Shown here piece by piece: positions 1 to 64,000 of a DNA stretch of 64,000 bases. Source of the stretch: Streptomyces pluripotens (lineage in GTDB: Bacteria > Actinomycetota > Actinomycetes > Streptomycetales > Streptomycetaceae). Numbering within the stretch: the stretch's first letter is position 1; the number at the start of each line of letters is the position of its first letter. The DNA lies in assembly GCF_000802245.2 (NCBI RefSeq), contig NZ_CP021080.1, forward strand, positions 4,092,001 through 4,156,000. Direction: 5' to 3'. Under the pieces are notes generated by a model, which did not search any database, had not been told where the DNA came from, and saw only the letters and a list, made by a program, of their open reading frames with translations. A program made the translations under genes and the position numbers.

Positions 1-173
1 GTGCCGCCACAGCCGGTGACGCCATGTGTGTTCGCCCGCGCTCCCGATCGTCATGGAGTCACCTACGGGCATGAACCTGAGCATCCGCTCATGATGGACG
101 ATCGGCTGCGCCCGTGGGGTGTGAGGCCCACCACGTCCCGCGAACCCTCCGGGGAAATGGCAGGCTTGGGGAC
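1..173. other. Upstream flank, no gene supported
   Basis: This is the left edge of the window. Open frames run through it, but none has a recognisable protein or a convincing start. It probably holds the promoter and leader of the exported protein that starts at 174. I see no tRNA or clear hairpin. Confidence 0.4.
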
Positions 174-1172
174 ATGCGTCGATCCTTCGCCGTCCTCGCC
201 GGGGTGCTGCTCACCGGGGCCTGCGCGCTGCCCGCCGCCACAGCCACCGCCGCCGACGGCGGAAGCGGCAACGGCAGCGGCGACCAGGGGTTCACCATCA
301 AGGACCCGCGGATCGCCGAGTCCAGCGGGCTTGCCGCCTCCCACCTCCACCCCGGCGTCTACTGGACGCACAACGACAGCGGTGACGGGCCCTACGTCTT
401 CGCGGTGGACAGCCGGACCGGGTCAACGGTCGCCCGGCTCACCCTGCGTGGCATCGGCGCTCCCCGTGACGTCGAGGCCATCTCCATCGGACCGCACAAC
501 GAGATCTACCTGGGCGACATCGGCGACAACCGCGGCGGCACTTGGCCGTATGTGTGGATCTACCGGCTGCCCGAGCCGAAGGTGCTCAAGGATGAGACGG
601 TCACGGCCACGCAGTACGTCGTGAAGTACGCGAACGGGCCGCGTGACGCCGAGTCACTGATCGTCCACCCGAAGACCGGGCGCGTCTACATCATCGACAA
701 GAAGGAGGACGGCGGGCACCTGTACGAGGGCCCGGCCGCCCTCTCCACCTCCGGTACGAACGTCTTCAAGCCCATCGCCGCCGTCGACCTGTGGGCCACC
801 GACGCGGCCTTCTCCCCGGACGGTCGCCAGCTCGCCGTGCGCGGCTACTTCGGCGGGATCTACTACGACTGGAACGGCGGCCGGATCAAGCGGGAGGGAC
901 GACTCGACGTGCCCTTGCAGGGGCAGGGGGAGTCGATCAGTTACTCGGCCGACGGGACCAAGCTGATGTACGGCAGCGAGGGCGCGGACAGTGCCGTACA
1001 GGCGGAGGACGCCCCCGGCGGCCGACCGTCCGTCAAGTCACCGGTCACGAGCGGGACTTCCGCGGCCTCCCAGAACAAGAGCGGCGGCGGGAGCCTCAAG
1101 GTCGGTGTCGTCGTCGTTGCCGTCGGGCTGGCCGCACTCTTCGGGTTGCGGCGGCTGCGGCGCGGGAGCTGA
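174..1172 (+). CDS. Exported beta-propeller-like protein with C-terminal membrane anchor
   Basis: A 332-residue protein. The ATG at 174 places a signal peptide at the N-terminus (MRRS, then a hydrophobic stretch ending near ATATAA, residues 1-30). An upstream in-frame start at 114 would bury that signal. The middle has short blade-like repeats such as FSPDGRQLAV and ISYSADGTKLMYGS, typical of WD40/PD40-type propellers, plus LGDIGDNRGG, seen in secreted Streptomyces proteins of unknown role. Residues about 305-325 form one membrane helix followed by RLRRGS, so the protein is probably held at the outer face of the membrane. No catalytic motif is visible, so the function is unknown. It converges with serC across a shared hairpin. 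Confidence 0.8.
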   Translation: MRRSFAVLAGVLLTGACALPAATATAADGGSGNGSGDQGFTIKDPRIAESSGLAASHLHPGVYWTHNDSGDGPYVFAVDSRTGSTVARLTLRGIGAPRDVEAISIGPHNEIYLGDIGDNRGGTWPYVWIYRLPEPKVLKDETVTATQYVVKYANGPRDAESLIVHPKTGRVYIIDKKEDGGHLYEGPAALSTSGTNVFKPIAAVDLWATDAAFSPDGRQLAVRGYFGGIYYDWNGGRIKREGRLDVPLQGQGESISYSADGTKLMYGSEGADSAVQAEDAPGGRPSVKSPVTSGTSAASQNKSGGGSLKVGVVVVAVGLAALFGLRRLRRGS

Positions 1173-1185
1173 GGGGCGTATGCGA

Positions 1186-1213
1186 AGGGCGCCCGGGGGA
1201 CACCGGGCGCCCT
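1186..1213. terminator. Bidirectional hairpin terminator
   Basis: Arms AGGGCGCCCGG (1186-1196) and CCGGGCGCCCT (1203-1213) are perfectly complementary around a 6-base loop. The hairpin lies between the convergent ends of the exported protein gene and serC. There is no long T tract on either strand, as is usual in Streptomyces. Confidence 0.7.
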
Positions 1214-1226
1214 GGCGGCACGGCGG

Positions 1227-5486
<4,260 letters not shown>

Positions 5487-5796
5487 ACGGGAATACGCCC
5501 GGCTGCCCGTCCCCTGTGCGGTCCAGGACGCACTGAAGGTGCACATGCCCGGACATCGTCCAGTGGGCCGGCCGCTTCCTACCCGCCCGTGCGACCCGCA
5601 CGGAGGTCCTGGCGGCGTGGGCCTCCTGGCTGACGGCAGGGGGCTCGGGGAACTCGCAGGGAGATCGTCCAGCGACCGCTGACACCCGGATGGGGACGTG
5701 CGGCGGCGACGGGGGCACACCGGTGCCTCGCCCAGCAGGAGGCCGTGGGACCTGGCTCATAGGCTGGCAGCGACCAGCCACCCCTAAGGAGTCCGC
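5487..5796. other. Intergenic, no gene supported
   Basis: About 310 bases between the oxidoreductase and the FemAB gene. Open frames here have no recognisable product. A small inverted repeat (GCTGG...CCAGC, near 5763-5778) lies just before the FemAB ribosome binding site AAGGAG. The promoter of the FemAB gene is presumably in the last 60 bases. Confidence 0.35.
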
Positions 5797-6918
5797 ATGA
5801 CCCTTACCCTTCGGCCGATCAGCCGTGCGGAACACCTGGCCTTCGTGGCCTCCCGCCCTTCCGCCAGCCATATGCAGGTGCCGTCCTGGGGAGATGTGAA
5901 ACCCGATTGGCGGGCGGAGAGCCTCGGCTGGTTCGAAGCGGACGGGCGGCTCGCCGGGGTGGGCCTGGTGCTGATGCGGCCCCTGCCCAGGGTGAAGCGC
6001 TATCTGGCCTATCTGCCCGAGGGGCCGGTCATCGACTGGGGTACGCCCGACCTGGAGCGCTGGCTGGAACCGATGCTGGCCCACCTCAAGAGCCGGGGCG
6101 CCTTCTCGGTGAAGATGGGGCCGCCCGTGGTGGCACGCAGATGGAGCCCCGAGGCGGTCAAGGCCGCGATCGCCAACCCCGAAACGCACCGGCTGCGGGA
6201 CGTGCCGGCGACGTCCTACGAGCCGGAGGCCTTCGACCTCGCCGACCGGCTGCGCCGCATGGGCTGGCAGCAGACCGAGCCGGGCGGAGAGGACGGCTTC
6301 GCCGCCGGCCAGCCCAGGTATGTGTGCCAGATCCCTTTCGCAGGGCGGTCGTTGGACGACATCCACCGCGGGCTCAACCAGCAGTGGCGACGCAACATCA
6401 AGAAGGCCGAGAAGGCGGGCGTGAAGGTGGTCCGCGGGGGATACGAAGACCTGTCGGTCTTCTACGGGCTGTACACCGAGACCGCCGAACGGGACCAGTT
6501 CATCCCGCGCCCGCTGCCGTACTTCCAGCGCATGTGGACCGCGCTGAACACCGAACACCCCGACCGCATGCGGCTGTACCTCGCCCACCACGACGGGGAC
6601 GTCCTGGCCGCGGCCACCATGCTGATCGTCGGCGGTCACCTCTGGTACTCCTACGGTGCCTCCACGAGCCGCAAGCGCGAGGTGCAGCCCAACAACGCGA
6701 TGCAGTGGCGGATGATGGCCGATGCCCACGAACTCGGAGCCCACGTCTACGACTTCCGGGGCATCACGGACACCCTGGAGGAGTCCGATCACCTGCTCGG
6801 TCTGCTCCGCTTCAAGGTGGGCGCGGGCGGGGAGGCCGTCGAGTACGTGGGGGAGTGGGACTTCCCGCTGAACCGGCTGCTGCACAAGGCACTGGACGTC
6901 TACATGGCCCGCCGCTGA
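5797..6918 (+). CDS. FemAB/FemX-family aminoacyltransferase (peptidoglycan bridge type)
   Basis: A 373-residue protein starting at ATG 5797 with AAGGAG about 8 bases upstream. It has the paired acetyltransferase-like domains of the FemABX family: SHMQVPSWGD near the N-terminus, QQWRRNIKKAEKAGVKV (about 192-208), TAERDQFIPRPLPYF, and the C-terminal YGASTSRKREVQPNNAMQW and DFRGITD motifs. Family members transfer an amino acid from aminoacyl-tRNA to a lipid-II peptide stem or similar acceptor at the inner face of the membrane. In Streptomyces, FemX adds the bridge glycine to the LL-diaminopimelate stem. Several paralogues usually exist, so this may be FemX or a side-branch enzyme. It has no obvious operon partner; an AT-richer 169-base gap separates it from the small peptide gene. 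Confidence 0.83.
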   Translation: MTLTLRPISRAEHLAFVASRPSASHMQVPSWGDVKPDWRAESLGWFEADGRLAGVGLVLMRPLPRVKRYLAYLPEGPVIDWGTPDLERWLEPMLAHLKSRGAFSVKMGPPVVARRWSPEAVKAAIANPETHRLRDVPATSYEPEAFDLADRLRRMGWQQTEPGGEDGFAAGQPRYVCQIPFAGRSLDDIHRGLNQQWRRNIKKAEKAGVKVVRGGYEDLSVFYGLYTETAERDQFIPRPLPYFQRMWTALNTEHPDRMRLYLAHHDGDVLAAATMLIVGGHLWYSYGASTSRKREVQPNNAMQWRMMADAHELGAHVYDFRGITDTLEESDHLLGLLRFKVGAGGEAVEYVGEWDFPLNRLLHKALDVYMARR

Positions 6919-7087
6919 GGGCGCATTCTCAGCTTCTCAAACCAACACCTAGCCTTTCCAAGGGGATTCACAGCGCTCCTTTGCCATTTTTGCCGTTCGG
7001 GAACTCGGAATGCGTGTAGATTCTTCGGTGTCGGGTTCCGGACGCGGAATTAGACGCCACGAGAAAAGTGCGACATTAGGAGTCGGA
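6919..7087 (+). promoter_or_regulatory. Promoter/leader region of the small peptide gene
   Basis: This stretch is clearly richer in A/T than its neighbours. It contains TTGCC elements (6981-6986 and 6990-6995), a GGAAC box (7000-7004) followed 16 bases later by TTC, and a TAGATT hexamer (7017-7022). None of the spacings makes a convincing vegetative promoter; the GGAAC-N16 arrangement is reminiscent of ECF sigma promoters. AGGAG (7078-7082) is the ribosome binding site for the ATG at 7088. I infer transcription starts in this region. Confidence 0.45.
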
Positions 7088-7213
7088 ATGAGCTTCAAGA
7101 AGCTTGCCCCGCTGCCCCCCAAGCCCCGGGCGAAGCACCTCCCGCCGCCGCCGAAGCCGAGGCCGAAGAAGCACGCACACAAGCCGCTGCACGGTCGGCA
7201 CCACTGCCACTAG
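7088..7213 (+). CDS. 41-residue Pro/Lys/His-rich cationic peptide
   Basis: A short gene with AGGAG five bases before its ATG. Its codons almost all end in G or C, as in genuine Streptomyces genes. The product begins MSFKKLAPLPPKPR, repeats the element as PPPPKPRPKK, and ends in a histidine-rich tail HGRHHCH with the only cysteine next to last. It has no acidic residues and is strongly basic. There is no signal peptide, double-glycine leader or known precursor motif. It sits 90 bases upstream of a fused ABC exporter, separated by a perfect hairpin. Possible roles are a proline-rich antimicrobial-like peptide, a metal-binding peptide (the His/Cys tail) or a peptide precursor. I do not recognise a named family. 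Confidence 0.65.
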   Translation: MSFKKLAPLPPKPRAKHLPPPPKPRPKKHAHKPLHGRHHCH

Positions 7214-7229
7214 TGATCCGGCGCTGAAC

Positions 7230-7265
7230 GGAAAGGGGTCGATGGCGCACCGTCGACCCCTTTCC
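7230..7265 (+). terminator. Perfect 13-bp hairpin between peptide gene and ABC exporter
   Basis: GGAAAGGGGTCGA (7230-7242) and TCGACCCCTTTCC (7253-7265) are exact reverse complements around a 10-base loop, starting 17 bases after the peptide stop codon. It could terminate most transcripts and leave a lower level of exporter mRNA, or stabilise the peptide mRNA. Confidence 0.7.
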
Positions 7266-7303
7266 CCTGTCGTCCAAGAAGGTGATGCAGAAGGGAATTC
7301 GTG

Positions 7304-9418
7304 ATGGGTGAAGAGGGAGAGGAATACGGGTACGACACCCCCAGCATTCCTGCTCGCACCGCATTCCGCCGTTTCTGGCCGCTCACCGGCGGGCTCAGAA
7401 AATGGCTTCTTCTGGCCTGGTCGTGCACGGTGCTCGCCGCGCTCGCCGAGACGGAGGCGGTCCTGCTGTTCGGTGACCTCACCGACCATGCCTTGCAGGG
7501 CTCGCCCACCGCGTTCTGGAGCCCGGCCGCGAAGTGGCTGGGTATCGCCGTGGCCGGTGCGCTCGTCGCCTACGTGGGCAACTCCCTTGCCGCCTGGGCG
7601 ACCGAACGATTCGTGATGAGGCTGCGCGCGCACGTGTTCGACCACGTCCAGCAGATGCCCCCGCACTTCTTTCAGCGCCACCGCCAGGGCGATCTGCTCT
7701 CCCGACTGACCAGCGACGTCGAGGCGATCGAGACGATGGTGGTGTCCGGGCTGCTCGGTGCCGCCTCGGCGGCCTTTTCCGCCCTCTTCTACGCGGTCGC
7801 CGCGTTCTGGATCCGCTGGGACCTGGCCGCCGCCACCTTCGTCCTCGCCCCCCTGTTCTGGCTGGCCGCCCGCCGCTTCTCCAGCTCCGTCAAGGACGTC
7901 TCCCGCGAGGGGCGGGTCGCTGACGGAGCGATCACCTCCGTGGTGGAGGAGTCGCTCGGCAACATCGTTCTCACCCAGGCCTACGACCGCCGGGGCGCGG
8001 AGCGACGCCGGCTGCAGGAGGAAGCGAACGCTTGGTTGCGCGCATCCGTTCGCTCCGCCCGTCTGAACGAGGCCTACGAGCAGCTCGTCCAGGTCATCGA
8101 GACGGTCTGTGTGCTCGCCGTGATCGGCATCGGCGCCTGGGAGATCTCCACCGGCCGGATGACGCTCGGCCAGCTCCTCGCCTTCGCCGCCTTCCTCGGC
8201 TACCTCTACCCGCCCGTGCGTGGTCTCGCCCAGCTGGGTCTCACGGTCACCGCGGCCACCGCCGGCGCAGAGCGGCTCATCGAGATCCTGGACGTCAGGC
8301 CCTCGGTCACCGACCCCCGCCGGGCCACGGAGACCGGACGCCCGGACGGCACGGTGCAGGTGCGGGACGTCTCCTTCCGCTACCCGGGTGCCGCCGGGGC
8401 TGCTCTCGAAGGGCTGTCCTTCACCGCCAGGCCCGGCGAACTGGTGATCATCACCGGCCCGAGCGGCGCGGGCAAGTCCACGGTCTCCAAGCTGCTGCTC
8501 CGCTTCTACGACCCGGATGCGGGTGACATCCTCCTGGACGGTGTACCGCTGAGGGACTTCCCGCTGGCCCGGCTGCGCGAGTACGTCACCCTGCTGCCAC
8601 AGGAGACCCTGGTGCTGCACGACACGATCCGCGCCAACATCGCCTGCGGTCGGCCCGGGGCAAGCGACCAGGCCGTCGAGGAAGCCGCGAAGGCCGCCGA
8701 CGCGCACGACTTCATCCTCCGGCTCCCCCACGGCTACGACACTGCGATCGCCCCCGGCTCGGCCCGTCTGTCCGGCGGTCAACTCCAGCGGCTCGCCATC
8801 GCCCGCGCCATTCTGAGGGACGCCCCCGTCCTGGTCCTGGACGAGCCCACGACCGGCCTGGACGCGATGGCTGCCCGCCGGGTAGTCAGGCCACTGCGGC
8901 GGCTGATGGCCGGCCGCGCGACGATCATGATCACTCATGACCTCAACCTCGCCCCCGACGCCGACCGCATCATCGTCGTCGACCGGGGCCGCATCGTGGA
9001 GACCGGTCGTCACGAGGAGCTCCTCGCCCGGGGCGGGGCGTATGCGCGGTTGCACCGCTCACAGAACAATGCGGTGATGGACACGGGCGAGTTGCGCATG
9101 CCGCTGTGGGAGGAGGTGCGGGCGCGCGAGCACACGCCGGGAAGCCGACACCCAGACGGTCAGCCCGCCCAGCCTGCCCAACCCACCTGGTCCGCTCCGG
9201 GACCCCGGCCCGTCTGCCGGTCCGAGACCGCTTCCCCGCCTGAGGCCGCCCCTTGGCCCGACGCCGCCTCCTGGCCCGAGGCTGCCACTTGGCCCCGGCC
9301 CCGTCCCGCTTTCCAGCCCCGTCCCGAGCTCGCATCCGAGGCCCACCACCGCGTCCCGACGACCCTGCCCGACGGCCGGCCGCTGTTCCGCGACGAAGAT
9401 CCCCGGGGTGGCGGCTGA
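7304..9418 (+). CDS. ABC exporter, fused membrane and ATPase domains
   Basis: A 704-residue half-transporter that would work as a homodimer. ATG 7304 lies 7 bases after AAGGG; a GTG three bases upstream is possible. Residues about 30-330 form six membrane helices of the ABC exporter type-1 fold. The ATPase domain has Walker A (GPSGAGKST, about 385), signature LSGGQLQRLAIARA (about 489), Walker B VLVLDEPTT (about 508) and the switch histidine ITHD. After the ATPase comes an unusual 110-residue Ala/Pro/Trp-rich tail with degenerate repeats such as WPDAASWPEAATWP, likely disordered. The family exports lipids, drugs or peptides. Placement just after the peptide gene suggests, but does not prove, that the peptide is the substrate. 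Confidence 0.88.
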   Translation: MGEEGEEYGYDTPSIPARTAFRRFWPLTGGLRKWLLLAWSCTVLAALAETEAVLLFGDLTDHALQGSPTAFWSPAAKWLGIAVAGALVAYVGNSLAAWATERFVMRLRAHVFDHVQQMPPHFFQRHRQGDLLSRLTSDVEAIETMVVSGLLGAASAAFSALFYAVAAFWIRWDLAAATFVLAPLFWLAARRFSSSVKDVSREGRVADGAITSVVEESLGNIVLTQAYDRRGAERRRLQEEANAWLRASVRSARLNEAYEQLVQVIETVCVLAVIGIGAWEISTGRMTLGQLLAFAAFLGYLYPPVRGLAQLGLTVTAATAGAERLIEILDVRPSVTDPRRATETGRPDGTVQVRDVSFRYPGAAGAALEGLSFTARPGELVIITGPSGAGKSTVSKLLLRFYDPDAGDILLDGVPLRDFPLARLREYVTLLPQETLVLHDTIRANIACGRPGASDQAVEEAAKAADAHDFILRLPHGYDTAIAPGSARLSGGQLQRLAIARAILRDAPVLVLDEPTTGLDAMAARRVVRPLRRLMAGRATIMITHDLNLAPDADRIIVVDRGRIVETGRHEELLARGGAYARLHRSQNNAVMDTGELRMPLWEEVRAREHTPGSRHPDGQPAQPAQPTWSAPGPRPVCRSETASPPEAAPWPDAASWPEAATWPRPRPAFQPRPELASEAHHRVPTTLPDGRPLFRDEDPRGGG

Positions 9419-9473
9419 GCGAGATGCGTCTCACCATCCAGGACAGTGCCGTAAAGCAGTGACACTCCTGTTG

Positions 9474-9493
9474 AAGTCTATTACTGTGGACTT
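9474..9493. promoter_or_regulatory. Inverted repeat upstream of the DMT exporter gene
   Basis: AAGTC (9474-9478) and GACTT (9489-9493) flank a 10-base spacer in an AT-rich 86-base gap. TTGAAG (9471-9476) could be a -35 element with GCAGTA (9495-9500) as a weak -10. If so, transcription starts near 9508 and the GTG at 9556 becomes the better start of the downstream gene. Confidence 0.35.
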
Positions 9494-9504
9494 GGCAGTA
9501 CATC

Positions 9505-10506
9505 ATGATGAACAAGATCCTTGCCGAGTCAGCCCCAGGACCTCCAGGACCGCCCGTGAGCACCGCCAGCAGCACGTCCGACGCCAGCGCCACCACCCCT
9601 AAGTCCGTAGCCCCGAGACCGCCGGGTGCCCCCAGTCGCCTCGGCTCGCTGGGGCCCGTTGGACTGGTGCTGGCCGGCGGTATTTCCGTGCAGTTCGGTG
9701 GCGCCCTCGCGGTGACCCTGATGCCGCGGGCCGGTGCGCTCGGAGTCGTGACGCTGCGTCTGCTCGCGGCGGCCGTCGTGCTCGTCCTCGTCTGCCGTCC
9801 GCGGCTACGCGGCCACTCGCGCGCCGACTGGAGCACGGTGATCGTGTTCGGCGTCGCCATGGGGGCCATGAACGGCCTCTTCTACGAGGCGGTGGCCCGA
9901 ATCCCCCTGGGGCCCGCCGTCACCCTTGAAGTGCTCGGTCCGCTGACCCTGTCCGTCCTGGCCTCCCGTCGTGCGGTCAACGCGCTCTGGGCGGGTCTGG
10001 CTCTCGCGGGTGTCTTCCTGCTGGGCGGGGGAGGCTTCAGCGGCCTTGACCCCATAGGCGTCGCCTTTGCCCTGGGTGCCGGCTCCATGTGGGCGGCATA
10101 CATCATCTTCAGTGCGCGCACCGGGCGTCGCTTCCCGCAGGCGGACGGCTTGGCGCTGGCCATGGCCGTGGCGGCACTGTTGTTCCTCCCGCTGGGCATC
10201 GCCGAGGCTGGTGCCCGCCTGCTGAATCCCACCACCGTCGCCCTTGGGGCGGCGGTGGCCCTGCTCTCCTCGGTGCTGCCCTACACCCTCGAACTCCTCG
10301 CCCTGCGCCGCCTGCCCGCCTCCACCTTCGCCGTCCTCATGAGCTTGGAACCGGCCATCGCGGCGACGGCCGGCTTCCTGGTCCTCGGTCAGTCCCTGTC
10401 CGCCGCGGAAGCCGCCGCGATCGGGCTCGTCATCGCGGCGAGTATCGGCGCCGTGCGGACTCAGGTGGGGCGGGGGAAGCCGCGGCCCCTTCCGGACGAG
10501 CGGTAG
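9505..10506 (+). CDS. EamA/DMT-superfamily exporter (RhtA-like)
   Basis: Up to 333 residues with ten predicted membrane helices in two EamA repeats, the fold of amino-acid and metabolite exporters such as RhtA (threonine/homoserine). Recognisable segments are the first-helix region GPVGLVLAGGISVQFGGALA, VTLEVLGPLTL in the first repeat, and SSVLPYTLELLALRRLP with VLMSLEPAIAATAGF in the second. The start is uncertain: ATG 9505 has no clear ribosome binding site, and GTG 9556 (316 residues) removes a low-complexity leader. Substrate cannot be read from the sequence. It is monocistronic. Confidence 0.85.
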   Translation: MMNKILAESAPGPPGPPVSTASSTSDASATTPKSVAPRPPGAPSRLGSLGPVGLVLAGGISVQFGGALAVTLMPRAGALGVVTLRLLAAAVVLVLVCRPRLRGHSRADWSTVIVFGVAMGAMNGLFYEAVARIPLGPAVTLEVLGPLTLSVLASRRAVNALWAGLALAGVFLLGGGGFSGLDPIGVAFALGAGSMWAAYIIFSARTGRRFPQADGLALAMAVAALLFLPLGIAEAGARLLNPTTVALGAAVALLSSVLPYTLELLALRRLPASTFAVLMSLEPAIAATAGFLVLGQSLSAAEAAAIGLVIAASIGAVRTQVGRGKPRPLPDER

Positions 10507-10616
10507 GAGCCGGCCGGCGGTCCAGGTGCGGGAACCGGAGGCACGCGACGCCGTCGTCCAGTTCCAGGCCGAGGGTCACGAGGGCGAGGAGTGAGCGCGA
10601 AGGTGCTGCTCGACGG

Positions 10617-10775
10617 TCACGCAGTGCCCTCGATCTCGGCCCGCAGCTGGGCGGCGGAGGCGCGGGCCCCCTCCGCCTGGACTGCCGCTTTGGGGACGTT
10701 GCCGGCGTTGACCCAGCTGAGTCAGGTCGCGACCTGCTCGACCTCCTTGGTGGACAGGATCTGGTGGCCAATCGA
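10617..10775 (-). pseudogene. Possible decayed coding remnant
   Basis: On the minus strand one frame reads GHQILSTKEVEQVAT, a stop (10722-10724), then WVNAGNVPKAAVQ and AAQLRAEIEGTA before a second stop at 10617. It has normal protein-like composition, but there is no start codon or upstream continuation. It may be the tail of a gene lost by deletion. I do not recognise the family. The rest of 10507-10853 shows no supported gene. Confidence 0.25.
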
Positions 10776-10853
10776 CCGGTGCCGGTGCGCGCTGCACCGA
10801 GGCGAACGAACCCGCTCGGGTGGGCCACGCCCTTCGGCATGGGGCGGCGGGTG

Positions 10854-11180
10854 TTACTTCGCGGCAGCGCCGGGTTCCCCGCTGATGGATTCCTGGTAGG
10901 CGTCCGCATAGGTGGGAGAGTCCTTGACCAGGCCGTCGCAGAACGCGGCGACGTCGGTGCCGATGAGTTCCAAGACTCCCTTGTCCGCGGCCACGCCCTC
11001 TTCGAAGAAGTCGACGATCCCGGGGAGCAGGGGCCCGTCAGGCAGGCTGATCGGGCCGACCTTGAACAGGTACTTCTGCATCTCCTTGTAGACGATTTGG
11101 TAGTCCGGCGGGAGAGCCCTGACCCGAGCCACGTGTGCCCGCCACTGTTTCTTGCCCTCGATGATGTCTTGGATGCTCAC
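10854..11180 (-). CDS. DUF1048-family protein (downstream copy)
   Basis: A 108-residue soluble helical protein (MSIQDIIEGKKQWRAHVAR at the start, then LPPDYQIVYKEMQKYLFKVG, FFEEGVAADKGVLELIG, DVAAFCDGL). This is the DUF1048 pattern of small proteins almost always encoded next to PadR regulators. The biochemical role is unknown; a proposed one is modulation of or response to the PadR-controlled system. It is the last gene of a three-gene operon, starting 1 base after the stop of the previous gene. It resembles the neighbouring gene, so the pair probably arose by duplication. Confidence 0.8.
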   Translation of the reverse strand: MSIQDIIEGKKQWRAHVARVRALPPDYQIVYKEMQKYLFKVGPISLPDGPLLPGIVDFFEEGVAADKGVLELIGTDVAAFCDGLVKDSPTYADAYQESISGEPGAAAK

Positions 11181-11181
11181 G

Positions 11182-11538
11182 TCAGCCTCCCAGCCGGCTC
11201 AATTTCCTTGCGACGTTCCTGTTCAACTGCTGGCGCCACCGGTCGCGATGGGTTCGAGCCCCTTCTCCACCGACCAACGCCGTGCAAAAGCCCCGGATGT
11301 CGTCGCCGAGCACCTCGTGGACGCTCTGCCCGTCCGTCGCTGCTTCTTCGAGCAGCCCCAGGGCGGCGTCGAGGAGCGGTGTCAAGTTGCGGCCGGTGAA
11401 GTCCGCATGGGGGGAGAAGTGGCCCTTGATCTGTCCCCATGCCGCCCGGTAGTCGTCTGGCAGGGCCTCGGCCCTGGCTTCGAAGGCCTTCCAATCCCGG
11501 GTGAGATCACTGCCCGTGACGGTTTCCCAGAAGTTCAT
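11182..11538 (-). CDS. DUF1048-family protein (upstream copy)
   Basis: A 118-residue protein starting MNFWETVTGSDLTRDWKAFE, with the DUF1048 elements LPDDYRAAWGQIKGHF, LGLLEEAATDGQSVHEVLGDD and DIRGFCTALV. The ATG at 11538 overlaps the padR stop codon by four bases (ATGA), indicating translational coupling; longer upstream extensions would run inside padR. It is paired with the shorter DUF1048 gene just downstream. Function is unknown beyond the link to PadR. Confidence 0.82.
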   Translation of the reverse strand: MNFWETVTGSDLTRDWKAFEARAEALPDDYRAAWGQIKGHFSPHADFTGRNLTPLLDAALGLLEEAATDGQSVHEVLGDDIRGFCTALVGGEGARTHRDRWRQQLNRNVARKLSRLGG

Positions 11539-11861
11539 CTCCCGCCCTCCTTGAGCCTGTCGATACGTGAGGAGACGTACTGCCATTTCGCCCAGAACTT
11601 CGCCAGTTCCTCGCGTCCGGCGTCGTTGAGCGCATAGAACTTGCGCGGTGGACCGACCCCGGATGGTCGTTTGGTCACCTGGACGAGTCCGTTCCTCTCC
11701 AGTCGCAGCAAGATCGTGTACACCGTCCCCTCGATGACGTCGGTGAAGCCGAGCTCGTTCAGCTGACGGGTGATGGCGTACCCGTAGGTTTCCTCGCTGC
11801 CGATGATTTCGAGTACGCACCCTTCGAGCGTGCCCTTCAACATCTCCGTCAGGTCGTCCAT
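11535..11861 (-). CDS. PadR-family transcriptional regulator
   Basis: A 108-residue winged-helix regulator: MLKGTLEGCVLEIIG, TYGYAITRQLNELGF, VIEGTVYTILLRLERNGLV and RKFYALNDAGREEL are the standard PadR helix-turn-helix and wing signatures. PadR proteins usually repress their own operon and release DNA when a small ligand or stress signal binds. It is the first gene of the padR-DUF1048-DUF1048 operon, and a palindrome typical of PadR sites lies 24 bases upstream, so autoregulation is likely. No membrane target gene is in the operon. Confidence 0.9.
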   Translation of the reverse strand: MDDLTEMLKGTLEGCVLEIIGSEETYGYAITRQLNELGFTDVIEGTVYTILLRLERNGLVQVTKRPSGVGPPRKFYALNDAGREELAKFWAKWQYVSSRIDRLKEGGR

Positions 11862-11884
11862 CGCGGGTGCTCCTCAGCCCTGTC

Positions 11885-11920
11885 GGTACTACGTGCTAAC
11901 GAGTACCACTATACGGTACC
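11885..11920 (-). promoter_or_regulatory. PadR operon promoter and palindromic operator
   Basis: GGTACT (11885-11890) and AGTACC (11902-11907) form an inverted repeat with an 11-base spacer, followed by a further GGTACC (11915-11920). On the minus strand a TATAGT -10 (11913-11908) lies between them, so a bound repressor would cover the promoter. The -35 is poor. Confidence 0.6.
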
Positions 11921-12241
11921 ACCGAGTAGCGGGGTGGCGGCATCTCTGGTGGGTGCAAACTCGGGGCGGGTCGGCGAGGGCCCGAGTTCCGCAGTAGTGG
12001 CTACTCGTCGGCCCGGATCGGTCGTCGGTGAGGGCTCATGCGTCAATGCGACCACGCCCGATCCCGCCCGCTGTGAGTGCGCGAACCGCGACAGCGCCTT
12101 CGGTCAGCGATCAGGCCCCCCTGTCCTCTGCCGCTGCCGCTGTCCTGGGGCGGGTCGCAGTCGCCTGGCGCGGTCTTCTCAGTGAGAGCGCCCGGGGTCC
12201 TGTGTGCGTACCGGGATTGGAACTGCACGGCCAAATTCATG
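11921..12241. other. Intergenic, no gene supported
   Basis: Together with the flanking sites this makes a 424-base gap between padR and the acyl-CoA operon. Frames here read as arginine- and proline-rich shadow sequence. Nothing else is recognisable. Confidence 0.35.
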
Positions 12242-12253
12242 CAAGCGTGCTTG
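12242..12253. promoter_or_regulatory. CAAGC-GT-GCTTG palindrome before the acyl-CoA operon
   Basis: A perfect inverted repeat 32 bases upstream of the operon's first ATG, in an AT-rich stretch. CAAGnnCTTG-type palindromes are known operators of TetR repressors of lipid and acyl-CoA catabolism (for example KstR2). The TetR gene that ends this operon is the obvious candidate ligand; that pairing is inference. Confidence 0.5.
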
Positions 12254-12285
12254 ATTGTTTCTTCCTGCGCTGCCATGCTCCCCCC

Positions 12286-13080
12286 ATGGCCGACCCGACG
12301 CCCGTGATCGACGATCTCTGTGCCGAGAGTGACGAACTGGACGTGCTCGTCGCTGAGTTGACACCCACGCAGTGGGCACTCGCGACGCCCGCCCCCGGTT
12401 GGACCGTCGCTCACCAGATCGCCCACCTGGCCTGGACCGACCAGTCGGCGCTGCTCTCCGTCACCGACGAGGACGGCTTCCGCGCGCTGGTCGAGAAGGC
12501 ACTGAGCAAGCCCGACTCATTTGTGGACGAGGGCGCGGAGGAGGGTGCCCAGCTGCCGCCCGCAGAGCTGCTGACGGCGTGGCGCGGCGGGCGCACAGCC
12601 CTCGACCGGGCCCTGCGCGCCGCCTCACCCGGAGCACGATTCCCCTGGTACGGCCCGCCCATGTCCGTGGCCTCCATGGCCACCGCCCGTCTCATGGAGA
12701 CCTGGGCCCACGGACAGGACGTGGCGGAGGCCCTGGGCGTCAACCGCCCTCCCACCGACCGCCTCCGGCACATCGCCCGGCTCGGTGCACGGACGCGCGA
12801 CTTCGCCTACGGCGTCCACGGCCTCACTCCGCCCTCCGGTGAGTTCCGCGTGGAACTCACCTCACCGACCGGCACGTTGTGGTCCTTCGGCCCGGTCGAC
12901 GCCCCGCAACGCGTGACCGGCCCCGCCCTCGACTTCTGTCTCCTCGTCACCCAGCGTGCCCACCGGGCCGACCTCGCCCTGGACGCGGTGGGGCAGGACG
13001 CGGACCGTTGGTTGGACATCGCCCAGGCCTTCGCCGGCCCGTCGGGCGGCGGCCGTCCGGCGAAGGAGGGTCCGGCGTGA
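12286..13080 (+). CDS. DinB/maleylpyruvate-isomerase-like protein (TIGR03084 type)
   Basis: A 264-residue protein of the mycothiol-dependent isomerase/DinB four-helix fold: an N-terminal bundle with [19 protein letters not shown] carrying a conserved metal-ligand histidine, [15 protein letters not shown] (about 143) with the second His, and a C-terminal domain with [17 protein letters not shown]. The ATG at 12286 is chosen because similarity begins with [11 protein letters not shown]; the longer upstream frame looks non-coding. It is the first gene of a tightly packed operon, overlapping the AtuA-like gene by 4 bases. In other actinobacteria this type travels with AtuA and acyl-CoA carboxylase genes. 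Its reaction is unknown; a thiol-dependent isomerase or detoxifying step is plausible. Confidence 0.78.
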
Positions 13081-14816
13081 CGGTTCTGCGCATCGGAAAC
13101 TTCTCAGGCTTCTACGGTGACCGCTTCACCGCCCTGCGCGAGATGCTCACCGGTGGCGGGATCGACGTCCTCACCGGTGACTACCTGGCCGAACTGACCA
13201 TGCTGATCCTCGGCCGGGACCGGTTGAAGGACCCCCGCGCCGGATACGCCCGAACATTCCTGCGCCAGCTGGAGGACTGTCTCGGTCTCGCCCATGAACG
13301 CGGGGTGCGGATCGTCACCAACGCGGGTGGCCTCAATCCGGCCGGACTCGCGGACGCGGTGCGGGATGTGGCCGGTCGTCTGGGCATCCCGGTGAACGTG
13401 GCCCACGTCGCGGGGGATGACCTCCTCTCCCGCCTCCCCCAGGTCCTCGGCACCGCCGGGGCAGGGGGAATCCCCACCGGGACCCTCGCTGCCCACGCCT
13501 ACCTCGGCGGTTTCGGCATCGCCGAGTGCCTGCGGGCGGGCGCGGACGTGGTCGTCACCGGGCGGGTCACCGACGCGGCGCTCGTCACCGGTCCGGCCGC
13601 CGCCCACTTCGGCTGGCGGCCCGGGGAGCCGGGGGTGTACGACCGTCTCGCGGGCGCCGTCGTGGCCGGGCACGTACTGGAGTGCGGGACGCAGGCCACC
13701 GGTGGCAACTACGCGTTCTTCCAGGAGGGGGACGTGCGCCGTCCCGGCTTCCCGCTCGCCGAGATCCACGCCGACGGCAGTAGCGTGATCACCAAACATC
13801 CTGGAACCGGCGGCTTCGTCGACGTGGGCACGGTCACCGCCCAGTTGCTCTACGAGACCGGCGGGGCACGGTATGCCGGGCCCGACGTCACCGCCCGGCT
13901 GGACACCGTTCGGCTGAGCCAGGACGGGCCGGACCGGGTGCGGATCGACGGGGTGCGCGGGGAAGCGCCGCCGCCGACTCTCAAGGCCGGGCTGAACAGG
14001 CTCGGTGGTTTCCGCAACGAGGTCGTCTTCGTCCTCACCGGACTCGACATCGAGGCCAAGGCAGCCCTCGTGCGAGAGCAGCTGTCCGACGCGCTCGCCA
14101 AGTCGCCGCCCGCAGAGGTGCGGTGGGAGCTGGTACGCACCGACCGTGTCGACGCCGACACCGAGGAGACGGCCAGCGCCCTGCTGCGGCTCGTCGTGCG
14201 GGACCCGGACGAGCAGGTCGTGGGGCGGGCGTTGAGCGGGGCCGCCGTGGAACTGGCGCTGGGCAGCTACCCGGGCTTCCATGTGTTGTCCCCACCGGAA
14301 AAGGGTGCACCCTACGGGGTCTTCGAGGATGTGTACGTCCCCCAAGGGGCCGTCGACCATATGGCTGTCCTCCACGACGGCCGCCGTGTTCCTGTGCCAC
14401 CGCCCCAGCGCAGCCATGCCCAGGGCAGCGGCCCCCTGGATGCCGTACCGCCCCCGCCGCTGCCCGCCCCGCTGCCGTCCGGCCCGACCCGGCACGCGCC
14501 GCTCGGTCTGGTTGCCGGGGCCCGCAGCGGGGACAAGGGAGGAAACGCCAACGTCGGGGTGTGGGCGCGGTCGGAGGAGGCCTGGCGGTGGCTCGCCCAC
14601 GAACTGACTGCCGACCGTTTCCGGCAGCTGATCCCCGAGAGCCGGGACCTGCCCGTCGCCCGGCACGTGCTTCCGAACCTGCGCGCCCTGAACTTCGTCG
14701 TCACCGGCGTCCTCGGTGCGGGCGTCGCCGCCAGGCACCGTTTCGACCCGCAGGCCAAGGCGCTCGGTGAGTGGCTGCGCTCGCGCCACCTGGACATCCC
14801 GGAGGCTTTGCTGTGA
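13077..14816 (+). CDS. AtuA-like protein (DUF1446, acyclic terpene utilization family)
   Basis: A 579-residue protein starting at GTG 13077, which overlaps the preceding stop (GTGA). The N-terminal DUF1446 domain (about 1-440) shows [46 protein letters not shown] and [19 protein letters not shown]. The C-terminal AtuA-type domain has [15 protein letters not shown] and [13 protein letters not shown]. The two are joined by a Pro-rich linker around 445-470. In Pseudomonas, AtuA is needed for citronellol/geraniol catabolism and is encoded with a geranyl-CoA carboxylase; its own reaction is not established. The carboxylase genes next to it here support a similar branched acyl-CoA route, with an unidentified substrate. 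Confidence 0.85.
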
Positions 14817-16411
14817 CGGTTCTGCATACCGCCCTCGACACCGCCGGCCCCGCTTACCGGGCGAACCGCGGGGCCATGCTCGGCAAGCTCGCCGAACTGG
14901 AGGCCGAGCACACCAAAGCGCTCGCGGGCGGCGGCGAGAAGTACATCGCCCGGCATCGCGAACGCGGCAAACTGCTCGCCCGCGAGCGCATCGAGCTGCT
15001 GCTGGACCCCGACACCCCGTTCCTGGAGCTGTCCCCGCTGGCCGCCTGGGGCAGTGACTACACCGTCGGCGCCTCCCTGGTGACCGGCATCGGCGTGGTC
15101 GAGGGAGCGGAGTGCCTGATCACCGCGAACGACCCGACCGTGCGCGGGGGCGCCAGCAACCCCTGGAGCCTGAAGAAGGCGCTGCGCGCCAACGACATCG
15201 CGCTCGCCAACCGGCTGCCCTGCATCAGCCTGGTGGAGTCGGGCGGTGCGGATCTGCCCTCCCAGAAGGAGATCTTCATTCCCGGCGGGGCCATCTTCCG
15301 CGATCTCACCCGGCTCTCCGCCGCCGGCATCCCGACGATCGCGGTCGTCTTCGGCAACTCCACGGCCGGCGGCGCCTACGTCCCCGGCATGTCCGACCAC
15401 GTGATCATGGTCAAGGAGCGGGCGAAGGTCTTTCTCGGCGGGCCGCCGCTGGTGAAGATGGCGACGGGTGAGGAGAGCGACGACGAGTCCCTGGGCGGCG
15501 CCGAGATGCACGCTCGGGTTTCGGGTCTGGCCGACTACTTCGCGGTCGACGAGCCGGACGCGCTGCGGCAGGCGCGGCGGGTCGTGGCCCGTCTCCACCA
15601 CCGCAAGGCCCACTCCGACCCCGGTCCGGCCGAGCCGCCCACCTATGACGAGGACGAGCTGCTCGGCATCGTCCCCGGGGACCTGAAGACCCCCTTCGAC
15701 CCGCGCGAGGTCATCGCCCGGATCGTGGACGCCTCCGACTTCGACGAGTTCAAGCCGCTGTACGGGACGAGCCTCGCGACCGGCTGGGCCAGCCTGCACG
15801 GCTACCCGCTCGGCATCCTGGCCAACGCCCAGGGAGTGCTGTTCAGCGAGGAGTCCCAGAAGGCCGCCCAGTTCATCCAGCTCGCCAACCAGCGCGACAT
15901 CCCGCTGCTCTTCCTGCACAACACCACCGGCTACATGGTCGGCAAGGAGTATGAGCAGGGAGGGATCATCAAGCACGGTGCGATGATGATCAACGCGGTG
16001 TCCAATTCCCGCGTCCCTCACTTGTCCGTGCTCATGGGGGCGTCGTACGGCGCCGGGCACTACGGCATGTGCGGACGGGCCTACGACCCGCGCTTCCTGT
16101 TCGCCTGGCCCGGTGCCAAGTCCGCGGTCATGGGGCCGCAACAGCTCGCGGGCGTGCTGTCGATCGTCGCCCGGCAGTCGGCGGCGGCGAAGGGGCGGCC
16201 GTACGACGAGGACGCGGACGCCGCCCTGCGCGCGATGGTGGAGCAGCAGATCGAGTCCGAGTCGCTGCCCATGTTCCTGTCCGGACGCCTGTACGACGAC
16301 GGCGTCATCGACCCGCGCGACACCCGCACCGTGCTCGGCCTGTGCCTGTCCGCCATCCACACCGCCCCCTACGAGGGTGCGCGCGGCGGCTTCGGCGTCT
16401 TCCGGATGTGA
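14813..16411 (+). CDS. Acyl-CoA carboxylase beta (carboxyltransferase) subunit
   Basis: A 532-residue carboxyltransferase subunit of a biotin-dependent acyl-CoA carboxylase. It moves the carboxyl group from carboxybiotin to an acyl-CoA. Signatures are HRERGKLLARERIELLLDPD, GGASNPWSLKKALRAND, SGGADLPSQKEIFIPGG, FGNSTAGGAYVPGMSD and the C-terminal GASYGAGHYGMCGRAYDPRF; the pair of glycine-rich oxyanion loops is intact. It groups by eye with methylcrotonyl- and geranyl-CoA carboxylase beta subunits rather than propionyl-CoA ones (AYDPRFLFAWPGAK). GTG 14813 overlaps the previous stop by four bases. The partner alpha subunit follows directly. Confidence 0.9.
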   Translation: MTVLHTALDTAGPAYRANRGAMLGKLAELEAEHTKALAGGGEKYIARHRERGKLLARERIELLLDPDTPFLELSPLAAWGSDYTVGASLVTGIGVVEGAECLITANDPTVRGGASNPWSLKKALRANDIALANRLPCISLVESGGADLPSQKEIFIPGGAIFRDLTRLSAAGIPTIAVVFGNSTAGGAYVPGMSDHVIMVKERAKVFLGGPPLVKMATGEESDDESLGGAEMHARVSGLADYFAVDEPDALRQARRVVARLHHRKAHSDPGPAEPPTYDEDELLGIVPGDLKTPFDPREVIARIVDASDFDEFKPLYGTSLATGWASLHGYPLGILANAQGVLFSEESQKAAQFIQLANQRDIPLLFLHNTTGYMVGKEYEQGGIIKHGAMMINAVSNSRVPHLSVLMGASYGAGHYGMCGRAYDPRFLFAWPGAKSAVMGPQQLAGVLSIVARQSAAAKGRPYDEDADAALRAMVEQQIESESLPMFLSGRLYDDGVIDPRDTRTVLGLCLSAIHTAPYEGARGGFGVFRM

Positions 16412-16419
16412 GGGACCCA

Positions 16420-18273
16420 GTGATCACTTCTGTGCTTGTCGCCAACCGGGGCGAGATCGCCTGCCGGATCTTCCGCACCTGCGGTGCGCTGGGAATCCGG
16501 ACCGTCGCCGTGTACTCCGACGCCGATGAGAACGCCCGCCACGCGCGCCTGGCCGACACGGCGGTGAGACTGCCGGGGGCCGCGCCCGCGGAGACGTACC
16601 TGCGCGGCGACCTGATCGTGAAAGCGGCCCTGGCGGCCGGCGCCGACGCGGTGCACCCCGGCTACGGCTTCCTGTCCGAGAACGCCGACTTCGCGCGGGC
16701 CGTCCGCGACGCCGGCCTGGTCTGGATCGGCCCGCCGCCGCAGGCCATCGAAGCCATGGCGTCCAAGACTCGCGCCAAGCAGCTGATGGGCCTCGCACCG
16801 CTCGGCGAGGCCGAGGTCACCCAGACCGACCTACCGGTGCTGGTGAAGGCGGCGGCGGGCGGCGGGGGACGCGGGATGCGGATCGTGCGCCGTCTGGAGG
16901 AGCTGGAGGCCGCGCTGGAGAGCGCGCGCGCCGAGGCCGCGAGCGCCTTCGGCGACGGCGAGGTCTTCGTGGAGCCGTACATCGAGCACGGCCGCCACAT
17001 CGAGGTGCAGATCCTGGCTGACACCCACGGCACGGTGTGGCCGCTGGGCACCCGCGACTGCTCCCTGCAGCGTCGCCACCAGAAGGTCGTCGAGGAAGCC
17101 CCGGCGCCGGGCCTGCCGGACGCGCTCACTGAGGAGCTGTACGCCCTGGCCGTACGCGCCGCGCGGTCCGTCTCGTACGCCGGCGCGGGCACGGTTGAGT
17201 TCCTGGTCGCCGACGGCCGCACACACTTCCTGGAGATGAACACTCGTCTCCAGGTCGAACACCCCGTCACCGAGGCGGTGTTCGGCATCGACCTGGTGGC
17301 GGAACAGATACGGGTGGCCGAGGGACAACCCCTGGGAGGGAGTCCGCCACTCCCGCGCGGCCACGCGGTCGAAGCCCGCCTGTACGCCGAGGACCCCGCC
17401 CGCGACTGGGCCCCGCAGACCGGAGTCCTGCACCACCTCGCCGTACCGGCCGGCGTCCGCCTGGACACCGGCTACACCGACGGGGACACCATCGGCGTCC
17501 ACTACGACCCGATGCTCGCCAAGGTCGTCGCCCACGCGCCCACCCGTGCGGAGGCCGTCCGCAGACTCGCCTGCGCCCTCGAAGCCGCCGCGATCCACGG
17601 CCCGGACACCAACCGGGACCTGCTGATCCGTTCCCTGCGGCACGAGGAGTTCACGGCCGCCCGCATGGACACCGCTTTCTACGACCGCCACCTGGCCGAG
17701 CTGACGGCAACAGCCGCCGATCCGCATGCGCCCCTGGCCGCCGCCCTCGCCGACGCCCACGGACGCTCCCGTTTCGGCGGCTGGCGCAACGTACCGTCCC
17801 AGCCCCAGGCAAAGCGGTACGAGATGGCGGGCGAGGAGCACGAGGTCCACTACCGGCACACCCGCGCCGGCCTCGCCGCCGAGGGCGTCCGGGTCGTACA
17901 TGCCGACGCGCACCTGGTCAGCCTCGAAGTGGGCGGCGTCCAAAGGAAATTCACCGTCGCGCGCTACGGCGACCAGGTGTATGTCAACACCGTCCGCCTC
18001 ACCGCCCTGCCCCGATTCCCGGCCCCGGACGCCCCACTCACGCCGGGTTCGCTGCTGGCCCCGATGCCGGGCACGGTCGTCCGTGTCGCCGAGGGCCTGA
18101 CCGAAGGGGCCGCGGTTCGCGCGGGACAGCCGCTGATCTGGCTGGAGGCGATGAAGATGCAGCACGAGATCACGGCACCGGTCGCCGGAACACTCACCGC
18201 CCTGCAGGCCGCCCCCGGCCAGCAGGTGGAGCCGGGCACGTTGCTCGCCGTAGTGCAGGAATCCCCTTCCTAG
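16420..18273 (+). CDS. Acyl-CoA carboxylase alpha subunit (biotin carboxylase and biotin carrier)
   Basis: A 617-residue protein starting at GTG 16420 after AGGGA. Residues 1-115 are the biotin carboxylase N-domain (VLVANRGEIACRIFRTC). An ATP-grasp domain follows (VLVKAAAGGGGRGMR, HIEVQILADTHG, LQRRHQKVVEEAP, EMNTRLQVEHPVTE). Residues about 340-445 are the C-domain, then a linker. The C-terminal biotinyl domain has LEAMKMQHEI with the biotinylated lysine at about residue 579. With the upstream beta subunit this makes a complete methylcrotonyl/geranyl-type carboxylase. It probably acts on a 3-methyl-2-enoyl-CoA; the exact substrate is inference. Confidence 0.9.
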   Translation: MITSVLVANRGEIACRIFRTCGALGIRTVAVYSDADENARHARLADTAVRLPGAAPAETYLRGDLIVKAALAAGADAVHPGYGFLSENADFARAVRDAGLVWIGPPPQAIEAMASKTRAKQLMGLAPLGEAEVTQTDLPVLVKAAAGGGGRGMRIVRRLEELEAALESARAEAASAFGDGEVFVEPYIEHGRHIEVQILADTHGTVWPLGTRDCSLQRRHQKVVEEAPAPGLPDALTEELYALAVRAARSVSYAGAGTVEFLVADGRTHFLEMNTRLQVEHPVTEAVFGIDLVAEQIRVAEGQPLGGSPPLPRGHAVEARLYAEDPARDWAPQTGVLHHLAVPAGVRLDTGYTDGDTIGVHYDPMLAKVVAHAPTRAEAVRRLACALEAAAIHGPDTNRDLLIRSLRHEEFTAARMDTAFYDRHLAELTATAADPHAPLAAALADAHGRSRFGGWRNVPSQPQAKRYEMAGEEHEVHYRHTRAGLAAEGVRVVHADAHLVSLEVGGVQRKFTVARYGDQVYVNTVRLTALPRFPAPDAPLTPGSLLAPMPGTVVRVAEGLTEGAAVRAGQPLIWLEAMKMQHEITAPVAGTLTALQAAPGQQVEPGTLLAVVQESPS

Positions 18274-18280
18274 GAGACCC

Positions 18281-19441
18281 ATGACCTCCGTCATCGAGTC
18301 CGAAGAACACAAGGCCCTCCGATCCGCGGTGTCCGCCCTGGGCAGACGCTACGGCCGCGACTACCTCACCCGTACCATCACCGAAGGTCGCCACCCCACC
18401 GAACTCTGGTCCGAGGCCGGCAAACTGGGCTACCTCGGCGTCAACCTGCCGGAGGAGTACGGCGGCGGAGGGGGCGGGATTGCGGAACTGTCCATCGTGC
18501 TGGAGGAATTGGGTGCGGCCGGATCCCCCCTGCTGATGCTGGTGGTCTCGCCCGCCATCTGCGGAACCGTCATCTCACGCTTCGGTACCGAGGAGCAGAA
18601 ACGCCGCTGGCTCCCCGGCCTCGCCGACGGCTCCCGCACCATGGCCTTCGGCATCACCGAGCCCGACGCCGGTTCCAACAGCCACCGCATCACCACGACG
18701 GCACGCAGGGACGGCGCCGACTGGCTCCTGACCGGCCGCAAGGTGTTCGTCTCCGGTGTGGACCAGGCCGACGCCACCCTCATCGTCGGCCGTACCGAGG
18801 ACGCCCGCACCGGCAGCCTCAAGCCCTGCCTGTTCATCGTGCCGCGGGACGCGGACGGCTTCTCGCGCAACCCCATCGACATGGAACTCAACGCCGCCGA
18901 GAAACAGTTCGAGCTGGTCCTGGACGATGTGCGGCTGCCCGCCGCCGCGCTCGTCGGCGACGAGGACGCCGGTCTGTTGCAATTGTTCGCCGGGCTCAAC
19001 CCGGAGCGGATCATGACGGCCGCGTTCGCCGTCGGCATGGGCCGCTACGCCCTGTCGAAGGCGATCGAGTACGCCCGTGACCGCACGGTGTGGAAGGCCC
19101 CCATCGGCGCCCACCAGGCCATCGCCCACCCCCTTGCGCAGGCGCACATCGATCTGGAACTGGCCCGGCTGATGATGCAGAAGGCGGCCCACCTCTACGA
19201 CCGGGGCGACGACGCCGGTGCGGGTGAGGCAGCCAACATGGCCAAGTACGCGGCGGGGGAGGCCTGCGTGAAAGCCGTCGACCAGGCCGTGCACACGCTC
19301 GGCGGCAACGGCCTCACCCGGGAGTTCGGGCTCGCCTCCCTGATAACGGCCGCGCGCGTGGCTCGCATCGCCCCGGTGAGCCGGGAGATGATTCTCAACT
19401 ACGTCTCCCACCAGACTCTGGGCCTGCCCAAGTCGTACTAG
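18281..19441 (+). CDS. Acyl-CoA dehydrogenase
   Basis: A 386-residue FAD enzyme that introduces the alpha-beta double bond in an acyl-CoA. It has the helical N-domain, FGITEPDAGSNSHRITTTA (the flavin-contacting loop, about 122-140), the beta domain, and the C-terminal RTVWKAPIGAHQAIAHPLAQ and VHTLGGNGLTREFGL motifs. The ATG follows GGAGA, 7 bases after the alpha-carboxylase stop. It would supply the enoyl-CoA for the carboxylase or act in a neighbouring beta-oxidation step. Confidence 0.9.
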   Translation: MTSVIESEEHKALRSAVSALGRRYGRDYLTRTITEGRHPTELWSEAGKLGYLGVNLPEEYGGGGGGIAELSIVLEELGAAGSPLLMLVVSPAICGTVISRFGTEEQKRRWLPGLADGSRTMAFGITEPDAGSNSHRITTTARRDGADWLLTGRKVFVSGVDQADATLIVGRTEDARTGSLKPCLFIVPRDADGFSRNPIDMELNAAEKQFELVLDDVRLPAAALVGDEDAGLLQLFAGLNPERIMTAAFAVGMGRYALSKAIEYARDRTVWKAPIGAHQAIAHPLAQAHIDLELARLMMQKAAHLYDRGDDAGAGEAANMAKYAAGEACVKAVDQAVHTLGGNGLTREFGLASLITAARVARIAPVSREMILNYVSHQTLGLPKSY

Positions 19442-19468
19442 GCGACCGTCGATCCTCTTGGAGGAACC

Positions 19469-21103
19469 GTGTTCCGCAGTGAGTACGCAGCTGTCCCGCC
19501 CGTGGAACTCCCCATTCACGAAGCCGTTCTGGGCCGGGCCGCCGAGTTCGGGGAGCAGCCCGCGCTGATCGACGGCACGGACGGCACCACCCTGACGTAC
19601 GAGCAGGTGGACCGGTTCCACCGGCGCATCGCCGCCGCGTTCGCCGACGCGGGCGTGCGCAAGGGCGACGTCCTCGCCCTGCACAGCCCGAACACGATCG
19701 CCTTCCCGACCGCCTTCTACGCGGCCACGCGCGCGGGTGCCGCCGTCACCATGGTGCACCCGCTCGCCACGTCCGAGGAGTTCGCCAAGCAGCTCATCGA
19801 CAGTGGCGCCCGCTGGATCGTCACCGTCTCCCCGTTGCTGGAGACCGCCCGCCGGGCCGCTGAACTCGCGGGCGGAACAAGGGAGATCTTCGTGTGCGAC
19901 GGCGCCCCCGGCCACCGTTCGCTCATCGACATGCTGGCCTCCAGCGCCCCCGAACCGCAGATCGGCTTCGACCCGGCCGAGGACATCGCCGCGCTGCCGT
20001 ACTCATCCGGCACCACCGGCGTCCCCAAGGGCGTGATGCTCACCCACCGGCAGATCGCCACCAACCTCGCCCAGCTGGAACCGGCCGTCTCGGCCGGTCC
20101 TGGCGACCGCATCCTCGCAGTGCTGCCGTTCTTCCACATATACGGGTTGACCGCACTGATGAACGCGCCGTTGCGCAACGGCGCCACGGTCGTCGTCCTG
20201 CCCCGCTTCGTCCTGGAGGACTTCCTCGCCGCGATCGAGACCCACCGCATCACCGGCCTGTACGTCGCCCCACCGATCGTCCTGGCCCTCGCCAAGCACC
20301 CGGCGGTCAGCCGCTACGACCTGTCCTCCCTGAAGTACGTCATCAGCGCCGCCGCCCCGCTGGACGCGGCGCTCGCCCTCGCCTGCTCCGCACGCCTCGG
20401 CCTGCCCCCGATCGGCCAGGCCTACGGCATGACGGAACTGTCCCCCGGCACCCACGTGGTCCCCCTCGACCGCCTGCACCAGGCACCGGCCGGGACGGTC
20501 GGCAGGCTCATCGCCGGAACCGAGATGCGGATCGTCTCCCTGGACGACCCCGGCAAGGACCTCGGCGCCGGTGAGGCGGGCGAGATCCTGATCCGCGGAC
20601 CCCAGGTGATGAAGGGCTACCTCGGTCGCCCCGATGCCACCGCCGACATGATCGACGCCGACGGCTGGGTGCACACCGGGGACGTGGGCCAGGTCGACGC
20701 CGATGGCTGGCTCTTCGTCGTCGACCGGGTCAAGGAACTCATCAAGTACAAGGGGTTCCAGGTGGCGCCCGCCGAACTGGAGGCACTGCTGCTCACTCAC
20801 CCCAAAATCGCCGACGCCGCCGTCATCGGCTCCCGTAACGAGGACGGCAACGAGGTCCCGCACGCGTTCGTCGTCCGCCGGCCGGACGCCGAGGACCTGA
20901 CCGAGAACGAGATCCTCATGCACGTCGCCGAACGCGTCGCCCCCTACAAACGCATCCGCAAGGTGACCTTCACCGACACCGTTCCGCGGGCCGTTTCCGG
21001 CAAGATCCTCCGCCGTGAACTGCGGGACCGTGAACCTGGACCGCATGACCGCGGAAGCGAACCGAGTGACCGCGCACCGCGCGCACCGCGGGAGCAGCCG
21101 TGA
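19469..21103 (+). CDS. 4-coumarate-CoA ligase-like acyl-CoA synthetase
   Basis: A 544-residue ANL-superfamily adenylating enzyme that forms an acyl-CoA from a free acid, ATP and CoA. Motifs are LPYSSGTTGVPKGVMLTH (P-loop, about 175), QAYGMTELSPGTH (A5), GWVHTGDVGQVDADGWLFVV (A7-A8), VDRVKELIKYKGFQVAP, and the catalytic-lysine region VPRAVSGKILRREL near the C-terminus. GTG 19469 follows GGAGG. It resembles plant-type 4CL, but in actinobacteria such enzymes act on many aryl and branched acids. It probably activates the acid that feeds this operon. Confidence 0.9.
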   Translation: MFRSEYAAVPPVELPIHEAVLGRAAEFGEQPALIDGTDGTTLTYEQVDRFHRRIAAAFADAGVRKGDVLALHSPNTIAFPTAFYAATRAGAAVTMVHPLATSEEFAKQLIDSGARWIVTVSPLLETARRAAELAGGTREIFVCDGAPGHRSLIDMLASSAPEPQIGFDPAEDIAALPYSSGTTGVPKGVMLTHRQIATNLAQLEPAVSAGPGDRILAVLPFFHIYGLTALMNAPLRNGATVVVLPRFVLEDFLAAIETHRITGLYVAPPIVLALAKHPAVSRYDLSSLKYVISAAAPLDAALALACSARLGLPPIGQAYGMTELSPGTHVVPLDRLHQAPAGTVGRLIAGTEMRIVSLDDPGKDLGAGEAGEILIRGPQVMKGYLGRPDATADMIDADGWVHTGDVGQVDADGWLFVVDRVKELIKYKGFQVAPAELEALLLTHPKIADAAVIGSRNEDGNEVPHAFVVRRPDAEDLTENEILMHVAERVAPYKRIRKVTFTDTVPRAVSGKILRRELRDREPGPHDRGSEPSDRAPRAPREQP

Positions 21104-21834
21104 CACCGATCGCACGCACCCGCGCGCGGGCCGTGGAAACCCTCAGCCTGGACGCCACCGCCACCCGCAACGCCCTCTCCTCGGCCCTCGTCTCCGGCCT
21201 CGCCGACGCGCTGACCGACTGCGGCAAGGACCCGGAGGTACGGGCGGTCGTCCTCACCCACACCGGCACCACCTTCTGCGCCGGCGCCGACCTGCGCGAC
21301 CCACCCGCCCCCGAAGCGTTGGTGGACTTGCTCCGACAGATCATCGAGCTACCCAAACCGGTCATCGCCCGGGTGACCGGACACGTTCGCGCGGGCGGCC
21401 TCGGTCTCCTGGCCGCCTGCGATCTGGCCGCCGCCTCCCGCGAGGCCACCTTCGCCTTCACCGAGGTCCGCATCGGTGTCGCACCGGCGGTGATCTCCCT
21501 CTGTGTCGTCCCCCGCACCGACCCCCGCGCCCTGGCCCGCTACTACCTCACCGGTGAACGTCTCGACCCGGCCGAGGCCGTACGCCTGGGCCTGCTCACG
21601 ACCACGGCCGAGGACGTGGACGAGGCCCTCTCCCCCATCCTCGACGGGCTGCGCCGTTCCTCCCCCCAGGCCCTGGCCGAGACGAAGCGGCTGCTCACGG
21701 CTAAGGTGCTGGAAACATTCGACCGGGACGCGGCCGACCTGACTGCGCTCTCGGCCCGGCTGTTCTCCTCGGCCCAGGCCCGGGAGGGGATGACGGCCTT
21801 TCTGGAGAGACGGGACGCGGCATGGGTGGTGTGA
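21100..21834 (+). CDS. Enoyl-CoA hydratase/isomerase-family protein
   Basis: A 244-residue crotonase-fold protein whose GTG start overlaps the ligase stop by four bases. TGTTFCAGADLRDPP is the first oxyanion-hole segment, and RVTGHVRAGGLGLLAACDLAAA the second, with A-G-G-L-G intact. FAFTEVRIGVAPAVISLCVV covers the region of the usual catalytic acids. It should hydrate or isomerise an enoyl-CoA, or act as a methylglutaconyl-CoA hydratase analogue after the carboxylase. Confidence 0.87.
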   Translation: MTPIARTRARAVETLSLDATATRNALSSALVSGLADALTDCGKDPEVRAVVLTHTGTTFCAGADLRDPPAPEALVDLLRQIIELPKPVIARVTGHVRAGGLGLLAACDLAAASREATFAFTEVRIGVAPAVISLCVVPRTDPRALARYYLTGERLDPAEAVRLGLLTTTAEDVDEALSPILDGLRRSSPQALAETKRLLTAKVLETFDRDAADLTALSARLFSSAQAREGMTAFLERRDAAWVV

Positions 21835-21838
21835 GCGC

Positions 21839-22441
21839 GTGAGCACGACGGCGGAACGTGAACGGGTGCCCAAGCAGGACCGCAGCCGGGCCACTCGGCA
21901 GCGGCTGCTGGAGGCCGCCGTGTCCTGCCTCGCCGAGCACGGCTGGGCGGGCTCCACCGTCGCCGTCGTCGCCGAACGCGCCGGTGTCTCCCGAGGGGCT
22001 GCCCAGCACCACTTCCCAACCCGCGAGGACCTGTTCACCGCGGCCGTCGAGTACGTCGCCGAAGAACGCTCCACGGCGCTCAGGGCCCTGTTCCCGCAGG
22101 GCGCCGTGGAAGACCGCCGAGCCATTGTCGCGGCCCTCGTCGACCTCTACACCGGCCCCCTCTTCCGTGCCGCCCTGCACCTGTGGGTCGCTGCTTGTGA
22201 CGAGGAACAGCTGCGCCCGCGCGTGACCGAGCTGGAGGCCCGTGTCGGGCGCGAGACCCACCGCATCGCCATCGACCTCCTCGGCGCCGACGAGAGCCTT
22301 CCCGGTGTCCGTGAAACCGTCCAGGGACTCCTGGACATGGCCCGCGGCCTCGGCCTCGCCAACCTCCTCACCGACGACACCGCCCGCCGCGAACGGGTCG
22401 TCGCCCAGTGGGCGGGACTACTGGAGCAGGCGCTGGGCTGA
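21839..22441 (+). CDS. TetR-family transcriptional regulator
   Basis: A 200-residue regulator beginning with GTG 21839, four bases after the hydratase stop. Residues about 16-65 are the TetR helix-turn-helix (TRQRLLEAAVSCLAEHG, VAVVAERAGVSRGAAQHHFP). The remainder is a helical ligand-binding domain with RVTELEARVGRETH. It is the last gene of the acyl-CoA operon and would be co-transcribed with it. The natural prediction is an acyl-CoA-responsive repressor of the operon, acting at the CAAGC-GT-GCTTG site at 12242. Confidence 0.88.
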   Translation: MSTTAERERVPKQDRSRATRQRLLEAAVSCLAEHGWAGSTVAVVAERAGVSRGAAQHHFPTREDLFTAAVEYVAEERSTALRALFPQGAVEDRRAIVAALVDLYTGPLFRAALHLWVAACDEEQLRPRVTELEARVGRETHRIAIDLLGADESLPGVRETVQGLLDMARGLGLANLLTDDTARRERVVAQWAGLLEQALG

Positions 22442-22525
22442 GCGGCGCTGCCGGGCCCGGCACCGGGCGACGCGCACTGCGGGCCCGGCGCCCGCGCGGC
22501 GCGGTCATCGCAACGCCGAGCCGCG

Positions 22526-22549
22526 GGCCGCCGCCGTACGGCGGCGGCC
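22526..22549 (+). terminator. Perfect 24-base palindrome after the acyl-CoA operon
   Basis: GGCCGCCGCCG and CGGCGGCGGCC flank a two-base centre, giving a very stable GC hairpin 85 bases after the TetR stop. No T tract follows. It likely separates the operon from the leader-peptide unit. Confidence 0.65.
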
Positions 22550-22629
22550 TCGACTGGTTCCGGCCTCCCCGCCCCTTCCCCTGTGCTCCCCCTGTGATCG
22601 AGGCCACACGCGTATCCCGCGGCGCGCAG

Positions 22630-22635
22630 TACCCT
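22630..22635 (+). promoter_or_regulatory. Candidate -10 element for the leader peptide
   Basis: TACCCT ends six bases before the A of the ATG at 22642, so transcription would start at or next to that A and the uORF would be leaderless. No good -35 is seen. This layout is usual for actinobacterial leader peptides of this type. Confidence 0.45.
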
Positions 22636-22641
22636 TACCGC

Positions 22642-22722
22642 ATGCTTCTGATGCTCGTCCGCCGCCGCCACGTGGACTACGTGCGCGTCACGAGCATGGG
22701 CTGTCGGCGCTTCTCCGCCTGA
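22642..22722 (+). CDS. Putative leader peptide (RRHVD-type uORF)
   Basis: A 26-codon ORF, MLLMLVRRRHVDYVRVTS followed by MGCRRFSA. The core RRRHVD..RV.S..C matches the short actinobacterial proteins annotated as putative leader peptides, usually found before sulfur-assimilation and cysteine/methionine genes. Those are thought to report cysteine supply by translation through their cysteine codon. Here the single Cys codon is near the C-terminus, and the next gene is a 2OG/IPNS-like oxygenase 104 bases downstream. A second ATG at 22651 is possible. The ORF is likely leaderless. Confidence 0.65.
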   Translation: MLLMLVRRRHVDYVRVTSMGCRRFSA

Positions 22723-22763
22723 CCCGGCCCCCTTCACCGCCTTCCGGTTTCCTCTCCCTTTCC

Positions 22764-22804
22764 GGCACCCGGGGTCCGCCGCACCCCTGGCGGCCACCCG
22801 TGCC
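22764..22804 (+). promoter_or_regulatory. Attenuator-like hairpin between leader peptide and oxygenase
   Basis: GGCAC (22764-22768) pairs with GTGCC (22800-22804), CCGCC (22776-22780) with GGCGG (22789-22793), and GGGT with ACCC between them, giving one long interrupted stem. It ends 22 bases before the oxygenase start and lies just after the leader peptide. It could pause ribosomes or RNA polymerase, or mask translation. Confidence 0.4.
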
Positions 22805-22826
22805 CCGTAGACCCTGCGGACGCATC

Positions 22827-23858
22827 ATGACCACGCACACCGCGACGACCCCGTCGTACGACCAGCTCCCGATCATCGACCTGTCGGCCGCCGACCGCGG
22901 TCCCCGGGCCCGCGCCCTGCTGCATGCCCAATTGCACAGCGCCGCCCACGACGTCGGCTTCTTCCAACTCGTCGGCCACGGTGTCACCCGGGGCGAGACC
23001 GACGCACTGCTCACTGCCATGCGTGCCTTCTTCGCCCTCCCGGAGGCCGACCGGCTCGCCCTCGACAACGTGAACTCCCCGCACTTCCGCGGCTACACCC
23101 GCACCGGCGACGAACGCACCGGTGGCGCCCGCGATTGGCGGGACCAGCTCGACATCGGTGCCGAACGCCCGGCCCGCGTCCCCGGCCCCGGCGAGCCCCC
23201 GTACTGGTGGCTGCAGGGCCCCAACCAGTGGCCGGCCGCCCTCCCCGGCTTGCGCACCGCCGCCCTGGCCTGGATCGACAGGCTGAGCGGGGTCGCAGAG
23301 CGTCTGCTACGCGAGCTCCTGACCGCCATCGGCGCCCCCGCCGGCTTCTACGACCCGGTCTTCGGCGCCCGTGCCCACCCGCACCTCAAGCTCGTCCGCT
23401 ACCCCGGCAGCGCCGACGACGGCGCCGACCAGGGCGTGGGCGCGCACAAGGACTACGGCTTCCTCACCCTCCTGTTGCAGGACGCGGTCGGCGGCCTCCA
23501 GGTGCAGCGCGAGGACGGCCGCTTCCACGACGTACCGCCCATCGAGGGCGCCTTCGTGGTCAACCTCGGCGAACTGCTGGAGGTGGCGACGAACGGTTAC
23601 CTCCTTGCGACCAACCATCGGGTGGTGAGTCCGCCCGGGGCGACGGAACGCTTCTCCGTCCCCTTCTTCCACAACCCCCGCCTGGACGCGCGGATCGAGC
23701 CCCTGCCCTTCCCCCACGCGTCCGAGGCTCCTGGAGCCACGACCGACCCGTCGAACCCGTTGTACGCGCAGTACGGCTACAACGAGCTGAAGGGCAAGCT
23801 GCGGGCCCACCCGCTGGTGGCGGAACGGCACCACGCGAGCCTTCTGACACCGGCCTGA
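22827..23858 (+). CDS. 2OG-Fe(II)/isopenicillin N synthase-like oxygenase
   Basis: A 343-residue non-heme iron enzyme of the IPNS/2OG oxygenase group. The N-terminal DIOX_N region (LPIIDLSAADRG, HDVGFFQLVGHGV) is followed by the jelly-roll core with the metal ligands in VGAHKDYGFLTLL (H-x-D) and LLATNHRVVSPP (distal His), and the RFSVPFF motif (R-x-S), which usually binds 2-oxoglutarate or the substrate carboxylate. Bacterial members act on amino acids, peptides and small acids; the substrate is unknown here. The gene stands alone apart from the leader peptide, which suggests control by sulfur-amino-acid supply. Confidence 0.87.
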   Translation: MTTHTATTPSYDQLPIIDLSAADRGPRARALLHAQLHSAAHDVGFFQLVGHGVTRGETDALLTAMRAFFALPEADRLALDNVNSPHFRGYTRTGDERTGGARDWRDQLDIGAERPARVPGPGEPPYWWLQGPNQWPAALPGLRTAALAWIDRLSGVAERLLRELLTAIGAPAGFYDPVFGARAHPHLKLVRYPGSADDGADQGVGAHKDYGFLTLLLQDAVGGLQVQREDGRFHDVPPIEGAFVVNLGELLEVATNGYLLATNHRVVSPPGATERFSVPFFHNPRLDARIEPLPFPHASEAPGATTDPSNPLYAQYGYNELKGKLRAHPLVAERHHASLLTPA

Positions 23859-23966
23859 CCAACCCGTACGCCTGATCGCCTCCTTCGCGGCGGGGACACC
23901 TCCCGGAGGAGGCGCGGAGCGGATCGAGCTGCTCGGGGGCGCGGCGCGGGGGTACGGAGACGCTGC

Positions 23967-25076
23967 TCAGCGGGTGGTGTCGGCGATGTCGGAGTACCCC
24001 TCGATGTCCCGCGGGCTGCGCGGCCCCGGCCCCACGTACCTCGCCGTCGGCCGCACCAGCCGTCCCGTCCGCTTCTGCTCAAGGATGTGCGCCGACCACC
24101 CGGCGGTCCGTGCGCAGGTGAACATCGACGTGAACATGTGCGCCGGCACTTTGGCGAAATCGAGCATGATGGCAGCCCAGAACTCCACGTTGGTGGCGAG
24201 CACCCGGTCCGGCCGCCGGTTGTGCAACTCCTCCAGCGCGGCCTTCTCCAGGGCCTCGGCGATCTCGAACCTCGGTGCCCCGAGCTGTTTCGCCGTACGC
24301 CGCAGCACCCGCGCCCGCGGGTCCTCAGCCCGGTACACGCGGTGCCCGAATCCCATCAGCCGCTCACCCCGGTCCAGGGCCGTCTTGACGTAGCCCGCCG
24401 CGTCCCCGGTGCGTTCGATCTCCTCGATCATCCCGAGCACCCGCGACGGTGCACCCCCGTGCAGGGGGCCGGACATCGCACCGACCGCACCCGACAACGC
24501 GGCGGCGACGTCCGCGCCGGTGGAGGCGATGACCCGGGCGGTAAAGGTGGACGCGTTCATGCCGTGCTCCGCGGCGGAGGTCCAGTACGCGTCCACGGCC
24601 GCGACGTGCTTGGGGTCCGGCTCGCCGCGCCACCGGATCATGAACCGCTCCACGACCGACTGCGCCTTGTCGATCTCCCGCTGCGGCACCATCGGCAGCC
24701 CCTGCCCGCGCGCGGACTGGGCGACGTACGACAGCGCCATCACGGCGGCTCGTGCGAGATCCTCCCGCGCCTGTCGTTCGTCGATGTCGAGCAGGGGCCG
24801 TAGGCCCCACACCGGCGCGAGCATGGCCAGCGCGGACTGCACGTCCACGCGGATGTCACCGGAGTGCACCGGGATCGGGAACGGTTCGGCGGGCGGCAGC
24901 CCCGGATGGAAGGCGCCGTCGACCAGCAGCCCCCACACGTTTCCGAACGAGACGTTCCCGACCAGGTCCTCGATGTCGACGCCCCGGTAGCGCAGGGCGC
25001 CGCCCTTCTTGTCCGGTTCGGCGATCTCCGTCTCGAACGCGATGACTCCTTCGAGCCCGGGTACGAAATCGGACAT
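23967..25076 (-). CDS. Citrate synthase (type 2, citrate synthase-like)
   Basis: A 369-residue citrate synthase-family enzyme that condenses an acyl-CoA, normally acetyl-CoA, with oxaloacetate. Active-site regions are AEHGMNASTFTARV (first His), MSGPLHGGAPSRV, GFGHRVYRAEDPRA (second His) and NVEFWAAIMLD (the aspartate region). The short length and the N-terminus (VPGLEGVIAFETEIAEPDKKG) fit the Gram-positive dimeric group. Streptomyces has several paralogues, so it may be a secondary citrate or methylcitrate synthase. ATG 25076 is divergent from pdxH across 175 bases. Confidence 0.9.
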   Translation of the reverse strand: MSDFVPGLEGVIAFETEIAEPDKKGGALRYRGVDIEDLVGNVSFGNVWGLLVDGAFHPGLPPAEPFPIPVHSGDIRVDVQSALAMLAPVWGLRPLLDIDERQAREDLARAAVMALSYVAQSARGQGLPMVPQREIDKAQSVVERFMIRWRGEPDPKHVAAVDAYWTSAAEHGMNASTFTARVIASTGADVAAALSGAVGAMSGPLHGGAPSRVLGMIEEIERTGDAAGYVKTALDRGERLMGFGHRVYRAEDPRARVLRRTAKQLGAPRFEIAEALEKAALEELHNRRPDRVLATNVEFWAAIMLDFAKVPAHMFTSMFTCARTAGWSAHILEQKRTGRLVRPTARYVGPGPRSPRDIEGYSDIADTTR

Positions 25077-25251
25077 CAGGCGGCTCCTCGTGATCGTCGG
25101 TGGTGGTCACCCCGGTGATGCCCCGATCGGGCGCTGGTCACCCGCGGTCACCCAATCCGCAAGGGAACCAGCACGATAATCCCCGGTACCACGCTTGGGG
25201 AGAGTGCGCGACACCGAGTGCCACACCCATTCGATACGGCAAGATGACCGC

Positions 25252-25938
25252 GTGACCGACAGCGAACCCATCCTGGACCCCGTCCTCGAACCCGCCGCCA
25301 TGCGCAAGCAGTACCGGGCCGAGGGCCTCACCGAACGGGACCTCGCCACGCACCCCATGGACCAGTTCGCCCGCTGGTTCGAGGACGCCGCCCGTGCGAC
25401 CCTTCGCGGCACGCTCTACGAACCCAACGCGATGGTCGTCACCACAGCGGACGCCGCCGGCCGCCCCAGCTCACGCACGGTCCTGATGAAGCAGTTCGAC
25501 ACCGACGGCTTCGTGTTCTTCACCAACTACGACTCCCGCAAGGCCCGGGACCTCGCGGAGAACCCGCACATCTGCCTGCTCTTCCCCTGGCACCCGCTGG
25601 CCCGCCAGGTGATCGTCACCGGTACCGCCCGCCGCACCGGCCGTGACGAGACGGCTGCCTACTTCCGCAGCCGCCCGCACGGCTCCCAGCTCGGTGCCTG
25701 GGCCAGCGCCCAGTCCTCGGTGATCGCCTCCCGTGCCGAATTGGACGCGGCTTACGCCGATCTGGAGGCCCGCTATCCCGAGGACGAAAAGGTCCCGGTC
25801 CCCCCGCACTGGGGCGGCTTCCGCATCGCTCCCGAGACGGTCGAGTTCTGGCAGGGGCGCGTGAACCGCCTGCACGACCGCCTGCGCTACGTCGCCCGGC
25901 CGGACGGTAGCTGGCGGGTGGAACGGCTCAGCCCCTGA
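25252..25938 (+). CDS. pdxH: Pyridoxamine 5'-phosphate oxidase
   Basis: A 228-residue FMN enzyme that oxidises pyridoxamine or pyridoxine phosphate to PLP. The N-terminus [20 protein letters not shown], the FMN-binding [13 protein letters not shown] and [17 protein letters not shown], and the C-terminal [15 protein letters not shown] signature are complete. GTG 25252 is the start because conserved sequence begins soon after; the region upstream holds the divergent promoter with citA-like sequence on the other strand. Confidence 0.93.
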
Positions 25939-26010
25939 AGCCGCAGGTCGCGTTCGGGCGGTCAGCGGCCCCCGGCCCCGGGAAACGCACGGGCCCGCTC
26001 GAACGCAGAC

Positions 26011-26082
26011 GACCCGCGAGCTCGGGTTCCGCCACCTTGCGGCGGCAGAAGCCGGCCGGACGTGCCGGCGAGCTCGCGGGTC
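26011..26082 (-). terminator. Long 14-bp inverted repeat with nested hairpins
   Basis: GACCCGCGAGCTCG (26011-26024) and CGAGCTCGCGGGTC (26069-26082) are exact reverse complements. The 44-base interior folds again (CCGCC...GGCGG, and GCCGGC...GCCGGC). It lies after pdxH and also downstream of the small minus-strand unit at 26203-26165, so it could terminate both. Confidence 0.6.
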
Positions 26083-26164
26083 GGGTGACTGCTTGGGATT
26101 GGGCCGGCTGCACGCTTGTGGCACGTGCTGGTCCGGCACCGCACTGGATGGGGTGGCGGACCGC

Positions 26165-26203
26165 TTAGCCCGCAGCCACCTCACGCGTCCGGTTTTCATA
26201 CAT
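26165..26203 (-). CDS. 12-residue small ORF with promoter and ribosome binding site
   Basis: Minus-strand ATG at 26203 reads MYENRTREVAAG and stops. An AGGGAGGTGG ribosome binding site (26221-26212) precedes it. A second ATG four bases on (26199) opens a different, longer arginine-rich frame. A TTGAGT-N17-TAGGGT promoter lies just upstream. I do not recognise the peptide. The transcript may instead be a small RNA ending at the 26082-26011 hairpin. Confidence 0.4.
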   Translation of the reverse strand: MYENRTREVAAG

Positions 26204-26236
26204 CTGCCGAACCACCTCCCTTCTCGTGTACCCGAC

Positions 26237-26265
26237 ACCCTAAGAAGCCGGGCGGAGGGACTCAA
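26237..26265 (-). promoter_or_regulatory. Vegetative-type promoter of the small minus-strand unit
   Basis: On the minus strand TTGAGT (26265-26260), a 17-base spacer and TAGGGT (26242-26237) make one of the best HrdB-like promoters in the window. The predicted start is near 26230, ahead of the small ORF. Confidence 0.55.
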
Positions 26266-26300
26266 CTGTTTTTCGCTACCCTCCCGTGCGCCCGTGTGGG

Positions 26301-26306
26301 TAGCGT
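26301..26306 (+). promoter_or_regulatory. -10 element of a leaderless acetyltransferase gene
   Basis: TAGCGT ends six bases before the ATG at 26313, predicting transcription from the start codon itself. GCTACC (26275-26280) and GGTAGC (26299-26304) form an inverted repeat over this promoter. Confidence 0.45.
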
Positions 26307-26312
26307 CCACAC

Positions 26313-26777
26313 ATGACCTTGATCCGACTCGCCACCGTCGACGGTGACCTCATGATCGAGCAGTGGCGGCACGTCCACAACATGATCGTGCCGCCCGCGG
26401 CGATGTCGCTGGAGGACGCCCGGGTGCGGCAGGGGCGGTACCGACTGGAAAACGCCTATCTCGGGGACGCGCTCGTCGGGTGCTCCACTATGCGGCCGCC
26501 CGTGGGGGAGGAGGCGGTGGCCACCGTCATCGCGCGGGTGCTGCCCGAGTTCCGGGGGCGCGGGTTCGGGACCGCGCTGTACGAGAACGCGCTGGCCCAC
26601 GCGCGTCTGCTCGGCGCCGGGGCGATCGAGACGTGTGTGCTGGCGGTGAACGCGGACGGGTTGCGGTTCGCCGAGCGACGCGGATTCCTGGAGATCGACC
26701 GGTACGCGCTGGACGGGGAGCGGGACGAGTGGGTGGACCTGCGGCTGGAGACGGTCGGGGCGGCCGGGGACGGCTGA
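26313..26777 (+). CDS. GNAT-family N-acetyltransferase
   Basis: A 154-residue single-domain GNAT. The acetyl-CoA pyrophosphate loop is VLPEFRGRGFGTALY (about 72-86), and ETCVLAVNADGLRFAERRGFLEIDRY is the usual C-terminal half. The substrate is unknown; the family acetylates small amines, antibiotics or protein N-termini. There is no ribosome binding site, consistent with a leaderless mRNA from the TAGCGT element. It precedes the PAS-protein gene by 129 bases. Confidence 0.85.
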   Translation: MTLIRLATVDGDLMIEQWRHVHNMIVPPAAMSLEDARVRQGRYRLENAYLGDALVGCSTMRPPVGEEAVATVIARVLPEFRGRGFGTALYENALAHARLLGAGAIETCVLAVNADGLRFAERRGFLEIDRYALDGERDEWVDLRLETVGAAGDG

Positions 26778-26906
26778 CGGCACCTGGCACTGATTCCGGC
26801 AATCTTGCGGGAACCAGATGTGGGCTGCATCACGTTCGAGTTGAATGAAAGCCAGTGGGCGAACCGAGCGCCTCAGATGCGTGGACGTGGCTTCCAGGGG
26901 GACCAG

Positions 26907-28301
26907 GTGAGTACTTCGCGGCGGAGTGGGACCACGAATGAGCTGGGGCCGGACGAGCCTGGTGGGTCCGATCTGCTCGCCGCTCTGCTCGACGGCATGG
27001 ACGCGGCGCTGTGTGCCTTCGACGCCGACGGGGTCGTCACGCACTGGAACCGGGAGGCGGAGCGCATCCTGGGCTGGACCGCGGCGGAGGCGGTGGGGCG
27101 GCAGGGGTTCGCCGGCTGGGCGGTGCGTACCGCCGACGCCGAGGAGGTTCAGGCCCGGCTGATGTCCGCGATGCACGCGCCGGGACGGCAGGTGCACGAG
27201 TTCGCGCTCGTCACCAAGGACGGCGGTCGGGTGTTGGTGCGGACGCAGTCCGCCGCCGTACGGGGGCACGAGGGGGAGCCCGCGGGTGTCTATTGCGCGT
27301 TCAGCGAGGTGCACGCCCAGATCGACCTGGAGCGGTCGATCGCGTTGAGCGAGGCGTTGCTGGAGGACGCGGCGTGGGGCGTCGTGCTCGTCGACGCGGA
27401 CCTGCGGCCCGCTGTGGTGAACACGCATGCGGCGCGGGCCCTCGGTACCGGGCGCGCCTCCGCGCTCGGGCGCCCGCTCGGGGAACTGCTCGTGCGGGGC
27501 GTTGAGGAGCTGGAGGCCGCGCTCACGCACGTGCTGGCGGAGGGAGCGCCGCCTGCACCCGCCGATATGTGGGTGACCGTGCGCACCCCGGAGGGGGAGA
27601 ACCGGCGCTGCTGGCGGAGCGGCTTCGTGCGGCTGGCCTCGCCCCTCGCGGAGGAACCGGTACCACTCGGGGTCGGCTGGTTGTTCCAGGACGTGACTGA
27701 GGCCAAGCAGGGCCAACAGGAAGGGGCGCTGCTGCGATTCCGTACGAACCAGTTGCACCGTGCGGCCCGAGCCGCCGCCGAGTGCGAGGACCCGGTGGAG
27801 GCCGCCACCGTCCAGTTGGACTTCGCCCTCGCCGGTTTCGCCGATCATGCGCTGATCGACCGGGTGGCGGCCGGTCCACGCGCGGGGACCACGCAGACGC
27901 CGGATCGGGTGCGGCTGGTGCGGCTCGCCGCCACACCCGGCGGAGCGCCGGGACCGAGCCTGCTCACGGGTGCTGCCGGGCTACCGGTGTGCTACGAGGA
28001 GGGGCATCCGGCGCTGAACTGTGTGGAGCGGGCCGGCACGGTGCGCGCGGATGCCGAGGCGGGTCCGCCGCGGCACGCCCGGGAGTGGGCGCTGGCGCGG
28101 CAGTGGCCCGATGACGCGGTGCACGCACTGTGCGTGGCGCTGCGCAGTCGGGGGCGGACGCTGGGGGCGGTGACGTTCCTGCGCGGGGCCGGCCGTAGCC
28201 GCTTCGAGCGGTCCGACGTGGCATACGCGGAGGACGTGGCGGGGCGCATCGCGGTGGCGCTGGATCTGTCGGAGGCGCTGGGCGGGAAGGCGCGGGAGTG
28301 A
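26907..28301 (+). CDS. PAS-domain sensory protein
   Basis: A 464-residue soluble sensor. GTG 26907 follows AGGGGGA; upstream ATGs at 26877 and earlier lack such a site. The first PAS domain (about 20-140) includes LLAALLDGMDAALCAFDADG, VTHWNREAERILGWTAAEAVG and a PAC-like stretch. A second PAS (about 145-275) follows. The C-terminal 190 residues look like a GAF-type domain (FRTNQLHRAARAAAECEDP, ALCVALRSRGRTLGAVTFLR, FERSDVAYAEDVAGRIAVAL). No kinase, PP2C phosphatase or DNA-binding domain is attached. In related Streptomyces proteins this N-terminal part precedes an SpoIIE phosphatase, so this may be a sensor-only form. Confidence 0.8.
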   Translation: MSTSRRSGTTNELGPDEPGGSDLLAALLDGMDAALCAFDADGVVTHWNREAERILGWTAAEAVGRQGFAGWAVRTADAEEVQARLMSAMHAPGRQVHEFALVTKDGGRVLVRTQSAAVRGHEGEPAGVYCAFSEVHAQIDLERSIALSEALLEDAAWGVVLVDADLRPAVVNTHAARALGTGRASALGRPLGELLVRGVEELEAALTHVLAEGAPPAPADMWVTVRTPEGENRRCWRSGFVRLASPLAEEPVPLGVGWLFQDVTEAKQGQQEGALLRFRTNQLHRAARAAAECEDPVEAATVQLDFALAGFADHALIDRVAAGPRAGTTQTPDRVRLVRLAATPGGAPGPSLLTGAAGLPVCYEEGHPALNCVERAGTVRADAEAGPPRHAREWALARQWPDDAVHALCVALRSRGRTLGAVTFLRGAGRSRFERSDVAYAEDVAGRIAVALDLSEALGGKARE

Positions 28302-28304
28302 AAC

Positions 28305-28347
28305 GGCCCCCGGGCGTTGCAGCGGACTTTGGAGCGCTCCCGGGGCC
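28305..28347. terminator. Hairpin between the convergent PAS and nagS genes
   Basis: GGCCCCCGGG (28305-28314) pairs with CCCGGGGCC (28339-28347) with one bulged base. It sits directly after the PAS-protein stop and faces nagS. Confidence 0.45.
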
Positions 28348-28437
28348 TGCGGCGGTTCCGGGAAGACCCCGATCCTCCCGGGAAGTCCACGGGGACTGAC
28401 GAAGTTCGCCGCCGTTCGTTTCGTTCGGGACGCTGGT

Positions 28438-29193
28438 TCAGCGTCGGTAGAAGATGCGGTCGCCGTACTCCGACATCACCCTGCCGTTCCATTCGTGACC
28501 GCCGTCCACGTTGCCGGAGCGCAGCAGCGGGGGTTCGATGCCGCGGTCGGCCAGGGAGGATGCGGCGGTCGCCACGACCGCCTGCATGAGGGCCGTGGTG
28601 ACCACGGTGGATGCGGGGGCGAAGGGCGCTGGGATGGTGTCGAGGGTGAGTTCCGCGTCGCCGACCGCGATCTTCGAGTCGAGCACGATGTCGCAGTGGT
28701 CCTTCAGGAAGGTGCCGGAGGCGTGCCGGGACTTGGTCTGCGAGGCGTATACGGCCGAGGTCACGCCGATCACCTTGACACCCAGGGCGCGGGCGTTGAG
28801 AGCCATCTCGACGGGCAGGGCGTTGCGGCCGGACAGGGAGATGATCACGAGTGCGTCGCCGGCCCGGACCGGCGAGGTGTCGAGCACGGCGGCGGCGAGG
28901 CCGTCGACGCGTTCGAGCGCGGAGCCGAGGGTGGCCGGGGTGACGTCGACGCCGACGACCCCGGGTACGGCGAGGAGGTTCATCAGGGCGAGGCCGCCGG
29001 CCCGGTAGACGACGTCCTGGGCGGCCAGGGAGGAGTGCCCGGCGCCGAAGGCGAACAGCCGGCCCCCGGCGGCAACGGTGTCGGCGAGTAGCGTGCCGGC
29101 CGCCGTGATCGCCTCCGCTTCCTCCTCCCGGACCCGTCGCAGCAGGTTGATGGCGGCGTCGAAGAACAGGTCGGCAGGCGTGCCGTCGCTCAT
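28438..29193 (-). CDS. nagS: SIS-domain protein, GlcNAc-6-phosphate dehydratase NagS
   Basis: A 251-residue SIS-domain enzyme of the former UPF0309 family (AAINLLRRVREEEAEAITAAG, FAFGAGHSSLAAQDVVYRAGG, VIISLSGRNALPVEMALNA, KVIGVTSAVYASQ). The S. coelicolor orthologue SCO4393 is NagS, reported to dehydrate N-acetylglucosamine-6-phosphate and to cause amino-sugar toxicity in nag mutants; I rely on memory for this. ATG 29193 follows AAGGGG. A DasR-like operator lies 39 bases upstream, which fits the GlcNAc-responsive regulon. It is divergent from dmdR1, as in S. coelicolor. Confidence 0.87.
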   Translation of the reverse strand: MSDGTPADLFFDAAINLLRRVREEEAEAITAAGTLLADTVAAGGRLFAFGAGHSSLAAQDVVYRAGGLALMNLLAVPGVVGVDVTPATLGSALERVDGLAAAVLDTSPVRAGDALVIISLSGRNALPVEMALNARALGVKVIGVTSAVYASQTKSRHASGTFLKDHCDIVLDSKIAVGDAELTLDTIPAPFAPASTVVTTALMQAVVATAASSLADRGIEPPLLRSGNVDGGHEWNGRVMSEYGDRIFYRR

Positions 29194-29231
29194 GCGGTGC
29201 CCCTTCGCAGAGTCTGTGTCGCGGATCACCG

Positions 29232-29247
29232 TGCGGTCTGGACCAGT
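29232..29247. promoter_or_regulatory. DasR-responsive element (dre) of nagS
   Basis: TGCGGTCTGGACCAGT matches 12 of 16 positions of the DasR consensus ACTGGTCTAGACCAGT, with the core GGTCTnGACCA intact. DasR represses amino-sugar uptake and use genes and is released by glucosamine-6-phosphate and related ligands. Confidence 0.65.
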
Positions 29248-29253
29248 GTGCTG

Positions 29254-30333
29254 TCAATACGACCGGGGCCGGACTCCGGTCCTGGCCGCCCGGAGGGCGG
29301 GCGGGCGTTTTCCCGGGGCCCCCCGCTTGTCAGTGGGATCCGGCAGAATTGGTGTCAGGGCCAGAGCACGGTCGGGCCTGCCGGCAGAGGTAATCGAGGG
29401 GCACGTATGTCCGGACTGATCGACACCACGGAGATGTATCTCCGCACCATCCTCGAACTTGAAGAGGAAGGCGTCGTCCCCATGCGCGCCCGCATCGCGG
29501 AGCGACTCGATCAGAGCGGGCCGACGGTGAGCCAGACGGTGGCGCGGATGGAGCGCGACGGTCTGGTGTCCGTGGCGAGCGACCGGCATCTGGAGCTGAC
29601 CGACGAGGGCAGGAGACTGGCGACGCGCGTCATGCGCAAGCACCGGCTGGCCGAGTGCCTCCTCGTCGACGTGATCGGCCTGGAGTGGGAGCAGGTGCAC
29701 GCGGAGGCCTGCCGCTGGGAGCACGTGATGAGTGAGGCCGTGGAGCGCAGAGTCCTGCAACTGCTGCGCCACCCCACCGAGTCGCCCTACGGCAACCCGA
29801 TCCCGGGACTGGAGGAGCTGGGCGAGAAGGACGGGGCCGACCCGTTCCTGGACGAGAGCATGGTCTCCCTGGCCGACCTGGATGCGGGCACCGACGGCAA
29901 GACGGTCGTCGTGCGCCGCATCGGCGAGCCGATCCAGACGGACGCGCAGCTGATGTACACGCTGCGGCGGGCGGGTGTGCAGCCCGGTTCCGTGGTGAGC
30001 GTGACGGAGTCGGCCGGTGGGGTGCTGGTGGGCAGCGGTGGTGAGGCGGCCGAGCTGGAGGCGGACGTCGCCTCGCACGTGTTCGTCGCCAAGCGCTGAG
30101 CAGGAGGGGCTCCGGCGCCGTCGGCGCCGGAGCCCCTCCTCCCCCGTGCTGACCCGGAGCCCCGAGCTCTCAGGGTCAACCCCCTCGGACCGGTTCTCCC
30201 TGAGCGGTCCGCCTCCCGCCAGAAGAGTCCCCCCGGTGGCGGCGATCATTCGCTGAAGGGTGTCACTCGAATGAGGGGTGTTGCCCACAGGGACGGAATT
30301 TTCGAATGTGTATTCGATAGCCTGCAATGGCAA
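29254..30333 (-). CDS. adm: Long antisense frame over dmdR1 (adm-like)
   Basis: A 359-codon open frame runs antiparallel across all of dmdR1. In S. coelicolor an overlapping antiparallel gene, adm, was reported opposite dmdR1, with both protein and effects on antibiotic production. The frame here contains the composition expected of an antisense shadow in high-GC DNA (many Arg, His, Gln, Leu), so openness alone is weak evidence. The start codon at 30333 is unsure. I list it because of the precedent. Confidence 0.3.
   Translation of the reverse strand: MPLQAIEYTFENSVPVGNTPHSSDTLQRMIAATGGTLLAGGGPLRENRSEGVDPESSGLRVSTGEEGLRRRRRRSPSCSALGDEHVRGDVRLQLGRLTTAAHQHPTGRLRHAHHGTGLHTRPPQRVHQLRVRLDRLADAAHDDRLAVGARIQVGQGDHALVQERVGPVLLAQLLQSRDRVAVGRLGGVAQQLQDSALHGLTHHVLPAAGLRVHLLPLQADHVDEEALGQPVLAHDARRQSPALVGQLQMPVARHGHQTVALHPRHRLAHRRPALIESLRDAGAHGDDAFLFKFEDGAEIHLRGVDQSGHTCPSITSAGRPDRALALTPILPDPTDKRGAPGKRPPALRAARTGVRPRSY
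29407..30099 (+). CDS. dmdR1: DtxR-family iron-dependent repressor
   Basis: A 230-residue metalloregulator. The N-terminal winged helix (MYLRTILELEEEGVVPMRARIAERLDQSGPTVSQTVARMERDGL) is followed by the dimerisation/metal domain (RKHRLAECLLVDVIGLEWEQVHAEACRWEHVMSEAVERR) with the Cys/Glu/His ligands typical of DtxR and IdeR (core E..C..EH). A C-terminal SH3-like domain follows (about 150-230). With Fe2+ it binds iron boxes and represses siderophore and iron-uptake genes. S. coelicolor DmdR1/DesR is nearly identical by eye. ATG 29407; the sequence is split here only by domain. Confidence 0.93.
   Translation: MSGLIDTTEMYLRTILELEEEGVVPMRARIAERLDQSGPTVSQTVARMERDGLVSVASDRHLELTDEGRRLATRVMRKHRLAECLLVDVIGLEWEQVHAEACRWEHVMSEAVERRVLQLLRHPTESPYGNPIPGLEELGEKDGADPFLDESMVSLADLDAGTDGKTVVVRRIGEPIQTDAQLMYTLRRAGVQPGSVVSVTESAGGVLVGSGGEAAELEADVASHVFVAKR
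30102..30140 (+). terminator. Strong perfect hairpin after dmdR1
   Basis: An 18-bp perfect stem (30102-30119 with 30123-30140) with a 3-base loop begins two bases after the dmdR1 stop. It is the strongest hairpin in the window. Its arms start AGGAGGGGCTCC and end GGAGCCCCTCCT. Confidence 0.85.
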
Positions 30334-30481
30334 CGCGGCGGTAGTGCGGCAACGGCACGGCCGCAGTACGACAGCACCACGACACGAGTACGGCGGCAGA
30401 ACTCAGGTGCGAGACAGGGCTGCGGCGCAGCACCGCGACGCAGCACCGTACGAGACAGGCGGAGCTGGGGGTGCCAGTCCC
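30141..30481. other. Intergenic leader region of the hydrolase gene
   Basis: After the dmdR1 terminator this region holds TTGCCC and an AT-rich stretch with the CGAATGTGTATTCG palindrome, then a long probable 5' leader. No independent gene is supported. Confidence 0.4.
30302..30317. promoter_or_regulatory. TCGAAT-GTGT-ATTCGA palindrome before the hydrolase gene
   Basis: A perfect 6-bp inverted repeat with a 4-base centre in an AT-rich stretch about 165 bases before the hydrolase ATG. It is positioned like an operator overlapping a promoter; the binding protein is unknown. Confidence 0.45.
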
Positions 30482-31342
30482 ATGGCGCGGCGTATCGACG
30501 TGACGGGAGCGGGTGGCGTGCGGCTGGCCGCCTGGGAGTTCGCTGACCCTCCCAAGACCGAGCCGGAACCCGGCTCGCCGGGTGTGCTGTTACTCCACGG
30601 GCTGATGGGGCGCGCCTCCCACTGGGCCCCCACCGCCCGCTGGCTCTCCGAGCGCCACCGCGCCGTCGCGCTCGACCAGCGCGGCCACGGCCAGAGCGGT
30701 AAGCCCCCGCAGGCCGCCTACACCCGCGAGGCCTACGTCCAGGACGCCGAGGCCGCCGTCGAACAACTCGGCCTGGCCCCCGTCTTGCTCGTCGGTCATG
30801 CCATGGGTGCGCTGACCGCCTGGCAGCTCGCCGCCAAGCGCCCCGACCTGGTGCGCGGGCTGATCATCTGCGACATGCGGGCCTCCGCCCTCGGCACCGC
30901 CTCGCAGCAGGAGTGGGCCGACTGGTTCCGGTCCTGGCCCGTCCCCTTCGCCACCCTCGCCGACGTACGCAAGTGGTTCGGCGAGGACGACCCCCGGGCG
31001 GAGCGCCCCAACCCGGCCCGCGGGGCCTTCTACGCCGAGGTGATGCACGAGAGCGGCGACGGCTGGCGGCCCGTCTTCGAGTCGGAGCAGATGCTCAGGT
31101 CCCGTGAGACCTGGGTGTACGACGCGCACTGGGAGGAGTTGGCCCAGGTCGGCTGTCCCGCCCTGGTGGTGCGCGGAGTGGACGGCGAACTCGGCCGCGC
31201 CGAGGCCCAGGAGATGGTCCGGGTCCTGCCCCACGGCGCATACGCCGAGGTGCCGGACGCCGGCCATCTCGCCCACTACGACCATCCGGAGGCCTGGCGG
31301 GCGGCCGTCTCACCGTTTCTCGATGCGGTGCTCGGGAGCTGA
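30482..31342 (+). CDS. Alpha/beta hydrolase
   Basis: A 286-residue hydrolase of the alpha/beta fold. GVLLLHGLMGRASHW gives the oxyanion HG motif, and AVALDQRGHGQSG the usual strand-turn. The nucleophile elbow reads VGHAMGAL, so the expected serine (G-x-S-x-G) is replaced by Ala: G-H-A-M-G. The late Asp and His occur in RGVDGELG and DAGHLAHYDHP. The missing serine would abolish normal esterase chemistry; cofactor-free dioxygenases and C-C hydrolase relatives do carry non-serine elbows. ATG 30482 is chosen after a GGGGG stretch; an in-frame upstream start at 30278 would add 68 residues of low-quality sequence. Confidence 0.8.
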   Translation: MARRIDVTGAGGVRLAAWEFADPPKTEPEPGSPGVLLLHGLMGRASHWAPTARWLSERHRAVALDQRGHGQSGKPPQAAYTREAYVQDAEAAVEQLGLAPVLLVGHAMGALTAWQLAAKRPDLVRGLIICDMRASALGTASQQEWADWFRSWPVPFATLADVRKWFGEDDPRAERPNPARGAFYAEVMHESGDGWRPVFESEQMLRSRETWVYDAHWEELAQVGCPALVVRGVDGELGRAEAQEMVRVLPHGAYAEVPDAGHLAHYDHPEAWRAAVSPFLDAVLGS

Positions 31343-31484
31343 GCGCCGTGTCCGCTGCGTGATCGGCTTGCGCAGTCCACTGCGGCCCGTGCGCGGTGTC
31401 CTGCGCGGTCCCTGGGTGCCGCTGAAGGCGCGCTTCCCCGCGCTCCCCCCGGGCGGCCTGATGCCCCGGCGCTGCAAACGCGCC

Positions 31485-33074
31485 CTACCCCTTGCTCACC
31501 GCCGTCAGGATCTCCGGCAGGTGGGTCGCCGCGCGCGGTGCCGCCAGCCGCAGGCCCAGCAGGGTGAGGCCGGTGCCGTAACCCGCGCCCACCGGGAGCA
31601 GCAGCCAGGTCCAGGCGGCGCCGCCCGTGCTCGCGTTGAGCCAGACGATGAGAGCGATGACGGGGAGGCACAGCAGGGCCGCCGAGGCCATACCGCCGAA
31701 GATCGCGATCCAGGCGAGGCCCGCCTGCCCCGGCGTGACGTTCTTGTGGCCGTCCCGGGGAATGGAGTAGGGGAAGCGGGCCGAGGCCCACGCGCCGGTT
31801 GCCAGCAGCGCCCCGAGTACCGCGAAGGACAGCCCCAATGCCTCGGGCAACTGGTCCCAGCTGCCCAGCAGTCCGGCCGTCAACACCGTCACGAGCGTCG
31901 TGTAGGGGAGGGCGATCAGCAGCAGGGCCAGGGCCCGGCCACGCAACTCGGTGGAGGCATCCCGGGCGGAGGAGATGGTCATGGCCACCATCCAGAATGC
32001 GGAGGTGTCCTGACCGAACTGGTTGTACATCTGCATGCCGAGCATCCCGGTCGCGAAGCACGCCAAGTAGACCGATCCTGTGCCTCGCACCGCGTTGAAC
32101 ACCGGTACGAGCAGCCCGATTGCCAACGAGGACACCCACGCGGCCTTGGTCTTCGGGTCCCGCAGGATGTAGCGCAGGCTGCGTTCCATCACGGTACCCG
32201 TGCGCCCGTCCGGCAGCAGCCGCGCGAGCCCGGTCGAACTCCGCTTCGGAGCGCCCGCGCCGGTGGCCTGGAGCGTGGAACCGTCGGGGGCGGTCATCAG
32301 CCGGGTCAGGCTGCGGGCCCAGACCGCCACCAGCAGCCCCAGTCCGGCTGCGGAGACCGTGAGCTGGGCGAGCGCGATGCCGTAAGAGCCGTCGTTCGCC
32401 GACTGCACCGCGCCCATCGCCGACGCCGGCGGCACCCAGGACAGGACGTCCGCGACCGGCTGCAACTGCCCGAGCCCGCCCGCCGAACCCAGCTGCTGGG
32501 CGCCGAAGTTGATCAGCTGCGTCCCGATCGCGATCACCAGCCCGCTCAGTACGGCGAGATCGCGGCCCTTTCTGCTGGTCAGCAGCCGCACATTGGCGGC
32601 GGCGACGGCCCGCGCGAGCGCCACGCAGGTCAGCAGGGCGAGAGCGACGGCGACGACGGAAAAGACGTAGGTGGCCGTGCGGTGCGCCGGCGCCAGCGCG
32701 CAGCCCACGAGGATCAGCAGCGTGCACACGGGGCCGATGCCCACCAGGGAGGCCACGAGCAGGGCCCGTACCAGCGGCCGTGGGCGTAGTGGCAGCAGGA
32801 CCAGCCGGGTCGGGTCCAGCGTCTCGTCGCCGGTTGGGAAGAACAACGGCAGTACGGCCCAGCCCAGCGCCAGCACGGCGGTGACGACCACGGCCACCAC
32901 ACCGGCGTGCGCGTGTCCACGCAGCAGGAGCAGCCCCAGCAGCTGTGCCAGCGCGAACAGGACCGCGATGACCGCCGAGACGGCGAACGCGGCCCGCCTT
33001 CCGGCGGATTGCCGCAATCCGTTCCTGATCAGCGACACTTTCAGCCGCACGACGGTGGAGGTCACGCTCGTCAT
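31485..33074 (-). CDS. ABC-2-type transporter permease
   Basis: A 529-residue integral membrane protein with about 12 helices, for example AAFAVSAVIAVLFALAQLL, VVAVVVTAVLALGWAVLPLF and VFSVVAVALALLTCVALA. A large soluble loop (about 260-300) contains GSTLQATGAGAPKRSSTG. It shows FPTGDETLDPTRLVLLPLRPR, typical of actinobacterial ABC-2 permeases of unknown cargo. Its start overlaps the ATPase stop by four bases, so the two form one exporter. Confidence 0.87.
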   Translation of the reverse strand: MTSVTSTVVRLKVSLIRNGLRQSAGRRAAFAVSAVIAVLFALAQLLGLLLLRGHAHAGVVAVVVTAVLALGWAVLPLFFPTGDETLDPTRLVLLPLRPRPLVRALLVASLVGIGPVCTLLILVGCALAPAHRTATYVFSVVAVALALLTCVALARAVAAANVRLLTSRKGRDLAVLSGLVIAIGTQLINFGAQQLGSAGGLGQLQPVADVLSWVPPASAMGAVQSANDGSYGIALAQLTVSAAGLGLLVAVWARSLTRLMTAPDGSTLQATGAGAPKRSSTGLARLLPDGRTGTVMERSLRYILRDPKTKAAWVSSLAIGLLVPVFNAVRGTGSVYLACFATGMLGMQMYNQFGQDTSAFWMVAMTISSARDASTELRGRALALLLIALPYTTLVTVLTAGLLGSWDQLPEALGLSFAVLGALLATGAWASARFPYSIPRDGHKNVTPGQAGLAWIAIFGGMASAALLCLPVIALIVWLNASTGGAAWTWLLLPVGAGYGTGLTLLGLRLAAPRAATHLPEILTAVSKG

Positions 33075-33847
33075 CGGGCCGCCCCGCCGCCCAGCCAGTC
33101 CAGATGGGAGCCGGTGTCCCGGCCGTTGGCCCCCACCAGTTCCAGAAACGCCCCCTGCAGGGTGGGATGCACTCCGCGGACCTCGTCCAGTGTCCCGGCG
33201 GCGCGGATGCGGCCGGCCGCCATGACCGCGATCCAGTCACACAGGGATTCGACCAGTTCCATGACGTGGGAGGAGAAGACCACGGTGGCGCCGGAGGCGG
33301 TGTACCGCTCCAGCACGCCCCGGATCGTCTGTGCGGACACCGGATCCACGCCTTCGAACGGCTCGTCGAGGAAGAGCACTTCAGGGTTGTGTAGGAGGGC
33401 GGCGGCGAGCCCGATCTTCTTGCGCATGCCGGTTGAGTAGTCGACCACGAGCTTGTGCTGGGCCCCCGCTAGGTCGAGCACGTCCAGCAACTGGGTTGCC
33501 CGCTTGTCGACCTCGTCCCCCGGCAGCCCGCGCAGCCGGCCGGAGTACCCGAGCAGTTCCCGTCCGGAAAGCCGCTCGAACAGCCGAAGCCCCTCGGGCA
33601 GCACTCCGATGCGTGCCTTGATGGACACCGGATCCCGCCACACGTCGTGCCCGGCGATCTCCACGGTCCCCTCGTCGGGTCGCAGCAGCCCCGTCACCAT
33701 GGACAGCGTCGTGGTCTTCCCGGCCCCGTTGGGCCCGACCAGCCCGATGAACTTTCCAGCAGGCAACTCCAGATCGATCCCCCCGACAGCGACTTGCTGC
33801 CCGAACCGCTTCCAGAGCCCCCGTATGCGTACCGCTGCTTCGGTCAT
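33071..33847 (-). CDS. ABC transporter ATP-binding protein
   Basis: A 258-residue ATPase: Walker A VGPNGAGKTTTLSMV (about 37), the signature STGMRKKIGLAAALLHNP (a T-G-M-R-K variant of LSGGQ, common in ABC-2 systems), Walker B EVLFLDEPFEGVDP and the switch SSHVMELVES. It pairs with the permease downstream (ATGA overlap). The cargo could be a lipid, antibiotic or polymer; the locus gives no hint. Confidence 0.9.
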   Translation of the reverse strand: MTEAAVRIRGLWKRFGQQVAVGGIDLELPAGKFIGLVGPNGAGKTTTLSMVTGLLRPDEGTVEIAGHDVWRDPVSIKARIGVLPEGLRLFERLSGRELLGYSGRLRGLPGDEVDKRATQLLDVLDLAGAQHKLVVDYSTGMRKKIGLAAALLHNPEVLFLDEPFEGVDPVSAQTIRGVLERYTASGATVVFSSHVMELVESLCDWIAVMAAGRIRAAGTLDEVRGVHPTLQGAFLELVGANGRDTGSHLDWLGGGAAR

Positions 33848-33925
33848 GCTGAAACAGTACGGCGGGGATGGTTCCGTCCAGGGTGGGGAGCGCGCCCGGC
33901 GTGCGGCTGGGGCGTGGGGGCTCGG

Positions 33926-34615
33926 TCAGCGATCCCGGCCGCAGGCGTAGGAGAGCGGTGAGATCAACTCCTCGGCATCCGGTAGCCACCGGTTCGCGGG
34001 CGTGGGCCGGCACGCCCACTGCACGGCGCCGCGAGAGCCGAACCGGGTCGGGGGAGCAGCCACGTAGCTTCCTTCCCCCAGCGTGACCAGGTCCAGCGAG
34101 GCCAGGGACCATCCGAGTTTCCGCACCAGGTCCGGTACTTTCGCGGAAGCCCCCGGCAGCACGAAGAACTGCATCCGACGATCGGGAGTCAGGGTGACCG
34201 GCCCGAGCGTCGACTCCATCCGCTCCATCCGGGCGAGAGCCAGGAATCCGGCGCTCTCCGGGACGGACAGCGCGTCGAAGGTCCGCCCCGTCGGCAGCAG
34301 GATCGACGCCGTCGGCTGCTTCTGCCACATCCGGCGCGCGACGGTCGCACTGCCGGTGGCCTGGGCCGCCCAATCGGGGCGCGCGGGGTGTGCACCCGGC
34401 GCAGGGCAAGAGGCGTCGCCGCACGAGCAGTACGGCACTCCTTCGGCGGCTTCCAGCCAGGTGCCCGGGCACACGTCCCAGTGCCGCTCCTCGGCGTAGC
34501 GTACGGCGGTCTCCAGCAGCGATTCCCCGCGCTGCTGCGGAATGTGACCGGCAATCTGAGTGTCTTCGGCGCCCGCGATCGTCTCTTCCACGCTGAACTC
34601 AACTCCCGCACTCAC
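33926..34615 (-). CDS. Bifunctional primase/polymerase (Prim-Pol)-domain protein
   Basis: A 229-residue protein with the N-terminal half of a Prim-Pol domain: SLLETAVRYAEERHWDVCPGTWLE, then YCSCGDASCPAPGAHPARPDWAAQATGSA with the cysteine cluster, and SILLPTGRTFDALSVPE. The family core includes metal-binding acidic residues; here only the D of TFDAL is clear, so polymerase activity is doubtful. Such short single-domain proteins are common and chromosomal in Streptomyces, and their role is unknown. The GTG at 34615 is divergent from the HTH-TPR regulator. No helicase or plasmid gene is nearby. Confidence 0.75.
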   Translation of the reverse strand: MSAGVEFSVEETIAGAEDTQIAGHIPQQRGESLLETAVRYAEERHWDVCPGTWLEAAEGVPYCSCGDASCPAPGAHPARPDWAAQATGSATVARRMWQKQPTASILLPTGRTFDALSVPESAGFLALARMERMESTLGPVTLTPDRRMQFFVLPGASAKVPDLVRKLGWSLASLDLVTLGEGSYVAAPPTRFGSRGAVQWACRPTPANRWLPDAEELISPLSYACGRDR

Positions 34616-34779
34616 CTGGAGTTACGGCCGTAGCGTGCGCGGGGGAGGAGCATCGCTTCCGTAGCCGGGGCGCATGGGTGCACGCGTGGGGGCGCGTAGG
34701 AGGAAGCGGGGCGTGGACTGGGTAGCCAGGAGTGGGGTTGGCATCAGCCTTTACCCCGGCAAACCGCACATGTCACGCA

Positions 34780-34794
34780 TTGACGGTATGTCAG
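34780..34794. promoter_or_regulatory. Weak match to the CTGACG-N3-YGTCAG palindrome
   Basis: TTGACGGTATGTCAG differs from the shared palindrome of the 44-63 kb region at one arm position. It can also be read as a -35 (TTGACG) with TGATCG 17 bases on, so the match may be chance. Confidence 0.3.
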
Positions 34795-34811
34795 CTGGGC
34801 AGTGATCGTCC

Positions 34812-34853
34812 GACCGGAACATCCCGACCGGATCTTCCCGGCCGGATCTTTAC
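34812..34853. repeat. Three tandem 14-base repeats in the regulator's leader
   Basis: Units GACCGGAACATCCC, GACCGGATCTTCCC and GGCCGGATCTTTAC lie head to tail between the promoter and the ATG at 34881. They may be binding sites or leader RNA structure. Confidence 0.55.
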
Positions 34854-34880
34854 GCTCCAGGGGTTCGCAGGGGGTAATGC

Positions 34881-36266
34881 ATGGCCGCAAGGCCTCTCGT
34901 GGCGAGGCAGCCGAACGAACGGCTGCAGACACTCATCCAGGAAGCGGGGTGCTCGAACGCCGGGCTGGCCCGGCGGGTCAACATGTGCGGCGCGGAGCAC
35001 GGGCTCGACCTGCGCTACGACAAGACGTCCGTGGCCCGCTGGCTGCGCGGCCAGCAGCCGCGGGGCCGGGCCCCGGCGATCATCGCCGAGGCGCTCGGGC
35101 GCAAGCTGGGCCGTACGGTCACGATCGACGAGATCGGCATGGCCAACGGCAAGAACCTCGCCTCGGGGGTCGGTCTCCAGTTCTCGCCGACGGTGCTGGG
35201 GGCCATCGAACAGGTCTGCGAACTGTGGCGCAGCGACGTGGGGCGGCGGGACTTCCTGTCCGGTTCCGCCGTCGCCGCCTCCGCGCTGGTCGAGCCCAGC
35301 CGCGACTGGCTGATCTCGGCGCCGGACACCCAGGTGGCCCGGCAGGCGGGCCCGCGTGTGGGCCGGGCCGACGTGGCAGCCGTGCGGTCCATGACCCAGG
35401 CGCTGGTGGACCTCGATCACCAGTTCGGCAGTGGGCATGTGCGCCCGGTCGTCGTGCACTACCTCAACAGTGTCGTCTCCGGGCTGCTCGCCGGGTCGTA
35501 CCGGGAGGCGATCGGTCGTGACCTGTTCGCCGCCGTGGCCCGACTGACCGAGCTGGCCGGGTACATGGCCGTCGACACCGGGCAACCGGGCCTGGCCCAG
35601 CGGTACTACATCCAGTCGCTAAGGCTGGCGCAGGCCGCCGGGGACCGCGGTTACGGCGGCTACGTCCTCGCCGCGTCCATGAGCCACCTCGCCGCGCAGC
35701 TCGGCAACCCGCGTGAGATCGCCCAGTTGGCGCGGGCGGCGCAGGAGGGGGCGCGCGGCCATGTGCCCCCGCGCGCCGAGGCGATGTTCCATGCGGCCGA
35801 GGCGCGCGGCCACGCCCTGCTCGGCGCTGTGCGCGCGGCACAGGCGGCGACCGGGCGGGCGGTCACGGCGATGGAGCGCGTGGACGCCTCATCCGGCGAT
35901 GACCCGGTGTGGATCGCGCACTTCGACACGGCCTATCTGGCCGACGAGTTGGCCCACTGCCACCGTGACCTGGGCCAGCCCGAGCCGGCGGCCCGGTACG
36001 CCGAGCAGTCACTGGCCGGGCACCCGGAGTCCCGGGCCCGCCGCCGAGCCATCGGCTATGTGTTGCTCGCCACGGCCCAGGTGCAGCAGCGCGAGATCGA
36101 ACAGGCCTGCAGCACCGGTCTGAAGGCGGTGGAACTGCTTCAGACACTGCGCTCCAGCCGGGGCACGGAGTACCTGGACGATCTCCAGCAGCGGCTGGCG
36201 CCCTTCCGGGACGAGGCGGTGGTACGGGAGTTCGGGGCGCGACTCGAACTTCAGCAGGCTGCCTGA
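34881..36266 (+). CDS. NsdA/NsdB-type HTH-TPR regulatory protein
   Basis: A 461-residue protein. The N-terminal 70 residues form an XRE-like helix-turn-helix (ERLQTLIQEAGCSNAGLARRVN, YDKTSVARWLRGQQPRGRAPAIIAEALGRKLGR). A SAVAASALVEPSRDWL segment follows, then a long alpha-helical TPR region (about 150-450), for example YYIQSLRLAQAAGDRGYGGYVLAASMSHLAAQLGNP. Streptomyces NsdA and NsdB have this layout and act negatively on sporulation and antibiotic production. It is related by architecture, but I do not assign a named orthologue. Three tandem repeats precede it. Confidence 0.82.
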   Translation: MAARPLVARQPNERLQTLIQEAGCSNAGLARRVNMCGAEHGLDLRYDKTSVARWLRGQQPRGRAPAIIAEALGRKLGRTVTIDEIGMANGKNLASGVGLQFSPTVLGAIEQVCELWRSDVGRRDFLSGSAVAASALVEPSRDWLISAPDTQVARQAGPRVGRADVAAVRSMTQALVDLDHQFGSGHVRPVVVHYLNSVVSGLLAGSYREAIGRDLFAAVARLTELAGYMAVDTGQPGLAQRYYIQSLRLAQAAGDRGYGGYVLAASMSHLAAQLGNPREIAQLARAAQEGARGHVPPRAEAMFHAAEARGHALLGAVRAAQAATGRAVTAMERVDASSGDDPVWIAHFDTAYLADELAHCHRDLGQPEPAARYAEQSLAGHPESRARRRAIGYVLLATAQVQQREIEQACSTGLKAVELLQTLRSSRGTEYLDDLQQRLAPFRDEAVVREFGARLELQQAA

Positions 36267-36471
36267 ACACCGTCCCCGCGATCGCGTGAACACCAGGCGA
36301 ACGACACCCGGGCACGCGGTGGATGCCACGAAACAGCGCATCGCGGGACGGTTTTGTTACTGCTGTCACAGGGATGAAGATCGCGCCCTGAGCTGCATGG
36401 CACCCGGCTTGGGGGACCCGGTAGCGTGAACCGACGATCGAGCACAAGGTCCCCCATGGGTAGGAGTCCCG

Positions 36472-38148
36472 GTGACGCAGAGTGGACAGGGCGAAGAACC
36501 CTCGGCGCGGTCCGCGCGCGAAGGCGTCGTGCTGCCCTCCGACGGAAGTGAGCCGCTGCTGCCGGGCGCGACCGCGGCGCCCGCACCCGGCGCGCCGACC
36601 GGCGCGCAGTCGTGGGGTGGTTCCTGGGGTTCCGAGCAGCAGTCGACCCAGCCGGGTCAGGGCTGGCCTCCGGCGGCAGCTCAGCAGTGGGAGACCCACG
36701 GCGCTCCGGACCAGCGGCCCCCGTCCGCGGTGAATCCCGGCCCGCTGCCTCCCGAGGGCGCCCCGGCGCCGTCCTACGGCGGGCAGCTGCCTCCCCCTGC
36801 GGGCCAGGACTTTTCCCACGGCCACGGCGGCCAGGGCGCGCCGTACGGTGACGGCGGTCACGGTGATGCCTACGGCGGCGGTCGGCAGCCCGCGTACGGT
36901 GCGCCCGACCCGTACCAGGGGCATGAGCAGTACCCGCAGCAGTACCCGGCTCAGCCCGCGCCGCTGCTGCCGACAGCCGAAGGGTCGACCCAGTACATCC
37001 CGCCGGTCTCTGCGGCCCCGGCCGAGGGTGCGACCCAGTACCTGCCACCCGTGCAGGCGGCCCCGGCCGAGGGTGCGACCCAGTACCTGCCACCCGTGCA
37101 GGCGGCCCCGACTGACGGTGCCACCCAGTACATCCCTCCGGTGGCGCCTGCACATTCCGACGCGGAGGCCACGCAGTACATCCCGCCCTACGCCGCCCGG
37201 GCCCAAGTCCAGGCACCGGGCCAGGCCTTGAGCCAGGGACAAGACCTGGGACGGGGCCAGGGAGGGGGCCAGGGAGAGGACGCGGACCGACAGCCGCCGG
37301 CCGAGTTCGACAACCTCTTCCGCAATGGCCCGACAGACGGCGGGAGCCAAGCCGGCTCCACCCAGCAGCTCCCGAGGATCGAACAGCCGGAGGCCTACCC
37401 CGGCCCGGCGGCACAGCCGTCGTACGGCTCGGCACAGCCGTCGTACGGCGCGCCGCAGTCCTCGTACGGCGCGCCGCAGTCCTCGTACGGCCCGGGGGAG
37501 GGCGCGGAGGAGCCGCGCCGGGGCCGGTCCCGGGTGCCGCTGATCGCCACCGCGGGGGTCGCCATCGTCGTCCTCGGTGTGGGTGCCGGCGCCCTGCTCA
37601 GTGGCGGCGGCAAGGACGGGGGCAACGACGGCAAGGCGGTCGCCGCCGTGTCTCCGGCAGCCCAGGGCTCCGCGTCGCCCGCCGCGGATCCCGCCCGGCA
37701 GCAGGCCGTCGCGCTGGACAAGCTGCTCGCTGACAGCGGCAGCAGCCGCGCTGCCGTGATCCAGGCGGTGGCCGGCGTCAAGCGCTGCGACAAGCTCGAC
37801 CAAGCGGCGTCCACCCTGCGGGAGGCGGCCAAGCAGCGCGGGCAACTGGTCACCCGGCTCGGCAAGCTGTCCGTGGACAAGCTGCCCGGCCACGGTGACC
37901 TCACCACTGCCCTGACCAAGGCCTGGCAGGCGTCCGCCGCGGCCGACAACCACTATGCCGCCTGGGCGGACCAGGTCAGGACCGGGCACAAGGGCTGCCA
38001 CAAGGGCAACGCACGCATCACCGGCCAGACCCAGGCCGGCAACCGGGAGAGCGGAACCGCCAGCGCGCAGAAGACGAAGGCGGCCGCGCTGTGGAACACG
38101 ATCGCCAAGAAGTACGGTCTGACCCAGCGCCAGACCACCCAGCTGTGA
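36472..38148 (+). CDS. Repeat-rich single-pass membrane protein
   Basis: A 558-residue protein with GTG 36472 after TAGGAG. Residues 1-350 are Gly/Pro/Gln/Tyr-rich and disordered, with 15-residue units of the form ATQYLPPVQAAPAEG, and SYGAPQSS repeats near 325-345. A membrane helix spans about 354-376 (VPLIATAGVAIVVLGVGAGA). The outer domain (about 380-558) is helical with paired cysteines (VAGVKRCDKLDQAAS, GHKGCHKGN). Related proteins are Streptomyces-specific and of unknown function. The Pro/Gln-rich cytoplasmic tail resembles those of cell-division and cell-wall scaffold proteins. Confidence 0.8.
   Translation: MTQSGQGEEPSARSAREGVVLPSDGSEPLLPGATAAPAPGAPTGAQSWGGSWGSEQQSTQPGQGWPPAAAQQWETHGAPDQRPPSAVNPGPLPPEGAPAPSYGGQLPPPAGQDFSHGHGGQGAPYGDGGHGDAYGGGRQPAYGAPDPYQGHEQYPQQYPAQPAPLLPTAEGSTQYIPPVSAAPAEGATQYLPPVQAAPAEGATQYLPPVQAAPTDGATQYIPPVAPAHSDAEATQYIPPYAARAQVQAPGQALSQGQDLGRGQGGGQGEDADRQPPAEFDNLFRNGPTDGGSQAGSTQQLPRIEQPEAYPGPAAQPSYGSAQPSYGAPQSSYGAPQSSYGPGEGAEEPRRGRSRVPLIATAGVAIVVLGVGAGALLSGGGKDGGNDGKAVAAVSPAAQGSASPAADPARQQAVALDKLLADSGSSRAAVIQAVAGVKRCDKLDQAASTLREAAKQRGQLVTRLGKLSVDKLPGHGDLTTALTKAWQASAAADNHYAAWADQVRTGHKGCHKGNARITGQTQAGNRESGTASAQKTKAAALWNTIAKKYGLTQRQTTQL
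37012..37146 (+). repeat. 45-base in-frame tandem repeat in the membrane-protein gene
   Basis: Three adjacent 45-base units encode the AAPxxGATQYxPPVx motif. The units at 37012-37056 and 37057-37101 are identical; the third diverges, and a partial unit precedes them. Perfect identity suggests recent duplication or ongoing copy-number change. Confidence 0.8.
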
Positions 38149-38182
38149 CCGGCCGCCGGTGCGGCGAGCCGCCCGTGCGGGT

Positions 38183-39508
38183 TCACTGCACGTCGACGTT
38201 CTCCAGGGTCTGCGTCATGTCGGCGGTGCCGTTGATGCCGCCGACGCCCTTGCGGGCCGCGACGAGCTTGCCGTTGTGGACGACCTGCAGGGTGACATCC
38301 GCGTTGACCAGGCGTGGGAAGCCGACCGCGGCCAGCTTGCCCTCGTAGGGCCAGTGCAGGGTGGGGGTGAGGCCGCCGGTGGACACGTGCAGGCCGCCGT
38401 TGAGGGTGTGCCGCACGGTGTCGGCGCTCACCTCCCCGTCGCCGATCTTCTCCAGGACGGCCTTGAGCACGGTGTAGGCGATCCAGGTGGTCTGCACTCC
38501 GGCGTCCGCGGGGTTGATGCGGTTGTCGCCGAAGGCCTCCTCGTTGATCACCTTCTTCATCTGGTCCCAGCGGTGGTCCGAGGCGGCCGGGTACCAGCCG
38601 GTGACGTACGCCCCCTCGTACGGCCCGGACGCCCCGCCCGTCGCGTTGATCACCGTCTGATCGACGCTGCCGAGCACGGTCGCCGTGTTCACTTCGGGAA
38701 AGTTCTTGCGGGCCCGCCGGAAGGAGTCCATAAAGGTGTTCGTGTGGTCTCCGAGTGCGGGCACCACGCAGCCCTTCTTCCCGGTGTCCTCAGTCGCGTA
38801 CCGCAGCGCCTGCTCGGCCTGGCCGTCGTACTCCGTGGCGTCCTCGGCGGCGAGCTGGTCGCCGGCTTCCGCGTGTCTACCGGCCTTGAGTCCGGAGTCG
38901 AGCACGACGGGAAGTTCGTCGCCGGCGATGCTGTCGGGGCGGACCAGGGCGATCTTGCCGCAGGTGGCTGCGAGGGCCTTGCCGAGACCTGCGAGAAGGG
39001 CGGGCTGGCCACCGTTGACCGGGTAGGACATGGGGCCGGTGAATTCGTCGTTGGTGACTCCGTAGCCGCCGATGTAGGGGATGTCGGCGCCCTCCAGCGG
39101 GGCGAGGAAGGAGTCCCCGAACTGGCTGTAGGAGCCGACGACCGCGACCACGTCCTCGGCCGCCGCACGCCGGGCGCACTTGGCCGCGCCCACGCTGTCA
39201 TTGTGGTCGTTGCAGGTCAGGACCTGGAGCTTGCGGCCGTTGATGCCGCCGCGCGCGTTGATCCATTTGGCGTAGGCGCGGGCCATGGCGGGCATGCCCG
39301 GCTTGTTGGTGGCGTCGGTGCCCTGTGGCGCCCAGGTCATGACCTTGACCGGGTCGTCCCCGGAGCCCCCCGTGGCACCGGGGATGACCCCGCATCCGGT
39401 GGCGAGCGACGAGCACAGGGCCAGGGCACCCGCGGCCAGTACGGTGCCTCTGGCGGGCGGGGTGAGTGCGGGGAGGGAGGTACTGCGGATGCGTCGCCTG
39501 CCGGTCAT
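38183..39508 (-). CDS. Branched-chain amino acid-type ABC substrate-binding lipoprotein
   Basis: A 441-residue lipoprotein. ATG 39508 gives an N-terminal signal (GRRRIR...TVLAAGALALCSSLATGC) with a lipobox LATGC and Cys at about residue 39; a GTG eight codons upstream is possible. The mature part has the two-lobe periplasmic binding fold of the LivJ/Leu-Ile-Val family (VKVMTWAPQGTDATNKPGM, INARGGINGRKLQVLTCND, VAVVGSYSQFGDSFLAPLEG, IPYIGGYGVTNDEF). No permease or ATPase gene is next to it, so it is an orphan receptor or serves a distant transporter. A single large frame over 41158-38183 is not one gene. Confidence 0.87.
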   Translation of the reverse strand: MTGRRRIRSTSLPALTPPARGTVLAAGALALCSSLATGCGVIPGATGGSGDDPVKVMTWAPQGTDATNKPGMPAMARAYAKWINARGGINGRKLQVLTCNDHNDSVGAAKCARRAAAEDVVAVVGSYSQFGDSFLAPLEGADIPYIGGYGVTNDEFTGPMSYPVNGGQPALLAGLGKALAATCGKIALVRPDSIAGDELPVVLDSGLKAGRHAEAGDQLAAEDATEYDGQAEQALRYATEDTGKKGCVVPALGDHTNTFMDSFRRARKNFPEVNTATVLGSVDQTVINATGGASGPYEGAYVTGWYPAASDHRWDQMKKVINEEAFGDNRINPADAGVQTTWIAYTVLKAVLEKIGDGEVSADTVRHTLNGGLHVSTGGLTPTLHWPYEGKLAAVGFPRLVNADVTLQVVHNGKLVAARKGVGGINGTADMTQTLENVDVQ

Positions 39509-39625
39509 GGATAGGCACGATTCCCTCACACCGCTAACCCGGGAGTGACCCTCGGTCAACGAAAGGTGACACCGGGGTGAATTGCAGGGGCCGGTGTGAA
39601 GGGCGCGGTGAGGAACGTACGATCG

Positions 39626-40126
39626 ATGACCGTGCAAGCTCCGGTGAACTCTTCCCGTCATGGCCGTCGCTCCTCCACCATGGGCGGCATGGCCCTGAAC
39701 GACATGCCGTGGTGGCGCTGGCGCAGCAATGTGCGCTCGGCGTTGCACATGCTCTCCGACCCGGTCTTCCAACGGGACGTCTGGCTGGCCGGTGTGGACG
39801 GGTACGGCGACGTCACCGACGCCGTGTACCGGCTGGTGGAGGACACCTGGCTGGACAACTGGTCCGCGGCGAAGTACGTCGGCACGATATTCCGGGACTC
39901 GCAGGAGGCGGCTCTCGTTGACACCGCCGTGCTGCGGGTGTTGCGGATCATGCACCAGGTCGGCCCGGACGCGCCGGTCGCCGTGTACGTCGACCACCAC
40001 GGCTGGCCGGAGGCTGTGCGCGCGGCGCGGGACGCGCACCTGCGCCTCGCGGCGGGTGACGGTGACGACCCGGACACGCCCCCGCGGAGCCTGGAAGCAC
40101 TGCGGATCATGACTGGCGCCGGGTAG
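39626..40126 (+). CDS. Conserved actinobacterial hypothetical protein
   Basis: A 166-residue protein. The ATG at 39626 follows GAGGA; an alternative ATG at 39680 would give 148 residues starting MGGMALNDMPWWRW. The conserved core has WWRWRSNVRSALHMLSDPVFQRDVWLAG, YGDVTDAVYRLVEDTWLDNWSA and RVLRIMHQVGPDAPVAVYVDHHGWPEAV. This pattern recurs in Streptomyces next to purU-region genes. The function is unknown; SUKH/immunity-like proteins have a similar size and composition, but I cannot assign one. Confidence 0.7.
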   Translation: MTVQAPVNSSRHGRRSSTMGGMALNDMPWWRWRSNVRSALHMLSDPVFQRDVWLAGVDGYGDVTDAVYRLVEDTWLDNWSAAKYVGTIFRDSQEAALVDTAVLRVLRIMHQVGPDAPVAVYVDHHGWPEAVRAARDAHLRLAAGDGDDPDTPPRSLEALRIMTGAG

Positions 40127-40243
40127 TCCCGGCCCGCGGGGGATGCCTGCGGGCCCGCGACCCGCACGGCTCGGTGCGCGCAGGCCGTCCGTCCTGCGGG
40201 ACGACTGCCCGCGGCGGGTGGCCGGTGTGGGAACCTGTGGTGC

Positions 40244-41125
40244 ATGAACGAGCAGTCCGCGCCCGCCGCCGCCCCGGCCGACCAGTACGTCCTCACTCTC
40301 TCCTGCCCGGACAAGCAGGGCATCGTGCACGCCGTGTCCAGTTATCTGTTCATGACCGGCTGCAACATCGAGGACAGCCAGCAGTTCGGCGACCACGACA
40401 CGGGTCTGTTCTTCATGCGCGTCCACTTCTCGGCCGAGGCACCGGTGACGGTGGACAAACTGCGGGCCAGCTTCGCCGCCGTCGGCGACTCCTTCCACAT
40501 GGACTGGCAGATCAACCGGGCCGACGAGAAGACGCGCATCCTGCTCATGGTCAGCAAGTTCGGGCACTGCCTGAACGACCTGCTCTTCCGCGCTCGCACC
40601 GGTGCGCTCCCGGTGGAGATCGTGGGCGTGGTGTCCAATCACACTGAGTTCGAAGAGCTGGTGGGCTCGTACAACATCCCCTTCCACCACATTCCGGTGA
40701 CCAGGGAGACCAAGCCGGAGGCCGAGGCGAAGCTGCTGCAGATCGTGCGCGATGCGGAGGTCGAACTGGTCGTCCTCGCCCGCTACATGCAGGTCCTCTC
40801 GGACGACCTGTGTAAGCGGCTCAGCGGCCGGATCATCAACATCCACCACTCCTTCCTGCCGAGCTTCAAGGGCGCGAAGCCGTACCACCAGGCGCACGCG
40901 CGAGGCGTCAAGCTGATCGGCGCCACGGCCCACTATGTGACGGCCGACCTCGACGAAGGGCCGATCATCGAGCAGGAGGTCGAGCGGGTGCGGCATGACG
41001 TGACGCCGGACCAGCTGGTGGCGATCGGTCGGGACGTGGAGTGCCAGGCGCTGGCGCGTGCGGTGAAGTGGCACGCCGAGCGGAGGATTCTCCTCAACGG
41101 GCGCCGGACGGTGGTGTTCGCGTAG
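40244..41125 (+). CDS. purU: Formyltetrahydrofolate deformylase
   Basis: A 293-residue enzyme that hydrolyses 10-formyl-THF to formate and THF, supplying formate for purine synthesis and balancing one-carbon pools. The N-terminal ACT domain (YVLTLSCPDKQGIVHAVSSYLF) senses effectors. The C-terminal formyltransferase-like core has the catalytic Asn/His/Asp in IINIHHSFLPSF, KPYHQAHARGVKLIGATAHYV and DLDEGPIIEQ. It is complete and typical. ATG 40244 follows GGAACC, with no strong ribosome binding site. Confidence 0.93.
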   Translation: MNEQSAPAAAPADQYVLTLSCPDKQGIVHAVSSYLFMTGCNIEDSQQFGDHDTGLFFMRVHFSAEAPVTVDKLRASFAAVGDSFHMDWQINRADEKTRILLMVSKFGHCLNDLLFRARTGALPVEIVGVVSNHTEFEELVGSYNIPFHHIPVTRETKPEAEAKLLQIVRDAEVELVVLARYMQVLSDDLCKRLSGRIINIHHSFLPSFKGAKPYHQAHARGVKLIGATAHYVTADLDEGPIIEQEVERVRHDVTPDQLVAIGRDVECQALARAVKWHAERRILLNGRRTVVFA

Positions 41126-41159
41126 CGGCGGTTGCGGGTGGAATCCGGCGCCCGGCACC

Positions 41160-42590
41160 TCACATACGGCTCAACCCGGCCGCGGCGAACAGCACATCCC
41201 TGATCGCCGCGCGATCCCCGGCCTGCCCGGCCGCCGCGTCCTCCGGCAGCACATGACCAGCGGCCAACCGGCAGAACTCCACGCCGTCCAGGGCGACGTG
41301 TGCCACCTCGAACTCTGCGGAGCCCACCGCCGCAGGGGAGTCCAGCGGGATCAGCCACTCGCCGCCCGCCGCGCCCTCGATCTCCAGGCGCAGGCTGCGC
41401 CCTGGCGCGCCCGCCGGCACCAGGTGCGGTGCCCGACGGCCCGGTGCGGACAGCCCGGCCCGGCGCCGCTCGGCGAGCGCGCCCGGCAGCATGCGGGCCG
41501 CGAGGTCGATCATCAGGTTCAGGTGGCGCGGCGCCGGTGGTCGGTACGGGTAGTCCACCGCCTCCGCGATGTCCTCGCCGTGCACCCAGCACTCGAAGGC
41601 GCGGTCCAGCATCGCGTCGTGCAGCGGAAGTTCGAAGTCACCGTAGGACACGGCGAGCCCGCCCGAGTGGCTGCCGGTGAAGGACACCGTCCGTACCAGG
41701 CTGTGGCTCTGTTCGCGCCAGGGCGCCCGCACCGAGCGGAGCGGGACGGGTGCTCCCCCGTCCGAAGGGCGGGGAAGAGTAGAGGGGAAGCGGGAGGCCC
41801 GCCAGAACGCCTCGGTACGCCCGGCCGGGCCCGCCACGTTCTTTGCCGCCCCGGCGACTTTACTCAGGGGGTCCTTCAGGCCGAGCGCCGCCGCGATCAG
41901 TCCATCGACCGACAGTAGGTGCGCGATCACTCCGGCCACGGTCGTGCGGCGGCTCGTCGCGGTGTCCGCCTCGAACCACCGCAGCCGCACCGGCGCATGC
42001 CACTCGGCGTCCCCGAAGTCCTGCAGCAGGGCGTCCAGCCGGGCGGTCTCGGCGTCGTACGGCGCCGCCCAGTCGGGCACCGGGATGTGGGGCGGCCGGT
42101 GGTCCAGGCAGTTCTGCAGGACGCGGGTGCGCAGTGCCGGGTCGAGGTCGAGGCTCTCCGGCTGGTGCAGCAGACCGACCGCTTCGCGCAGCCGGCGGGC
42201 CTCGTCGGCGCAACGGCCGCAGGCGCCCAGGTGCTCCTCCACGGCGGCGGTCTCCTGCGGGGAGCAGGCGGCCAGGGCCCAGGCACCGAGGAGCGACTTC
42301 AGCACGTCGTGCGACAGGTCGAGCGGCACGGCTGCGGGGTCTTCCAGAGCGGCGAGGCCGGGCAGGGCGGGCCCGCCGTCCTCGACGGAGTTGCGGGGCG
42401 CTGGTATGCGCGGAGGCCGAGTGGGACCGAGCCCGTGCGGAGCGTCTCCCGAACCGCCGTCGCCATCCGGGCCGTCGTACGGTCTGCCCGGGCGACCCTC
42501 GTATGACCGCAGCTCATCCCGATCCGCTCCCGTAAGGCCCTCGTGTCCCTCGTGCCCGTCGGGTGCTTCGGACCGGTCCGCCCCGCTCAC
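41160..42590 (-). CDS. Zinc-finger (ZAS-like) protein fused to a maleylpyruvate-isomerase-like domain
   Basis: A 476-residue protein co-transcribed with the ECF sigma gene (GTGA overlap, 42587-42590). Residues about 85-145 contain SHDVLKSLLGAWALAACSPQETAAVEEHLGACGRC, an anti-sigma ZAS motif (His120-x3-Cys124-x2-Cys127). Residues about 170-330 resemble the mycothiol-dependent maleylpyruvate isomerase N-domain (DALLQDFGDAEWHAPVRLRWFEADT, VAGVIAHLLSVDGLIAAALG). The C-terminus is a small beta-rich domain. The predicted role is a cytoplasmic anti-sigma factor for the adjacent sigma, with the extra domain perhaps sensing thiols or a ligand. Unlike most ZAS proteins it has no membrane helix. Confidence 0.8.
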   Translation of the reverse strand: MSGADRSEAPDGHEGHEGLTGADRDELRSYEGRPGRPYDGPDGDGGSGDAPHGLGPTRPPRIPAPRNSVEDGGPALPGLAALEDPAAVPLDLSHDVLKSLLGAWALAACSPQETAAVEEHLGACGRCADEARRLREAVGLLHQPESLDLDPALRTRVLQNCLDHRPPHIPVPDWAAPYDAETARLDALLQDFGDAEWHAPVRLRWFEADTATSRRTTVAGVIAHLLSVDGLIAAALGLKDPLSKVAGAAKNVAGPAGRTEAFWRASRFPSTLPRPSDGGAPVPLRSVRAPWREQSHSLVRTVSFTGSHSGGLAVSYGDFELPLHDAMLDRAFECWVHGEDIAEAVDYPYRPPAPRHLNLMIDLAARMLPGALAERRRAGLSAPGRRAPHLVPAGAPGRSLRLEIEGAAGGEWLIPLDSPAAVGSAEFEVAHVALDGVEFCRLAAGHVLPEDAAAGQAGDRAAIRDVLFAAAGLSRM

Positions 42591-43177
42591 ACCGCACCCC
42601 CGTGTCTTGGCGGTGTCCCGGCGTCGTGGGCGGTGGAGAGCAGTTGCAGACCGAGGCGGAGCCGGCGCCGGGCCTCCTCCTCGGTGACGCCGAGGTCGGT
42701 CGCGGTCTGGCGATAGTCACGGCGCTGGAAGTAGGCCAGTTCCAGGGCGGCGCGCAACGGGGCGGGCATGGAATGGACGATGTAGTCGGCGCGAGCGGCG
42801 ATCGAGGCGCGGCGCACCTTGTGCTCCAGGTGCCGTAGGTGCGCCGGTTCCGCCGGGGACCCGCCGTCTCCTGCGGGCAGGGCGGCCGTCTCGTTGTCCC
42901 GCAGCCGCTGCACGGCGATCCGGTGGGTCACGTCGGCGACCCAGGAGCGCAGCGGACCCTGCCTGGGGTCGTAGGTCTCGGGGTGCTCCCAGAGGTGGGC
43001 GAAGACCTCGCTGGTGACGGTGTCGGCGGCCCTGTCGTCGTCGAGGACGCGGTGGGCGAGGCTGTGCACGAGTGAGGCGAACCGGTCGTACAGCTCGCCG
43101 AGGGCGGCTGCCTCACCGCGGGTGAGTCGCTGCTGCATCTTCCGGTCCCAGCGGGGCGGCACGTCCTTCTCGGCCAT
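42587..43177 (-). CDS. ECF-type RNA polymerase sigma factor
   Basis: A 196-residue sigma-70 family factor with regions 2 and 4 only. Region 2: LYDRFASLVHSLAHRVLDDDRAADTVTSEVFAHLWEHPETYDPRQGPLRSWVADVTHRIAVQRLRD, including the -10-recognition segment. Region 4: MPAPLRAALELAYFQRRDYRQTATDLGVTEEEARRRLRLGLQLL. It is SigK/ECF-like by eye. The partner zinc-finger gene overlaps its stop, the standard sigma/anti-sigma arrangement. An anti-anti-sigma gene faces it across 336 bases. Confidence 0.92.
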   Translation of the reverse strand: MAEKDVPPRWDRKMQQRLTRGEAAALGELYDRFASLVHSLAHRVLDDDRAADTVTSEVFAHLWEHPETYDPRQGPLRSWVADVTHRIAVQRLRDNETAALPAGDGGSPAEPAHLRHLEHKVRRASIAARADYIVHSMPAPLRAALELAYFQRRDYRQTATDLGVTEEEARRRLRLGLQLLSTAHDAGTPPRHGGAV

Positions 43178-43513
43178 GTGGCCCCTCCCCTCACCCGTGT
43201 CCGGCTCGTCCAGCGTGTCTGCCGCGTCTTCTCGAATGTAGTCGGCACGTCTGACAATGCACGCCCCTTTGTGTCAAAGTGCGCCCCCTGGGCATGCCGC
43301 AGGTGATAGTGCCCTCTTCACGCAACCTTCACGCAATGCATGCTCACTGAGGATCGAACCTGATCTGCAGTGACCGAAACAAGCCCCTTCTCCCTCGCTA
43401 GCGGTTTGTGGCAGGACGTTTCAGGGAACGGCCGCTGGGCAGCCGCGCGGAAGGAAACGTGGGAACTGCTTCCGTTTCCGGGCGGTTCCGGGAGATCCGG
43501 CGAGCGGAGGGGC
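43178..43513. other. Divergent promoter region of the sigma and STAS genes
   Basis: A 336-base region carrying the promoters of both genes. It contains the paired 11-base repeats at 43316-43337 (see next entry), an AT-richer stretch near 43255-43375, and a possible -35/-10 pair (TTGTGT near 43270, GATAGT near 43306) with loose spacing. An upstream GTG at 43370 opens the STAS frame by 48 codons, but that part does not look like STAS sequence. Confidence 0.4.
43316..43337. promoter_or_regulatory. Two 11-base direct repeats (PHO-box-like)
   Basis: CTTCACGCAAC and CTTCACGCAAT follow one another with an 11-base period. PhoP of Streptomyces binds 11-base direct repeat units of consensus GTTCACCnnnn; each unit here matches five or six of the seven core bases. 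Confidence 0.4.
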
Positions 43514-43900
43514 ATGGCCGTGGCATTCAATGTGACCGGCGTCGAACGGGGCGGGTGGGCTGTGCTCCGGGTGTCCGGGGAACTGGACCTGATGACCTCA
43601 CCGGTGCTGCGCCAGCGGGTGCACGACGCCGTCGCCGAGGGACACCACAGCCTGGTCGTGGACCTCTCCGGCGTGTTCTTCTGCGACTCCAGCGGGGTCG
43701 GAGTCCTCATCGCCGCACGCCGCCTGATCCGCTCCTGCCAGGGCAGGCTGCGACTGATCCTGCCTGACCAGGGCGCCGACGACGGGTCGCACGTCAACCG
43801 GGTCCTCGGCGCGCTCGGCGTCCGCCGCCTCTTCGACGTCCGGCCCGATGTCGAATCCGCGGTCATCGACGAGGACGAGGCCGGCCCGCTGTCGGCCTGA
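43514..43900 (+). CDS. Anti-sigma factor antagonist (STAS domain)
   Basis: A 128-residue STAS protein. ATG 43514 follows GGAGGGG. The fold signatures are AVLRVSGELDLMTSPVLRQRV, HHSLVVDLSGVFFCDSSGVGVLIAARR with the phosphorylated serine in DSSG (Ser59/Ser60), and NRVLGALGVRRLFDVRPDVESA. Such proteins bind and remove a switch kinase/anti-sigma until phosphorylated. The ATPase of this class at 49499 could be a partner, but the two genes are not adjacent. Confidence 0.88.
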   Translation: MAVAFNVTGVERGGWAVLRVSGELDLMTSPVLRQRVHDAVAEGHHSLVVDLSGVFFCDSSGVGVLIAARRLIRSCQGRLRLILPDQGADDGSHVNRVLGALGVRRLFDVRPDVESAVIDEDEAGPLSA

Positions 43901-44054
43901 GAGTGCGGTCACCTTCGCGACAAGACCACACGGGTGGTGCAGAATTCCCCGGTCTTGGCACAACCTCCGTTTTCCCCCCCGACGGCCGCACGCGTCCTAC
44001 CCTCCGTGCCGGGTCAACCGTTCGTGACTCGGGTGTCCACGGTCGGTGCCCGCG

Positions 44055-44098
44055 GCCAACCCCGCCGGACGGGTGTGTCCCCGTCCGGCGGGGTTGGC
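44055..44098. terminator. Perfect 19-bp bidirectional terminator
   Basis: GCCAACCCCGCCGGACGGG (44055-44073) and its exact complement (44080-44098) flank a 6-base loop, 155 bases after the STAS gene and 39 bases before the stop of the acyl-CoA ligase on the other strand. A clear two-way terminator that closes the signalling region. Confidence 0.85.
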
Positions 44099-44136
44099 AC
44101 CCCGTCGGAACGTGATGCCGGGCCCGCCCAGGTGCG

Positions 44137-45654
44137 TCAGCCGTCGTGCCGCGCCGGTGCGGAGAACCGCTCCCGCAGCTTGTACTTCAGCACCTTGCGC
44201 AGCGTGTCGTTCCGCGGCAGCGCCTCCACCACCTCCAGCCGTTCCGGCAGTTTGTGCACGGACAGGCCTTCCGCCCGCAGGTGCGCGATGACGTCGGACA
44301 ACGTCAGCCCGGGCGCGTTCGCCGCTTGTTCCACGACCGCGCAGACCAGTTCGCCGCGTTCCGCGTCCGGCAGGCCGATCACCGCCGCGTCTCCCACCGC
44401 GGGATGGACGGCGAGCAGGTCCTCTATCTCCTTCGCCGAGATGTTCTCGCCCTTGCGGATGATCACGTCCTTGAGTCGGCCGGTGAGGACCAGGTGTCCG
44501 GAGTCCGTCAGGTGCCCGAGGTCGCCCGTGCGCAGGAAGCCCTCCTCGTCGAAGGCCGTAGCCCTCTGGGCGGGGTCCAGATAGCCCTGGCACACGGCCT
44601 CGCCGCGCAGCCGTACCTCGCCGTCGACGATTTTGACCTGCATGCCCGCGGGCGGGCGGCCCTCAGTGGTGGCGAGGTGCTCCGGGGTGTCCTCGGGGTC
44701 GCCCATGGTGATCATCGGGACCTCGGTCATGCCGTAGCCGTGGGCGAGCTGGACGCCCATGTCACGGACGACGGAGTAGTACAACTCGGGTGGTTTGGGG
44801 GCGCCGCCGCCCGCGAGCAGCCGCAGGGAGGGGATCACCTTCCGGCCCGGCCGCTTGCGCTGCTCGGCCAGGAACATCGAGTAGAACGCCGTCGACCCGC
44901 CCGCCACCGTCACCCCGTGCCGCCGGTACTCCGCCAGTGCCTCCGGCAGCGCGAAGTGCTCGAACAACACCGCCGGGAAGCCGTACAGGAGCAGCATCAC
45001 CGTGTAGTCGGGACCGGCTATGTGCGCGTAGGGGAAGGCCATCGAGCCCACGTCGTCCGGGGTCAGGCGCAGGGCGTGGGCCAGGCAGGAGCCGCCCGCG
45101 ATCAGGGAGCGGTCGGTGTGCAGCACGCCCTTGGGATCGGAGGTGGTGCCCGAGGTCCAGTAGATCCAGCGAACCGCGGTGCCGTCGGTGGGCGCGGCGG
45201 GAAGCACAGCAGGATCGCCGTCGGGGAGGGCGCCGTACGCCTCGAAGACGCCCTTGGCGCCGAGGCGCCGCGCCATCTCGGTGTGGTCGTGGCCGCGCCA
45301 CACGCCCGGTACCGCGAAGAACTCCGCCCGGGACCGGTCGAGCGCGAAGCCGACCTCCCGGTCCCGGTAGTAAGGGATGACCGGGGACTGGACGGCACCC
45401 AGGCGGGCCAGCGCGAAGGACAGCAGGGCGGTCTCGATGCGGGTGGGCAGCTGCCAGGCGACCACCGTGCCGGGGCGTACGCCCATGCCGTACAGGCCGG
45501 CTGCCACCCGCTCGGCCTTCTCTCGCAGTTCGCCGAAGGTGAGCCGGCGGTCGGCCTGGAGGAAGACGGGGCGGTCGGGGGTGAGTCGGGCGCGGCGGAC
45601 CACCAGGTCCCACAGCGTGCGGGCGGAACTCAGGGAGTGCGGGCTCTCGTTCAC
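44137..45654 (-). CDS. Acyl-CoA ligase (cyclohexanecarboxylate-CoA ligase-like)
   Basis: A 505-residue ANL-superfamily adenylating enzyme. IYWTSGTTSDPKGVLHTDR is the P-loop, AHGYGMTEVPMITMGD the A5 motif, GFLRTGDLGHLTDSGHLVLTGR the hinge region, and LPRNDTLRKVLKYKLRERF the catalytic lysine region. It resembles AliA-type ligases that activate alicyclic acids more than fatty acyl-CoA synthetases. It starts at GTG 45654 and shares a divergent control region, with two palindromic operators, with the amidohydrolase gene. It probably activates the entry substrate of this catabolic region. Confidence 0.85.
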   Translation of the reverse strand: MNESPHSLSSARTLWDLVVRRARLTPDRPVFLQADRRLTFGELREKAERVAAGLYGMGVRPGTVVAWQLPTRIETALLSFALARLGAVQSPVIPYYRDREVGFALDRSRAEFFAVPGVWRGHDHTEMARRLGAKGVFEAYGALPDGDPAVLPAAPTDGTAVRWIYWTSGTTSDPKGVLHTDRSLIAGGSCLAHALRLTPDDVGSMAFPYAHIAGPDYTVMLLLYGFPAVLFEHFALPEALAEYRRHGVTVAGGSTAFYSMFLAEQRKRPGRKVIPSLRLLAGGGAPKPPELYYSVVRDMGVQLAHGYGMTEVPMITMGDPEDTPEHLATTEGRPPAGMQVKIVDGEVRLRGEAVCQGYLDPAQRATAFDEEGFLRTGDLGHLTDSGHLVLTGRLKDVIIRKGENISAKEIEDLLAVHPAVGDAAVIGLPDAERGELVCAVVEQAANAPGLTLSDVIAHLRAEGLSVHKLPERLEVVEALPRNDTLRKVLKYKLRERFSAPARHDG

Positions 45655-45670
45655 ATGTCCCCCTGCTTGG

Positions 45671-45712
45671 CTGACGGCTCGTCAGATGGCATGCTAGCTG
45701 ACGAACCATCAG
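45671..45712. promoter_or_regulatory. Two palindromic operators between ligase and amidohydrolase genes
   Basis: CTGACGGCTCGTCAG (45671-45685) is a perfect 6+3+6 palindrome and CTGACGAACCATCAG (45698-45712) a one-mismatch copy, 27 bases apart centre to centre. They lie in the 86-base divergent promoter region, probably over both starts (TTGGCT-N17-CATGCT for the amidohydrolase). Confidence 0.7.
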
Positions 45713-45740
45713 ATAAATACCCGTCCGGCGGAGGGGACCC

Positions 45741-46949
45741 ATGGCGACCGAACTGCCGCGCATCATCAGCGTCGACGACCACGTGATCGAGCCCGCCCAC
45801 CTCTTCGAGACCTGGCTGCCGGCCAGGTACCGGGACCGCGGACCCAAGCCGCTGACCGCCGGGATCGGGGATCTCGCCTACGTCGGCGGGAAGTACCGGA
45901 TCACCATGGACCCGCAGGGGCAGCCCACCGACTGGTGGATCTACGAGGACCTGAAGTTCCCGTACAAGCGGAACATCGCTGCCGTCGGGTTCGACCGGGA
46001 CGAGATGACCCTCGAAGGGATCACCCGGGACCAGATGCGGCGCGGGTGCTGGGATCCCAAGGCGCGCCTGGCGGACATGGACCTCAACCACGTCGAGGCC
46101 AGCCTCTGCTTCCCGACCTTTCCCCGCTTCTGTGGACAGACCTTCGCCGAGGCCCATGACAAGGAGGTCGCCCTCGCCTGCGTCCGCGCCTACAACGACT
46201 GGATGGTGGAGGAGTGGTGCGGGGACAGTGGGGGGCGGCTCATACCGCTGTGCCTGATCCCCCTGTGGGACGTGGATCTGGCCGTCGCCGAGATCCGGCG
46301 CAACGCCCGGCGGGGGGTACGGGCCGTCACCTTCTCCGAGATTCCCACCCATCTCGGCCTGCCCTCCATCCACTCCGGCTACTGGGACCCCTTCTTCGCC
46401 GTGTGCCAGGAGACCGGCACCGTCGTCAACATGCACATCGGGTCCTCGTCGCAGATGCCGGCCGCCTCGCCGGACGCGCCGCCCGCCGTCCAGGCCTCGC
46501 TCAGTTTCAACAACGCGATGGCCTCGATGATGGACTATCTGTTCAGCGGGGTGCTGGTGAAGTTCCCGGCCCTCAAACTCGCCTACTCCGAAGGGCAGAT
46601 GGGCTGGATACCGTACGCCCTGGAGCGCGCCGACGACGTGTGGGAGGAACACCGTGCCTGGGGCGGGGTCAGGGACTTGATCCCCGACCCCCCTTCGACG
46701 TACTACTACCGGCAGATCTTCTGCTGCTTCTTCCGCGACAAGCACGGGGTCGCCTCGATCGACGTCGTCGGGCGTGACAACGCCACCTTCGAGACCGACT
46801 ACCCCCACGTCGACTCGACATTCCCGCACACCAGGGAGGTCGCCCTGGACCACGTGAAGGGTCTGGATGACGAGACGATCCACAAGCTGATGCGGGGCAA
46901 CGCCATCCGCATGCTCGACCTCGACCTCGACCCCGGCCTGGGCGACTGA
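45741..46949 (+). CDS. Amidohydrolase-2 family protein (ACMSD-like)
   Basis: A 402-residue metal-dependent hydrolase of the amidohydrolase_2 family. The N-terminal VDDHVIEPAHLFETWLP contains the D-x-H metal motif in modified form. NMHIGSSSQMP supplies a further His, and DNATFETDYPHVDSTFP contributes the late Asp. Relatives in actinobacterial terpenoid and steroid catabolism act as decarboxylases or hydrolases on CoA or ring-cleavage intermediates. ATG 45741 follows GGAGGGG. It overlaps the next gene by one base (TGATG), forming the amidohydrolase-ACAD-ACAD unit. Confidence 0.85.
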   Translation: MATELPRIISVDDHVIEPAHLFETWLPARYRDRGPKPLTAGIGDLAYVGGKYRITMDPQGQPTDWWIYEDLKFPYKRNIAAVGFDRDEMTLEGITRDQMRRGCWDPKARLADMDLNHVEASLCFPTFPRFCGQTFAEAHDKEVALACVRAYNDWMVEEWCGDSGGRLIPLCLIPLWDVDLAVAEIRRNARRGVRAVTFSEIPTHLGLPSIHSGYWDPFFAVCQETGTVVNMHIGSSSQMPAASPDAPPAVQASLSFNNAMASMMDYLFSGVLVKFPALKLAYSEGQMGWIPYALERADDVWEEHRAWGGVRDLIPDPPSTYYYRQIFCCFFRDKHGVASIDVVGRDNATFETDYPHVDSTFPHTREVALDHVKGLDDETIHKLMRGNAIRMLDLDLDPGLGD

Positions 46950-48082
46950 TGGACCTGAGCTGCACGCCCGAGGAGGAGGAGTTCCGGGCCCGGCTGCGCG
47001 AGTGGCTGACCAAGGTCCTGCCCACTCTCCCGGCGGCGCCCCCACCTGACGATTGGCCCGGCCGCCGCGCCTACGACCTCGGCTGGCAACGGATGCTGTA
47101 CGACGCCGGCTACGCCGACGTCCACTGGGGCGCCTCCCCGACCACCCGACTGATCTTCCTGGAGGAGACCGAGAGGGCCGGTGCGCCCTACGTCGGGGCC
47201 AACTTCGTCGGGTTGCTGCACGCGGGGCCGACCATCGCCGCCGAGGGGACGGTCGGGCAGCAGGCCCGCTGGCTGCCGCCCATCCTGCGCGGGGAGGAGG
47301 TGTGGTGCCAGGGTTTCAGTGAACCGGGCGCGGGCTCCGACCTCGCCGCGCTGCGCACCCGCGCGCACCGTGACGGCGACGACTACGTGGTCAGCGGGTC
47401 CAAGCTCTGGACCTCGCACGCGGAAGTCGCCGACTGGTGCGAGCTGCTCGTCCGCACCGACCCGGACGCACCCAGGCACCAGGGCATCACCTGGCTCGCC
47501 ATGCCGATGGATGCCGACGGCATCACGGTACGGCCGCTGCGCACGCTCGCCGGGTCGGCGGAGTTCGCCGAGGTGTTCCTCGACGAGGTGCGGGTGCCGG
47601 CCGTGAACCGGGTGGGGGAGGAGAACGACGGCTGGCGGGTGACCATGGTGACCCTCTCCTTCGAACGGGGTACGGCCTTCGTCGGGGAGGTCGTCGCCTG
47701 CCGCCGTACCCTCACGGAACTGACCCGCACGGCAAGAGAAAACGGCCGCTGGGACGACCCGGTGCTGCGCCGGCGGGTCGGGCGGCTGGACGCGGAGTTC
47801 AGAGCGCTGTGGCGGCTGATCCAGTGGAACGTGAGCGAGGCGGAGACGACCGGCGGGGTGCCGGGCGCCCGCGGGTCCGTTTTCAAGCTCCGCTATGCGC
47901 ACGCCCGGCAGGAGCTGTACGACACCGCCGCCGAGGTGCTCGGCCCCGACTGCCTCGATCTGGACCGTCCTTGGGTCCTGGACCGGCTGTCCGCCCTGTC
48001 CTACACCATCGCTGCCGGGACCTCGCAGATCCAGCGGAACATCGTGGCCGAGCGCATCCTCGGCCTGCCCAAAGGGAGGTGA
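46949..48082 (+). CDS. Acyl-CoA dehydrogenase, FAD-binding large subunit
   Basis: A 377-residue ACAD. It has the full flavin loop QGFSEPGAGSDLAALRTRAH (about 113-133), SGSKLWTSHAEVADWCELLVR, and the C-terminal YTIAAGTSQIQRNIVAERILGLP. It starts within the amidohydrolase stop. It is followed at once by a shorter ACAD that lacks the flavin loop, as in actinobacterial heteromeric ACADs of steroid side-chain catabolism. I infer an alpha2beta2 enzyme. Confidence 0.87.
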   Translation: MDLSCTPEEEEFRARLREWLTKVLPTLPAAPPPDDWPGRRAYDLGWQRMLYDAGYADVHWGASPTTRLIFLEETERAGAPYVGANFVGLLHAGPTIAAEGTVGQQARWLPPILRGEEVWCQGFSEPGAGSDLAALRTRAHRDGDDYVVSGSKLWTSHAEVADWCELLVRTDPDAPRHQGITWLAMPMDADGITVRPLRTLAGSAEFAEVFLDEVRVPAVNRVGEENDGWRVTMVTLSFERGTAFVGEVVACRRTLTELTRTARENGRWDDPVLRRRVGRLDAEFRALWRLIQWNVSEAETTGGVPGARGSVFKLRYAHARQELYDTAAEVLGPDCLDLDRPWVLDRLSALSYTIAAGTSQIQRNIVAERILGLPKGR

Positions 48083-48084
48083 GC

Positions 48085-48960
48085 GTGCGCTTCCAACTCA
48101 CCGACGACCAAGAGGCGTTGCGCACCGGTGTGCGGGAACTGCTGGACCGGTGCTTCGGGCCGGAGGTGCTGCGCACGGCCGTCGGCGCGCCGGGCCGGCT
48201 CGACCGGACGCTGTGGCGGACGCTCGGGGACGCGGGATTCTTCGCGTTGCGGCTGCCCGAGGCGGACGGCGGGGTCGGACGGGGCCTGGCCGAGGCGGTA
48301 CTGGCCTTCGAGGAGGCCGGCCGTGCGCTGCTGCCGGGACCGCTCGTGGCCACACACCTGGCGGCCGGAGACGTGCCTGGCGCCGCCACCGGGGAGGCGG
48401 TCGTGACGGCCGTGGACGGGGGGGTGGTGGAATGGCTGGGCGCGGCGGATGTCGTGCGTGGGGACGCCTCCGGTGCCGTGCCCCTGCATTCGGTGGACCC
48501 GCTCACCCCGCTTCACCGTGTCCCCGGCCCCGTGGCTTTCGGTCCGGCGGGGGGCGTGGCCGTCCTGCTCACCGCCGCCGAGCAGCTCGGTACGGCTGCT
48601 CGGGTGTGCGAGCTGGCCGTGCAACACGCCCGGACCCGCGAGCAGTTCGGGCGGCCGATCGGCGCCTTCCAAGCGGTCAAGCACCTGTGTGCGGATCTGC
48701 TGGTGCGGGTCGAGGTCGCGCGGGTCGCCGTCTACGCCGCCGCCGTGACCGCTGACCCCGCAGACATCGCCACCGCACGGCTGCTCGCCGATGAGGCCGC
48801 CGTGCGCGGGGCCCGCGACTGCCTTCAGGTGCACGGCGGCATGGGCTTCACCTGGGAGGCGGATGTGCATCTGCACCTGAAACGGGCCTGGGTCCGGGCC
48901 CATCGCGGCGGTGGGGGCACGCAGAGTGAGGAATTCCTCGCCGAGCGACTGGTGGCGTGA
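48085..48960 (+). CDS. Short acyl-CoA dehydrogenase-like subunit
   Basis: A 291-residue ACAD-like protein starting at GTG 48085 (AAGGGAGG five bases before). The N-terminal helical part (RFQLTDDQEALRTGVRELLDRCFG) and C-terminal part (TREQFGRPIGAFQAVKHLCAD, LQVHGGMGFTWEADVHLHLKRAWV) are kept, but the middle beta domain with the G-x-G-S-D flavin loop is largely missing. That pattern matches the accessory chain of heterotetrameric ACADs, which depends on its partner for FAD. It ends the three-gene unit. Confidence 0.82.
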   Translation: MRFQLTDDQEALRTGVRELLDRCFGPEVLRTAVGAPGRLDRTLWRTLGDAGFFALRLPEADGGVGRGLAEAVLAFEEAGRALLPGPLVATHLAAGDVPGAATGEAVVTAVDGGVVEWLGAADVVRGDASGAVPLHSVDPLTPLHRVPGPVAFGPAGGVAVLLTAAEQLGTAARVCELAVQHARTREQFGRPIGAFQAVKHLCADLLVRVEVARVAVYAAAVTADPADIATARLLADEAAVRGARDCLQVHGGMGFTWEADVHLHLKRAWVRAHRGGGGTQSEEFLAERLVA

Positions 48961-49357
48961 CCGGCCGGCCGCAGCGTGGGCTGCTTCGTCGGGCAAGCCG
49001 TGGCCCACGATGTCGCGGATCGTGGCGTTCGGTGATCACGGAGCGTCGATACCGGGTTGTGTCCTGCGCGGGGCCCGTCACGGCCTGGAGTCGGGCATCC
49101 GCTCCGGTACCTTGTGTGGGATGCGAAGGGCTGCGAGCGGGAGCCGTGCCGGTGGTGCCCCTGGGGTGGCGCCGGGCAATGCGGTGCGCGCCGCTGTTCG
49201 CAGGGCGGTTCGGGCCTCTTCCCCCGCCTGTTCGACTCCCCGGCACGAGCGTCGCACAGTATGCCGCACGCGTACTCCTTCGCGCTGGAATATGCCCGAA
49301 GCGCTTGTTGGGGTGACTGTACGTCAACCATGCTGTCTCGTAAGGGAATCACGTTCC
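48961..49357. other. Intergenic, no firm gene
   Basis: About 400 bases follow the short ACAD. An open frame runs from ATG 49121 into the small membrane ORF below, rich in Arg, Ala and Ser without a recognisable fold. Nothing more can be supported. A promoter for the ATPase unit may lie near 49300-49345. Confidence 0.35.
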
Positions 49358-49495
49358 GTGACCCTTGCTCTGGCCGTTGTTCTGGCCATGCAGAAAATGG
49401 CTACGATCGTGGCCTTCGTCGTGATGACCGTCGCGGCTTTCGCCGTGGTGTTCGGGTGGCGTCGGGTCATGTGTCCGCCGGTTCGGATGGTGTGA
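49358..49495 (+). CDS. Small single-helix membrane peptide
   Basis: GTG 49358 lies ten bases after AAGGGA and opens a 45-codon ORF with one hydrophobic helix (ALAVVLAMQKMATIVAFVVM to AVVFGW) and a basic C-terminal tail (RRVMCPPVRMV). An internal ATG at 49391 is an alternative. It ends 3 bases before the ATPase GTG, so the two may be co-expressed. I do not recognise it. Confidence 0.42.
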   Translation: MTLALAVVLAMQKMATIVAFVVMTVAAFAVVFGWRRVMCPPVRMV

Positions 49496-49498
49496 GCG

Positions 49499-49975
49499 GT
49501 GCAGGTGCTTCAAGTGCAGCTGGAGATCAGACCCGACCCCGCAGAGGTGGGGCGGGCCAGAAGGTGGGCCCGGTCGAGGCTCGCCGGGTCGGGTATAGGG
49601 GTCGACGAGCCGTTGGCCGAAACCCTGATCTTGCTCGTCTCCGAGCTGGTGACCAATGCGGTGGTGCACACCGGCCGCCCCGCCGTGCTACGGCTCTGTC
49701 TGCCGGGTTCGGCAGCCGTGTCGGCGGTGCGGGTGGAGGTGGCCGACACCAGCTCGCGTGCGCCCGTGCCGCGGTGCGCCGGCGGTGACGCCACCGGCGG
49801 TCGGGGCCTGGCCCTCGTGGACTGCCTGGCTGATCGCTGGGGCTGGAGCCCCGAGGGTGCCGGGAAGAGCATCTGGTGCGAACTGGACCGCTGTTCGCAG
49901 TCCCGTGAGGGCGCAGCAATGGCGTACGGGGGCGGGCTGTCCGCGTACGAGGGCCTCACCTTCGAAGTGGTGTAA
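49499..49975 (+). CDS. HATPase_c (RsbW-like) regulatory ATP-binding protein
   Basis: A 158-residue Bergerat-fold protein: the N box LLVSELVTNAVVHTGRPAVL, then VRVEVADTSSRAPVPR (G1, with D-T-S-S instead of D-x-G) and GGRGLALVDCLADRWGW (G2). These single-domain ATP-binding proteins are common in Streptomyces and act as anti-sigma or anti-regulator kinases on STAS proteins. The STAS gene at 43514 is one candidate partner. GTG 49499 follows the small ORF closely. Confidence 0.82.
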   Translation: MQVLQVQLEIRPDPAEVGRARRWARSRLAGSGIGVDEPLAETLILLVSELVTNAVVHTGRPAVLRLCLPGSAAVSAVRVEVADTSSRAPVPRCAGGDATGGRGLALVDCLADRWGWSPEGAGKSIWCELDRCSQSREGAAMAYGGGLSAYEGLTFEVV

Positions 49976-50387
49976 GGGGCGACGCCGGGGTGCGCCGGGG
50001 ATGCTTCCGTGCGCGGGATCTGGAAAAGGGATGTAAGTCGCAAATCGCCGTTCCGGCATTGACGGCCCCGGTGCGTCTGATCACGCTGGTGGGCGTCGAT
50101 TCGCCGTGAGGGGACGGCGAGGGCTTGGGTGACGGCGGTCCTCGTCGGGTGTGGGTCGCACCGGTGGGCGGCGCGTGCGCGCGACGGTGGGGGGATGCGC
50201 GCCGCCGGCCGGTTTGGGGGGGCTGCATCGCGGTGGTGCCGCGGGCCCCTCGCCGCGGTCCGTGGCGACGGTCCCGCCCCGGCCTTCCGCGGTCCTCCTG
50301 GGCCCCTGTGGCCTTTCCGTGGTCTCCTCCGCATCCTCCTGGCCGCTTCGCGGGGGCAGCCTGAGGCAGGCCCTTCCTCCGGGGGCG
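49976..50387. other. Intergenic, no gene supported
   Basis: About 410 bases of very GC-rich sequence between the ATPase and the cyclase gene, with short G and C runs. Frames read as low-complexity Arg/Pro/Gly. No clear hairpin or RNA gene is seen. Confidence 0.35.
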
Positions 50388-51314
50388 TCACAGTATGGCG
50401 ACCGGTGCCACCGGAGTGCCTGTGGCGCCGGCGAACGGTTCCGGCATCGCCGAGAGGAGGAACGTGTACCTCCGCATTTCTCCACAGGCTGTGGACAACT
50501 CTTCGAGATTCCAGTTCTGGCCCTGCAGCATCCCCATCTCCACCAGATCGAGGGCGTGCACGGGCAGCCACAGATCATCCCTCTCGGGGGGAAATATCTC
50601 AAAAGTGAGCGTGTCGTTCGCGACTGCCGCCACATCACGCGTGTGGAACCACTCCGGACAGCGCACCGAGAGACCCGGCGACGGATAGCCGTACCCGTGC
50701 GTGTCCCCGGTCAGGTACCGCTGCACCTGGCCGGTGCGTACCAGTACGACGTCCCCGGACCGGACCCGGGTCCTGCCGAACTCCTCCGCCGCCTCCAGGT
50801 CGTCCGGTGTGACCGCATGACCGCCCGCCAGTCGGTCCACCCCGCGTGTGCGTGCCACGTCCAGCAGGACCCCGCGCGAGACGATGTGCCGCACCTTGTC
50901 GATGCCGCCGAACCCGGCCCCTCCGTGCGCGGTGATCAGGTGTGCCGGACGGCCGTTGTAGAGCCTTCCGGAGTGCGAGACGTGGGCGAGCGCGTCCCAG
51001 TGGGTGCCGGCCTGTAGCCCCATGGTCACGACGTCGTCGCTGCACGCCACCGTGCCCGGACCGAACAGCTCCTGGTTGACCTGCACCATGGCGTGCAGCG
51101 GATTGATCCGCCCCGGGATCACTCCGGTCTGCACCCCGTCCTGTCTGAGCGGGAGCGCGAGCGGGATGCGGTGGCCGGCGCGGATCTCGCCAGCCGCCCC
51201 CCGCACCACCTCGTCGGTGATCAGGTTCAAGGTGCCGATCTCGTCGTCGGCACCCCAGCGGCCCCAGTTGTTCACGCGCTCGGCGATCTCGTGGAACTCC
51301 TCCGGCAGTGCCAT
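50388..51314 (-). CDS. Cyclase-family hydrolase (kynurenine formamidase-like)
   Basis: A 308-residue protein of the cyclase/kynurenine formamidase-type superfamily. NWGRWGADDEIGTLNLIT begins the conserved region. TMGLQAGTHWDALAHVSHSGRLYNG carries the metal-binding H-x-D-x-x-x-H (HWDALAH). VRSGDVVLVRTGQ and WLPVHALDLVEMGMLQGQNWNLEEL complete the fold. Members hydrolyse amides, lactones or cyclic esters; here a lactone or cyclic intermediate of the pathway is plausible. It is divergent from the SDR gene with the palindromic operator between them. Confidence 0.85.
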   Translation of the reverse strand: MALPEEFHEIAERVNNWGRWGADDEIGTLNLITDEVVRGAAGEIRAGHRIPLALPLRQDGVQTGVIPGRINPLHAMVQVNQELFGPGTVACSDDVVTMGLQAGTHWDALAHVSHSGRLYNGRPAHLITAHGGAGFGGIDKVRHIVSRGVLLDVARTRGVDRLAGGHAVTPDDLEAAEEFGRTRVRSGDVVLVRTGQVQRYLTGDTHGYGYPSPGLSVRCPEWFHTRDVAAVANDTLTFEIFPPERDDLWLPVHALDLVEMGMLQGQNWNLEELSTACGEMRRYTFLLSAMPEPFAGATGTPVAPVAIL

Positions 51315-51363
51315 CCGGTGCCTCCCCGGGGCTTGTGTCCGCGCGTCCGGCGCGCCATAAAAT

Positions 51364-51378
51364 CTAACGGTCCGTCAG
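51364..51378. promoter_or_regulatory. Palindromic operator between cyclase and SDR genes
   Basis: CTAACGGTCCGTCAG matches CTGACG-N3-CGTCAG with one change. It overlaps the predicted SDR start region (TTGTGT, 18-19 base spacer, TAAAAT at 51358-51363), so binding would block the SDR promoter and, on the other strand, the cyclase promoter. Confidence 0.62.
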
Positions 51379-51400
51379 AAACTGTGGGAAGGGGCCGGGC

Positions 51401-52318
51401 ATGGGGAACTTCTTGGCAGGCAAGGTGGTCGCCGTGACCGGCGCTGGACGCGGCATCGGACGCGCGGTGGCGCTGGCCGCGGCGGCCGAGGGCGCGCAGG
51501 TCGTCGTCAACGACTACGGGGTCGCCACCGACGGCACCTCACCCACCAGCGAGGTCGCCGAGGCGGTCGTCAAGGAGATCGCGGCGGCCGGCGGTGAGGC
51601 CGTCGCCGTCGCCGATGACATCGCCACGATGGCGGGCGGTCGACGGGTCGTCGACACGGCCCTGTCGTCGTACGGTCGCCTCGACGGAGTCGTGTGCGTC
51701 GCCGGGATCCTCCGTGAACGCATGCTGTTCAACATGACCGAGGAGGAGTGGGACCCCGTCGTCGCCACCCACCTCAAGGGCACCTTCACCGTCTTCCGGG
51801 CGGCGTCCGCGGTGATGCGCGAGCAGCGGTCGGGGACGTTGATCGGCTTCACCAGCGGCAACCACCAGGGCTCGGTGTCCCAGGCCAACTACAGTGCGGC
51901 GAAGGGCGGCGTCATCTCGCTCGTGCGCAGTGCGGCCCTGGGCCTGCACAAGTACGGGGTCACCGCCAACGCCGTGGCCCCGGTGGCGCGTACGCGGATG
52001 TCGGCGAACGTGCCGATGGAACTGGCCGAGATCGGGGAACCGGAGGACGTCGCCGCACTCGTGGCGTACCTGCTCTCCGACCACGCCCGTCAGCAGGAGA
52101 TCACCGGGCAGGTGTACACGATCGCCGGCCCCAAGATCGCGGTATGGGCCCAACCGAGGGAACTGCGGGCGGCGTACGCCGAGGGACCGGGCTGGACCCC
52201 GGAGCGGATCGCACGGTTCCTGCCGGGGACGGTGGGGGTGGACCCGATGCCGATGCTGTCGCACCTGGTGGCGATGGAGGACGCGGCGCGGGACGGGAGC
52301 CGGCCGAACGCCCGGTAA
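51401..52318 (+). CDS. Short-chain dehydrogenase/reductase
   Basis: A 305-residue SDR with the cofactor motif TGAGRGIGRAVALAAAA, VNDYGVATDG, GVVCVAGILRERMLF and the active-site S/Y-x-x-x-K region (GSVSQANYSAAKGGVISLVR). The C-terminal 60-residue extension resembles the multifunctional hydroxyacyl-CoA dehydrogenase type. It would oxidise a 3-hydroxyacyl-CoA or a ring hydroxyl of the pathway. ATG 51401 follows GGAAGGGGCC. Confidence 0.88.
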   Translation: MGNFLAGKVVAVTGAGRGIGRAVALAAAAEGAQVVVNDYGVATDGTSPTSEVAEAVVKEIAAAGGEAVAVADDIATMAGGRRVVDTALSSYGRLDGVVCVAGILRERMLFNMTEEEWDPVVATHLKGTFTVFRAASAVMREQRSGTLIGFTSGNHQGSVSQANYSAAKGGVISLVRSAALGLHKYGVTANAVAPVARTRMSANVPMELAEIGEPEDVAALVAYLLSDHARQQEITGQVYTIAGPKIAVWAQPRELRAAYAEGPGWTPERIARFLPGTVGVDPMPMLSHLVAMEDAARDGSRPNAR

Positions 52319-52430
52319 TCCCCAGGCAGCGCGGACGGTCGGTCGCGAGCACGCGGCGGCGGTTCGCGCCGCCGACCGTACCGAAACCGGGCACGTATCC
52401 GAGACAGGGAACCAACACGAGGCGGGCACC

Positions 52431-53579
52431 GTGGATTTCGGCTTCACGCAAGATGACGAGGCGTTCCGTACCGAGGCCCGCACCTGGCTGGCCGCACACA
52501 CCGGGCACGCCCAGGACCGCCGTACCTGGGAACGCACCCTCGGCAAGGCCGGCTGGATAGGCATCGGCTGGCCGGAGCCGGGCTACGGCAACCGCACCGC
52601 CACCCTCACCCAGCAGGTCGCCTGGGCCGAGGAGTACGCCCGTTCACCCGCGCCCGCCCGTTCCGGGCACATCGGCGAGAACCTCCTCGCTCCGACCCTC
52701 CTCGCCCATGGCACCGCGGAGCAGAAGGCCCGTTTCCTGCCCCCGATCGCGGCCGGAGAGGAACTGTGGTGCCAGGGCTACAGTGAACCGGGCGCCGGCT
52801 CCGACCTGGCCGGAATCCGCACGGCGGCGGTACGGGAGGGCCCGCATTACCGGATCACCGGTCAGAAGATCTGGACCTCCCTCGCACACGAGGCCGACTG
52901 GTGTTTCGTACTCGCCCGCACCGACCCGGGGTCCCGCCGTCACCGGGGCCTGAGCTTCCTGCTCGTCCCGATGGACCAGCCGGGCCGCATCGAGGTCCGT
53001 CCCATCCGCCAGATGACCGGTACGAGTGACTTCAACGAGGTCTTCTTCGACGGGGCATGTGCTCGTGCGGAACACACCGTCGGTGCGGCAGGAGACGGCT
53101 GGCGGGTGGCGATGAGTCTGCTCGGCTTCGAACGCGGGGTGTCCACGCTCGCCCAGCAGATCGGATTCGCCGAGGAACTGGCGGACGTCGTCCGCACCGC
53201 CGTACGGACCGGTGCCGCCGATGACCCGGTCATCCGCGACCGTCTCGTCCGCCAGTGGGCCGAACTGCGCACCATGCGTTGGAACGCCCTGCGCACCCTC
53301 GGCGGCACGGGTGACCCCGGCGCGCCCAGCGTCGCCAAGCTGCTGTGGGCGAACTGGCACCAGCGGCTGGGTGAGCTGGCCGTGCGGGTCCGCGGGGCCG
53401 CCGCCTCCGCCGGTCCCGCGGACTGGTCGCCGTCGGCGCCGTACGAACTCGACGCGGCCCAGCACCTGTTCCTCTTCTCCCGGGCCGACACCATCTACGG
53501 CGGCTCGGACCAAATCCAGCGCTCGATCATCGCCGAGCGGGTGCTCGGTCTGCCCAGAGAGCCCAAGGGGGCCGTGTGA
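52431..53579 (+). CDS. Acyl-CoA dehydrogenase
   Basis: A 382-residue complete ACAD (FGFTQDDEAFRTEARTWLAAH, QGYSEPGAGSDLAGIRTAAV, TGQKIWTSLAHEADWCFVLAR, YGGSDQIQRSIIAERVLGLP), starting at GTG 52431 after a weak site. It ends with the ADH start overlapping its stop (GTGATG), so it is coupled to the alcohol dehydrogenase. The third ACAD-like gene in the region, it likely acts at a different chain or ring stage than the 46949/48085 pair. Confidence 0.9.
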   Translation: MDFGFTQDDEAFRTEARTWLAAHTGHAQDRRTWERTLGKAGWIGIGWPEPGYGNRTATLTQQVAWAEEYARSPAPARSGHIGENLLAPTLLAHGTAEQKARFLPPIAAGEELWCQGYSEPGAGSDLAGIRTAAVREGPHYRITGQKIWTSLAHEADWCFVLARTDPGSRRHRGLSFLLVPMDQPGRIEVRPIRQMTGTSDFNEVFFDGACARAEHTVGAAGDGWRVAMSLLGFERGVSTLAQQIGFAEELADVVRTAVRTGAADDPVIRDRLVRQWAELRTMRWNALRTLGGTGDPGAPSVAKLLWANWHQRLGELAVRVRGAAASAGPADWSPSAPYELDAAQHLFLFSRADTIYGGSDQIQRSIIAERVLGLPREPKGAV

Positions 53580-54628
53580 TGCGTGGTGTGGTGTTCGACG
53601 GACAACAGGTCCGGGTGGTGGACGACCTGACGGTGCGGGACCCGGGGCCCGGGGAGGTACTGGTCGCGGTCTCGGCGGCCGGGCTGTGCCACAGCGACCT
53701 GTCGGTGGTCGACGGCACCATTCCGTTCCCGCTGCCGGTGGTGCTGGGCCACGAGGGCGCGGGGGTGGTGGAGGCGGTCGGCGCGGGCGTCACCCATGTG
53801 TCCCCCGGCGACCACGTGGCCCTGTCCACGCTCGCCAACTGCGGCACGTGCGCGGAATGCGACCGGGGCCGGCCCACGATGTGCCGGCAGGCGATCGGGC
53901 GCCCGGGCAAGCCGTTTCGGCGGGGCGCGGAGCCGGTGCACCAGTTCGCCGCCAACTCGGCCTTCGCCGAACGTACGGTCGTCAAGGCCGTGCAGGCGGT
54001 GCGGATCCCGCAGGACGTCCCGCTCCGGTCCGCCGCACTGATCGGTTGCGGGGTCCTCACCGGTGTGGGAGCGGTGCTGAACCGGGCCCGGGTGGACCGC
54101 GGGGACAGCGTGGTCGTCATCGGAGCGGGCGGCATCGGGCTGAACGTGCTGCAGGGCGCGCGGCTCGCCGGGGCCCTGCGGATCGTCGCCGTGGACGCCA
54201 ATCCGGCGAAGGAGGTGGTGGCCCGGCAGTTCGGCGCGACGGACTTCCTGCCGTCCGTCGAAGGGGTCAGGGAACTGCTGCCCACCGGGGCCGACCACGT
54301 CTTCGAGTGCGTCGGCCGGGTGGATCTGGTCCGCGCCGCGATCGACCTCCTGGACCGACACGGCCAGGCGGTCCTCCTGGGGGTTCCCCCGGCCACGGCC
54401 GAGGCGTCCTTCCTGGTCTCCTCCCTCTACCTGGACAAAGCGGTCCTGGGCTGCCGCTACGGCTCCTCCCGCCCCCAGCGGGACATCGCCCTGTACGCCG
54501 AGCTGTACCGCCAGGGACGGTTGCTGCTGGACGAGTTGATCACCGCGGTCCATCCGGTGGAGGACTTCGACAAGGCCCGGGCGGACGCTGAGGCGGGGCG
54601 GGTGGCGCGGGCGGTCCTCACCTTCTGA
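53579..54628 (+). CDS. Zinc-dependent alcohol dehydrogenase
   Basis: A 349-residue medium-chain dehydrogenase. Catalytic zinc ligands are in AGLCHSDLSVVDG (Cys) and VLGHEGAGVVEAVG (His-Glu), with the structural zinc loop CGTCAECDRGRPTMC (four Cys) and the NAD-binding VVIGAGGIGLNVLQGARLAGA. The S-nitrosomycothiol/NDMA-type alcohol dehydrogenases of actinobacteria show the same layout. ATG 53579 (or GTG 53576) overlaps the ACAD stop. It probably oxidises an alcohol substrate feeding the acyl-CoA route. Confidence 0.88.
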   Translation: MRGVVFDGQQVRVVDDLTVRDPGPGEVLVAVSAAGLCHSDLSVVDGTIPFPLPVVLGHEGAGVVEAVGAGVTHVSPGDHVALSTLANCGTCAECDRGRPTMCRQAIGRPGKPFRRGAEPVHQFAANSAFAERTVVKAVQAVRIPQDVPLRSAALIGCGVLTGVGAVLNRARVDRGDSVVVIGAGGIGLNVLQGARLAGALRIVAVDANPAKEVVARQFGATDFLPSVEGVRELLPTGADHVFECVGRVDLVRAAIDLLDRHGQAVLLGVPPATAEASFLVSSLYLDKAVLGCRYGSSRPQRDIALYAELYRQGRLLLDELITAVHPVEDFDKARADAEAGRVARAVLTF

Positions 54629-54657
54629 CACCGCACCGCCCCTTGGGAGCCGAGCGT

Positions 54658-55674
54658 TCAGCGGCCGTTCTCGGAGGCATCCTGGGCGGCGCCGGTCCGG
54701 AACGTCCGCCGGTACGCAGTCGGCGTGACCCCGAGCGCCTGCTGGAGGTGCTGCCGCATCGACTGGGCCGTACCGAAGCCCGCCTCCCCGGCCACCTGGT
54801 CCATCGGCAGATCGGTGGACTCCAGGAGGTGCCGGGCACGCTCAACGCGCTGCCGGGTCAGCCACTGGACCGGGCTGACGCCGACCTCCTCGCGGAAGCG
54901 GCGGGTGAAGGTGCGCACCGACATGGCCTCCTGTTCTGCCATGTCCCGCAGTTGGATCGCTTCGTGCAGACGGTCCAGCGCCCAGGCGCGGGCGGCGCCC
55001 GTCGTGGCCAGTCGTGGGTCCGGGACCGGGCGGTGGATGAACTGGGCCTGACCGCCGTCCCGGTGGGGCGGTACGACCGTGACCCGGGCGGTCTCATTGG
55101 CGACGGCCATGCCGAAGTCCCGGCGGACCATGTGCAGGCACAGGTCGATACCGGCGGCCACCCCGGCCGAGGTCAGCACGTCCCCGTCGTCGATGAACAA
55201 CACGTCCGCGTCCACCGTGACCCGGGGAAACATCTGCTGGAAGCGTTCCGCTACCGCCCAGTGCGTGGTCGCCCGGCGGCCGTCGAGGAGACCGGCGGCG
55301 GCGAGGACGTAGCTGCCCGTGCAGATGGAGGCGATCCGGGTTCCGGGGCGGATACGGGCCAGGGCGGCGGCCAGCTCGGCGGTCAGCCGGCCTTCCTCGA
55401 AGACCGGGCCGAGTTCGTGCGATGCCGGGACGATCACCGTGTCGGCGTCGGCCAATGCTTCCGGGCCGTGCGGGACCCGCACGGCGAAGTCGGCGTCCGT
55501 CTCGACCTGGCCGGGTGGCCGCACCGAGCAGGTCACCACCTCGTACAGGTGCCTCCCCCCGGTGTCCTTCGAGCGGCCGAAGATGCGGTGCGGGATGCCC
55601 AGTTCGAAGGGCAGCAGCCCGTCGAGGGCGAGGACGACGACCCGGTGCGGACGGGGACCCTCGATGACATCCAT
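54658..55674 (-). CDS. GlxA-family AraC-type regulator
   Basis: A 338-residue transcription factor. Residues 1-180 are a DJ-1/PfpI-like domain (VVVLALDGLLPFELGIPHRIFG, SICTGSYVLAAAGLLDG with the elbow Cys). The C-terminal AraC helix-turn-helix pair (RDMAEQEAMSVRTFTRRFREEVGVSPVQWLTRQRVERARHLL, DQVAGEAGFGTAQSMRQHLQQALG) binds DNA. ATG 55674 is divergent from the MFS gene (39 bases). It most likely controls the MFS or ADH side of the region. The palindromes CTGACG-N3-YGTCAG look like TetR, not AraC, sites. Confidence 0.88.
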   Translation of the reverse strand: MDVIEGPRPHRVVVLALDGLLPFELGIPHRIFGRSKDTGGRHLYEVVTCSVRPPGQVETDADFAVRVPHGPEALADADTVIVPASHELGPVFEEGRLTAELAAALARIRPGTRIASICTGSYVLAAAGLLDGRRATTHWAVAERFQQMFPRVTVDADVLFIDDGDVLTSAGVAAGIDLCLHMVRRDFGMAVANETARVTVVPPHRDGGQAQFIHRPVPDPRLATTGAARAWALDRLHEAIQLRDMAEQEAMSVRTFTRRFREEVGVSPVQWLTRQRVERARHLLESTDLPMDQVAGEAGFGTAQSMRQHLQQALGVTPTAYRRTFRTGAAQDASENGR

Positions 55675-55712
55675 GGCCTGATCGTAGCGAATGCTGTCCC
55701 TCGGGCCACTCG

Positions 55713-57062
55713 ATGGACCGGGACGCGGACCGGACGCTGGAGGACGTGACTCAGACAAGCCCAGCCGCAGCCCCCGTCCAGGCCCCGCCCGGCCGGCACC
55801 GCCGTGTACACCGTGCCTGGTTCGTCGCCGCCGTCACCTTCGTCACCATCACCGGTGCGGCAGCCTTCCGCTCCCTGCCCGGCCTGCTCATCGACCCGTT
55901 GCACGAGGAGTTCGGCTGGTCGCACGGCACGATCGGCGCGGCCGTCTCCATCAACCTGGCGCTGTACGGCCTCACCGCGCCGTTCGCGGCGGCGCTCATG
56001 GACCGCTTCAGGATCCGCCGCGTGGTCGCCGCCGCACTGACCGTGATCGCGCTCGGCTCCGGACTGACCGTGTGGATGACGGCGGCCTGGCAGTTGTGGC
56101 TGTGCTGGGGCCTGCTGGTCGGCCTCGGTTCGGGCTCCATGGCGCTGGCCTTCGCGGCGACGGTCACCCATCGCTGGTTCACCGAGCGCCGTGGCCTGGT
56201 GACCGGCATCCTCACCGCGGCCTCCGCCTCCGGACAGTTGGTCTTCCTGCCCCTGCTGTCCTGGATCGTCGCGCACCACGACTGGCGTCCCGCTGCGGCC
56301 ACGGTCGCCCTCACCGCCCTCGCCGTGGTGCCGTTCGTCCTGATCCTGCTCCGCGACCATCCCGCCGACGTGGGGCAGAAGCCCTACGGCGCCACCGAGT
56401 TCGTGCCGAAGCCGCCCCCGGTCACCGGTGCCGCCCGACGCACCCTCACGGTCCTCTCCGCCGCCGCGCGCACACGCCCCTTCTGGCTGCTCGCCGGCAC
56501 CTTCGCGATCTGCGGTGCCACCACCAACGGCCTGGTACAGACACACTTTGTGCCGGCCGAGCACGACCATGGCATGCCCGTCACGACGGCGGCCTCGCTG
56601 CTCGCGGTCGTCGGGGTGTTCGACGTGGCCGGTACGATCGCCTCCGGCTGGTTCACCGACCGGTTCGCACCACGCCGGCTGCTCGCCGTGTACTACGCCC
56701 TGCGCGGCGTCTCACTGATGTTCCTGCCGCTGCTGCTGGCCCCCCAGGTCCATCCCCCGATGCTGTTCTTCATCGTGTTCTACGGCCTCGACTGGGTGGC
56801 CACTGTCCCGCCGACCCTGGCCCTGTGCCGCGAGCACTACGGCGCGGACAGTGCCATCGTCTTCGGATGGGTGCTCGCCTCCCACCAGATCGGTGCGGCT
56901 CTCGTGGCCTACCTCGGCGGCTTCGTCCGCGACACCGCCGGCTCCTACGACCCGGTCTGGTACGCCTGCGGCACGCTGTGCGCGGCGGCGGCCCTGATGG
57001 CGCTGGTGATCCGGCGCCGGCCGACGGCAACGCCCAGGCCCCTGGCGCCGAGCACCCCCTGA
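55713..57062 (+). CDS. MFS transporter
   Basis: A 449-residue carrier with about 12 membrane helices. RAWFVAAVTFVTITGAAAFRSLPGLL starts helix 1, ALMDRFRIRRVVAAALT is the cytoplasmic loop motif, and a similar FTDRFAPRRLLAVYY occurs in the second half. It resembles the oxalate/formate- and monocarboxylate-type MFS group (GWSHGTIGAAVSINL). It likely imports the organic acid degraded here. The ATG at 55713 has no ribosome binding site; GTG 55746 is an alternative. Confidence 0.87.
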   Translation: MDRDADRTLEDVTQTSPAAAPVQAPPGRHRRVHRAWFVAAVTFVTITGAAAFRSLPGLLIDPLHEEFGWSHGTIGAAVSINLALYGLTAPFAAALMDRFRIRRVVAAALTVIALGSGLTVWMTAAWQLWLCWGLLVGLGSGSMALAFAATVTHRWFTERRGLVTGILTAASASGQLVFLPLLSWIVAHHDWRPAAATVALTALAVVPFVLILLRDHPADVGQKPYGATEFVPKPPPVTGAARRTLTVLSAAARTRPFWLLAGTFAICGATTNGLVQTHFVPAEHDHGMPVTTAASLLAVVGVFDVAGTIASGWFTDRFAPRRLLAVYYALRGVSLMFLPLLLAPQVHPPMLFFIVFYGLDWVATVPPTLALCREHYGADSAIVFGWVLASHQIGAALVAYLGGFVRDTAGSYDPVWYACGTLCAAAALMALVIRRRPTATPRPLAPSTP

Positions 57063-57257
57063 GCGCTGACCGGAGCTGTTCTGGGCGGCTCCGCCTCACC
57101 GAGACGGTCTGCCCCTCGGCAGGTGCTCCACCGTGACCCACGGAGTGCCTGGAGCTCACCGCGCCGTGCGCTTCGGACGACCGCAACGGTCGACCAGCCA
57201 CTGTCGCCGGTCGGCCAGCCACCGTCGACCGGCGATGTCGGCCGTCGGCCGTCGTCG
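57063..57257. other. Intergenic with degenerate repeats before the VNTR
   Basis: The stretch after the MFS gene contains diverged repeats of CCAGCCACYGTCG and CCGGTCGGCC type, and GTCGACCGGCGAT occurs both here (from about 57224) and after the heptamer array (from about 57344). No gene is supported. Confidence 0.5.
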
Positions 57258-57348
57258 TTGCAGCTTGCAGCTTGCAGCTTGCAGCTTGCAGCTTGCAGCT
57301 TGCAGCTTGTCGCCTGTCGCTTGTCGCCTGTCGCCTGTCGCCTGTCGA
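57258..57348. repeat. Thirteen-unit heptanucleotide repeat
   Basis: Seven exact TTGCAGC units (57258-57306) run directly into six YTGTCGM units (57307-57348) with the same 7-base period. The array lies between the MFS stop and the end of the flavin reductase gene, in noncoding sequence. Confidence 0.9.
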
Positions 57349-57414
57349 CCGGCGATCGGCCGGTGTGTGGCGCCCCGGGGGAGAAGCGGCGGTTCCTCGT
57401 CCGCCCGTCCCGGT

Positions 57415-58023
57415 TCAGCCCACGTCGAGCCCGGCGAAGCGCCCCTGGTGGAAGAGCAGCGGCTCATCCGTCCCGCCGGCACCGAGGGCGTCCACCCGTC
57501 CCACGACGATGAGGTGATCGCCCCCGGTGTGCACGGCGTGGACGGTGCAGTCGATCCAAGCCACCGCCCCGGTCAGGAGCGGCGCCCCGGAGACGGGGGC
57601 CGCCTCGTACGCCACTCCCGCGAACTTGTCCGCGCCGCTTACCGCGAAGGAACGGCACAGCTCGCTCTGGCCGGCGCCGAGCACGTTGACGCAGAAGACG
57701 CCAGCGCGGGCGATGCGCGGCCACGTGGTGGAGGCACGACCCACCATGAAGCAGACGAGGGGCGGGTCGAGGGAAAGCGAGGAGAAGGACTGGCAGGCGA
57801 ACCCGGCGGGGCCCGCTTCGCCCTCCGCGGCCGGTGCGGTGATCACTGTCACCCCGCTCGCGAAGTTACCCAGGACCCGGCGGAATTCGCCCTGTTCCAC
57901 CGGCGCCCGCTCGTTCTCCCGGACACACCGCAACTCCGGCCGCGGCAGCGGCTGTGCGGGCCCCGGTCGCGGAACCGGTCTGAGATGACGAACGGCGGCG
58001 GCGGCCGCGCCTGCGTGTCCCAT
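57415..58023 (-). CDS. Flavin reductase-family protein
   Basis: A 202-residue flavoprotein of the flavin reductase/HpaC type: FRRVLGNFASGVTVITAP, GFACQSFSSLSLDPPLVCFMVGR, FCVNVLGAGQSELCRSFAVSG, WIDCTVHAVHTGGDHLIVVGRV. It supplies reduced FMN or FAD to a two-component monooxygenase; the flavin-dependent ACAD-like and FMO genes here are candidate partners. ATG 58023 follows GGAAGG; a longer TTG start at 58038 would reach into the operator. Confidence 0.86.
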   Translation of the reverse strand: MGHAGAAAAAVRHLRPVPRPGPAQPLPRPELRCVRENERAPVEQGEFRRVLGNFASGVTVITAPAAEGEAGPAGFACQSFSSLSLDPPLVCFMVGRASTTWPRIARAGVFCVNVLGAGQSELCRSFAVSGADKFAGVAYEAAPVSGAPLLTGAVAWIDCTVHAVHTGGDHLIVVGRVDALGAGGTDEPLLFHQGRFAGLDVG

Positions 58024-58039
58024 CACCCTTCCATTCAAG

Positions 58040-58054
58040 CTGACGGTAGGTCAG
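58040..58054. promoter_or_regulatory. Palindromic operator before the flavin reductase gene
   Basis: CTGACGGTAGGTCAG is a one-mismatch member of the CTGACG-N3-YGTCAG group, ending 16 bases upstream of the flavin reductase ATG and between it and the divergent membrane-protein gene. Confidence 0.6.
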
Positions 58055-58104
58055 TTGGGAACCCTGAAGGCAGGAGCAGCGCGCGTGCCTCATAGAGTCG
58101 GGCC

Positions 58105-59023
58105 ATGGGGGAAGAGATCCGGGAGAAGGCCGGGAACGCGTGGTCGACCCGGGCGGCCGGCGATCTGAACGCGGGGGCCGCGGTGAACGCGGCCCAGCTT
58201 CCGGCCGTCGGTCTGCTGTGCTGGATCGAGAGCTTCAGCCGTGACGCCTACGGTGTGGGGATCGGTGGTGCTCCCGCCATCCTCGGAATGCTCTGCATGC
58301 TGGTCTTCGCGCCCCTGGTACTCCCGGCGCTCGGCATGGTGCAGGCCTGCACGCTGACCCTGCCCTCGGTGCTGCTCGCGCGCCGCCTCCCAGGTCCCGG
58401 CTGGATCCGGCACCTGGTCGCCCCGGTGGCCCCGGCCGTCGTCTGGGGCGTGCTGACAGCACCGTTGTGGCCGCTCACCACCTCGGTCCCGGTCCTGACG
58501 GCCCTCGGTGTCCTCCCCACCCTCGGCGTCGGCTACGCCCGCCGCCGCGCCTGGAGGTGGTGGGGCGTCTGGTGGCGTTCGGCGCTCGGCTCGATGGCGC
58601 TCTTCGCCGCGGCCTTCGGAGGCGGGATTCTCGCCGCCGAGAGCGGCTTGATCAAGCAGTATGAGCCACCGAAGCTCAGCACCGCCCAGCTGGTCGGGGA
58701 GTGGCGTGGGGCGAGCGGGGAGCTGCTTCGACTGCGTCCGGACGGCCGTGCCGAGGCGGTCCGGTTGCCGGCCCAGCCGCCCGGCCACGACTGGCTGACC
58801 AAGGAGTTCGTCCTCTGTGACGGATCCGGCAGCTGGCAGCGCGACCGTGACCGCGACCGGTACGGAACGGAGACGTGCGAGACGGATACTCCTCAAGCTG
58901 GACCACCGCTGCGGCGAGGACACCCACTGGTCGATCAGCGGCACCGAGCACGCCCCCGAACTGTTCGTGCTCTTCGGCGACGCGGACGCGGGCACCCTGC
59001 GGAAACTCAAGCGGAGACCCTGA
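58105..59023 (+). pseudogene. Frameshifted membrane protein gene
   Basis: The ATG at 58105 (TAGAGT -10 six bases before it, so possibly leaderless) opens a protein with about four membrane helices (residues 30-190), then a soluble domain with LVGEWRGASGELLRLRPDGRAEAV and VLCDGSGSW. In this frame the end turns into unlike sequence. The next frame supplies the expected C-terminus, ILLKLDHRCGEDTHWSISG and APELFVLFGDADAGTLRKLK, ending at 59023. A single-base indel between about 58858 and 58893, inside a GACCGTGACCGCGACC repeat neighbourhood, explains both. It may be a real pseudogene or a sequencing error. Confidence 0.72.
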
Positions 59024-59038
59024 TCGGTCCCGCCGGGC

Positions 59039-59827
59039 TCACCGCCCACGGAACCGCGGGGTCCGGCGTTCTGCGAACGCGCGCAGCCCTTCCCGGGCGT
59101 CCTGCGTCGTCATGTTGATCTCCTGCGCGGCTGCCTCCGCGGCGAAGGCGGTCGCGCGGTCGGTGCCAAGGGAGTCGTTCAGCAGCTGTTTGGTGAGGGC
59201 GAGGGCCCGGGTGGGGCCGGTGGCCAGCCGCTGCGCCCATGCGCGGGCGGTCTTCGGCAAGTCGTCGTCCGGCACGACCCGGTTGACCAGCCCGATCCTC
59301 TCGGCCTCCGCAGCCGGGACGGCGTCCGCCAGGAACATCAGCTCCTTGGCCCGATGCGGGCCGATCAGCCGGGGCAGCAGATAGGCGCCGCCCGCGTCCG
59401 GTACCAGGCCGCGCCGTGCGAAGACCTCGATGAAGCGGGCGGACTCGGCCGCCAGCACGAGGTCGCAGGCGAGGGCCAGGTGCGCGCCCAGCCCGGCCGC
59501 CGTGCCGTTCACGGCGGCCAGCACCGGCTTCTCGCAGTCCAGCACGGCTGCGATCAGGCGTTGGGCGCCGTGCCGGAGGACGCGGGCGACGTCGCCCGCT
59601 ATCCGTTCGCCGCCCCCTGCGCCGCCGCCCCGCAGGTCCGCGCCCGCACAGAAGCCGCGTCCGGTGCCGGTGAGGACGACCGCTCGCACGTCCGGGTCCC
59701 CGGACGCCTGCGTGAGCAACTCGATGAGCTGGTCCCGCATGGCGGGGGTGAGGGCGTTGAGGGAGTCGGGGCGGGCCAGGGTGATGGAGGAGACGTGGTC
59801 GTGGGTCGCCTGGTCGACGCCGGTCAT
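59039..59827 (-). CDS. Enoyl-CoA hydratase
   Basis: A 262-residue crotonase: HVSSITLARPDSLNALTPAMRDQLIE, LTGTGRGFCAGADLRGG (first oxyanion loop), AAVNGTAAGLGAHLALACDLVLAAESARF (second loop) and RRGLVPDAGGAYLLPRLIG with catalytic acid positions. PaaF/PaaG-like by eye. It would hydrate an enoyl-CoA of the pathway. ATG 59827. Confidence 0.9.
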   Translation of the reverse strand: MTGVDQATHDHVSSITLARPDSLNALTPAMRDQLIELLTQASGDPDVRAVVLTGTGRGFCAGADLRGGGAGGGERIAGDVARVLRHGAQRLIAAVLDCEKPVLAAVNGTAAGLGAHLALACDLVLAAESARFIEVFARRGLVPDAGGAYLLPRLIGPHRAKELMFLADAVPAAEAERIGLVNRVVPDDDLPKTARAWAQRLATGPTRALALTKQLLNDSLGTDRATAFAAEAAAQEINMTTQDAREGLRAFAERRTPRFRGR

Positions 59828-59848
59828 CGGGGCTCTCCTTCGTGGATA

Positions 59849-59868
59849 CCCCCGGCTTCGGCCGGGGG
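59849..59868. repeat. Perfect 8-bp stem with TTCG loop
   Basis: CCCCCGGC-TTCG-GCCGGGGG, followed by AGGAAACGAAGC. On the minus strand it is in the leader of the hydratase gene. It resembles the subterminal hairpins of IS200/IS605-family ends (see findings). Confidence 0.5.
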
Positions 59869-59885
59869 AGGAAACGAAGCTCCTG

Positions 59886-59925
59886 CGGTGCAGGGCGGTG
59901 CAGGGCGGTGCAGAGCGGTGCAGGC
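59886..59925. repeat. Four tandem 10-base repeats
   Basis: Four copies of CGGTGCAGRS in a row (CGGTGCAGGG twice, CGGTGCAGAG, CGGTGCAGGC) between the two hairpins in this gap. Confidence 0.75.
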
Positions 59926-59984
59926 CGGTTCGCCGTCGGTGCGGACCGGAGTCTGCCCCCCAACTGCCCGCACTCCTTGACCAG

Positions 59985-60003
59985 CCCCTCCCTTCAGGAG
60001 GGG
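59985..60003 (-). terminator. Hairpin after the acyl-CoA synthetase gene
   Basis: CCCCTCC (59985-59991) and GGAGGGG (59997-60003) around a CTTCA loop lie 7 bases past the stop of the minus-strand synthetase gene. The plus-strand sequence CCCTTCAGGAGGGGACGG also resembles the right end of IS605-type elements. Confidence 0.5.
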
Positions 60004-60010
60004 ACGGAAG

Positions 60011-62248
60011 TCAACGGCAGACCACCAGCGCGTCCAGCGCCACTGCCCCGTGCCCGTTCGGCAGGACCATCAGCGGGTTGATGTCCAGCTCTGCCACGCG
60101 GTCACCGAGCTCCAGGGCCATGCGCTGCACCCGCAGGATGACCTCCACCAACGCATCCCGGTCGGCGGGCGGGCGGCCCCGGACCCCGTCGAGCAGTGCC
60201 CGGCCGCGCAGTTCGGCGAGCATGGCCCGGGCCTGTTCCTCACCGAACGGCGGGACCCGGACCGCCGCATCGTGCAGCACCTCCACCAGAACTCCGCCGA
60301 GACCCACGGTCACGGTCGGCCCGAACAGGTCGTCGTGCGTGACCCCGACGACCATCTCCACGCCCTGTTCGACCATCTGGCACACCAGGACGCCGTCCAG
60401 TGAGACGCCTTCGTAGCGGGCGATGTCGGTCAGCTCGCGGTAGGCGTCCCGGACCTGGCTCGCCGAGGTCAGTCCGATCTTCACCAGACCCAGTTCGGTC
60501 TTGTGGGCCAGTTGTGGCGCGGAGGCCTTCATCACCACCGGGTAGCCGACCTGCGCGGCCGCCCGGACGGCCGCCGCCGCGCTGGTCACCAGTTGCTCGC
60601 GCGGCACCCGGATGCCGTAGGCGCGCAGCAGTTGCTTGGCAGCGTGTTCGCTCAGCTGCCGGCCCGGGCGCAACAGGGCCTCGATCTTGCGGACGGAGGG
60701 CGAGGGAGTGCGGGGGGCCGCGTCGAAGGGGGAGTGGTAGTCGCGCGCGAACCGGTGGTAGTCGAGCCAGGCGCGGACGGCGGTCAGGCAGTTGCCGACG
60801 GTCCGGAAGGTGGCCACGCGGGAGGAGCCGAGCAGGACCTCCCGGTAGGCGGGCTCGGTGCCGACCGGCGAGCCCCACACCACGCACACCAGCTTGTCGG
60901 TCTCCTCGGCGGCAGCGGTCAGGTCCTGGACGAGTCGGTCACTCAAGGGCGGAAAGGGGCCCGTGATCGGACAGATCAGCACCCCGACCGCCGGATCGGA
61001 GAGGAGTGCGTCGATGATCTTCCGGCCGCGGTGGTCGCCCACCGGGTGGCCGCCGCTGTCCACCGGATTGGCCACGTTCAGATACTCCGGTATCCACTGG
61101 TGCAGTTCGGCCTGTTTGGTCGCGGACAGCCGGGGGAGCCGTAGGCCGGCCGCGGCGGCGAGGTCGGCGACATGGGCGCCCGTGCCGCCGGAGATGGAGC
61201 AGACGGCGACCCCGTCCGCCCGCGGGGTTCCGGCCCGCGCCAGCAGGGCGGCCGTGTCCTGGAGTTCGTCCAGCCCTTCGACGCGGATGACGCCGTACTG
61301 GCGCATGGCCGCGTCCACCACGTCGTCGGCCCCCGTGAGCTTGCCGGTGTGCGAGGCGGCCGTACGGGCTCCGGCTTCGGTGCGGCCTACCTTCACGGCG
61401 ACCACGGGCACCCGGCGGCGGGCCGCGTGGTCGGCGGCCAACAGGAAGGCGCGGCCGTCCTTCAGCCCCTCCACATAGCAGGCGATGGCGCCCACCTCGG
61501 CCTGCTCAGCGAAGTAGGAGATGAAGTCGGCGGTCTCCAGGTCGGCCTCGTTCCCGGTGGGCGCCCAGTGCGACAGCCGGATTCCCAGCTCCTGCAGGGC
61601 GAAGACGGGCCGCCCCTGGTGCCCGGACTGGGTGATCAGTGCTATGGCCGGTCCCGTCAGGTCGTCCCGGAACCGCTCGAAGGCGTTGAGATTGGTGTTG
61701 GGTCCGAGCAATCGCAGCCCGGAGCGCTGCACGGCCTCCGCGAGGCGCTCCTGGGCCGCGGCGCCGGCTTCGCCGGTCTCCGCGAATCCGGAGGCGAAGG
61801 CGACCGCGAACTTCGTTTTGGCCTCGGCCAGTTCCTCTATCACCGGCAGCGGGTCGGCCACCAGGAGGACGGCCAGGTCGACTTGCTCGGGCAGGGCGGC
61901 GACGGAGCCGACGCACGGGACACCGAAGACGGACGTCCGGCGCGGGTGCACCGGGTGCACCCGCGCCCCCACCCGCTCGGCCCACGTCAGCAGCTGCCGG
62001 GTGATCCCGGTGTTGGGCCGTCCGTCGGTGTCCGAGGCGCCGATCACGGCGACGGACTCGGGCCGGAAGAAGCGGGTGAGGTCCGGTACGTCCGCGTGCA
62101 GTGGGCGCCCGCTGACGTCCAGGCCGGCCCCGTTTTCGAGATCGTCAGTCCGGCCGTGGACGGCGGGTCCGGACCGCTGTTCGCCGCAGGCGATGACCCG
62201 GGCCCGGCGGGAGTCGGTGGTGAGGGTGCCGTGGGTTGATCCAAGCAT
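60011..62248 (-). CDS. ADP-forming acyl-CoA synthetase (acetate-CoA ligase type)
   Basis: A 745-residue fusion. Residues about 45-170 are the CoA-binding Rossmann domain (RPESVAVIGASDTDGRPNTG). Residues about 180-490 are the succinyl-CoA-ligase-like domains (LGPNTNLNAF, ALITQSGHQGRP, HTGKLTGADDVVDAAMRQYG). The C-terminal ATP-grasp domain (about 520-745) has AAQVGYPVVMKASAPQLAHKTELGLVKIGL and VAELDINPLMVLPNG. Such NDP-forming ligases interconvert acid + ATP + CoA with acyl-CoA + ADP, or act as acyltransferase-like CoA enzymes in catabolic clusters. ATG 62248 follows GGAGCGGGCGG. Two palindromic operators lie upstream. Confidence 0.87.
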   Translation of the reverse strand: MLGSTHGTLTTDSRRARVIACGEQRSGPAVHGRTDDLENGAGLDVSGRPLHADVPDLTRFFRPESVAVIGASDTDGRPNTGITRQLLTWAERVGARVHPVHPRRTSVFGVPCVGSVAALPEQVDLAVLLVADPLPVIEELAEAKTKFAVAFASGFAETGEAGAAAQERLAEAVQRSGLRLLGPNTNLNAFERFRDDLTGPAIALITQSGHQGRPVFALQELGIRLSHWAPTGNEADLETADFISYFAEQAEVGAIACYVEGLKDGRAFLLAADHAARRRVPVVAVKVGRTEAGARTAASHTGKLTGADDVVDAAMRQYGVIRVEGLDELQDTAALLARAGTPRADGVAVCSISGGTGAHVADLAAAAGLRLPRLSATKQAELHQWIPEYLNVANPVDSGGHPVGDHRGRKIIDALLSDPAVGVLICPITGPFPPLSDRLVQDLTAAAEETDKLVCVVWGSPVGTEPAYREVLLGSSRVATFRTVGNCLTAVRAWLDYHRFARDYHSPFDAAPRTPSPSVRKIEALLRPGRQLSEHAAKQLLRAYGIRVPREQLVTSAAAAVRAAAQVGYPVVMKASAPQLAHKTELGLVKIGLTSASQVRDAYRELTDIARYEGVSLDGVLVCQMVEQGVEMVVGVTHDDLFGPTVTVGLGGVLVEVLHDAAVRVPPFGEEQARAMLAELRGRALLDGVRGRPPADRDALVEVILRVQRMALELGDRVAELDINPLMVLPNGHGAVALDALVVCR

Positions 62249-62333
62249 CGTTCCGCCCGCTCCTTGAGACAGCCACATTGACAGCCACGGACTGACAGCC
62301 GGGACTGGTGGCCACGGACTGACAGCAACAAAA

Positions 62334-62372
62334 CTGACGCTATGTCAGGTTACTGAACTGACGCGCTGTCAG
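62334..62372. promoter_or_regulatory. Two palindromic operators before the acyl-CoA synthetase gene
   Basis: CTGACGCTATGTCAG (62334-62348) and CTGACGCGCTGTCAG (62358-62372), 24 bases apart centre to centre, share the CTGACG-N3-TGTCAG pattern. They lie in the 154-base gap after the FMO gene, so the synthetase has its own regulated promoter. Diverged CCACGGACTGACAGC repeats lie next to them (62285-62327). Confidence 0.7.
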
Positions 62373-62402
62373 GAACCGGTCGAACGGCAAAGTTGCACAA
62401 GG

Positions 62403-63581
62403 CTACGACAGCCTCTTCGCCACCGCCTTGGCTATCTTCCGGGCGTCGAGGGCCATCTCCCGGAGCATTCCGCTGATCGGATTGGTGAACCCGGTGAAGT
62501 ACAGGCCGGGTGCCTGTGCGGGGGTGTGGCCGCCGTGCACCACCGGTCTGCCGCGCTCGTCCAGCGCGCCGAGATGCCCGACCAACCCCTCCAACGCCCT
62601 CACGTAGCCGGTGGCGGCGATCACCCCGTCCGGCGAGATGTGGCTACCGTCGGCCAGGACCACCTTCCCGTCCTCGAACGCCTCTACGGCGGCCACGATC
62701 TCCACCTTCCCCTTGCGTACGGCGTCGATCAGGCCGACGTCCTGGACCGGGATGGCGCCCTGCCGCACCCTGCTGTACAGACCGGTGTCCGGACGGGGCA
62801 GCCCGTGGGCGGACAGGTCCGGGGTGCTGAGCCGTGCCATCGGCCCGGCCAGTCGGTCCACGAGTTTCACCGGTAGCCGCCGGCCCAGCACGCCCGAGTA
62901 CTGGGCCGCCCAGCCGAGGGTCGACCGGCGCAGGATGTGCGGAGCCGTGCGGACCGCCAGTCGTACCCGCTTCGCTCCGCCTTCCGTCAGGTCGACGGCG
63001 ATCTCGGCGCCGGTGTTGCCGCTGCCGACGACGAGCACGTCCTGGCCGGCGTACGGTGCGGCGTTGCGGTAGTCACTGGCGTGCCGGAACTCCCCGCCGT
63101 ACCCGTCCCGTCCGGGCCAGTCGGGCACGCGGGGGGTGTGGTTGTAGCCGGTGGCGACGACGACCGCGCTGCCGGTCAGCTCCCGGCCGCCGGAGGCGTG
63201 CAGCAGCCAGCCCGTACCGTCCTTGGTCCGCTCGACGCGATGGACCTCCACACCGGTGACGATCTCCAGTTCGTGGTGTTCGGCGTAGTTCTCCAGATAC
63301 CGCACCACGTTGTCCCGGGATACCCAGCGCCCGAACCGTCGGGGTATCGCGAGGCCCGGCAGGGCGGACAGCCGCCGGGTGGTGTGCAGGTGGAGCCGGT
63401 CGTAGTGGCGGCGCCAGGAGGCGCCCACGTGGTCGGCCTTCTCCAGGACCACGGCCCGTATGCCCCGGGCCCGCAGGGCGTATGCGGCGGCCAGGCCGCC
63501 CGGACCGGCGCCGATGACGTAGACCGGCCGGTCGGCGGGGGTTGCGGAGAGGTGCGCGGGGGTGGGACGGGAGACTGCCAT
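62403..63581 (-). CDS. Flavin-containing monooxygenase
   Basis: A 392-residue class B-type flavoprotein. Two dinucleotide-binding folds are clear: PVYVIGAGPGGLAAAYALRARG for FAD (about 17-38) and VLVVGSGNTGAEIAVDL for NADPH (about 170). The FATGYNHTPRVPDWPG and GGEFRHASDYRN region resembles the FMO/YUCCA motif FxGxxxHxxxY. It could hydroxylate the pathway substrate or act as a Baeyer-Villiger enzyme. ATG 63581 is the best start before SRPTPAHLS; an ATG at 63599 is possible. Confidence 0.85.
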   Translation of the reverse strand: MAVSRPTPAHLSATPADRPVYVIGAGPGGLAAAYALRARGIRAVVLEKADHVGASWRRHYDRLHLHTTRRLSALPGLAIPRRFGRWVSRDNVVRYLENYAEHHELEIVTGVEVHRVERTKDGTGWLLHASGGRELTGSAVVVATGYNHTPRVPDWPGRDGYGGEFRHASDYRNAAPYAGQDVLVVGSGNTGAEIAVDLTEGGAKRVRLAVRTAPHILRRSTLGWAAQYSGVLGRRLPVKLVDRLAGPMARLSTPDLSAHGLPRPDTGLYSRVRQGAIPVQDVGLIDAVRKGKVEIVAAVEAFEDGKVVLADGSHISPDGVIAATGYVRALEGLVGHLGALDERGRPVVHGGHTPAQAPGLYFTGFTNPISGMLREMALDARKIAKAVAKRLS

Positions 63582-63730
63582 GAGCGGGAGCGTAACCATC
63601 CATACGCTTGATGGGTCTCGGTCAAGACTGGAATTGGTTGCGGATTGATCACGACTGTGCGCGAAGCGCCCGGCTGCCCGGGCTCGGCGTGCGGCCCCGG
63701 CAGCCGTCCTGGGCGAGCGGTCCCCGGGTC

Positions 63731-64000
63731 TCAACTCCGGTAGCGGCGGACGGCGTACCAGGCCGATGCTGCGAGCGCGAGGGCGCCGGCCAGCCCGGCG
63801 CCCACGGTGAGGCCCCATCCGGGCCCGCCGCTGCGGCCGTCGGAGCCGGGTCCCTCGTCGGCTCGCGCACCGGGTACCTGCACCTTGATCGCCGCTGCGT
63901 TGTTCCCCTTGTCGGAGTCGCGTTCCGCATAGCCGCCCTTGAGGACGGCCCTCACGTAGCCGGTGCCCGTGGTCCTGCCGTCGATGCGGAACCTCAATAC
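63731..64000 (-). CDS. C-terminal part of a membrane-anchored exported protein
   Basis: The gene runs off the right edge, so only about 90 C-terminal residues are seen. They comprise a beta-like stretch (FRIDGRTTGTGYVRAVLKGG, DSDKGNNAAAIKVQVPG), a Gly/Ser/Asp linker and a single membrane helix (LTVGAGLAGALALAASAWYAV) followed by RRYRS. The exported part lies outside the window, and the function is unknown. Confidence 0.6.
   Translation of the reverse strand, partial: VLRFRIDGRTTGTGYVRAVLKGGYAERDSDKGNNAAAIKVQVPGARADEGPGSDGRSGGPGWGLTVGAGLAGALALAASAWYAVRRYRS

Follow-up and report, generated by a model that had tools for sequence, protein, structure and literature searches.

In Streptomyces pluripotens a cationic peptide gene is followed by an ABC exporter gene; the two are genuinely linked, and widely so. 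Between one and five tiny, mostly Lys/Arg/His-rich peptides encoded before one kind of exporter constitute an apparently undescribed, Streptomyces-centred family, with a coding gene under constraint, near-constant pairing, an N-terminal tag ahead of a hypervariable charged tail, tandem arrays and a conserved hairpin. We infer export, a role for the tag and an external function of the peptide. Our preferred reading, to which we assign a probability of roughly 0.55 on the strength of sequence comparisons, is that the peptide is the substrate of the exporter, the two genes forming an export module.

The window, the whole 64,000-nt stretch of DNA that we analysed, comes from a genome of 7.35 Mb on a single contig. 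In it the genes run in the order FemAB-family gene, peptide gene, hairpin, ABC exporter, EamA-family gene (Table 1). The sequence-only reading of this DNA had proposed a 41-codon gene with a good ribosome binding site and GC-rich third positions, a perfect 13-bp hairpin and an exporter. All of these were confirmed: the gene, hairpin and exporter lie at the coordinates tabulated, GC content at third codon positions (GC3) of the peptide gene is 0.93, and the 13 perfect pairs form the base part of a 16-bp stem with 15 Watson-Crick pairs and one G-U pair. The exporter starts at GTG 7301 or at ATG 7304, the ATG being more like its relatives, and thus has 705 or 704 residues.

Table 1 Features of the peptide-exporter module and its surroundings in the window
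Feature	Position	Strand	Basis or remark
FemAB-family gene	5797-6918		Upstream neighbour of the module
TCTCAG (6927-6932) and TCACAG (6968-6973), 41 nt apart	6927-6973	+	Candidate response-regulator site; motif enrichment in type-A upstream regions
-10-like TAGATT (7017-7022) and conserved GTGTCGGG (7028-7035)	7017-7035	+	Near presumed transcript start; conserved columns in 16 aligned type-A upstream regions
Possible 5-bp hairpin TTCCG/CGGAA in the 5′ UTR	7036-7049	+	Candidate from sequence; kept in most of 16 regions
Ribosome binding site AGGAG	7078-7082	+	5 nt before ATG; GGAG in most of 16 relatives
Small cationic peptide gene, type A, 41 aa	7088-7213	+	ORF and comparative evidence
16-bp hairpin, probable (partial) terminator or 3′-end stabiliser	7230-7265	+	Fold; stem of ≥10 bp within 80 nt after 110 of 116 last or only peptides in the family
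MsbA-type ABC half-exporter (TMD and NBD) with acidic N-tail and variable C-terminal linker	7304-9418	+	Pfam, NCBIfam, alignments
EamA-family gene	9505-10506		Downstream neighbour of the module

The window peptide, MSFKKLAPLPPKPRAKHLPPPPKPRPKKHAHKPLHGRHHCH, has a net charge of +11. It belongs to type A, with the consensus MSFKKLAPLPPKPK-KQLPPPP-PKPK-KHA-KPLPKP-PGQD. Among 53 distinct type-A peptide genes, codon position 3 varies more than position 2; pN was 0.095 and pS 0.251 in the first 28 alignment columns, and 0.235 and 0.281, respectively, in the remaining columns. Net charge is kept at +8 to +12 while the sequence drifts, and Pro content is 23–39%. We conclude that the window peptide gene is a real coding gene under constraint. 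Two traits pointed out in the sequence-only reading do not extend to the type. The window peptide has no acidic residues, as stated, but acidic residues are absent from only 3 of the 53 type-A peptides. The HGRHHCH tail, for which metal binding had been suggested, departs from the type-A consensus; it occurs in the window sequence (three contigs in the protein database) and in P0003, and is absent from all other type-A genes among the 53, such that it is, to judge from this set, private to the window lineage. We rejected metal binding by the tail as a conserved function of type A because Cys occurs in the window peptide alone of the 53.

A six-frame search of 295 same-genus genomes found the peptide in at least 19, each time beside the exporter, and the label "orphan" therefore does not hold. 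Counting as the peptide only matches with an MSFKK-type N-terminus, among those listed up to an E of about 0.19, 13 genomes, including that of the window, match at E below 1e-5, and six further genomes share 73–82% identity across the first 33–34 residues. Matches at E≤10 occur in 293 of the 295 genomes, and these look mostly like low-complexity chance. The exporter adjoins the peptide at L009–L021, L027 and L030 by tblastn, and at the other four via their fetched regions. Conservation and synteny, on which the sequence-only reading had made its proposal depend, thus hold in all 19 genomes found. With the exporter as bait, GTDB genomes yielded 78 loci, namely 74 relatives (63–89% identity) and four remote ABC proteins. 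In all, 137 loci were reduced to 121 distinct loci at 99% identity, their exporters being 43–91% identical to that of the window. A recognisable small gene lies just upstream of the exporter at 116 of the 121, a count that is not blind since the detection pattern was drawn up after the peptides were known. By identity band, the pair was found at 58 of 62 loci at ≥74%, 49 of 49 at 60–74% and 9 of 10 at 40–60%. Of the five loci without a pattern match, L054 and L110 lie at contig ends, the match at L107 runs from exporter residue 339 on, L080 carries a peptide gene with a disrupted frame, and at L167 the pattern missed a peptide that we spotted by eye. The same pattern gave no matches upstream of four outgroup ABC exporters (28–33% identity). 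Eight regex matches were discarded as spurious; the frame-disrupted L075 was kept among the 138 distinct peptides.

Searching 290 genomes with a type-B peptide profile gave matches in 26 (E≤1e-4). At each of the 30 loci fetched (27 distinct places), an exporter adjoins the peptide, within the stretch covered, or a remnant of one does (L124, L133); one further profile match is without a locus. A search for plasmid carriage of one type-B peptide returned no match. We also searched for the exporter with a 600-residue query in three overlapping samples, each including the window genome: it was present in 8 of 41 relatives at E≤1e-150, in 16 of 99 genomes from the order at E≤1e-140 and, at E≤1e-125, in 5 of 118 genomes from the class, two of these lying outside the order. 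The best named matches of the window exporter are from Streptomyces. Within the window genome, 14 PF00664 matches fall in 12 ORFs, and only the window exporter has a high-GC3 (0.93) cationic small ORF upstream; basic ORFs upstream of 3 of the 11 others have GC3 of 0.80–0.83 and look like chance.

These data bear on the proposal that the transporter is unrelated and the two genes are neighbours by accident. Type A occupies one conserved chromosomal site, where synteny is possibly passive: at 54 type-A loci the neighbours of the window module recur as FAD-oxidase (48), EamA (44) and FemAB (19), counts that are depressed by cut contigs. However, the pair is also found elsewhere, beside different neighbours and in additional families of the class. 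Type B has neighbours of its own, and none of these three window genes was found at the type-B and related loci L084–L087, L089–L092, L095–L100 and L108. Some genomes carry a further pair besides a type-A pair (in Streptomyces sp. STR69, L085 besides L057; in S. fuscichromogenes, L091 besides L053). With the pair kept at 116 of 121 distinct loci, as counted with the pattern described above, while its neighbours change, an accidental arrangement is hardly credible. That the pair stays while its neighbours change counts in favour of an export module, and the earlier description of the exporter as dedicated-looking is strongly supported.

The peptides share the N-terminal tag M-S-F-x-K-[ILV]-x-P, followed by hypervariable, low-complexity and mostly basic tails. 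Among the 138 distinct peptides, 31–68 residues long, position 2 is Ser in 117, position 3 is F/L/I/V in 136, position 5 is Lys in 124, position 6 is I/L/V in 130 and position 8 is Pro in 126, frequencies that are not independent evidence because the search pattern favours such N-termini. Of the 138, 134 carry a net charge of +5 or more (median +11), the exceptions being the frame-disrupted L075 and three His/Asp-rich peptides with net charges of -8, -1 and 0; that a few distant peptides are not cationic is a point against an export module. Peptides of types B and C are MSFHKIVPVKPARK...RRPIGG and MSFHKIVPVKKHRKPAPAPKKPAPKKPAPKRPVGHK, and the C-terminal RRPIGG/RRPVGHK is conserved. Beside exporters of 43–68% identity we found Arg/His peptides (L096, L098, L167, L174), Arg/Gly/Tyr-rich or Arg-rich peptides (L180, L182–L184), a poly-Arg peptide (L187), Lys/His-containing peptides (L185, L189) and His-rich peptides with Gly and Asp (L166, L168, L188). 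These last are distant relatives that are His-rich over their whole length. At L173, in another family of the class, the peptide is of the Lys/Pro kind and closely resembles type A.

The window peptide has no match in Pfam or NCBIfam. Ten diverse peptides likewise gave no match over a curated cut-off, L180 having two sub-threshold Pfam matches. Among the database entries listed, those with a name are called "hypothetical" or "uncharacterized protein", and once "Histone H1".

Over the 121 distinct loci, 98 have one recognised peptide copy, 11 two, four three, one four and two five. Peptide genes are tandem at 18 loci (2–5 copies) and exporters are not, which speaks for an export module, as do the charge kept in type A and the restriction of a high-GC3 cationic small ORF to this one exporter in the window genome. 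An RBS-like stretch precedes nearly all copies, being weak before the second copy of L086. The array at L084 combines one type-A-like with two type-B-like peptides, which ties the two types together.

Proline-rich antimicrobial peptides are mostly animal, Pro-rich and cationic, and the PRP motif serves as a criterion for them. The suggestion that the window peptide is such a ribosome-binding peptide, exported by its own pump, was drawn from composition, and the Pro content and charge of type A and the dedicated exporter are in its favour. However, Lys rather than Arg dominates the relatives (KPKPK), and elsewhere in the family the Pro-rich class is lost, Pro/Lys giving way to Arg/Gly/Tyr or His/Gly while charge and low complexity are kept. 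The family thus differs from proline-rich antimicrobial peptides in being Lys-based and bacterial, with tails that are not generally Pro-rich. Given also that no immunity gene was recognised, we regard this suggestion as very improbable.

By its domains the exporter is an ABC half-transporter, with a TMD and an NBD (Pfam PF00664 and PF00005, both over cut-off) and with Walker A, signature and Walker B motifs. Across 22 sequences, that of the window included, LSGGQ and the Walker B stretch LVLDEP are fully invariant and GPSGAGKST is mostly so. The best NCBIfam match is MsbA (TIGR02203; 433.2 bits over residues 22–589), below the equivalog cut-off of 602 bits. PDB proteins similar to it in sequence are the yeast a-factor exporter, MsbA, and plant ABCB and P-glycoprotein-type proteins. 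What had been called an odd Pro/Trp-rich tail is rather a variable linker, ending in a conserved DGRPLFR in 38 of 52 type-A exporters. For the exporter, PADLOC matches are confined to its ATPase part, and the peptides have none; we therefore rejected a defence system.

Over the 25 residues that precede the first membrane region, type-A exporters have a median charge of -7 (range -12 to +1; 52 exporters), and type-B and related exporters range from -8 to +1 (12 exporters, L084–L108). We rejected the acidic N-tail as a general docking site, since it is clear in type A alone and weak elsewhere; recognition by charge is thus not general. The acidic type-A tail facing a cationic peptide also suits a peptide that acts in the cell, either as a partner of the exporter (chaperone, inhibitor or scaffold on the acidic tail) or by binding nucleic acid or ribosomes, with mere co-expression of the exporter. 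The Lys/Pro/Ala and Arg/Gly repeats resemble nucleic-acid-binding tails, one database entry bears the name "Histone H1", and the peptides have outlasted a decayed exporter at two places. Nevertheless, hypervariable tails, including His/Asp-rich ones at -8 to 0, and gene amplification would be unusual for a stoichiometric partner, and type B is without a clear acidic tail. We consider a role inside the cell improbable.

Peptides that are intact beside a decayed exporter (L133/L196, L124) reflect either recent decay or a peptide that is useful on its own, and are a point against an export module. On the exporter tree, peptide class requires 10 changes, as compared to a mean of 40.6 for shuffled classes (0 of 200 as low); this tree has 83 rows, with type A randomly thinned to 20 and without L173 and most type-A rows, and was made by a quick method that left several long branches. 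Peptide class clusters on the tree because of vertical inheritance of the linked pair, and such agreement is expected of a linked pair. Matching trees also arise from linked inheritance alone, which is a further point against reading them as export.

The main rival to an export module is that the small ORF is a regulatory leader, in which translation slowed by Pro/Lys/Arg runs, tRNA shortage or an antibiotic sets termination at the hairpin, the peptide itself being without a role. The layout of a promoter, a short ORF with Pro or basic runs, a terminator-like hairpin and a transporter gene agrees with this, and at the window locus such a hairpin does lie between the ORF and the gene. There is a Streptomyces precedent in the ABCF gene lmrC, controlled via uORF-dependent attenuation (PMC8546547). 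Against a leader stands the distribution of the hairpin. We compared equal 80-nt stretches after stop codons with mononucleotide shuffles at the 121 distinct loci. After the last or only copy we found a stem of at least 10 bp in 110 of 116 cases (median z -4.1; z≤-2 in 110), the exceptions being L069, L133, L165, L180, L182 and L188, but after inner array copies in only 2 of 30 (the first copies of L084 and L089; median z 0.07, z≤-2 in five). Most array members, of up to five tandem ORFs, therefore have no terminator of their own. Such a pattern agrees with structural genes that have partial termination behind them, and is difficult to reconcile with one leader ORF per attenuator. Pairing of the 5′ arm of the hairpin with upstream RNA, as in an anti-terminator, had no overall support at 55 type-A loci (mean z +0.38 against mononucleotide shuffles), and the resulting duplexes are half as strong as the hairpin (-13.6 as compared to -27.6 kcal/mol). 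At L066, L074 and L077 (3 of the 55) this pairing does beat shuffled sequence (z -1.8 to -3.0), and in many type-A loci codons around -74 to -64 could form a weak duplex with it; both observations favour a leader. Lastly, the N-terminal tag and RRPIGG/RRPVGHK constrain amino acids, not runs. We consider a leader ORF unlikely, though a serious contender.

The type-A promoter region is conserved as GTGTAG-TTCTTCG-TGTCGGG followed by the small 5′ hairpin, with no clear -35 box in the alignment of 16 upstream regions. The motif TC[TAC]CAG averages 2.84 occurrences per 215-nt upstream region at 55 type-A loci, as compared to 0.15 in mononucleotide shuffles, and is present at least twice at 52 of these loci. 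Its spacings cluster at 10/11, 19–21, 30/31 and 40/41 nt, mostly multiples of ~10 nt, a phasing typical of OmpR/PhoB-type response regulators. PhoP is described as binding 7-bp direct repeats with 4-bp spacers (PMC4832192). At 13 other loci (12 type B or related, and L075) the motif occurs 0.38 times, as compared to 0.19 times when shuffled. The two-repeat form has one match elsewhere in the window genome, with two mismatches. The phased repeats lend support to the earlier idea that the type-A module answers to a specific programme.

For an export module, we propose that a regulated promoter would lead to peptide being made in excess, with the hairpin probably passing only part of the transcripts on into the exporter gene. 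The exporter would recognise the constant N-terminal tag, with help in type A from its acidic N-tail on the cytoplasmic side, and the probably disordered peptide would be pumped out unprocessed or lightly trimmed. Once outside, the charged tail might bind anionic polymers such as teichoic acids, extracellular DNA or the surfaces of rivals, and the tails of His-rich members might bind metals. More tentatively, the family may be a new actinobacterial system in which a constant eight-residue N-terminal tag routes hypervariable, low-complexity, disordered peptides (Lys/Pro, poly-Arg, Arg-Gly-Tyr or His-Gly repeats) to a dedicated ABC pump, and gene arrays make the cargo more diverse, as an arsenal of extracellular polyelectrolytes or metal binders. 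Export would mean that many Streptomyces secrete tiny polycations that annotation labels "hypothetical" or overlooks, and that a short N-terminal tag would be a portable ABC-exporter signal. Without export, the family is a large natural set of leader-ORF variants before one transporter.

A literature search of best-ranked matches, with thin coverage of subscription titles, returned no description of the peptide-exporter pair, and coverage of this kind makes for weak evidence of novelty. Among known systems, C39 double-glycine bacteriocin and NHLP exporters likewise have a small peptide gene beside an ABC exporter. However, the window exporter scores 284 and 266 bits with the NHLM_micro_ABC1 and bacteriocin_ABC models, far below their cut-offs of 853 and 524, and has no C39 peptidase domain by Pfam at E≤0.001. 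In agreement with the earlier statement that there is no known leader or modification enzyme, a Gly-Gly leader is absent from the window peptide and, by eye, from alignments A1 and A2, and no modification gene was recognised. These absences, and that of a recognised immunity gene, count against an export module. Type B does end in GG, at the C-terminus.

The Rv1535-family/mycobacterial Mbox uORF2 peptides (PMC12810186) resemble ours in a conserved N-terminus with an early, nearly invariant Pro; that paper calls the uORF2 peptide mycobacteria-specific. The Rv1535-family model NF040652 matched the L092 peptide weakly (16.8 bits, E 0.011; cut-off 62) and did not match the window peptide at E≤0.001. 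The module also differs from that system in its neighbours and in having no Rfam match at E≤1 in 6800–9600. It shares with lmrC-type uORF attenuators (PMC8546547) a short ORF and a terminator-like hairpin ahead of an ABC gene; unlike lmrC, the window exporter is not an ABCF protein, the ORFs of the family are tandem-amplified, and no conserved alternative pairing was found. The MsbA/multidrug half-exporters (TIGR02203, SAV1866) have the same TMD-NBD build as the window exporter, which is set apart from MsbA by its sub-cut-off score, its extra N- and C-tails and its near-constant small-peptide partner.

Helically phased TCTCAG/TCACAG direct repeats lie 5′ of the promoters across a set of 55 type-A loci, which carry Lys/Pro peptides and exporters like those in the window, in the region 45–260 nt before the peptide gene. 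Such phased repeats were not seen in 12 upstream regions of type B, a more distant class with other neighbours, and of related loci. We consider the repeats a candidate site for an OmpR-family regulator.

At the other end of the locus, type-A exporters have a hypervariable C-terminal linker, often rich in Tyr/Gly/Pro/Gln, which a conserved DGRPLFR motif closes in 38 of 52 cases. Decayed exporter remnants occur 3′ of intact peptide genes at loci L133/L196 and L124. A disrupted frame in the type-A peptide itself was seen at L075, L080 and in database entry P0006, reflecting either decay or sequencing error.

Coordinates of the features in the window
Feature	Position
Phased TCTCAG/TCACAG repeats	6927-6973
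Exporter C-terminal linker	about 9359-9418

Within tandem arrays, peptide copies at L127, L136, L138, L141 and L142 are separated by a nearly invariant noncoding stretch, TTGCAGCAGATCGGTAGARGAACTGTTGCAG, that can form an imperfect 12-bp hairpin. Separately, the window's own genome holds another FemAB-family gene (L002; G000:C1:3559888-3562995), with 67% identity to that 5′ of the peptide; no exporter match lies within this 3.1-kb locus.

One type-B peptide (L092:4602-4727) weakly matched NF040652, the Rv1535 family (16.8 bits; cut-off 62). Mycobacterial uORF2 peptides conserve an early proline, according to PMC12810186, and share this feature with the exporter-linked peptides described here.
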